Positions 1-32,602 of a stretch of DNA of 32,602 nucleotides are shown here, one piece after another. The notes below the pieces were generated by a model. It was not told where the DNA came from. It worked only from the letters and a program-made list of their open reading frames with translations, and did no database searches. This stretch comes from Bacteroidota bacterium. Its GTDB lineage: Bacteria > Bacteroidota > Ignavibacteria > UBA10030 > UBA6906. The stretch spans positions 1 through 32,602 of the forward strand of contig JADLEA010000017.1 in NCBI GenBank assembly GCA_020846365.1, read 5' to 3'. The number at the start of each line of letters is the position of its first letter. Positions within the stretch are counted from its first letter, which is position 1. The translations under genes were made by a program, and so were the position numbers.

Positions 1-2930
1 AAGGCAAAGCCATCCGGATTCACCCGATGGTCTGCACGGCATTCAATGCGGACTTTGACGGCGACCAGATGGCCGTGCACGTGCCGCTCTCGTTTGACGC
101 ACAGCTCGAAGCGCGCATCCTCATGCTTTCCAGCCACAACATTCTCTCTCCGGCGCACGGGTCGCCCATCGTGACCCCGACGCAGGATCAGGTGCTGGGC
201 TGCTACTATCTGACGAAGTCCAGGACCGGTGACACCGGGGAAGGGTTGATCTTCTCGTCTCCCGCGGAAGTCATTGTGGCCTTCGACCACGGCAAGGTCG
301 GGCTCCATGCCCGCATCAAGGTGCGGATCAACGGGAAGTTGGAGGAGACCACCACCGGCCGCGTCATCTTCAGCCAGATCGTACCGGCCGAAGTCGGTTT
401 TGTGAACGAGCTGCTCAACAAAAAGCGTCTCGTGCAGATCATCGCCACCTGCTTCCGCCGCGTCGGCAACCTGAAGACCGCCGAGTTCCTGGATCAGCTC
501 AAGGATATCGGATTCCGGTACGCGACGCAGGGAGGCCTCTCCGTCGGCATTGACGACGTGGTGATACCGAAGGAGAAAGACGAGATCATCCAGCGCGCTC
601 AGAAGTCGGTGGACGAGGTGGAAAGCCAGTACGCCCGCGGCTTCATCACGAAGGGGGAGCGCTACAACAAGGTGATCGACATCTGGACGCGGGCCACGAG
701 CCGGGTGTCCGACCGTCTCATCGATTCGCTCTCCAGATCGCGCGAAGGATTTAATTCGCTGTACATGATGGTCGATTCCGGCGCCCGCGGTTCCAAGGAA
801 CAGGTGCGGCAGCTTGCCGGCATGCGCGGTCTGATGGCCAAGCCGCAGAAGAGTCTTTCCGGCGCGACGGGCGAACTGATTGAGAACCCGATTATCGCCA
901 ACTTCCGTGAAGGGCTTTCGATTCTTGAGTACTTCATTTCCACCCACGGAGCGCGCAAGGGTCTCGCGGACACAGCCCTGAAGACGGCCGATGCGGGGTA
1001 CCTGACCCGCCGGCTCGTCGACGTGGCACAGGACGCGATCATCACCATGCACGACTGCGGCACGATCCGCGGCGTGGTCACGGGCGCGTTGAAGGAAGGC
1101 GAAGACGTCAAGGAGCCGCTGTACGAACGCATCCTGGGCCGCGTGGCGGTCCACGATGTCACGGATCCCATGAACGGCGCCGTGATCGTGGAGGCGGGCG
1201 ATATGATTGACGAGGAAAAGGCGGAACGCATCTCGGAAACGTCCATCGAGACGGTCGAAATCCGCTCCGTGCTCACGTGCGAGGCTAAGCGCGGCGTCTG
1301 TGCGCTCTGCTACGGGCGCAACCTGACCACCGGCAAGCTCATCCAGCCGGGTGAAGCCGTGGGCACCATCGCCGCGCAGTCCATCGGCGAACCGGGCACA
1401 CAGCTCACGCTGCGCACGTTCCACACCGGCGGCACCGCCAGCCTGATCGAATCCCAATCACGCGTCCAGTCGAAGTTTGACGGGAAGGTGCAGTACGAAG
1501 GGATCAAGCTGATCGAGGTGGAGGAAGAGACCGGGAGCCGGATCGTGGTGATCGGCCGGAGCGGCGTTGTGAACGTGCTGGATCAGGACAACCGCGTGCT
1601 GACGAAGTACGACGTGCCGTACGGCGCGACGATGCGCGTTCCCGACGGGTCACAGGTGTCAAAGGGCGAGATCATCTACGAGTGGGATCCGTACAACGCC
1701 GTCATTATTTCCGAGCACGGCGGGGAAGTCCGGTACAGCGATCTGAAGGAAAACGTAACCTACCGGGAGATCGACGACGAGCAGACGGGTCACATTCAGA
1801 AGGTGGTCATCGACTCGCGCGACCGCACCCTCGTACCGAGCCTGGTGGTTGTCGAGAAGCGCGGCGCGAAGGAGCACAAGCTCGGGTCGTACATCGTGCC
1901 CACGCGCGCCCACCTCGTGGTGAACGACGGTCAGCAGATAGCCCCGGGATCCATTCTTGTCCGGATACCCCGCGACATTGGCAAGACGCGGGACATCACC
2001 GGCGGATTGCCGCGGGTGACCGAGTTGTTCGAGGCGCGCAGCCCGAACGATCCGGCCGTGGTCTCGGAAATCGACGGCGTGGTGAGCTTCGGCGCACAGA
2101 AGCGTGGGGCGCGTGAGGTGATCATCACAAGCCACGACGGCAAAGACGTGCGCAAGTACCCGATCTCACTGGGCAAGCATGTGCTGGTCCAGAATAATGA
2201 CGTGGTCCGTGCGGGCGAGCGGCTGTCGGACGGCGCGATTGATCCGCACGACGTTCTGCGGATCAAGGGCGTGGGTGCCGTGCAGGAATACCTGGTCAAC
2301 GAGATCCAGGAAGTGTACCGTATCCAGGGCGTGAAGATCAACGACAAGCACATCGAGATCATCGTCCGCCAGATGATGCAGAAGCTCCGCATTGCGGAGT
2401 CGGGCGACACGAAGTTCCTTGAGGGGGATCACATCGACAAGCTGGTCTTCGAGGAGGAGAACGAGAACTTGCGGGACAAGGTCTTTGTCTCGAACAAGGG
2501 CGACTCCGCCAAAGTCAAGGCCGGTCAGTTGCTCGCGAAGAAGAAGGTCAAGGAGATCAACGTCGACCTGAAGAAGCGCGGCAAGAAGACGGTGGAGGCC
2601 CGCGAGGCGGAGCCGGCGACGTCGGAACCCGTATTGCTCGGGATCACGTCGGCCGCCCTGTCCACGGACAGCTTCATTTCGGCGGCTTCCTTCCAGGAGA
2701 CGACCAAGGTGTTGACGGATGCCGCCATCGAAGGGAAGGTAGATTTCCTCCTCGGGTTGAAGGAAAACGTGATCATGGGGCATCTTATCCCGGCCGGAAC
2801 AGGTCTGAAGCGGTTTACAGACATGGTCGTGGCGCCGCCCGAGGGGTACCAGGCGGAAGAACCGGTCCAGGAGGAGCCACCGGCGATCACGGGGCGGGGC
2901 CGGGCGCGTGAGCGGCTGACGACTTCTTGA
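1..2930 (+). CDS. rpoC: DNA-directed RNA polymerase subunit beta' (3' part, truncated by window start)
   Basis: This is the catalytic large subunit of RNA polymerase. The reading frame is already open at base 3 and begins just before the [10 protein letters not shown] loop. The three Mg-binding Asp codons lie at 51-65, so about 975 residues remain, close to what follows this motif in E. coli beta'. The bridge helix/trigger loop region (MRGLMAKP ... [29 protein letters not shown]) is at about 820-1020. The second zinc site is complete: one Cys in MHDCGTIRG and three in [11 protein letters not shown] (1278-1310). The C-terminus ([22 protein letters not shown]) is typical, followed by an acidic/Pro tail. 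The insert [18 protein letters not shown] is of the Bacteroidota/Chlorobi style. The gene abuts rpsL with a 76-nt gap. The N-terminal half lies outside the window. Confidence 0.99.
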
Positions 2931-2955
2931 CATTGCGGCAAAATTATTGTACCTT
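2927..2955 (+). promoter_or_regulatory. Putative promoter for the str/S10 cluster overlapping the rpoC stop
   Basis: A perfect -35 box, TTGACA, lies at 2927-2932 and overlaps the rpoC TGA stop. After a 17-nt spacer comes TACCTT (2950-2955), continuing as TACCTTGA. This resembles both a weak -10 box and the TAnnTTTG element of Bacteroidota primary-sigma promoters. Transcription would begin near 2962, giving a leader of about 45 nt before rpsL. The same TTGACA-N17-TAnnTT layout occurs at 24532-24560. This is sequence inspection only. Confidence 0.5.
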
Positions 2956-3006
2956 GAAAAGCTGTCTTTCTACATCACGATTCAGCAGTATTTTCCGGAG
3001 TATTGC

Positions 3007-3387
3007 GTGCCGACGATCAATCAACTCGTGCGGAAAAGCCGCCGGCGGGTGACGTACAAGAGTAAGGCCCCGGCGATAAGCGGCAATCCCCAGAAGCGCG
3101 GAGTCTGTACCCGCGTGTACACAACCACACCGAAGAAGCCGAACTCGGCCCTCCGGAAGGTGGCCCGCGTCCGGCTGTCCAATGGCGTTGAAGTCACCGC
3201 CTATATTCCCGGCGAGGGGCACAACCTTCAGGAGCACAGCATCGTGATGATTCGCGGAGGCAGAGTGAAGGACCTTCCCGGTGTCCGCTACCATATTATC
3301 CGCGGCACACTGGACACCGCCGGCGTGGCGGAACGGAAGCAGGGGCGGTCGAAGTACGGCGCAAAGAAAGCCAAGAAGACGCAGTAA
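3007..3387 (+). CDS. rpsL: 30S ribosomal protein S12
   Basis: S12 sits at the decoding centre of the small subunit. The 126 residues start PTINQLVRK after a GTG codon at 3007, which has GGAG six nt upstream (2997-3000). An upstream in-frame codon at 2947 would add 20 unconserved residues and is rejected. The [10 protein letters not shown] loop (around Lys43) and the [10 protein letters not shown] loop are intact. These are the sites of streptomycin-resistance changes in other bacteria and look wild type here. It is the first gene of the str cluster and is likely driven by the promoter-like element at 2927-2955. rpsG follows after 18 nt. Confidence 0.98.
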
Positions 3388-3405
3388 ACCAACCCAGGTC
3401 TCGCA

Positions 3406-3873
3406 GTGAGAAAGAAACGCGCAGGTTCCCGCATACGGATCCCGGACCCCAGGTACAACGACGTCCTGGTGTCCGAGTTTATCAACAACATCATGCAGGC
3501 AGGCAAGAAGCACCTCGCCCGCAGCATCCTCTATGATGCCTTTGACATCATTGAGAACCGCACGAAGCAGCCCGGGTTGGACGTCTTCCGGAAGGCGATG
3601 TCCAATGCGCGGCCGGTGCTGGAAGTGAAAGCGCGCCGCGTGGGCGGCGCGACGTACCAGGTGCCTACGGAAGTCCGCTCGGCCCGCAGCATTGCGCTGG
3701 CAATCCGGTGGTTGATTACCTACGCCTCCGACCGCAAAGAGCGGTCGATGGCGGAAAAACTCGCATCAGAATTCATTGCTGCCTCCAACGGTGAAGGCAG
3801 CGCCATCAAGAAAAAGGAAGACACGCATAAAATGGCCGAAGCCAACAAAGCCTTCGCCCATTTTAAGTGGTAA
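3406..3873 (+). CDS. rpsG: 30S ribosomal protein S7
   Basis: S7 is a primary binder of the 16S rRNA 3' major domain and contacts the E site. The 155 residues have family-typical length and begin RKKRAGSRIRIPDPRYNDVLV after a GTG start. The central block VGGATYQVPTEVRSARSIALAIRWLI is the conserved S7 signature, and the C-terminus HKMAEANKAFAHFKW is standard. The SD is weak (AGGT near 3395). It lies between rpsL and fusA, as in most bacteria. In E. coli S7 represses translation of its own operon; whether that occurs here is not visible. Confidence 0.98.
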   Translation: MRKKRAGSRIRIPDPRYNDVLVSEFINNIMQAGKKHLARSILYDAFDIIENRTKQPGLDVFRKAMSNARPVLEVKARRVGGATYQVPTEVRSARSIALAIRWLITYASDRKERSMAEKLASEFIAASNGEGSAIKKKEDTHKMAEANKAFAHFKW

Positions 3874-3882
3874 ACGCTCTCT

Positions 3883-5985
3883 ATGCCGCGACAAATTCCG
3901 CTTGAGCGGACGCGCAATATCGGCATCAGCGCACATATCGATGCCGGCAAGACCACGACCACAGAACGCATTCTGTTCTACACCGGAGTCCTCCACCGCA
4001 TGGGCGAAGTCCATGACGGCGCCGCGACCATGGATTGGATGGAACAGGAGCGCGAGCGCGGCATCACCATTACCTCCGCTGCGACGACCTGCTTCTGGGA
4101 CGACCATCGGATCAACATCATTGACACCCCCGGCCACGTGGATTTCACGGCCGAAGTAGAGCGTTCCCTGCGGGTGCTGGACGGTGCCATCGCGTTGTTC
4201 TGCGCGGTCGGCGGCGTCGAACCCCAGTCGGAAACCGTGTGGCGCCAGATGGACAAATACGGCGTCCCGCGCATCGCCTTTGTCAACAAGATGGACCGTG
4301 TCGGGGCGGATTTCCTGAACGTCGTCCAGATGATGAAAGATCGTCTGGGCGCGCACGCGGTTCCGATCCAGCTCCCGGTCGGCGAAGGAGATCTCTTCTC
4401 CGGCATCATCGACCTGGTCACGATGAAAGCCATGATGTACCGCGAATCCAGCCTGGGCGTGGAATGGGACGAGATGGAGATCCCGCACGACATGCTCGGA
4501 CGCGCGCAGGCGTACCGGACGAAAATGCTGGAAGCGGTCTCCGACGAGGACGACACGCTGCTGGAGAAATACCTGGACGGCAAGGAGATTACGCCGGACG
4601 AGATCCGCGTCGTGCTCCGCCGTTCGTGCCTCAAGGTCAGCATCATCCCGGTGCTCTGCGGCTCCTCGTTCAAGAACAAGGGCGTCCAGATGCTCCTGGA
4701 TTCGGTCGTGAACTACCTCCCGTCGCCCCTCGATCTGAACGAGGGAACCGTGACGGGGCATCACATGAACCTCACCGACAAGATCGTGCGGCAGGTTTCG
4801 GACAAGGAAAAGTTTACCGCGCTCGCGTTCAAGATCATGAGCGATCCCTTTGTCGGAAAGCTCACGTACTTCCGCGTCTACTCCGGCACCGTGAAGTCCG
4901 GATCGTACGTGTTCAACTCGGTGACCGAAAAGAAGGAACGCCTGAGCCGTGTTCTTCGCATGCATGCAAATGCCCGGGAAGACGTGGAGGAAGCGTACGC
5001 GGGGGACATCGTCGCGGCGGTGGGTCTGAAGCATATTCGTACCGGCGACACGCTGTGCGACGAGGATGATCCGGTCATTTTAGAGAAAATGACATTCCCC
5101 GATCCGGTGATCCACGTCGCCATCGAGGCGAAGACGAAGGCGGACCAGGAGAAGCTCGGCGACGCCATGGGAAGGCTGTCGGAGGAAGATCCGACGCTCC
5201 GGGTTTCGACCAACGAAGAGACCGGGCAGACGATCATCAGCGGCATGGGCGAATTGCACCTGGAGATTATCATCGACCGGATGCGGCGAGAGTTCAAAGT
5301 CGAGGCCAACATCGGCAAACCCCAGGTTGCCTACAAGGAGACGATCCGGAAAAAAGTCCAGGCGGAAGGGAAGTTCGTCCGCCAGAGCGGCGGCCGCGGG
5401 CAGTTCGGGCACGTGTACATCGAGCTCGAGCCGAATGCAAAAGGAAAAGGATTCGAGTTCGAAAATGCCATCGTTGGCGGCGTGATTCCCCGGGAGTACA
5501 TCAAGCCGGTGGAGCAGGGGATTGTGGAGGCGATGCGCAACGGCGTGCTGGCCGGCTATCCGGTGGAGGACGTGAAGGTGCGTCTGTACGACGGCTCATT
5601 CCACGAGGTGGACTCCTCGGAAATGGCGTTCAAGATTGCCGGTTCTATGGCGTTCAAGGACGCGGCCCGGAAGGCCGATCCCGTCATCCTCGAACCGATC
5701 ATGAGTGTGGAAGTTGTGACCCCCGAGGAGTACATGGGGGACGTGATGGGGGATCTGAATTCCCGGCGCGGCAAAATCTCCGGGATGGCCCCGCGGAAGG
5801 ATGCTCAGGTGATCCGCGCGATGGTGCCCTTGTCGGAGATGTTCGGGTACTCCACGGTGCTCCGGTCCATGACCCAGGGCCGGGCGATCTACACCATGGA
5901 GCTGTCGCACTACGATGATACGCCGCGCAGCATTGCCGACCAGATCATCGAAAAGATCAAAGGGAAGAGTTCCGTAACGGCTTAA
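3883..5985 (+). CDS. fusA: Translation elongation factor G
   Basis: EF-G is the GTPase that drives ribosomal translocation and, with the recycling factor, subunit splitting. The 700 residues match bacterial EF-G. GTPase motifs are the P-loop AHIDAGKT (17-24), switch [21 protein letters not shown] (81-87) and NKMD (135-138), with a late CGSSFKNKG. Domain II, domain IV ([15 protein letters not shown]) and domain V ([19 protein letters not shown]) follow in order. The ATG is nine nt after the rpsG stop and has no clear SD, suggesting translational coupling. tuf follows after 31 nt. No unusual residue was noted; a second EF-G paralogue elsewhere cannot be excluded. Confidence 0.98.
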
Positions 5986-6016
5986 TATCCCCTTCTATCC
6001 AGAGGAGAACACTGCA

Positions 6017-7228
6017 ATGGCAAAAGAGAAATTCACGCGTGACAAGCCACACATCAACATCGGCACGATCGGCCACGTGGATCACGGCAAGACCACCCTT
6101 ACGGCTGCGATCACCATGGTGCTCGCCAAGAAGGGGTTGGCAAGCATTCGTACATTCGACAGCATCGACAATGCTCCGGAAGAGCGCGAACGCGGTATCA
6201 CGATTGCGACGGCGCACGTGGAGTATTCGACCGACAAACGGCACTATGCGCACGTCGACTGCCCCGGCCACGCCGACTATATCAAGAACATGATCACCGG
6301 CGCGGCGCAGATGGACGGCGCAATTCTGGTTGTCGCCGCAACGGACGGTCCGATGCCCCAGACACGCGAGCATATCCTTCTCGCACGGCAGGTGGGCGTG
6401 CCCAGCATCGTCGTGTTCATGAACAAAGTGGATGCGGTGGATGACGCCGAATTGCTTGACCTGGTGGAACTGGAACTGCGCGACCTGCTCAAGAAATATG
6501 AGTTCCCCGGCGACGAGATTCCCATTATCCGCGGCAGCGCGTTGAAGGCGATGGAACAGGCGGTCAAGCCCGATTCCAAGCCCGACGATCCGGCATTCAC
6601 CTGCATCATGGATCTGATGAACGCGGTCGACAGCTACTTCCCGCTTCCGCAGCGCAGCATCGAGAAGCCCTTCCTGATGCCGATCGAGGACGTGTTCTCC
6701 ATCACCGGACGCGGTACGGTTGGCACGGGTCGCGTCGAACGCGGCAAGGCGAAGGTGGGAGACGAAGTGGAGCTGATCGGGCTCGGTGCCCACAAGAAGA
6801 CCGTTATCACGGGCGCTGAAATGTTCCGCAAGGAACTTGACGAGGTGCAGGCGGGCGACAATGCGGGTCTGTTGCTGCGCGGCGTGGACAAGAACGAGCT
6901 GGAGCGCGGCATGGTGGTCGCGAAGCCCGGGTCCATCACCCCGCACAAGAAGTTCACGGCCCAGGTGTACGTCCTGAAGAAGGAAGAGGGCGGGCGCCAC
7001 ACGCCGTTCTTCAACGGCTACCGTCCACAGTTCTACTTCCGCACCACGGACGTGACGGGTGTTGCGACGCTTCCCTCCGGCACGGAAATGGTGATGCCGG
7101 GCGACAACATCGACAACCTGGAGATCGAACTCATCACCACGATCGCCATGGAAGAGAAACTCCGCTTCGCTATCCGCGAAGGCGGCCACACGGTCGGTTC
7201 AGGCGTTGTGACAAAAATTCTGGAATAA
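6017..7228 (+). CDS. tuf: Translation elongation factor Tu
   Basis: EF-Tu delivers aminoacyl-tRNA to the ribosomal A site. The 403 residues contain GHVDHGKT (19-26), effector loop [21 protein letters not shown] (81-85) and NKVD (136-139, where E. coli has NKCD). Domains II and III end in [15 protein letters not shown]. The segment [11 protein letters not shown] is the Bacteroidota/Chlorobi version. GAGGAG (6002-6007) sits nine nt before the ATG. Its place between fusA and rpsJ is shared with Chlorobi and many other phyla, whereas Bacteroidia generally keep tuf elsewhere (recalled, not checked). Confidence 0.98.
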
Positions 7229-7243
7229 GGAGTACTGTAAGCC

Positions 7244-7552
7244 GTGGCCGGTCAAAAAATACGCATAAAGCTCAAATCGTACGATCACAACCTGATCGAC
7301 AAGTCTGCGGAAAAGATCATCAAGACTGTCAAGTCAACAGGCGCTGTGGTCTCCGGCCCGATTCCGTTACCCACGAAGCGTACGGTCTATACTGTGCTTC
7401 GGTCACCTCATGTTGACAAGAAGTCGAGGGAGCAATTCGAGACGCGCGCGCACAAGCGGCTGATCGATATTCTGAACTCGACGAACAGGACCGTTGACTC
7501 CTTGATGAAGCTCGATCTTCCCGCGGGAGTTGACGTCGAGATCAAGGTCTAA
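7244..7552 (+). CDS. rpsJ: 30S ribosomal protein S10
   Basis: S10 is a small-subunit head protein and also the NusE partner of NusB in antitermination. The 102 residues are standard, with [15 protein letters not shown] near the start and the motif [26 protein letters not shown] (residues 41-66). The start is GTG at 7244, with GGAG immediately after the tuf stop (7229-7232), a long 11-nt spacing. It opens the S10 cluster. There is no S10-type leader before it, because tuf ends only 15 nt upstream. The unusual leader follows it instead, before rplC. Confidence 0.98.
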
Positions 7553-7577
7553 CCGGACCAACGACAACACAGGTGTT

Positions 7578-7613
7578 CGTTTTGCCGGGCGTGAGCCCAC
7601 GCCCGGCAAAACG
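7578..7613 (+). promoter_or_regulatory. Perfect 16-bp GC-rich hairpin in the rpsJ-rplC gap
   Basis: The arm CGTTTTGCCGGGCGTG (7578-7593) is an exact reverse complement of 7598-7613, with a 4-nt loop AGCC. Two further wobble pairs are possible outside the stem. There is no T-run after it on either strand, so it is not a textbook intrinsic terminator. Candidate roles are an autoregulatory leader (L3/L4 class), an RNA-processing or stabilising site, or a dispersed palindromic repeat copy. It lies in an otherwise unexplained 137-nt gap inside a tightly packed operon. Confidence 0.8.
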
Positions 7614-7635
7614 GGAAAACGGCGTCGGGAGTGCT

Positions 7636-7653
7636 GTCCGCAGTAGTGCGGAC
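7636..7653 (+). promoter_or_regulatory. Second hairpin in the rplC leader
   Basis: GTCCGCA (7636-7642) pairs perfectly with TGCGGAC (7647-7653) around the loop GTAG. It sits 22 nt after the 16-bp stem and 36 nt before the rplC start. A weaker GTATG/CATAC stem (7662-7677) comes next. Together they give the rplC leader three successive stems. Confidence 0.65.
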
Positions 7654-7689
7654 TCTTGGCGGTATGTGCATGCATACATGGATGGTGGT

Positions 7690-8322
7690 ATGACAGGACT
7701 ACTCGGAAAAAAACTCGGCATGACCAGCGTCTTCGATGAGCATGGTCAGGTGATTCCCTGCACGGTGATCGAAGCTGGCCCGTGTTACGTCACGCATATC
7801 AAAACGAAAGAGCGCGACGGATACGAAGCAATCCAGCTCGGGTTCGGGGAGAAAAAGGAACGGTTAGTGAACAAACCGTTGCGCGGGCACTTCGCGAAGG
7901 CCGGCGTGAAGCCGGTGCGCGTCGTGCGGGAATTCCGGGGGAACGGCACCGGTGAAATGCAGCCCGGGCAGGAGATCACCGTGGACCGCGTGTTCGCCAA
8001 AGGCGACGTCGTGAAGGTGGTGGGAACCTCGAAAGGCAAAGGGTTCCAGGGCGTCGTCCGGCGCCATCACTTCGGCGGCGGAGCCCGCACACACGGACAA
8101 AGCGATCGCATGCGCGCACCGGGATCGATCGGATCCTCGTCGTACCCTTCGCGCGTCTTCAAGGGACAGCGCATGGCGGGACGCATGGGTGGCGACCAGG
8201 TGACCGTCCGCAACCTGATGGTGGTGGGCGTGATCGCTGATTCCAACCTGCTCCTCGTGAAGGGATCCGTCCCCGGCGCCATCAACGGCGTCGTGGAGAT
8301 TCACAAGCTCAAGACTCAATAA
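7690..8322 (+). CDS. rplC: 50S ribosomal protein L3
   Basis: L3 is an early 23S rRNA binder near the peptidyl-transferase centre. From the ATG at 7690 there are 210 residues beginning [18 protein letters not shown], the family start. ATG 7678 (adding MDGG) is an in-frame alternative. The frame is open back to a GTG at 7573, but that would translate the hairpins and is rejected. The central loop [28 protein letters not shown] and the [16 protein letters not shown] block are diagnostic. No good SD is visible, unlike many neighbours. The hairpin leader upstream may control its translation. rplD follows after 19 nt. Confidence 0.97.
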
Positions 8323-8341
8323 GCAACCACAGAGTGCGGCG

Positions 8342-8971
8342 ATGGAACTAGATGTCTATAAGAAAGACGGGACCAAGAGCGGCGAGAAGGTGAAGCTCTC
8401 GGAAGAGATCTTCGGGGTCGAACCGAATCACCACCTGATCTACCGCGCGGTGCGGACGTACCTGGACAACCAGCGCCAGGGCACCTCCAAGGTCAAGACA
8501 CGGGCCGAAGTGCGCGGAGGCGGCAAAAAGCCCTTCCGCCAGAAACATACAGGCATGGCCCGCCAGGGAACGTCCCGGTCACCCGTCATGACGGGCGGCG
8601 GCTCGATCTTCGGTCCGGTGCCGAGAGACTATACCAACGCGCTGCCCGCGGGCATGCGCCGCCTGGCCAGGAAATCTGCCCTCTCGCTCAAAGCGCGGGA
8701 AGGCCAGATCCGCATCGTTGAGGATTTCTCCCTGGACGGCCCGAAGACCAGAACGATGATGGATGTCCTGAAGGCCCTGGACCTGGCGGTCGGAAAGACG
8801 CTTCTCCTGTTGCCGAAACCGGATCAGAACATCGTGAAATCAGGACGGAACATTCCCGGCCTGAACATCGCACAGGCGGACAAGGCGTCCACCTATGATT
8901 TCGTCAACACCCAGGTGCTTCTCATTCAGAAAAGCGCCCTGGAAGTGTTGCAGAACACCTTTAAGAACTAA
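8342..8971 (+). CDS. rplD: 50S ribosomal protein L4
   Basis: L4 binds 23S rRNA domain I and lines the exit tunnel with its extended loop. In enterobacteria it also represses the S10 operon. The 209 residues show the tunnel-loop signature [29 protein letters not shown] and [12 protein letters not shown], followed by the globular [19 protein letters not shown] region. Length is normal. The SD is poor. It lies between rplC and rplW as usual, so it is a natural candidate to act on the structured leader at 7553-7689; that link is inference only. Confidence 0.97.
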
Positions 8972-8988
8972 CCGCGCGTGAAGCGACC

Positions 8989-9279
8989 ATGACAAGCATT
9001 TTGAAACGACCCATTGTCACGGAAAAGATGACAACGCTGCAGGAGAAAGGGCAGTATGCCTTTGAAGTCGACCTTGCGGCGAACAAGATCTCCATCGCCC
9101 GCGCCGTGGAGAAGAAGTTCAACGTCACCGTCCTCGACGTCCGCACCATCCGGTGCAAAGGCAAAGCCAAATCACAGATGACGCGGCGCGGAAGATTCGA
9201 GGGGCGGACCGCTGCATGGAAGAAGGCAATCGTGCGCCTGAAAGAGGGCGACAAGATCGAGTTCTTCCAGAATGTTTGA
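8989..9279 (+). CDS. rplW: 50S ribosomal protein L23
   Basis: L23 sits at the tunnel exit and docks trigger factor and SRP. The 96 residues begin [14 protein letters not shown], the standard L23 opening. They include [31 protein letters not shown] and a basic loop [26 protein letters not shown] (residues 58-83), ending in an acidic [11 protein letters not shown]. Length is typical. It starts 17 nt after rplD and is followed by rplB after 25 nt. Confidence 0.97.
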
Positions 9280-9304
9280 CCGTCAACAGCATTAGAGAAA
9301 CACC

Positions 9305-10132
9305 ATGGCCATACGCAAACTCAAACCGGTGACGGCAGGAACGCGGTGGGCGTCCGTCCCCGCCTTCTCGGAGATCACCAAAACGAGGCCCGAAAAGAGC
9401 CTGATCGAGCCTCTGCGGAAGTCCGGCGGACGGACCAATACCGGCCGGGTCACCTCCCGCCACCGCGGCGGCGGGCACAAGCGTTTCTATCGCGTGATCG
9501 ACTTCAAGCGTGACAAGAAGGGGATGGATGCGAAGGTGGCGGCGATTGAGTATGATCCGAACCGCTCCTCCCGCATCGCGCTGCTGCAATATGCCGATGG
9601 CGAGCGCAGGTATATCGTTGCCCCCGACGGTGTAAAGGTCGGGGATGTCCTGCGGTCGGGAGCAGACGCCGAGATCCGGACGGGAAATGCCATGCCGCTG
9701 GCAAATATCCCCCCGGGCACGTTTGTCCACAACATCGAACTGCGGCCGGGCAAGGGGGCGCAGGTGGCGCGCAGTGCCGGCATGGCGGTGCAGTTGATGG
9801 CGAAGGAAGGCAAGTTTGCGCAGCTCCGGATGCCTTCGGGCGAAGTGCGGAGCATCTCCCTGGAGTGCATGGCAACGATCGGCGGCGTGGGAAATGCCGA
9901 TCACGAAAACGTGAAGATCGGAAAAGCCGGCCGCTCACGCTGGCTGGGCATCCGCCCGCAGTCGCGCGGCGTCGTCATGAACCCCGTGGATCACCCCCAT
10001 GGCGGCGGCGAAGGCAAGTCGCCTCAGGGAAATCCCCATCCGGTCTCCCCCTGGGGATGGCACACCAAGGGAAAGAAGACGCGCAAGACGAAAAAGGCAT
10101 CCAGCAAGTTTATCGTGAAACGAAGGAAGTAG
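9305..10132 (+). CDS. rplB: 50S ribosomal protein L2
   Basis: L2 is required for subunit joining and peptidyl transfer. The 275 residues start [14 protein letters not shown]. They contain [19 protein letters not shown] in the N-terminal part and the highly conserved [17 protein letters not shown] near the C-terminus, including the His long linked to peptidyl-transferase activity. The C-terminal tail [18 protein letters not shown] is standard. rpsS starts five nt after its stop, which implies translational coupling. Confidence 0.98.
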
Positions 10133-10137
10133 GCACA

Positions 10138-10425
10138 ATGGCTCGTTCGCTGAAAAAAGGTCCGTTCGTAAGCATCCGGCTCGTCGAGCAGGTTGCGGCA
10201 TTGAACAAAGCGAACCAGAAGAAAGTTGTCAAGACCTGGTCGCGTGCCTCCACCATCACACCGGACTTTGTCGGGCATACCTTTGCCGTGCACAACGGAA
10301 ACAAATTCATCCCCGTGTATGTGCATGAAGGCATGGTCGGACACAAGCTGGGAGAGTTTTCTCCCACCCGGCTCTTCCGGGGACATCCGGGAGTCAGGAA
10401 AGAAGAAACGACAAAGGCGGGATAA
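10138..10425 (+). CDS. rpsS: 30S ribosomal protein S19
   Basis: S19 forms a pair with S13 in the small-subunit head. The start is ATG 10138, giving 95 residues beginning [10 protein letters not shown], with the signature [26 protein letters not shown] (residues 54-79). The frame stays open upstream inside rplB to 9865, but that stretch is an overlap artefact with no S19 similarity. It ends with [14 protein letters not shown]. It is six nt from rplV. Confidence 0.97.
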
Positions 10426-10431
10426 GCAGCC

Positions 10432-10923
10432 ATGGAAGCTCGAGCTGTCAACAGATACATCAGCACGTCGCCGCGAAAGATGCGGCTGGTCATCGATCTG
10501 ATTCGCGGCAAGTCCGTGGATGAGGCGCTCCACATTCTTCACTTTTCCCCGAAGCATGCGTCGCGCGTCGCGGAGAAAGTGCTCCGTTCGGCGGTGGCCA
10601 ACCTGCAGAACAAGGATGAGGCAGGGCGGCTGGAAACGGGCGCGATGCTCGTGAAGGAAGCGTTCGTGGACAGCGGCATGTCCATGAAGCGCATCCTGCC
10701 GGCCCCGATGGGACGCGCCTTCCGCATGCGGAAGCGTTCGAATCACGTGACCATCATCGTATCCGCAAAACCGGCTCCTGCGAAGCCGGCGGCGCGCCGG
10801 GCCAAGAGCGCGGCTGCGGAGCCCGCTCCGAAGGAAACTGCGGCCAAGAAGCCGGCAGGCAAGCGCACGGCTGCCAAGAAAGCTGCGCCGAAAAAAGGCG
10901 CTAAAGCTCAGGAATCGAAGTAA
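10432..10923 (+). CDS. rplV: 50S ribosomal protein L22 with long basic C-terminal tail
   Basis: L22 lines the exit tunnel beside L4. Residues 1-111 are a normal L22: ISTSPRKMRLVIDLIRGKSVDEAL, the beta-hairpin region PAPMGRAFRMRKRSNHVTIIV. Residues 112-163 form a Lys/Ala/Pro-rich low-complexity tail with repeated AKKPA/AAKKA-type units. The usual L22 length is about 110-130 residues, so this is extended by roughly 50. The tail is in frame, uninterrupted and has the same base usage as its neighbours, so it is real coding sequence. Its role is unknown; it may contact rRNA at the surface. rpsC follows after 21 nt. Confidence 0.97.
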   Translation: MEARAVNRYISTSPRKMRLVIDLIRGKSVDEALHILHFSPKHASRVAEKVLRSAVANLQNKDEAGRLETGAMLVKEAFVDSGMSMKRILPAPMGRAFRMRKRSNHVTIIVSAKPAPAKPAARRAKSAAAEPAPKETAAKKPAGKRTAAKKAAPKKGAKAQESK

Positions 10924-10944
10924 CCGACACAGCAAGGAGTCGTC

Positions 10945-11613
10945 GTGGGACAAAAAGCACATCCGATCGGTTTGCGTCTGGGCATTATCCGCTCCTGGGA
11001 TTCCAACTGGTATGACGAGAAATCCTTCTCGAGCAAGCTGGAAGAGGACCGGACAATCCGGAACTATGTGCGGAACCGTTTGAAGAAGGCGGGGATATCG
11101 CGCATTCTCATCGAGCGGACACCCAAGCGCGCCGTCATCACGATCAACACCTCGCGTCCGGGCATCGTCATCGGTCGCAGCGGCAAGGAGATCTCCCAGC
11201 TCGAAGAAGAGCTGAAGAAGATCACCAACAAAGAGGTGAAGATTCTGATCAACGAGATCAAGCGGCCGGAGTTGGACGCCTTTCTCGTTGCGGAGAACAT
11301 TGCGCAGCAGCTTGAAGGCCGTATCGCTTTCCGCCGCGCGATGAAGAACGGCATCACGGCGGCGATGCGCATGGGGGCTGAAGGCGTTCGTGTGAAGAGC
11401 GCCGGACGCCTGGGTGGCGCGGAAATGGCGCGCACCGAGCAGTACAAGGAGGGAAGAATCCCCCTGCACACCTTGCGCGCGGATATTGATTACGCGACGG
11501 CGACCGCACGGACCATCTACGGCGCCATCGGCGTGAAGGTGTGGATCTGCAAGGGCGAGGTCCTCGATGCCCAGCAGAGCATGCAGCAGGCCCCTCCCCG
11601 CCGGGGGCAGTAA
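10945..11613 (+). CDS. rpsC: 30S ribosomal protein S3
   Basis: S3 forms part of the mRNA entry channel and its helicase activity. The 222 residues start [22 protein letters not shown] after a GTG with AAGGAG five nt upstream (10934-10939). The type II KH domain has [11 protein letters not shown]. The C-terminal domain carries [22 protein letters not shown] and [27 protein letters not shown]. It ends in a short Gln/Pro/Arg stretch. Its place between rplV and rplP is canonical. Confidence 0.98.
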
Positions 11614-11638
11614 CCAGATCAAGCAGGAGTAGCAGATC

Positions 11639-12061
11639 ATGTTGATGCCGAAACGAGTGAAGTTCAGAAAGGCGCAACGCGGAAGGATGCGCGGGAAAGC
11701 CACGCGCGGGGACCGGGTGAACTTCGGGGACTTCGGGCTGAAAGCCCTCGCGCCCGGCTGGATCACCCAGCGTCAGATCGAAGCCGCCCGCGTCACCCTG
11801 ACGCGCATGATGAAACGTGAAGGCAGAATCTGGATCCGGATCTTTCCGGACAAGCCGGTGACCAAGAAGCCGGCGGAGACGCGCATGGGAAAAGGCAAGG
11901 GCGCCCCGGAATACTGGGTGGCGGTCGTGAAACCCGGACGGGTGATGTTCGAGGTCGGCGGTACCACGCGGGCCACGGCAGTCGAGGCGCTCACGCTGGC
12001 GTCCCACAAACTGCCGATCAAGACGAAAATCAGCGTCAGGCCGGATTTCGACGGGGCCTGA
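11639..12061 (+). CDS. rplP: 50S ribosomal protein L16
   Basis: L16 helps form the A-site tRNA corridor of the large subunit. The 140 residues start [21 protein letters not shown] (E. coli MLQPKR), so the first ATG at 11639 fits. AGGAG at 11625-11629 lies nine nt upstream. The signature [25 protein letters not shown] (residues 63-87) and [16 protein letters not shown] are present. Length is normal. rpmC starts 19 nt downstream. Confidence 0.98.
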
Positions 12062-12080
12062 TCCTTACACCGGAGAGCGT

Positions 12081-12326
12081 ATGAAGGTAATCGAAATCAA
12101 AGATCTGTCGATCGAAGAACTCAAACGCAGGCTGTCCGATGAACAGGAGAGCCTGGCCAACCTCCGTTTCCAGCTCTCCACAAGCCAGCTGGAAAGCCCG
12201 ATCCGTGTCCGCACGGTCAGGAGGGACATTGCAAGGATACAGACACTCCTGCGCCAGAAGGAACGGGCGGCAGCTGCATCCGGACAGGCCACGAAGACTG
12301 AGAAGACCGAGGTGAAGACGTCATGA
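12081..12326 (+). CDS. rpmC: 50S ribosomal protein L29
   Basis: L29 is a small two-helix protein at the exit tunnel next to L23. The 81 residues begin [21 protein letters not shown], with the second helix [23 protein letters not shown]. The last 20 residues form an Ala/Lys/Thr/Glu tail that makes it longer than the usual 60-70. The stop TGA overlaps the rpsQ ATG (ATGA at 12323-12326). A GGAG lies upstream of the start. Confidence 0.96.
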
Positions 12327-12610
12327 CTCCAGAGGCAACACCGCAAACCGCCGCTGCCCGCACCACGCGCCGCAAGACCCGCGTGGGGAAAGTCGTAAGC
12401 GCCAAGATGCAGAAGAGCATCGTCGTCAGCATCGAACGACGCGTGCCCCATCCGATCTACAAGAAGTATTTCCGTCGCACCTCGAAACTGATGGTGCACG
12501 ATGAGAAGAAAGAGGCGGGAGTCGGCGACACGGTGAAGATCATGGAGACCCGGCCGCTCAGCAGGCACAAACGCTGGCGGCTTGTGGAAATTATTGAAAA
12601 AGCCAAGTGA
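12323..12610 (+). CDS. rpsQ: 30S ribosomal protein S17
   Basis: S17 is a primary 16S rRNA binder with an OB fold. The 95 residues have a short Thr/Ala N-terminal extension (about 15 residues), then [34 protein letters not shown], the S17 signature, and [21 protein letters not shown] at the end. Its start overlaps rpmC by four nt, a coupling arrangement. rplN follows after 24 nt. Confidence 0.97.
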
Positions 12611-12634
12611 GTTATCGCCACGGAGTAAACGCAC

Positions 12635-13003
12635 ATGATCCAGGAAGAAACTAATCTCGTAGTGGCCGACAACTCCGGCGCCAAGAAAGTCCGGTGTATC
12701 CGGGTCCTCGGCGGTTCGGACCGTCGGTATGCCGGGCTCGGCGACCAGGTCATCGTTTCGGTGAAGTCCGCCATCCCGAACGCCGGCGTCAAGAAAGGCG
12801 AAGTTGCCCGTGCGGTCATCGTCCGTACCAAAAAAGAAACCCGACGCAAGGATGGCTCGTTCATCCGATTCGATGAGAACGCGGCGGTGTTGATCAATGA
12901 TGCAGGCGAACCACGAGGCAGCCGCATCTTCGGTCCGGTGGCCAGGGAACTCCGGGAACGGCAGTACATGAAAATCGTCTCCCTCGCACCGGAAGTGTTA
13001 TAA
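12635..13003 (+). CDS. rplN: 50S ribosomal protein L14
   Basis: L14 sits at the subunit interface (bridge B8) and binds the silencing factor RsfS in other bacteria. The 122 residues are exactly the family length, from [27 protein letters not shown] to [32 protein letters not shown] lies before the ATG. It begins the spc part of the supercluster; no promoter is visible in the 24-nt gap to rpsQ. Confidence 0.98.
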
Positions 13004-13015
13004 GGAATACGACAG

Positions 13016-13339
13016 ATGAAGATCAGGAAGAACGACGCCGTGATGGTCATTGCGGGCAATGCCCGCGGCAAGACCGGCAAAGTGCTGAAAGTGTACCCCG
13101 AGAAGCAGCGGATCATCGTCGAGGGGGTCAACATCATGAAGCGGCATACCAAGCCCAGCCAGAAGAATCCGCAGGGCGGTATCGTCCAGCGCGAAGCTCC
13201 CATTCACGCATCCAACGTGATGCTGCTGGATCCGAAAGAGAACCGTCCAACCCGGGTGGGCACAAAGGTGGTGAAAGATGACACCACCGGCAAGAAACGC
13301 CGCCTGAGAGTGGCGAAGATCACCGGCGAGACATTCTGA
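13016..13339 (+). CDS. rplX: 50S ribosomal protein L24
   Basis: L24 is an assembly-initiator protein of the large subunit with a KOW motif. The 107 residues start [38 protein letters not shown] (KOW at residues 5-32), followed by [32 protein letters not shown], both diagnostic. Length is normal. AAGGAA precedes the ATG. A 40-nt gap without an SD separates it from rplE. Confidence 0.98.
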
Positions 13340-13379
13340 CGCGTTTCGCACACGATACTCACACAACGCTGAATTCGGC

Positions 13380-14060
13380 ATGAGCGAAGAGAAAACGAAA
13401 AAGGCCAAGAAGGAGGCGGCAAAGGCCGCCAAGGAAAAAGAGGCTCCCGCCGCGAAAGCCCCCAAGGCATCACGGCCCAAGGAGAAGGTGATCGCCCGCC
13501 TTTCCACAACGTACCGCCAGGAAGTCATACCGGCCCTCATGAAGCGGTTCCAGTACCGGAACGTCATGCAGGTGCCGCGCCTGGAGAAGATCGCCATTAA
13601 CATGGGCGTGGGCCAGGCCACGCAGGACCAGAAGCTGGTGGAGGTGGCGGCGAAGGACCTGGAAGCTATCGTCGGGCAGAAAGTGGTCATCACCCGGGCC
13701 AAGAAATCGATCTCCAATTTCAAGCTGCGGGAAAAGATGCCGATCGGCTGCCGGGTCACCCTCCGCCGCGCGCACATGTATGAGTTCCTGGATCGCTTCA
13801 TCAGCGTCACGGTTCCCCGGATACGGGACTTCCGGGGGCTCTCCGACACGTCGTTCGACGGGCGGGGCAATTACACCGTGGGCATCAAGGAACACACCAT
13901 CTTTCCGGAAATCGACGTGGACAAGATTGCCAGGATCTTCGGGATGGACATCACGTTTGTCACCACGGCGCGGACGGACGAAGAGGCCTACGAGCTGCTC
14001 AAGGCGTTCGGCATGCCGTTCGTGAAGCGGCAGGAAGTTCTCGAGACACCCAAAGTGTAA
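13380..14060 (+). CDS. rplE: 50S ribosomal protein L5 with basic N-terminal extension
   Basis: L5 organises the 5S rRNA particle and contacts P-site tRNA. The family core begins near residue 38 ([33 protein letters not shown]) and runs to the end, including [15 protein letters not shown] and the [16 protein letters not shown] segment. The preceding ~37 residues are Lys/Ala/Glu/Pro-rich low complexity, so the protein is 226 residues against the usual ~180. No SD is seen before the ATG at 13380, and no internal start with an SD lies close to the core, so I keep the extension but with some caution. Confidence 0.95.
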
Positions 14061-14080
14061 TCTGACAGGAGTCATTCTGT

Positions 14081-14350
14081 ATGGCAAAGACCAGTTCAAA
14101 AGCCCGGCAGCACAAGCGCGAGCGTCTCGTCGCCAAGTACGCCGCACTCCGCAAGGAGTTGAAAGAGAAAGGCGATTTCGCCGCTCTCCAGCAGCTGCCG
14201 CGGAACAGCAGCCCGAGCCGCCTGCACAACCGGTGCACCATGTCGGGCCGTCCGCGCGGCTACATGCGCAAGTTCGGAGTGTCCCGCATCGCCTTCCGCG
14301 ACCTGGCGCTCGAAGGAAAGATCCCCGGCGTCAGAAAAGCAAGCTGGTAG
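14081..14350 (+). CDS. rpsN: 30S ribosomal protein S14 (zinc-free long form)
   Basis: S14 is a small-subunit head protein. The 89 residues are the long form without the CxxC zinc knuckle: [31 protein letters not shown], then [51 protein letters not shown]. Only one Cys is present. AGGAG lies nine nt before the ATG. It contrasts with S4 and L36 in this window, which keep their zinc ligands. Confidence 0.98.
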
Positions 14351-14401
14351 GAAGAACCGGATGAACCACATTTATCGTGCGAGTTGCAGGAGAACTGACA
14401 C

Positions 14402-14797
14402 ATGACCATGACTGACCCCGTCGCCGACTATCTGACGCGGCTGCGGAATGCTCTTCAGGCGGGACACAAACGGGTGGACATCCCCGCGTCGAATCTGAAA
14501 CGCGAGATGACCCGTCTGCTGACGGAGAACAAGTATATCAACGGATTCACCGAGGTCAAGGAGACCGCGCAGGGCGTGATCCGGATTCAGCTCAAGTACC
14601 AGGAGACCAGGCCCGTCATCGCCGGCCTGAAGAGGATCAGTCGGCCCGGCCTCCGGAAGTACGTGGATGCGGACGCGATTCCGCGCGTGTTGGGCGGACT
14701 CGGCATCGCCATCATCTCCACGTCGAGAGGGCTGATGACGGACCGGCAGGCGCGCGAAGCCCATGTGGGCGGCGAAGTTCTCTGCGAAATCTGGTAA
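14402..14797 (+). CDS. rpsH: 30S ribosomal protein S8
   Basis: S8 binds the central domain of 16S rRNA and in E. coli represses the spc operon. The 131 residues open with TMTDPVADYLTRLRNALQAGHKRVDIPASNLK and close with VLGGLGIAIISTSRGLMTDRQAREAHVGGEVLCEIW, both canonical. A GGAGA SD precedes the ATG within a 51-nt gap after rpsN. rplF follows after 16 nt. Confidence 0.98.
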   Translation: MTMTDPVADYLTRLRNALQAGHKRVDIPASNLKREMTRLLTENKYINGFTEVKETAQGVIRIQLKYQETRPVIAGLKRISRPGLRKYVDADAIPRVLGGLGIAIISTSRGLMTDRQAREAHVGGEVLCEIW

Positions 14798-14813
14798 CGA
14801 AGGAGATACGACA

Positions 14814-15368
14814 GTGTCACGGATTGGAAGAAAACCCATCCCCATCCAGAAAGGGGTCAAGGTCCAACTCAACGACCGGGAGGTCGCTGTGGATGGACCG
14901 AAAGGCCGTCTCACGGCAACGGTCCACCCCAAGTTAACCGTCTCGATGGCTGATGGAAACATAGAGGTCAAACGCGGATCGGACGCCAAGGAAGAGCGTG
15001 CACTTCACGGCCTGTGGAGGGCATTGATTCAGAACATGATCAACGGCGTCAGCACCGGGTATTCCAGGAAACTCGAAATGGTGGGCGTGGGATACCGTGC
15101 AGAGATGAAGGGGAAGAAGCTGCAGCTGCTTCTGGGATTCTCGCACCCGATCCTATTTGTTCCTCCTGAGGGAATCACCGTTGAGGCCCCGACGCAGACG
15201 AGCATCATGATCAGCGGGATTGACAAGGCGCTGGTCGGTCAGGTTGCGGCCAAGATCCGGTCCTTCCGTCCGCCGGAGCCCTACAAGGGCAAAGGGATCA
15301 AATACGAAGGCGAACACATCCGCAGGAAGGCCGGAAAGGCCGCGGCTGCGGGTGGTGCCAAGTCATAA
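14814..15368 (+). CDS. rplF: 50S ribosomal protein L6
   Basis: L6 lies near the factor-binding site of the large subunit. The start is GTG 14814, with AGGAG (14801-14805) eight nt upstream, giving 184 residues beginning SRIGRKPIPIQKGVKVQLND. The frame extends back into rpsH to 14763, but that part is not L6-like. The signature LEMVGVGYRAEMKGKKLQLLLGFSHP and the C-terminal RPPEPYKGKGIKYEGEHIRRKAGK are present, followed by a short Ala/Gly tail. Confidence 0.98.
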   Translation: MSRIGRKPIPIQKGVKVQLNDREVAVDGPKGRLTATVHPKLTVSMADGNIEVKRGSDAKEERALHGLWRALIQNMINGVSTGYSRKLEMVGVGYRAEMKGKKLQLLLGFSHPILFVPPEGITVEAPTQTSIMISGIDKALVGQVAAKIRSFRPPEPYKGKGIKYEGEHIRRKAGKAAAAGGAKS

Positions 15369-15398
15369 TTGTGGGTGTTCACCGGGAGTAAGACCTGT

Positions 15399-15767
15399 AT
15401 GATCAGCAAACGAAAACTGGAGAATCGCAGGCGGACGAAGGAACATATTCGTCTGCATATGTCGGGGTCCGCACAACGCCCCCGCCTGTCGGTCTTCCGC
15501 AGCCTCCGCCATGTCTATGCACAGCTCGTTGACGACGATCAGGGCAAAACACTCGTCGGTGTCTCGGACCTGAGCGCCGAGCTTGCGGAACAGGCGAAGA
15601 GCGCCAAAGGACAGGTCGCGGTGGGAAAGCTGGTCGGCCAGTTCATGGCAAAGAAAGCACTTGAGCACAACATTGCGTCGGTGGTCTTCGACCGCAATGG
15701 TTTCCGGTATCATGGCGTCATCAAGGCTGTGGCTGACGGCGCCCGGGAGGGCGGACTGAAGTTCTAG
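15399..15767 (+). CDS. rplR: 50S ribosomal protein L18
   Basis: L18 binds 5S rRNA together with L5. The start at ATG 15399 gives 122 residues beginning ISKRKLENRRRTKEHIRLHMSGSAQRPRLSVFRS. GGGAG at 15384-15388 lies ten nt upstream. A GTG right after the rplF stop (15369) is in frame but adds ten unconserved residues. The C-terminus VVFDRNGFRYHGVIKAVADGAREGGLKF is canonical. The next gene is a tRNA, not rpsE. Confidence 0.97.
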   Translation: MISKRKLENRRRTKEHIRLHMSGSAQRPRLSVFRSLRHVYAQLVDDDQGKTLVGVSDLSAELAEQAKSAKGQVAVGKLVGQFMAKKALEHNIASVVFDRNGFRYHGVIKAVADGAREGGLKF

Positions 15768-15805
15768 GCGCCCCGCCGGTCGGGATCCGGGCCATGGAAG
15801 CTCAT

Positions 15806-15876
15806 TGTCGGGTCGTCTAATGGCAGGACAACGGCCTTTGGAGCCGTGAGTAGAGGTTCGAATCCTCTCCCGACAG
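15806..15876 (+). tRNA. tRNA-Gln (anticodon TTG)
   Basis: A complete 71-nt cloverleaf folds by hand. The acceptor TGTCGGG (15806-15812) pairs with CCCGACA (15869-15875) plus discriminator G. The D stem is GTCT/GGAC. The anticodon stem ACGGC/GCCGT encloses loop CTTTGGA, giving anticodon TTG. The variable loop is GAGT, and the T stem AGAGG/CCTCT encloses TTCGAAT. CCA is not encoded. It lies 38 nt after rplR and about 50 nt before rpsE, on the same strand, with no promoter or terminator visible, so it must be cut out of the ribosomal-protein mRNA or have a cryptic promoter. Confidence 0.95.
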
Positions 15877-15926
15877 CAGCAGGAAGCAGCATTAGTTCAC
15901 CATGTGGTATGTTGCGAGGAACAACG

Positions 15927-16451
15927 GTGGCACGAATCAAAGCGAGTGAACTCGAACTCAAGGACAAGCTTGTCCACATCAATCGCGTCGCGAAGGTCGT
16001 CAAAGGCGGCCGGCGCTTCAGCTTCAATGCGATCGTCGTGGTGGGCGACAGCAAGGGCCACGTGGGCATCGGGCTGGGCAAAGCCAACGAAGTAGCCGAT
16101 GCGATTGCCAAGGGCGTGGACGACGCGAAGAAAAGCGTCACGCGTGTGCCGATTATTCATGGCACCATTCCCCATCCGGTGATCGGGCGGTACGGCGCGG
16201 CAAGGGTGATGCTGAGACCCGCATCTCCCGGTACCGGCCTTATCGCAGGCGGGGGCGTGAGGGCGGTTCTCGAATCTGCCGGCGTGAAAGACGTGTTGAC
16301 GAAATCCATGGGCTCTTCCAACCCGCATAATGTGGTCAAAGCGACCATGGATGGGCTCCTGAGGCTGGTGGACGCCCGCACGGCAGCCCAACGCCGCGGC
16401 ATGTCCCTCAGGGAATTCTTCGGCACGACAGCAACCGTCCCAACACCGTAA
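15927..16451 (+). CDS. rpsE: 30S ribosomal protein S5
   Basis: S5 shapes the mRNA entry site and affects decoding accuracy. The start chosen is GTG 15927, with GAGGA (15916-15920) six nt upstream, giving 174 residues beginning [43 protein letters not shown] 15909 (six codons upstream) would use up the SD, and the frame's first GTG at 15846 lies inside the tRNA, so both are rejected. Conserved blocks [17 protein letters not shown] and [21 protein letters not shown] are present. Confidence 0.97.
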
Positions 16452-16468
16452 CCGTGGAAGAGACAACG

Positions 16469-16663
16469 ATGGCAGCAATGGTAAAGATTACGCAGACCCG
16501 AAGCATCGTGGACCAGTTGGAGGCCGCGAAGCGGACCATCAAAGCACTCGGACTTGGTCGTCCGAACTACACGGTGACCAAAAGGGACACGCCGCAGATC
16601 AGAGGAATGATCCGCAAGGTGCGTCACCTTGTGGCCGTGGAAGAAGTGAAGAACCAAGGGTGA
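16469..16663 (+). CDS. rpmD: 50S ribosomal protein L30
   Basis: L30 is a small large-subunit protein. ATG 16469 is preferred because GGAAGAG lies six nt upstream. It gives 64 residues with the L30 signature VKITQTRSIVDQLEAAKRTIKALGLGRPNYTV and IRGMIRKVRHLVAVEE. GTG 16454, right after the rpsE stop, is in frame and would add five residues; ATG 16478 is a third possibility. Its position between rpsE and rplO is canonical. Confidence 0.96.
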   Translation: MAAMVKITQTRSIVDQLEAAKRTIKALGLGRPNYTVTKRDTPQIRGMIRKVRHLVAVEEVKNQG

Positions 16664-16685
16664 TTTTCAGGAAAGCGAAGAGATC

Positions 16686-17168
16686 ATGGCAACGGACATA
16701 CTCAGCACGTTGAAACCCGCACCCGGGTCAAGGAAAAAGAGAAAGCGCATCGGACGCGGCCAGGGATCCGGGCATGGCGGCACGTCGACGCGCGGACACA
16801 AAGGCGCGGGTTCACGCTCCGGCACGGGATATCCGGCATGGTTCGAAGGCGGCCAGATGCCCCTCGTCCGCCGCGTGCCCAAACGCGGATTTCACAGTCC
16901 GTTCAGAAAAACATACCAGATCGTCAATCTGTCGACGCTCGAAAAACTCGCCACGGGGGGGAAACTCCACGACGGCGCGGTCACCCCGGAAATCCTCCTG
17001 AAACTGGGTGTGGTGAAGACCCCCCGGATTCCGGTGAAGGTTCTCGGCACAGGGGAGCTCAAAGCCCGACTGGATGTAGCTGCCCATGCCTTTAGCAAAT
17101 CCGCCGTCGAGAAGATCCAGACGGCCGGCGGCAAAGCCCAAACGATTAGCGCACTTTCCAAAGACTAA
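16686..17168 (+). CDS. rplO: 50S ribosomal protein L15
   Basis: L15 is a late-assembly large-subunit protein. The 160 residues contain the Gly/Arg-rich N-terminal segment RIGRGQGSGHGGTSTRGHKGAGSRSG and FEGGQMPLVRRVPKRGF, both diagnostic. They are followed by the globular C-terminal part ending in a VEKIQTAGGKAQTI segment. Its TAA stop overlaps the secY ATG by one base (17168), so secY is translationally coupled to it. Confidence 0.98.
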   Translation: MATDILSTLKPAPGSRKKRKRIGRGQGSGHGGTSTRGHKGAGSRSGTGYPAWFEGGQMPLVRRVPKRGFHSPFRKTYQIVNLSTLEKLATGGKLHDGAVTPEILLKLGVVKTPRIPVKVLGTGELKARLDVAAHAFSKSAVEKIQTAGGKAQTISALSKD

Positions 17169-18496
17169 TGGCAAAGCTCGGCGAAAGTTTCCGGAATATC
17201 CTTAAGATTCAGGAGCTGCGGACCCGTCTGCTGTTCACGGCCGCGCTGCTGATAGTGGTGCGCATCGGTGCGCACATCACGCTCCCGGGTGTCGACGCGA
17301 CGCTGCTGGCCAAGGCCGAAGCAAGCCAGGCGGCGAATACCCTGTTCGGCCTCTACGACCTCTTCGTGGGAGGAGCGTTCAAGAACGCCGCGGTGTTCGC
17401 CCTCGGCATCATGCCCTATATCAGCGCCTCGATTATCCTCCAGCTGCTGGGGGCCGTGGTCCCCTACTTCCAGAAACTCACGAAGGAAGGGGAGGAAGGG
17501 CGCAAGAAACTCACGCAACTCACCCGCTATGGCACCGTGCTGGTCTCCGCCCTGCAGGGTTGGGGGGTGAGCGTGCGGTTGACCAGTCTGAACATCGAGG
17601 GGCTGCCGATCGTGCCGCTGGAGGTCCAGGGAATCGCCTTCACAATCAGCACCGTCATCTTCCTCACCGCGGGCACCATGTTCATGATGTGGCTGGGGGA
17701 ACAGATCACCGAGCGAGGCCTGGGGAACGGCATCTCCCTGATCATCTTCATCGGCATTATTGCGCGGTTCCCTCACTCGATCGTGGACCAGTTCAGGGTC
17801 AGCCAGAATATCATCATCGGCCTCATTATTCTGGCCGTCATGGTCGCGATCGTTGCGGGCGTCGTGCTGGTGACACAGGGCACCAGGCGTATCCCGGTGC
17901 AATATGCGAAGCGTGTCGTCGGCCGCAAAGTCTATGGCGGCGTTACCCAGTACATCCCCCTCCGGGTGAATACCGCGGGCGTGATGCCGATCATCTTTGC
18001 GCAGTCGATCATGTTCATCCCGAGCACGATTCTGACGTTTTTCCCTGACAGCGAATTCATCCAGGGCCTGTCCGGCTATCTGGAATACACCTCTTTCACC
18101 TATTCGTTTATGTACGGGGTGATGATCGTCTTCTTCACGTACTTCTACACGGCCATCGCGTTCAACCCGAAGGACGTATCGGAGAACATGCAGAAACAAG
18201 GCGGGTTTATTCCCGGCATCAGGCCGGGCAAGCACACCGCCGACTTCATCGACAACATTCTGACGAAGATCACCCTTCCGGGTTCCATCTTCCTGGCAAT
18301 CATCGCCATTCTGCCGGCGTTCGTGTCACGCTTTGGCGTAACGCCGAGTTTTGCTCAGTTCTTTGGAGGCACCAGCCTGCTGATTATGGTGGGTGTGGCG
18401 TTGGATACGCTGCAACAGGTGGAGTCGCACCTGCTGATGCGGCATTATGACGGCTTCATGAAGTCCGGGCGCATGAAGGGGCGTCTGCGCGCCTGA
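17168..18496 (+). CDS. secY: Protein translocase channel subunit SecY
   Basis: SecY forms the protein-conducting channel of the inner membrane with SecE and SecG. The 442 residues show about ten hydrophobic membrane segments. Conserved parts include the N-terminal FRNILKIQELRTRLLFTAALLIVVRIGAHI, the plug region FVGGAFKNAAVFALGIMPYISASIILQLL, the loop GNGISLIIFIGI and the ribosome-binding loop RRIPVQYAKRVVGRKVYGG. The ATG overlaps the rplO stop. map follows directly after five nt, without the adk gene found here in many other phyla. T9SS cargo such as the product of 27988-31467 would cross the inner membrane through this channel. Confidence 0.98.
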   Translation: MAKLGESFRNILKIQELRTRLLFTAALLIVVRIGAHITLPGVDATLLAKAEASQAANTLFGLYDLFVGGAFKNAAVFALGIMPYISASIILQLLGAVVPYFQKLTKEGEEGRKKLTQLTRYGTVLVSALQGWGVSVRLTSLNIEGLPIVPLEVQGIAFTISTVIFLTAGTMFMMWLGEQITERGLGNGISLIIFIGIIARFPHSIVDQFRVSQNIIIGLIILAVMVAIVAGVVLVTQGTRRIPVQYAKRVVGRKVYGGVTQYIPLRVNTAGVMPIIFAQSIMFIPSTILTFFPDSEFIQGLSGYLEYTSFTYSFMYGVMIVFFTYFYTAIAFNPKDVSENMQKQGGFIPGIRPGKHTADFIDNILTKITLPGSIFLAIIAILPAFVSRFGVTPSFAQFFGGTSLLIMVGVALDTLQQVESHLLMRHYDGFMKSGRMKGRLRA

Positions 18497-18501
18497 GGGG
18501 C

Positions 18502-19272
18502 ATGGGACGGGTCACAGTGAAATCAGCCGACGAGCTGTCCCTGATGAGGGAGAGCGGACGGATTGTGGCGGAGGTGCTGGCGTTGATCGGGTCGCATGTG
18601 AGGCCCGGCGTGACCACCGCTGAGCTGGATGCCCTTGCCGAAGAGTATATCCGGTCACAGGGAGGCATCCCCGCGTTCAAGGGGTACGGTCCTGATCGTG
18701 AGAATCTGTTCCCGGCGACGCTGTGCGTGTCAGTCGATGACGTCGTGGTGCACGGCATTCCGAACGGAACCCGGCTCGAAGAGGGACAGGTCGTGTCGGT
18801 GGACGTGGGCGTGAACAAGGGCCACTGGTTCGGCGATGCGGCGAGGACGTTTGTGGTAGGAAAGACTGGCGGGGAGAAGGAGCGGTTGTTGCGCGTGACG
18901 GAAGAGGCACTCTACGAAGGTATCCGGAAGGCGAGGGCAGGCAACCATCTGCACGACGTTTCTGCCGCGATCCAGAACCACGTGGAGCAGGCAGGGTTTT
19001 CGGTGGTGCGGGATCTGGTCGGACACGGCATCGGCAGGAACCTTCACGAAGAACCCGCGGTCCCGAACTACGGCACGGCAGGTACGGGGATGGTGCTGAA
19101 GGCGAACATGACCCTGGCGATAGAGCCGATGGTCAACGCAGGAACCCACATGGTGCGGGTGGACGAAGACGGGTGGACGGTGCGCACCGCCGATGGAAAG
19201 CCGTCGGCGCATTTTGAACACACGGTAGTCATCACCAACGACGAAGCCGAGATTCTGACCCGGCATGGCTAA
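18502..19272 (+). CDS. map: Methionine aminopeptidase, type I
   Basis: The enzyme removes the initiator Met from new proteins co-translationally, in the cytoplasm. All five metal ligands of the pita-bread fold are present: Asp101 (SVDVGV), Asp112 (FGDAART), His175 ([12 protein letters not shown]), Glu208 (AIEPMV) and Glu239 (FEHTVVIT). Substrate His84 in DVVVHGIP is also present. The 256 residues have normal type I length and no N-terminal zinc finger. The start at ATG 18502 aligns with known starts; the purine stretch GAGGGG is very close to it. The gene ends inside infA with an 8-nt overlap. Confidence 0.97.
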
Positions 19273-19483
19273 ACAGGGGCCCATTAAGGTAGACGGCGTC
19301 ATCACCGATACGCTGCCGAACGCGATGTTCAAGGTGAGTCTGGAAAACGGGCATTCGATCCTGGCCCATATTTCCGGAAAGATGAGGATGAATTTCATCA
19401 AGATCCTCGTGGGGGACAAGGTCACGGTGGAGCTTTCCCCGTATGATCTTTCCAAGGGCCGGATCACGTACAGGTACAAATAA
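19265..19483 (+). CDS. infA: Translation initiation factor IF-1
   Basis: IF-1 binds the 30S A site during initiation. The 72 residues are the standard length with an OB fold: [52 protein letters not shown] and the end [17 protein letters not shown]. It starts inside map (8-nt overlap), so expression is probably coupled. rpmJ follows after 18 nt, the usual order in this phylum. Confidence 0.98.
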
Positions 19484-19501
19484 GGACGGAGCGGACAGCT
19501 C

Positions 19502-19615
19502 ATGAAAGTTCGGTCATCCATAAAGAAGATATGCCGGAACTGCAAAATCGTCCGGCGCAAGGGCGTGGTGCGGGTCATCTGCACCAATCCGAAGCACAAA
19601 CAGCGTCAAGGCTAA
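19502..19615 (+). CDS. rpmJ: 50S ribosomal protein L36 (zinc form)
   Basis: This 37-residue gene reads [20 protein letters not shown], then [16 protein letters not shown], a textbook L36. The zinc ligands Cys11, Cys14, Cys27 and His32 are all present. It lies between infA and rpsM, its expected place. AAGGAG after its stop serves rpsM. Confidence 0.97.
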
Positions 19616-19627
19616 AGGAGAACAGGC

Positions 19628-20011
19628 GTGGCTCGTATAGCGGGAATCGACCTACCCAAGAAGAAGCGTTCGGAAGTCGGGTTGACCTACATCCACGGGA
19701 TCGGACGCACCTCGGCGCGCGCGATTCTGGGCAAGGCAGGTGTGGATCTGAACAAGAAGGTCAACGACCTGACCGATGATGAGGTGCAGCGCATTCGCAG
19801 CATCATCACCGCGGAATACAAGGTTGAGGGTGCGCTGCGCAGCGAAGTGCAGATGAACATCAAGCGGCTTATGGACATCGGCTGCTATCGCGGCATCCGG
19901 CACCGCAGGGGCCTGCCGGCCCGCGGACAGCGCACGCGCACGAACGCGCGCACGCGGAAGGGACGCCGGAAGACCGTGGCCGGGAAGAAGAAAGTCGCAG
20001 CCAAGACCTAA
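19628..20011 (+). CDS. rpsM: 30S ribosomal protein S13
   Basis: S13 contacts P-site tRNA and forms intersubunit bridges. The 127 residues start [33 protein letters not shown] after a GTG with AAGGAG upstream (from 19615). The signature [33 protein letters not shown] is intact, with a short Lys-rich tail. It opens the alpha part of the cluster. Confidence 0.98.
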
Positions 20012-20040
20012 TCGTGAACATCTAAGGTACGGAGGTACGC

Positions 20041-20454
20041 GTGGGAAAAACCACACCGCAGAGCGCCCCCAAGGCGGACGTTGTCCGGAAGAAGAAAAAA
20101 ATCCAGGTCGACGTGAGCGGCAAGGTGTTTGTCAAGGCGACGTTCAACAACGTCATCGTGACGATCACCGACGTGTATGGCAACACCATCAGTTGGTCTT
20201 CCGCCGGGAAGAACGGGTTCAAGGGATCGCGCAAGAACACGCCCTTTGCAGCCCAAGTATCGGCAGAGGCAGCCGCAAAAACCGCGCACGATTTGGGGCT
20301 GCGCAAAGTCGATGTGTTCGTCAAGGGTCCCGGATCGGGCCGTGAAGCGGCAATCCGGGCTTTGCAGACCGCAGGACTCGAAATCGGCAGCATCCGGGAT
20401 GTGACCCCCATCCCGCACAACGGATGCCGTCCGCCCAAGAGACGCAGAGTATAA
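20041..20454 (+). CDS. rpsK: 30S ribosomal protein S11
   Basis: S11 lies on the small-subunit platform beside the mRNA exit. The 137 residues begin after GTG 20041, with GGAGG six nt upstream. The GGAG lies in the loop of a small GTAC/GTAC stem. An N-terminal basic stretch of about 20 residues precedes the core [17 protein letters not shown], then [19 protein letters not shown], and the end [19 protein letters not shown], with the Asn-Gly site that becomes isoaspartate in E. coli. rpsD follows after 16 nt. Confidence 0.98.
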
Positions 20455-20470
20455 CGCAGGAAGGACGTCC

Positions 20471-21100
20471 ATGGCAAGATATACCGATCCCAGTTGCAGG
20501 TTGTGCCGGCGTGAACGGCAGAAGTTATTCCTGAAAGGGACGAAATGTTTCACGGAGAAGTGCCCCGTCGAGCGCCGTGCATACCCCCCGGGGCAGCACG
20601 GGCAGTCGCGGCGGTCCAAAGTCTCCGAGTACGGCGTACAATTGCGCGAGAAACAGAAGGTGCGCCGGATGTACGGCCTGCAGGAGACGCAGTTCCGCAA
20701 CACGTTCGCGAAGGCGCTCCGGCAGCCGGGACGCACCGGCGAAACCCTGGTGAAGATGCTGGAGCGGCGGCTGGACAACGTGGTGTACCGCCTCGGGCTC
20801 GCGCCGTCGCGGAAAGCCGCGCGTCAACTCGTGGTGCACGGCCACTTCCTGGTGAACAACAAGCCGGTGGATATTCCTTCCTATCTGCTGAAAGCAGGCG
20901 ATGCAGTCCAGGTGCGCGACAAGAGCAAGAAGATGGAAGCCCTGCACGCATCCATGAAGCGCATGAAAGACACGGCGATGCTTCCGTGGCTGAGCCTGGA
21001 CAAGGCAGCCATGGTCGGGACGTTCCTGAATATCCCCGAGCGCGCCGACATACCGTTAAACGCAGACGAGCAGTTGATCGTTGAATTGTACTCGAAGTAA
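20471..21100 (+). CDS. rpsD: 30S ribosomal protein S4 (zinc-binding form)
   Basis: S4 initiates small-subunit assembly and in E. coli represses the alpha operon. The 209 residues carry four N-terminal Cys (9, 12, 26, 31) in CRLC...CFTEKC, the zinc-binding version. The S4 RNA-binding domain RLDNVVYRLGLAPSRKAARQLVVHGHFLVNNKPVDIPSY follows. The C-terminal LNIPERADIPLNADEQLIVELYSK is canonical. The SD is AGGAAGG. Its stop is followed at once by an in-frame GTG used only by an over-long reading of rpoA. Confidence 0.98.
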   Translation: MARYTDPSCRLCRRERQKLFLKGTKCFTEKCPVERRAYPPGQHGQSRRSKVSEYGVQLREKQKVRRMYGLQETQFRNTFAKALRQPGRTGETLVKMLERRLDNVVYRLGLAPSRKAARQLVVHGHFLVNNKPVDIPSYLLKAGDAVQVRDKSKKMEALHASMKRMKDTAMLPWLSLDKAAMVGTFLNIPERADIPLNADEQLIVELYSK

Positions 21101-21127
21101 GTGACAGTCAGAGAGGGCGACAACACC

Positions 21128-22114
21128 ATGACCATCGGAACAATCCAGATGCCGGAGAAGATTCATCTGGACGATGCGACACATTCTGCATCCTTCGGCC
21201 GCTTCATCGTCCAGCCCCTTGAAAAAGGGTTCGGTGTCACCATCGGCAACTCCATGCGGCGCGTGCTCCTCTCGTCGCTGCCGGGGTACGCCATTACGGC
21301 TTTCCGCGTGGACGGCGTTGCACACGAGTTCTCCACGATCCCCGGAGTCGTGGAAGATGTGCCGGATGTCGTGCTGAACCTGAAGCAGGTTCGCATGAAG
21401 ATGATTAACAAGAAGACCAACCGTATCGTGATCCCCGTCAGGGGTCCGCAGGACTTCACGGCCGGCGACATCCAGAAGGCTTCACCGGATGTGGAGATCC
21501 TGAACCCGGAGCTTCACATTGCCACGCTGAATGCCGACGCCAATTTCGAGCTGGAGCTGCGCATCGGGCGCGGCGTCGGGTACGTTGTGGCGGAGGAGAA
21601 TAAGGCCCCCGATCAGCCCGTGGGACTCATTCCCATCGATGCGGTCTTCACCCCGATCACCAATGTGCGCTATTTCGTGGAGACCACGCGCGTGGGTCAG
21701 CAGACGGACTATGAGAAGCTGACGATCGAGGTGGAAACGGACGGTTCGATCACGCCGGAAGATGCCCTGGCGTACGCCGGCAAGATCCTGCGCGACCACA
21801 TCCAGCTCTTCATCAGCTTCGATGTGGAGCCGGAAGCCCCGAAAGAGGAATCCGAGCAGGATGCTGAGTTCCAGAGGATCCGGAAGGTGCTCACCACGCC
21901 GGTGGACGAGCTCGAGCTCTCCGTGCGCTCCCACAACTGCCTGCGGGCGGCTAACATCAAGACCATCGCCGATCTGGTGCGGCGAGAGGAAAGCGAACTG
22001 CTGAAGTTCAGAAACTTCGGCCGGAAATCCCTTGCGGAGCTCTCGGAGATCGTCGAGGCCGAGAAGCTGACGTTCGGGATGGACGTAGAGAAGTACCTTA
22101 AAGACACCGAGTGA
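21128..22114 (+). CDS. rpoA: DNA-directed RNA polymerase subunit alpha
   Basis: Alpha dimerises to start polymerase assembly and its C-terminal domain reads UP elements and activators. ATG 21128 gives 328 residues, matching the family. GAGAGGG (21111-21117) is its SD, so the GTG at 21101 is not used. The N-terminal domain has FGRFIVQPLEKGFGVTIGNSMRRVLLSSLPG and EFSTIPGVVEDV. An acidic linker (EAPKEESEQDAE) leads to the C-terminal domain with PVDELELSVRSHNCLRAANIKTIADLV and FRNFGRKSLAEL. It lies between rpsD and rplQ as usual. Confidence 0.98.
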   Translation: MTIGTIQMPEKIHLDDATHSASFGRFIVQPLEKGFGVTIGNSMRRVLLSSLPGYAITAFRVDGVAHEFSTIPGVVEDVPDVVLNLKQVRMKMINKKTNRIVIPVRGPQDFTAGDIQKASPDVEILNPELHIATLNADANFELELRIGRGVGYVVAEENKAPDQPVGLIPIDAVFTPITNVRYFVETTRVGQQTDYEKLTIEVETDGSITPEDALAYAGKILRDHIQLFISFDVEPEAPKEESEQDAEFQRIRKVLTTPVDELELSVRSHNCLRAANIKTIADLVRREESELLKFRNFGRKSLAELSEIVEAEKLTFGMDVEKYLKDTE

Positions 22115-22143
22115 TCCACAGGATTATTTAGCGGACGACTCTT

Positions 22144-22719
22144 ATGCGACATCGTATTGCAGGCCGAAAACTCAAACGCACGGCGAGTCATCGCCGGGCG
22201 ACACTCTCCGCGCTTGCCACGGCATTGCTGCGGCACAAACGCATCATCACGACCGTAGCGAAAGCCAAAGAGACGCGCTTGATGGTGGAGAAGATGATCA
22301 CGCGGGCGAAGAAAGCGAAGCCGGCGGATGCTGCTGCGGCGCCGGGTGCGGGAATCTCCGCGCGCGCCAAGCAGTTTCTGGATGCTGGCGGCCACGCCCG
22401 GCGGGAAGTGGGAAAGCTCATCAAGGACCGGGAGGTTCTGACCGAGCTCTTCTCCACCATCGCCGAAAAGGTCGCGACCCGGCCCGGGGGTTACACCCGC
22501 ATCGTAAAACTCGGCCAACGGCCCGGCGACGGCGCGGAAATGGCAGTCATCGAGCTTGTCGATTTCAACACCGGCAAGGAACCCTCCGCGAAGAAATCGG
22601 AATCGTCGACCCGCAAGGCAGCGCCCAAGCGGAAAACGGCGAAGAAGAAACCGACCGAGAGCGCGGCCACGGCCGCCCCTGCGGAAAAACCGGCGGCGGA
22701 AAACGCCGCGTCGCACTAA
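22144..22719 (+). CDS. rplQ: 50S ribosomal protein L17 with insertion and basic C-terminal tail
   Basis: L17 lies at the tunnel exit side of the large subunit. The N-terminus [29 protein letters not shown] and the C-terminal core [30 protein letters not shown] are canonical. Two departures are visible. An Ala/Pro-rich insertion lies at about residues 60-82, where most L17 proteins have a short loop, and a Lys/Ala/Pro/Ser-rich tail runs from 145 to 191. The protein is 191 residues against about 115-130 in E. coli-like bacteria; tails are known in Bacteroidota L17. It is the last gene of the ribosomal cluster, and engB follows after 30 nt. Confidence 0.97.
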
Positions 22720-22749
22720 GAACCGCATCACCGCTCCTCTGCACTGCAT

Positions 22750-23340
22750 ATGAAGATTGCGTCTGCGGAATTCGTACTGGGAGCTGTGAATCTCCGGCAG
22801 CTCCCGAAAGACGGGGCGAGGGAGGTCGCTTTCCTCGGCCGGTCCAACGTGGGCAAATCCTCGTTCATCAACAAGCTCTGCAACCGGAAAAATCTCGCGC
22901 GATCAAGCACCGACCCGGGCAAGACGCGCGAGATGAACTACTACCTCGTCAACGGGGAGTTCTACTTCGTGGATCTTCCCGGCTACGGCTATGCCCGCCT
23001 CCCCGAACAAATCCGGTCCAGCTGGGGAAAGCTCATCGAGCAGTACCTGAAGACACGCTCTCAGCTTTCCCTCGTTCTCCAGCTGGTGGATGCCCGCCAC
23101 GAGCCGACCGAATTGGACATGATGATGGTGGGATGGCTGGACTACTACGAGATCCCGTTTCTGGTCACGCTCACAAAGGCCGACAAGCTTCCCGCAAGCA
23201 AGATGCCGCGGATTGTGCAGACCGCAAAAGAGACATTCTCGCGGTTCAGCAACTGCCGCGAAGTGCTGCCGTTCTCCTCGATCAACGGTCTCGGGAAGTC
23301 AGAGGTCGTCAAAGTTATCGCCGAGCACCTCCGCTCATAG
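22750..23340 (+). CDS. engB: Ribosome-assembly GTP-binding protein EngB/YsxC/YihA
   Basis: EngB is an essential small GTPase that assists 50S subunit maturation. The 196 residues match the family. Motifs are G1 GRSNVGKS (30-37), G2 around Thr59 in TDPGKTREMNYY, G3 DLPG (75-78) in VDLPGYGYA, G4 TKAD (142-145) and a C-terminal SSINGLGKSEV (G5). It directly follows rplQ, so co-expression with the ribosomal cluster is plausible, and the function fits. No SD is visible before the ATG. Confidence 0.96.
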   Translation: MKIASAEFVLGAVNLRQLPKDGAREVAFLGRSNVGKSSFINKLCNRKNLARSSTDPGKTREMNYYLVNGEFYFVDLPGYGYARLPEQIRSSWGKLIEQYLKTRSQLSLVLQLVDARHEPTELDMMMVGWLDYYEIPFLVTLTKADKLPASKMPRIVQTAKETFSRFSNCREVLPFSSINGLGKSEVVKVIAEHLRS

Positions 23341-23355
23341 TCACGTCGGAGTTTC

Positions 23356-24486
23356 ATGAAGAGCCGCCTCTTCACTCCCGGTCCGACCCCCGTTCCGGAA
23401 GATGTCCTTCTGCGCCTCGCGGCGCCTCTCATCCATCACCGCCATCCGGAATTCCGCGCACTGCTCGAGCGCGTCCAGATGAACCTCCGTACCGTCTTCC
23501 AGACCCGGGAGCCGGTGCTCACGCTGACGGCATCGGGCACTGGCGCCATGGAGGCGTGTGTTGTCAACCTTCTGAGCGCAGGGGACACCGTTATCACGGT
23601 GAACGGAGGAAAGTTCGGGAAACGTTGGGGGGAGATTGCCTCGCGGTACGGCGTCCGGGTCGTGGAATGCACGATTCCTTGGGGAGACGTTGTGCAGCCG
23701 TCGCAGATGGAAGAGGTACTCCGTCTGCACCCCGGGGCAAAAGCAGTCTATTTGACGCAGAGCGAAACTTCGACCGGTGCGGCGACAGACATCCGGATCA
23801 TGAGCGAAGTCATTCATACGCATTCTGATGCGCTGGTATGCGTGGACGGGATTTCATCGATCGGGGCACATGAGCTGCGATTCGACGCGTGGGGGATCGA
23901 TGCCTGTATCACCGGCTCACAGAAGGGGCTGATGATCCCGCCCGGGCTTGCCTTCGTGGCATTGAGCGCGAAAGCGCGGAAGGCGATGGAGCAGGCGTCG
24001 CTGCCACGGTTCTACTTTGACCTGGGGGTGGCCCTAGCAGCCGCGAAGAAGAACGATACACCCTGGACCCCTGCCATATCGCTCGTGGCGGCCCTCGATG
24101 CCGCTCTCCTGCATATGATAGAGGAGGGGATGGAAGAGATTTGGAAGCGGCATCGCCGGCTGGCCCTTGGCTTGCGGGCCGGGATCGAGGCGATGGGCCT
24201 CCGGTTGTTTTCGCAGAAACCATCCTTTTCCGTGACTCCGGTGTGGATTCCCGAGTCGGTCTCATGGCAAACCCTGCAAAGCGCCTTCAGAAGTGAAAAC
24301 GGCATCACAGTTGCCGGTGGGCAGGGGGAATTCGCGGGGCGTATATTCCGGATTGCCCATCTGGGCTACTATGACGATCTGGATATTATCGCGGTGGTAG
24401 CCGGCCTGGAGCGGGCTCTCGCCCGATGCGGGTTCTCCGTGGAGCTCGGCAGGGGGGTTTCGGCGGCCCAACGGGTGCTGGCCTAG
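23356..24486 (+). CDS. Class V aminotransferase (alanine/serine-glyoxylate aminotransferase family)
   Basis: This is a cytosolic PLP enzyme of fold type I. The 376 residues start LFTPGPTPVPEDVLLRLAAP and HHRHPEFRALLERV, the hallmark of the alanine-glyoxylate/serine-pyruvate/serine-glyoxylate subgroup. ASGTGAMEA (59-67) is the phosphate-binding turn. Asp164 in VDGISSIGA and Lys190 in TGSQKGLMIPPG are the expected cofactor-binding Asp and Schiff-base Lys. Relatives have been called SGAT, PucG-like or 'soluble hydrogenase small subunit'. In several anaerobes this subgroup replaces SerC beside serA, but no serA is seen here, so the substrate is open. It starts 15 nt after engB with GGAG upstream. 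Confidence 0.9.
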   Translation: MKSRLFTPGPTPVPEDVLLRLAAPLIHHRHPEFRALLERVQMNLRTVFQTREPVLTLTASGTGAMEACVVNLLSAGDTVITVNGGKFGKRWGEIASRYGVRVVECTIPWGDVVQPSQMEEVLRLHPGAKAVYLTQSETSTGAATDIRIMSEVIHTHSDALVCVDGISSIGAHELRFDAWGIDACITGSQKGLMIPPGLAFVALSAKARKAMEQASLPRFYFDLGVALAAAKKNDTPWTPAISLVAALDAALLHMIEEGMEEIWKRHRRLALGLRAGIEAMGLRLFSQKPSFSVTPVWIPESVSWQTLQSAFRSENGITVAGGQGEFAGRIFRIAHLGYYDDLDIIAVVAGLERALARCGFSVELGRGVSAAQRVLA

Positions 24487-24494
24487 ATTGGGAG

Positions 24495-24520
24495 AATGCG
24501 ACGAAACGGGGGCATTTTTT
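24495..24520 (+). terminator. Weak intrinsic-terminator-like element after the aminotransferase gene
   Basis: AATGC (24495-24499) can pair with GCATT (24512-24516) around a 12-nt loop, followed by a run of six T (24515-24520). The stem is short and the loop large, so this is only suggestive. It is well placed to end the engB-aminotransferase transcript just before the next promoter. Confidence 0.3.
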
Positions 24521-24531
24521 AGCTGAAACAC

Positions 24532-24560
24532 TTGACAAACACAACCTCGGTATTTATATT
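24532..24560 (+). promoter_or_regulatory. Near-consensus promoter for the receptor/T9SS/PorV unit
   Basis: TTGACA (24532-24537), a 17-nt spacer and TATATT (24555-24560) match the housekeeping sigma consensus at 11 of 12 positions. TATATTTA also resembles the TAnnTTTG element of Bacteroidota. The start point would be about 24567, leaving a leader of about 355 nt before the receptor ATG. The AT-rich patch stands out against its GC-rich surroundings. Confidence 0.75.
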
Positions 24561-24612
24561 TACTCACCACCAACGAAACGCCATCCTTACAACCAGTAGA
24601 TCCCAGCACACG

Positions 24613-24622
24613 AAGGAGGTGA
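24613..24622 (+). promoter_or_regulatory. Orphan, near-perfect Shine-Dalgarno sequence in the leader
   Basis: AAGGAGGTGA is complementary over ten bases to the usual 3' end of 16S rRNA, stronger than any SD in front of the genes here. No ATG, GTG or TTG lies at normal spacing. An ATC at 24626 is at ideal distance and would open a 19-codon frame ending at the TGA at 24683-24685. A TTG in the same frame (24638) is too far. It may initiate a leader peptide from a near-cognate codon, or act as a ribosome-binding regulatory site. Confidence 0.5.
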
Positions 24623-24924
24623 AGCATCCGGCGTACATTGATACACCTTTTCACCCGTCTTACCGTTCTATCCCCGTGCGTGTGATCGTCATATGATCGC
24701 AGTAGTTGCAGGTGGATCCCCAGACCTCACACAGACGCCACGCGGCGCAGCAGCACCGCGCGGGCTCAGCGCACCGTGTTGCGGTCACTGAGACGCGCAG
24801 GGTATTGCAGCACCGTATTTGGCATGGTTCCTTGACGATGTTCCTGCCTTCCTGCACAGACGGGGTGTCGTGATTTTGTCGTACCTGTTGTAGGTATTCC
24901 AGCCCACACAAGAGGAGGTAACAC

Positions 24925-27897
24925 ATGCAACGTAAGCTCTTCGCTGTATTGTTTGCAGCCGTTCTCCTTCCGGCGCTGCTGCTTGCCCAGGACGGCAAGC
25001 TGCGCGGGCGGGTAACGGATAGGGACTCCGGCGAACCGCTGGTAGGTGCGAACGTGTTCGTTGAGGGCACGAACCTTGGCGCCGCTTGCGACATCAATGG
25101 GGATTACATTATCCTCAGCATCCGCCCCGGAGTCTACACGATCCGCGTATCCTACGTGGGATACAACCAGCTGACGATTTCCAATGTGCGTGTCAGCTCA
25201 AACATGACCACGAGCCAGGACCTGAAGATGACCAGTTCAGCCATCCAGGTTCAGGCAGTCGAAATTGTCGCGGAACGTCCCCTCGTTCAGCGCAACACGA
25301 CCAATACGGTACGGTTGCAGACGCAGGAGGACATTGAGAATCTGCCCATCCGCGGCATTCAGAACATCGTTGCATTGCAGGCGGGTGTTGTCCAGCAGGG
25401 CGGCAACCTCTACGTGCGCGGCGGCCGTTCAGGCGAGGTCGCCTACTACGTGGACGGCGCCAATGTGACGAACCCGCTGTTCAACAGTGAAAACATCTCC
25501 ATCATTCAGGAAGCAGTCGAAGAACTCCAGCTGCAAGCGGGCGGGTTCACGGCTGAATACGGCGGATCCGCATCCGGTATCGTCCGCACAAACGTGCGGA
25601 CCGGCGGAACTGCGTACAAGGCGTCCGTTGACTACCTGACGGATGACTTTGCCAAGCCGGGCAAGCAGTTTCTCGGAACGTCATCGTGGGGGTACAGGAA
25701 CATCGTCGCCACGTTCAGCGGCCCGGTCCCCGGCGTGCAGAACCTGACGTTCTTCCTTGCGGGCCAGCACAACTACAACCGGAACCGTCAGCAGATCTGG
25801 CTGACCCCGTTTGAGTTCGACCTGAAGACCGACATCAACGATTCCCGCGGCGCGGGACAGGACCTCCCCGGTCCGATCGGTTTCCGGGAGAACTATCTGC
25901 CCGGCAACTGGATCTTCACGAACAGCGGGCAGGGGACAATCCAGTATGACATGCAGCCGTTGAAGTTCCGCTTCACGGGGAGCTACTCGTATCAGCAGAA
26001 TCCGACACGCGGTGCGTGGCGGGGCGCTCTGGCGAACACGTTCGCGTTGAACCGGAGCCAAATCGAGCATCGCACCAACGTGTTCGGCAATCTCCGCATG
26101 ACGCACGTCATCGACGCATCGACGTACTATGAAGTGGGCGTGTCGTTCAGCAGCCGTGTCTTCAAGAACACCGACCCTGATTTCGGGACGAACTGGCGAG
26201 CGTACATGGACAGCACCGCCAACGCCGCGATCGGTTACACCGGTTTCAGCGGCAGGTGGGTTGGACCGCTGGCGTATTCGGTGATCAATGGCTTTGGCAT
26301 CAACCACGAATTCACCCCGAACAACACGTTCCAAATCAATAGCCAGCAGTCCTGGGGTGTGTCGGCCGACCTGACCAGGCAGATGAACAAGAACTGGGAG
26401 TTGAAGATCGGTGGTCGTGGTGAGATGTGGACGATGCGGCAGTACATCATGAACAACATCTCGAACTACATGACGTACCTCTACGGTTCGAGAGGAAACA
26501 TCGTGCGGACGTTCACTAGCGATGCTGAGCGCCGTGTGTTGGTGTCGAAAGCGGCAACGGTGAACCATTACGGTTACACCGTGGACGGCGCAGAGGCCGA
26601 CGACGGTCTAGACGCTCCGCGCAAGCCCATCTTCATCAACGGTTATATCCAGAACAAATTCGAGTACCGGGACCTGATCCTGAGCGTTGGTCTCCGGTAT
26701 GAGTACTTCAATCCGAAGCACAAGTCCTTCTCGGATCCGTTCAATCCGGAATTTGACACGAATCTGGACATCATTGACGAGACCGCGCAAAAAGAAGTTG
26801 AGCCCTACCAGCTCATTCTGCCGCGCCTGAGTCTCTCATTCCCGGTGACGGACAACACGGTATTCTACGCGCAATACGGCAACTATGCGCAGATGCCTAG
26901 TCTGAACCAGGTCTACGTCGGCAATACGACGCTCAGCCGCACCGTGAGCCCGATCTCCCGTGGCAATGCATATCTGACCCCGGTGGGCTTCCTGGTTCGT
27001 CCGGAGCGCACGACCCAGTACGAAATGGGTATCCGGCAGGTCCTGAGCAACAACTTTGCATTCACCCTGAGCGGGTTCTACAAGGACATCAAAGACCAGA
27101 TTCAGGTCAGGTCAGTCCTGGATGCAAACGGCACAGAGCTTTACAAGGCCTACTTGAACGACGATTTCGGCACGGTGAAGGGCATCGAGTTGACGCTCGA
27201 GCTCCGCCGCACCGAGCGTTTTGCGGCGAAGTTCAACTACACGCTGTCTGACGCGCGCGGCACCGGTTCCAACAGCCGCACGCAGTTCGGCGCGCTGGAG
27301 CAGAACATCGGCCGTGCGACGTCATTCATCAATCCTCTGGACTTCAACCAGACGCACCGCGGTTCGTTCCTGCTGGATTACCGGTGGGGCATGGATGAAG
27401 GCGGACCGGTGCTGTCCGGATTCGGCGCGAACATTCTGGCCACGTTCAACAGCGGCCACCCCTACACGAAGATCGAAGAGCTGAAGCAGCTGGGCCAGTC
27501 CGATCCCTGGACGGTGGGTGTGGAGCCCATCAACGACCCGCGCTACAGCTATCCGACGGAGTCAGTGAACAATTCGACGACGCCGTTCTACTTCAACATC
27601 GATCTTCAGGTCAGCAAGATGTTCAAGGTTGGACCCCTCGGCATGGAAGTGTACGTCGATGTGCTGAATCTGCTGAACACGAAGCATGTGCTGGGCGTCT
27701 ATCCCACCACAGGTAGCGCGCAGGATGACGGGTTCCTGTCGAACCCGCTGTCCGCCGGCTACCGGCAGATTCCGAACTACGAGGCGTTCTACCGGGCCGT
27801 CAATCTTGAGAACCGCTGGGCAGCGTATGGGGTGAACCTCGGCGATGTGTACGGTGCACCTCGTCAGGTCCGCCTTGGCATGAGGGTTGAAATCTGA
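24925..27897 (+). CDS. TonB-dependent receptor, Oar-like, with carboxypeptidase-like N-terminal domain
   Basis: This is an outer-membrane beta-barrel of 990 residues. A signal peptide (cleavage likely after Ala21, LLLA/Q) is followed by a carboxypeptidase-D-regulatory-like domain (about 24-105: GRVTDRDSGEPLVGANVFVEGT, INGDYIILSIRPGVYTIRVSYVGY). Next is a plug domain (about 110-230: EDIENLPIRGIQNIVALQAGVV, LYVRGGRSGEVAYYVDGANVTNP, AEYGGSASGIVRTNVRTGG). The rest is aromatic-rich barrel sequence ending in PRQVRLGMRVEI. No SusD partner follows, so this is not a SusCD pair. The ligand is unknown. The SD GAGGAGGT is strong, and the long leader and promoter upstream suggest regulated expression. A T9SS cargo gene follows after 90 nt. 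Confidence 0.92.
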   Translation: MQRKLFAVLFAAVLLPALLLAQDGKLRGRVTDRDSGEPLVGANVFVEGTNLGAACDINGDYIILSIRPGVYTIRVSYVGYNQLTISNVRVSSNMTTSQDLKMTSSAIQVQAVEIVAERPLVQRNTTNTVRLQTQEDIENLPIRGIQNIVALQAGVVQQGGNLYVRGGRSGEVAYYVDGANVTNPLFNSENISIIQEAVEELQLQAGGFTAEYGGSASGIVRTNVRTGGTAYKASVDYLTDDFAKPGKQFLGTSSWGYRNIVATFSGPVPGVQNLTFFLAGQHNYNRNRQQIWLTPFEFDLKTDINDSRGAGQDLPGPIGFRENYLPGNWIFTNSGQGTIQYDMQPLKFRFTGSYSYQQNPTRGAWRGALANTFALNRSQIEHRTNVFGNLRMTHVIDASTYYEVGVSFSSRVFKNTDPDFGTNWRAYMDSTANAAIGYTGFSGRWVGPLAYSVINGFGINHEFTPNNTFQINSQQSWGVSADLTRQMNKNWELKIGGRGEMWTMRQYIMNNISNYMTYLYGSRGNIVRTFTSDAERRVLVSKAATVNHYGYTVDGAEADDGLDAPRKPIFINGYIQNKFEYRDLILSVGLRYEYFNPKHKSFSDPFNPEFDTNLDIIDETAQKEVEPYQLILPRLSLSFPVTDNTVFYAQYGNYAQMPSLNQVYVGNTTLSRTVSPISRGNAYLTPVGFLVRPERTTQYEMGIRQVLSNNFAFTLSGFYKDIKDQIQVRSVLDANGTELYKAYLNDDFGTVKGIELTLELRRTERFAAKFNYTLSDARGTGSNSRTQFGALEQNIGRATSFINPLDFNQTHRGSFLLDYRWGMDEGGPVLSGFGANILATFNSGHPYTKIEELKQLGQSDPWTVGVEPINDPRYSYPTESVNNSTTPFYFNIDLQVSKMFKVGPLGMEVYVDVLNLLNTKHVLGVYPTTGSAQDDGFLSNPLSAGYRQIPNYEAFYRAVNLENRWAAYGVNLGDVYGAPRQVRLGMRVEI

Positions 27898-27907
27898 CGC
27901 TGACTTC

Positions 27908-27937
27908 CTCCGGACGCGCATTGCGACAGTTCCGGAG
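27908..27937 (+). promoter_or_regulatory. Hairpin between the receptor and the T9SS cargo gene
   Basis: CTCCGGA (27908-27914) pairs exactly with TCCGGAG (27931-27937). Within the 16-nt loop a CGC/GCG mini-stem is possible. There is no T-run, so it is not a classical terminator; it could be a processing or stability element that sets different mRNA levels for the two genes. It begins 11 nt after the receptor stop. Confidence 0.4.
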
Positions 27938-27987
27938 TCGGCAACACGGCATTCTATGTTCAGGCTAACAACAAGGAGTAGCGAACA

Positions 27988-30900
27988 ATGAGAAAGATGC
28001 TGTTCGGAGTACTTCCGAGGGTGCTGGTTCTTCTCACGGTGGCGGCGTTCTCCTTTGCAATCGCAAAGGAAGACCCGAGGAACCCGTCGAAGAGCGACAA
28101 CTCCCTCGCCAAGATCGACGGTACCCCGCTTGCACGGCCGCTGAACATCAACAATTTCGTCACGTGGATGAAAGCGACCGGCCAGGGGAACTGGACCACA
28201 ACCAACAAAGACGGCGGGTACTTTCCGCGCGGCACAGGCCATCTGATTTACCAGGACGGCCTCGTGTATGGCGGCAAGGCGTTTCTCGATGCAGGACTAA
28301 CTCAGCCGCACCCTGTGCAGGTTGAGCGTGTTATCGGCCAGTCGTACAACGTCGGTACACGCGAAGGGCGTATTATCGGGACGGGAGCGGGAGCAACCCG
28401 CGCCAACCCGTCTGACCCCGATGTCCGCATGTACAGAATTCGCCGCGATTATATGCAGATGTCCGATGAGGATCTGCAGAGAGACGCAGCGGAGGTGGGT
28501 GAAAAGCTGTTTGCCGACGTGACGGACGCCGAAAAGGCAGCCATCCGGGATCTGTATGCAAAAGACTGGGATGAGTGGCCTGTTGCGTATGGTGCCCCCT
28601 ATGTCGAACGAAACGGCACACCCGGGTACCAAAAACCTCCGGCATTCAATTACGACGAGGATGCAGGTCCGTTGTTCACGACAGACAGTCTGATCGCACG
28701 GAAACTGGACGAGCCGGGTATTGCCGGTGTCGATCCAAATTCGCCGGCCGATCAGGTGATGTGGACGGTGTTCAATGACATCGATCCCGTCGCTTCGGCC
28801 AGTGTGTGGGGCTCGGATCCGCTCGGACTCGAGATCCAGTGTACGATCTGGGGGTACAAGCGTGCCGATGCCCTCGGCAATCTGTACTTCAAGAAGTACC
28901 GGATCATCAACAAGGGAGGGGTGACGCTGGATGCGGCCCAGACGCAGAAAGGCTCGTTGTATATCGACAGCCTGTACTTCTGCCAGTGGTCCGATCCAGA
29001 CCTCGGCGGCTCCGGCGATGACCTCGCCGGATGCGATTCGCTCATGAGCATCGGCTTCACGTACAACGGACAGGCAATCGACGATGTCTACAAGGATTTC
29101 GGCTTGCCGCCTCCGGCCGTTGCCTATGATTTCCTCCAGGGACCGATTGTCCCGTCGCCCGGAGATTCTGCGGTGTTTGATCTGCAGATCCGCCATGACG
29201 TCAAGAACCTGCCCATGACGTCCTTTGCATACTTCTCTGCGGGGACGACCATCAGCGATCCGCCCTTCTCCTATGAAGGCGCCAAGCGATGGATCCGCAT
29301 GCTCAGGGGATACGTTCCCGACGCATCCACGGCGGCTCTCCGCCTGTTCCCCCATCCGCCTGGAATGGCAGAGACCTTGTTCCCGCTCTCTGGCGATCCA
29401 ACGACGGGGCAGGGTTTCATAGACGGCGAAGGAACAGACTACTCCATCAGCCCGGGCGACAGGCGAATTCTTCTCAACTGCGGCCCGATCACCATGGCTC
29501 CTGGTGACACACAGGAAGTCGTGGTTGGCGTTGTGGGCGGTATCGGTTCTGACCGTCTCTCCAGCGTTGCAGTCATGAAATTCAACGACGAGTTCGTACA
29601 GAATACCTACAACTCGGTCTTCGCGGTGCCGAAAGCCCCGCCGCAGCCCGATGTGAAGATTGCCGAACTCAACGAAAAGATCGTCCTCGAATGGTCGTCC
29701 AATGCCCAGCGGGTAAAGGACATCGAGGAGACCGTTTTCCAGCCGGGCAGCTACCAGTTTGAGGGATACAACGTGTACCAGTTCCCGTCAGCTGGAGCGC
29801 CGATCACGTCGGCAAAGCGACTGGCTGTGTTTGACCTGCCGACCGACCCTGCAGTGATTCTGGACCGCCAATTTGACATTGCGACCGGCCTTATTTTGCA
29901 GGTGCCGATCCAGTTCGGGTCCAACAGCGGCGTAGCCCGGTCCTTTGTTCTGGACAGGGATTACATCAAGGACGTGAACAAGCTTTACAACGGCTCCGAG
30001 TACTACATCGCCGTTACGGCTTACACGCACTCCAAGACCGGGTTTGTGCCCTCGTCCCTCGAATCGACTCCCACTGTGTACCGGGTGGTGCCGCAAGGCC
30101 CGAAGCCGGGTACACGTCTCGCGTCGGCCTATGGCGACACGATCAAGGGAGTGACGCAGAGCGTTGCAGCAGGTGGTTCCACGAGCGAAGGCGAAGTGAT
30201 TCCGATCGTCGTCGACCCGAACAAGATCACCGGCCACACCTATCGCGTGACGTTCAAGGATGACGGCAGCGGCAACACGCTGTGGGATCTGACCGACGCC
30301 ACCACCGGGCAGGTGGTTCTTGCCAACCAGAGCAATCAATCCGGCGACGAGAACTACACCATCGTTGACGGCATGTTCCTGAAAGTGACGGGACCCTCAA
30401 CTCCCGGCATGAAGGACTGGTCCATCCCGTCGGGCGAGCGCCGCTGGACGTGGGTGAATGCGGACTGGGGTTCGGAAGGGTTCTATCCGTCTCCCGGTCA
30501 CGGAGCTATCGGTAATGCCTACGATCAGTGGTTCAGCGGCTCCACGGTGACCTACGACAAGCTGCGGAACGTGTTGCTCAAGCTGGCGGCGACGGATGCC
30601 AATGGCAACGTGACGGATCCGAATGATCCTGATTTCTCATTCGGGTACAGGTATATGCGTGGTGCGACAGCCGCTCCTGCAAGACCGGAGTTCGCTCCAT
30701 TCATCCTGAACCCCTCTGCGGGATATGCGTTCCAGGAGTACATTAAGAACATTCCGCTTGCGGCCTACAACAACGAGACAACGCCACCGACACGGCTTAT
30801 GGTGGGATTCCTGGAGAACAACGCGATCAATGCGTTGCTCGACGGCAAGTACTTCCCCGGGTTCTACAATGTGCCGACGGACAACATCGGCGCGTCGGGT

Positions 30901-31467
30901 CCGAGGGAATGGCTCTTCATCTTTGACGTGCCGTACAGCGAGACTCCTGATCCCTCGTTGCAGGTGGATATTCTTAACGAAACCCTGCCAATCATGTGGT
31001 TCTGCACGTTTAATCGCAGGGCTGCGGTCGGCTATCAAGCCAACGACGAGTTCCTGATTCTCGCGAACCACCTGAACACACCGGCCAACACGTTCACCTT
31101 CACTGCCCCGGCGAACACGGTGGCTGACCAGTCGCTGGCGAAGGAAGACGTCGGCATGGTTGGTGTCTTCCCGAATCCGTACTACGCGTTCAACCCGCAG
31201 GAAACGAACAAGAACGCGAAATTCGTCACCTTTAACAAACTGCCGGCAAAGGCTACCATCCGCATCTTCAACCTTGCGGGCCAATTGGTACGCGTGCTCG
31301 ATAAAGACGACGCCTCCCAGTTCGTGCGGTGGGATCTGCGTAACCGTGACAACTTCCCCGTGGCAAGCGGTATGTACCTCGTCCATGTGGACATGCCCGG
31401 GATCGGCGCCACGAAGGTGCTGAAGCTCGCGGTGATCCAGGAACAGGAAGTGCCAGACGTATTCTAA
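27988..31467 (+). CDS. Large secreted protein with C-terminal T9SS sorting domain (type A)
   Basis: The 1159-residue protein has a signal peptide (basic MRKM, then hydrophobic VLPRVLVLLTVAAFSFAIA). The N-terminal half is of a type I recall from FCB genomes (VMWTVFNDIDP, GLEIQCTIWGYK, YKRADALGNLYFKKYRIINKG), with an acidic, calcium-site-like stretch SDPDLGGSGDDLAGCD (about 335-350) and later GDTQEVVVGVVGGIGSD. A fibronectin III-like module spans about 552-700 (KIVLEWSSNAQ ... YQFEGYNVYQ ... SEYYIAVTAYTHS). Residues 1055-1159 form the sorting domain: VFPNPYYAFN, ATIRIFNLAGQLVRVL, WDLRNRDNFPVASGMYLVHV, TKVLKLAVI. It should be exported by Sec, then by the type IX system, and anchored or released at the surface. 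No catalytic motif was recognised. AAGGAG lies eight nt before the ATG. Confidence 0.88.
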   Translation: MRKMLFGVLPRVLVLLTVAAFSFAIAKEDPRNPSKSDNSLAKIDGTPLARPLNINNFVTWMKATGQGNWTTTNKDGGYFPRGTGHLIYQDGLVYGGKAFLDAGLTQPHPVQVERVIGQSYNVGTREGRIIGTGAGATRANPSDPDVRMYRIRRDYMQMSDEDLQRDAAEVGEKLFADVTDAEKAAIRDLYAKDWDEWPVAYGAPYVERNGTPGYQKPPAFNYDEDAGPLFTTDSLIARKLDEPGIAGVDPNSPADQVMWTVFNDIDPVASASVWGSDPLGLEIQCTIWGYKRADALGNLYFKKYRIINKGGVTLDAAQTQKGSLYIDSLYFCQWSDPDLGGSGDDLAGCDSLMSIGFTYNGQAIDDVYKDFGLPPPAVAYDFLQGPIVPSPGDSAVFDLQIRHDVKNLPMTSFAYFSAGTTISDPPFSYEGAKRWIRMLRGYVPDASTAALRLFPHPPGMAETLFPLSGDPTTGQGFIDGEGTDYSISPGDRRILLNCGPITMAPGDTQEVVVGVVGGIGSDRLSSVAVMKFNDEFVQNTYNSVFAVPKAPPQPDVKIAELNEKIVLEWSSNAQRVKDIEETVFQPGSYQFEGYNVYQFPSAGAPITSAKRLAVFDLPTDPAVILDRQFDIATGLILQVPIQFGSNSGVARSFVLDRDYIKDVNKLYNGSEYYIAVTAYTHSKTGFVPSSLESTPTVYRVVPQGPKPGTRLASAYGDTIKGVTQSVAAGGSTSEGEVIPIVVDPNKITGHTYRVTFKDDGSGNTLWDLTDATTGQVVLANQSNQSGDENYTIVDGMFLKVTGPSTPGMKDWSIPSGERRWTWVNADWGSEGFYPSPGHGAIGNAYDQWFSGSTVTYDKLRNVLLKLAATDANGNVTDPNDPDFSFGYRYMRGATAAPARPEFAPFILNPSAGYAFQEYIKNIPLAAYNNETTPPTRLMVGFLENNAINALLDGKYFPGFYNVPTDNIGASGPREWLFIFDVPYSETPDPSLQVDILNETLPIMWFCTFNRRAAVGYQANDEFLILANHLNTPANTFTFTAPANTVADQSLAKEDVGMVGVFPNPYYAFNPQETNKNAKFVTFNKLPAKATIRIFNLAGQLVRVLDKDDASQFVRWDLRNRDNFPVASGMYLVHVDMPGIGATKVLKLAVIQEQEVPDVF

Positions 31468-31498
31468 ACGAACACGACGTACAAAAGGAGAATTGAGC

Positions 31499-32551
31499 AT
31501 GAAAAGCAGACTTCTGATCGGAGCTGTACTGCTCTGCGTGTCGCTGGTGATGGCGTTTGGCACATCCTTCGCCCAGAACCAGAGGACCGGCACCGCAGCC
31601 GCGACAGAACTCCTGATCCCAGTTGGCGCGCGTGATATGGCGCTCGGCGGTTCCAGCATCGCGAACTCCGGGGGTGTCGAGGCCATTCACTGGAACCCCG
31701 CGGGTCTTGGCCGCCTTACCCATTCCGCGGAAGCGATGTTTTCCACCATGTCCTACCTCGCCGATACCCGCATGAACTACGGCGCCGTTGCCGCCAAGTT
31801 CGGTGAGTTCGGCGTCATGGGACTCAGCATTAAATCACTGGACTTCGGTGATATCCCGTTGACCACGGTGGATGATCCGGAAGGACTGGGCGGAAGAGTG
31901 TACAGCCCCACCTATGTGACTCTGGGACTGACCTACGGACGCTCCCTGACGGATGCCATCTCGGCCGGCGCGACGGCAAAACTGATCTCGGAACGCATTG
32001 ACCGCGTCTCCGCGAGCGGATTTGCATTCGACGTCGGTTTGCAGTACGACGGTCTTGTGGGCGTCACCGGCCTGCAACTCGGCATTGCCGTGAAGAACAT
32101 CGGTCCCCAGATCTCCTTCGACGGTGGCGGGCTCTACCGCTCGGCCATCGTCACCGAAGGCGACCGGCCGGAACAGCGGTACAAGGTCGAAGCCGCAAGC
32201 TTCGAACTCCCGTCCCTTCTGGAGATCGGCGTCGGCTACACCGGCAAGGTCCAGGACAACATGGTGTACACGGTCAACGGCGTCTTCATGAACAACAACC
32301 TGTATGAAGACGAATACCGGATCGGCGGCGAATACGGCATCAAGCTGTCGCCCGTGGAGTTGTATGCCCGCGCTGGCTACGGCTTTGTCCCGCGGATCAA
32401 AGAAGCCGAGGATCGCATCTTCCGCGCGACGCTCGGTTTCGGCATCGTGTACGACATCAGTGGCGGTGCAACGCTGGGAGTCGACTTCGCCTACCGGCAG
32501 GTCGAACTCTTCGACGACAACATCGCTATGGGACTCAAGCTCGGGTTCTAG
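31499..32551 (+). CDS. PorV/PorQ-family outer-membrane protein
   Basis: PorV/PorQ proteins are FadL-like barrels; PorV is the type IX secretion shuttle that carries cargo from the translocon to the PorU sortase. The 350 residues start at ATG 31499, with AAAGGAG (31484-31490) eight nt upstream; a TTG at 31493 is not needed. A signal peptide is cleaved near Ala25 (SFA/QN). Family blocks are GARDMALGGSSIANSGGVEAIHWNPAGLG (43-71), repeated amphipathic strands, and a C-terminal IAMGLKLGF ending in Phe, typical of outer-membrane barrels. It lies 31 nt after the cargo gene, suggesting a dedicated escort role. Which paralogue function (V, Q or other) it has cannot be told from sequence alone. Confidence 0.88.
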   Translation: MKSRLLIGAVLLCVSLVMAFGTSFAQNQRTGTAAATELLIPVGARDMALGGSSIANSGGVEAIHWNPAGLGRLTHSAEAMFSTMSYLADTRMNYGAVAAKFGEFGVMGLSIKSLDFGDIPLTTVDDPEGLGGRVYSPTYVTLGLTYGRSLTDAISAGATAKLISERIDRVSASGFAFDVGLQYDGLVGVTGLQLGIAVKNIGPQISFDGGGLYRSAIVTEGDRPEQRYKVEAASFELPSLLEIGVGYTGKVQDNMVYTVNGVFMNNNLYEDEYRIGGEYGIKLSPVELYARAGYGFVPRIKEAEDRIFRATLGFGIVYDISGGATLGVDFAYRQVELFDDNIAMGLKLGF

Positions 32552-32589
32552 GCTCGTTGCGCTCCTGCAGCGAACCCGTGCCGTGTGGC

Positions 32590-32602
32590 AAAAAGCTGCC
32601 CC
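32590..32602 (+). terminator. Possible left half of a terminator cut by the window end
   Basis: AAAAAGCTGCCCC at the last 13 bases looks like the upstream arm of a bidirectional intrinsic terminator, 38 nt after the PorV-like gene. The right arm lies beyond the window, so this cannot be confirmed here. Confidence 0.25.

Follow-up and report, generated by a model that had tools for sequence, protein, structure and literature searches.

A lone tRNA-Gln(UUG) gene within the spc ribosomal-protein operon of Ignavibacteria-type Bacteroidota, and its probable co-transcription

Few gene neighbourhoods in bacteria are as stable as rplR-rpsE, and a tRNA gene standing between the two raises the question of how such a tRNA is made, what its release would do to the ribosomal-protein (r-protein) mRNA around it, and whether the cell has another gene for the same anticodon. 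We address this question for the window, i.e., the whole stretch of 32,602 nucleotides of Bacteroidota DNA that was analysed here, and for the genomes related to it.

The tRNA gene and its place in the r-protein string

The features that bear on the question are as follows.

15399-15767, + strand: rplR (50S ribosomal protein L18), TIGR00060, 112.9 bits over cut-off; stop codon TAG at 15765-15767
15768-15805, + strand: 5' leader from the rplR stop to the tRNA, lacking the tRNA-type promoter known from 12 of 29 tRNA genes of this genome
15779-15785, + strand: GTCGGGA, a tentative candidate anti-acceptor element, pairing in RNAfold with the 3' acceptor region TCCCGAC at 15868-15874
15806-15876, + strand: tRNA-Gln(UUG), complete, with a 4-nt variable loop and U1-A72; CCA not encoded
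15877-15926, + strand: 3' trailer from the tRNA to rpsE, with the ribosome-binding site GAGG at 15916-15919
15927-16451, + strand: rpsE (30S ribosomal protein S5), start codon GTG; TIGR01021, 217.2 bits over cut-off

ARAGORN and Rfam (RF00005, 63.1 bits against a gathering score of 29) agree on a single tRNA for glutamine with anticodon TTG that starts at 15806 and, together with the NCBIfam matches to its neighbours, they confirm what an earlier note had read from the letters, a complete tRNA-Gln(UUG) between rplR and rpsE in the same orientation. Base pairing places the acceptor strands at 15806-15812 and 15869-15875, with G15876 as the discriminator. The tRNA shares its strand with all r-protein genes of the window, in the order rpoC(end)-rpsL-rpsG-fusA-tuf-rpsJ-rplC ... 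rplF-rplR-[tRNA]-rpsE-rpmD-rplO-secY-map ... rpsM-rpsK-rpsD-rpoA-rplQ. It follows the rplR stop by 38 nt and precedes the rpsE start by 50 nt, with GAGG seven bases 5' of the GTG at 15927; the whole rplR-rpsE gap comes to 159 nt, and other gaps in the str-S10-spc-alpha string are mostly below 80 nt, unlisted small genes allowed for, with the exception of rpsJ-rplC (≈139 nt). This latter gap holds a perfect 16-bp inverted repeat with a 4-nt loop (7578-7613) and no following T run, a possible r-protein regulatory hairpin.

Across 32 distinct tRNA sequences from relatives, the stems pair in 99.6% of cells, with changes on both sides in 11 of the 21 pairs, from which we conclude that the operonic tRNA is real. 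The acceptor pair at alignment columns 1 and 70 is U-A in 30 of the 32 and A-U in the other two. As for charging enzymes, this genome (G000) encodes a glnS that scores over cut-off and a gatB found in pieces.

The 4.3-Mb assembly of this genome, in 561 contigs and 93% complete, yields 33 tRNAs. Thirty of these were examined as loci, and they include one Gln(TTG), at the spc site, and one Gln(CTG), elsewhere and with its own promoter; the remaining three match over 83-84 positions, the length of Leu/Ser-type tRNAs, and are thus unlikely to be Gln. Two pattern searches find no second UUG-Gln tRNA in this 93%-complete assembly, which is what the earlier note had guessed in suggesting that this gene may be the only one of its kind.

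Distribution of two tRNA-Gln(UUG) types

Judged by rpsE, the closest relatives of the window are Ignavibacteria-type Bacteroidota, and in more than 50 of 80 relative loci a tRNA-Gln(ttg) lies directly 5' of rpsE. In a class sample of 149 genomes, the operonic-tRNA pattern matches 63, or 62 once G054 (poor match, anticodon CTG) is dropped. One of these 62 lacks an rpsE match; in each of the other 61 a single copy of the tRNA precedes the rpsE profile match by 60-180 bp on the same strand. In the order to which the window belongs, the operonic tRNA is present in 57 of 98 genomes (family f2, 0 of 32), and a comparison of the rplR-rpsE gap, which the earlier note had proposed, shows the tRNA between rplR stop and rpsE start at 57 of 57 examined loci. 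The insertion is absent at all 36 loci checked from other Bacteroidota families. The earlier note had treated the insertion as a local oddity, which it is not, and had named a prior report of it as general in the class as a point against its reading; presence is indeed general in several families of the class, but we found no such report.

One locus of the window's genus (L146, G013:C46, tRNA at 2948-3019 in the locus) carries the anticodon GTG (His) in an otherwise normal operonic tRNA-Gln. G013 is rated 100% complete, pattern searches find no other UUG-Gln tRNA there, CAA codons are present in its r-protein genes, and its congener G293 has anticodon TTG. A sequence error is the likeliest explanation; if real, this anticodon would be remarkable.

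Sister families carry a stand-alone tRNA-Gln(UUG) instead (e.g., L152, L155, L164, L171), which shares the amino acid, the anticodon and U1-A72 with the operonic type but has a 5-nt variable loop and an GCCAAGTGG D arm, compared to a 4-nt variable loop and a different D arm in the operonic type. The two do not overlap: of the 149 class genomes, the operonic type alone occurs in 62 and the stand-alone type alone in 81, no genome has the two together and six have neither, with 2-mismatch matches in G062 and G116 that are not Gln-tRNA-like set aside. One of the search patterns requires a 15-16 nt spacer and hence misses the operonic type. Five of the six genomes with neither are at most 85% complete. 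The window tRNA is 90% identical to that of a distant Ignavibacteria-type relative (L061) and only 68-72% identical to the stand-alone type. From this distribution and these identities, we conclude that the operonic tRNA replaced an older stand-alone gene. A TTGACA/TATATT-like promoter precedes several of the stand-alone genes. At L171, a TTGACT/TATATT promoter-like site and then a hairpin with a T run lie upstream of the stand-alone tRNA-Gln; this hairpin may mark where a neighbouring gene ends, or may be an attenuator. A tie between tRNA type and charging route was considered and rejected, as the presence of GlnRS and GatB does not track the type.

The operonic arrangement would date from an ancestor that several families of the class share, and would have displaced the ancestral stand-alone gene. 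Trees of six proteins have an unresolved backbone and do not reject a single clade of tRNA-bearing rows (p-AU 0.159), and the tRNA-less f2 falls in the window's order together with families that have the tRNA, which points to at least one loss. The rpsE start codons differ strikingly between loci with the tRNA (43 TTG, 9 GTG and 6 ATG among 58) and those without it (17 TTG, 21 GTG and 60 ATG among 98), but this link was dropped, as it is not independent on the tree.

Proposed expression and processing

We consider it quite probable that the sole tRNA-Gln(UUG) of this genome, built into the spc operon, is co-transcribed with it and excised, splitting the mRNA, so as to be proportioned to the r-proteins in place of a stand-alone gene. 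Transcription would start at the promoter upstream of the operon, with the tRNA carried inside the r-protein mRNA, and RNase P would cut at 15805/15806; the 3' end of the tRNA would be freed by an RNase Z type enzyme or by endo- plus exonucleases, with CCA added later. The RNase P RNA gene is present in this genome, and RNase Z is represented in the incomplete assembly by sub-cut-off matches only (best, 36.9 bits). Each tRNA made would split one transcript into a half with rplR and the genes upstream and a half with rpsE-secY and the genes downstream, the latter with a new 5' end. On release of the tRNA the trailer (15877-15926) would become the 5' UTR of the rpsE half; since the ribosome-binding site of rpsE lies in this trailer, that half should stay translatable. 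What the cell would chiefly gain is a supply of an essential single-copy tRNA that keeps pace with its ribosomal proteins.

This benefit is where a neutral history offers a serious, if clearly less probable, account: the tRNA may have landed here by chance, replaced the stand-alone copy and been kept since its loss is lethal, the r-protein linkage itself having no selective value. Single-copy essentiality alone would suffice for preservation, leader and trailer sequences are poorly conserved, and the rpsE start codons show no independent link on the tree. On the other hand, one site has been kept across many families, and no second copy or relocation is seen except where the whole type is absent. 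The two accounts differ on benefit and not on expression, and are not mutually exclusive.

Evidence on expression comes from promoter motifs. In this genome, 12 of the 29 regions upstream of tRNAs contain the exact motif TTG-N20-TAWATT, 40-140 nt from the tRNA and often at ≈40 nt, with a chance expectation of about 0.003 per 200-nt region. The motif is missing upstream of the spc tRNA and has no exact match anywhere on the + strand of the r-protein string; the only one in the window, at 24532-24560, lies beyond that string. That copy precedes a long ORF (24925) resembling a TonB-type receptor gene. A free promoter scan of the 120 nt upstream of the tRNA gives a background score with nothing above shuffle level, and neither a sigma-70-like promoter nor a + strand terminator is predicted near the tRNA. 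In relatives, the leader after rplR is only 4-9 nt long in 21 of 58 loci, so that a promoter, if any, would have to sit within rplR. An apparent 388-nt leader at L109 was discarded as the result of a wrongly chosen stop, rplR reading through to just before the tRNA.

That no separate promoter or terminator is visible, as the earlier note had stated, is thus upheld at the level of sequence motifs. Together, the missing promoter motif, the 4-9 nt leaders and the lack of a terminator make it by far most likely, on sequence grounds, that the tRNA is co-transcribed and then excised by RNase P and a 3' enzyme; the splitting of the mRNA that the earlier note derived from co-transcription stays an expectation, backed by the missing promoter and by the short leaders of relatives. 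We regard it as unlikely that the tRNA instead uses a promoter of its own in the 3' part of rplR, with the r-protein mRNA rarely cut. Internal promoters are common in r-protein operons in general and the promoter scan looks for a single type of motif, but no site rises above shuffle level in the 120 nt scanned, the r-protein string has no exact copy of the genome's own motif on its + strand, and no terminator precedes rpsE. With a 4-9 nt leader, we infer that a ribosome ending rplR would sit over the first part of the tRNA, and rplR translation and tRNA folding may thus compete.

The leader of the window's own tRNA is predicted to pair with the acceptor strand. The minimum free energy fold of the precursor in RNAfold uses the GTCGGGA/TCCCGAC pairing, and the predicted probability of the acceptor stem falls from 0.96 for the tRNA alone to 0.00 with the native leader, compared to 0.65 with shuffled leaders. 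Over 11 genera of the window's family, native leaders disrupt the acceptor stem more than dinucleotide shuffles do (mean rank 0.21) and more than leaders of other families (mean rank 0.25), in a test made after the fold was seen and on genera that are related and not independent; tRNAs of this genome at large, the spc tRNA-Gln included, show a mild bias (mean rank 0.42). In L272, L275 and L276, where the acceptor sequence has changed, the leader carries a GTCGTG that matches the change. Pairing of a leader close to the site of cleavage is known to act as a brake on RNase P (PMC10731613), and the predicted pairing could hinder processing in the window's genus.

These folds and ranks, the GTCGTG leaders that follow their own acceptor change and the precedent of the brake all speak for a pre-tRNA that acts as a regulatory element, in which the leader holds the tRNA unfolded, and the mRNA whole, until a signal or the level of translation permits the cloverleaf, so that operon splitting would itself be under control. 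We nonetheless judge this improbable, given an effect that was found after looking, in thermodynamic folding only and among non-independent genera, with leaders that are not alignable, leaders of a few nt and no effect in other orders, and a mild bias in other tRNAs of the same genome. That the leader in the window's family is specifically an anti-acceptor switch, choosing between an uncut spc mRNA and a tRNA with two half-mRNAs, seems, on predicted folds, a rather long shot; if true, it would couple r-protein output to tRNA-Gln supply. Finally, an assembly artefact or chimeric contig, which the 561 contigs of the source assembly might bring to mind, is refuted with near certainty, since dozens of independent assemblies share the arrangement, the single-contig genomes G113 and G119 among them.

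Known mixed operons and implications

Mixed tRNA/mRNA operons are already known, such as thrU-tyrU-glyT-thrT-tufB of E. coli, and this genome holds a second mixed unit (L218, G000:C34:7000-11500), tRNA-Thr/Tyr/Gly/Thr-rpmG-tRNA-Trp-secE-nusG-rplK, with TTGACT-16-TATATT before its first tRNA. Both likewise join co-oriented genes for tRNAs and translation proteins in what is apparently one transcript, but their tRNAs stand at the promoter end or between separate blocks, whereas the spc tRNA is a lone tRNA that interrupts the interior of an operon, with no other gene found for its anticodon. In mitochondrial transcripts, tRNAs serve as punctuation, and there too tRNA excision would define mRNA ends; that is a genome-wide system, compared to one tRNA in one bacterial operon here. 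Operons of the secG-leuU type in E. coli, reportedly described by Mohanty and Kushner in 2008 (cited in PMC3985628), would share with the spc tRNA an mRNA plus tRNA transcript that needs an RNase P cut; terminators reportedly shape processing there, while a long protein-coding sequence lies downstream of the spc tRNA.

A sole tRNA within the spc operon is, to our knowledge, undescribed, and a search of the open-licence literature found no report of one. The genome paper on Melioribacter roseus, a cultured relative, mentions 45 tRNA genes and does not mention the arrangement, which is present in an assembly of that name (L079).

With a single essential tRNA between rplR and rpsE and no stand-alone gene, maturation of this tRNA would be inseparable from the integrity of r-protein mRNA. 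This arrangement, found in a lineage of many families, is a natural test case for the idea that tRNA supply in bacteria is tuned to ribosome synthesis through shared operons, and for the way in which an r-protein operon would tolerate obligatory cutting. It also sets apart two tRNA-Gln types with no overlap in the sampled genomes.
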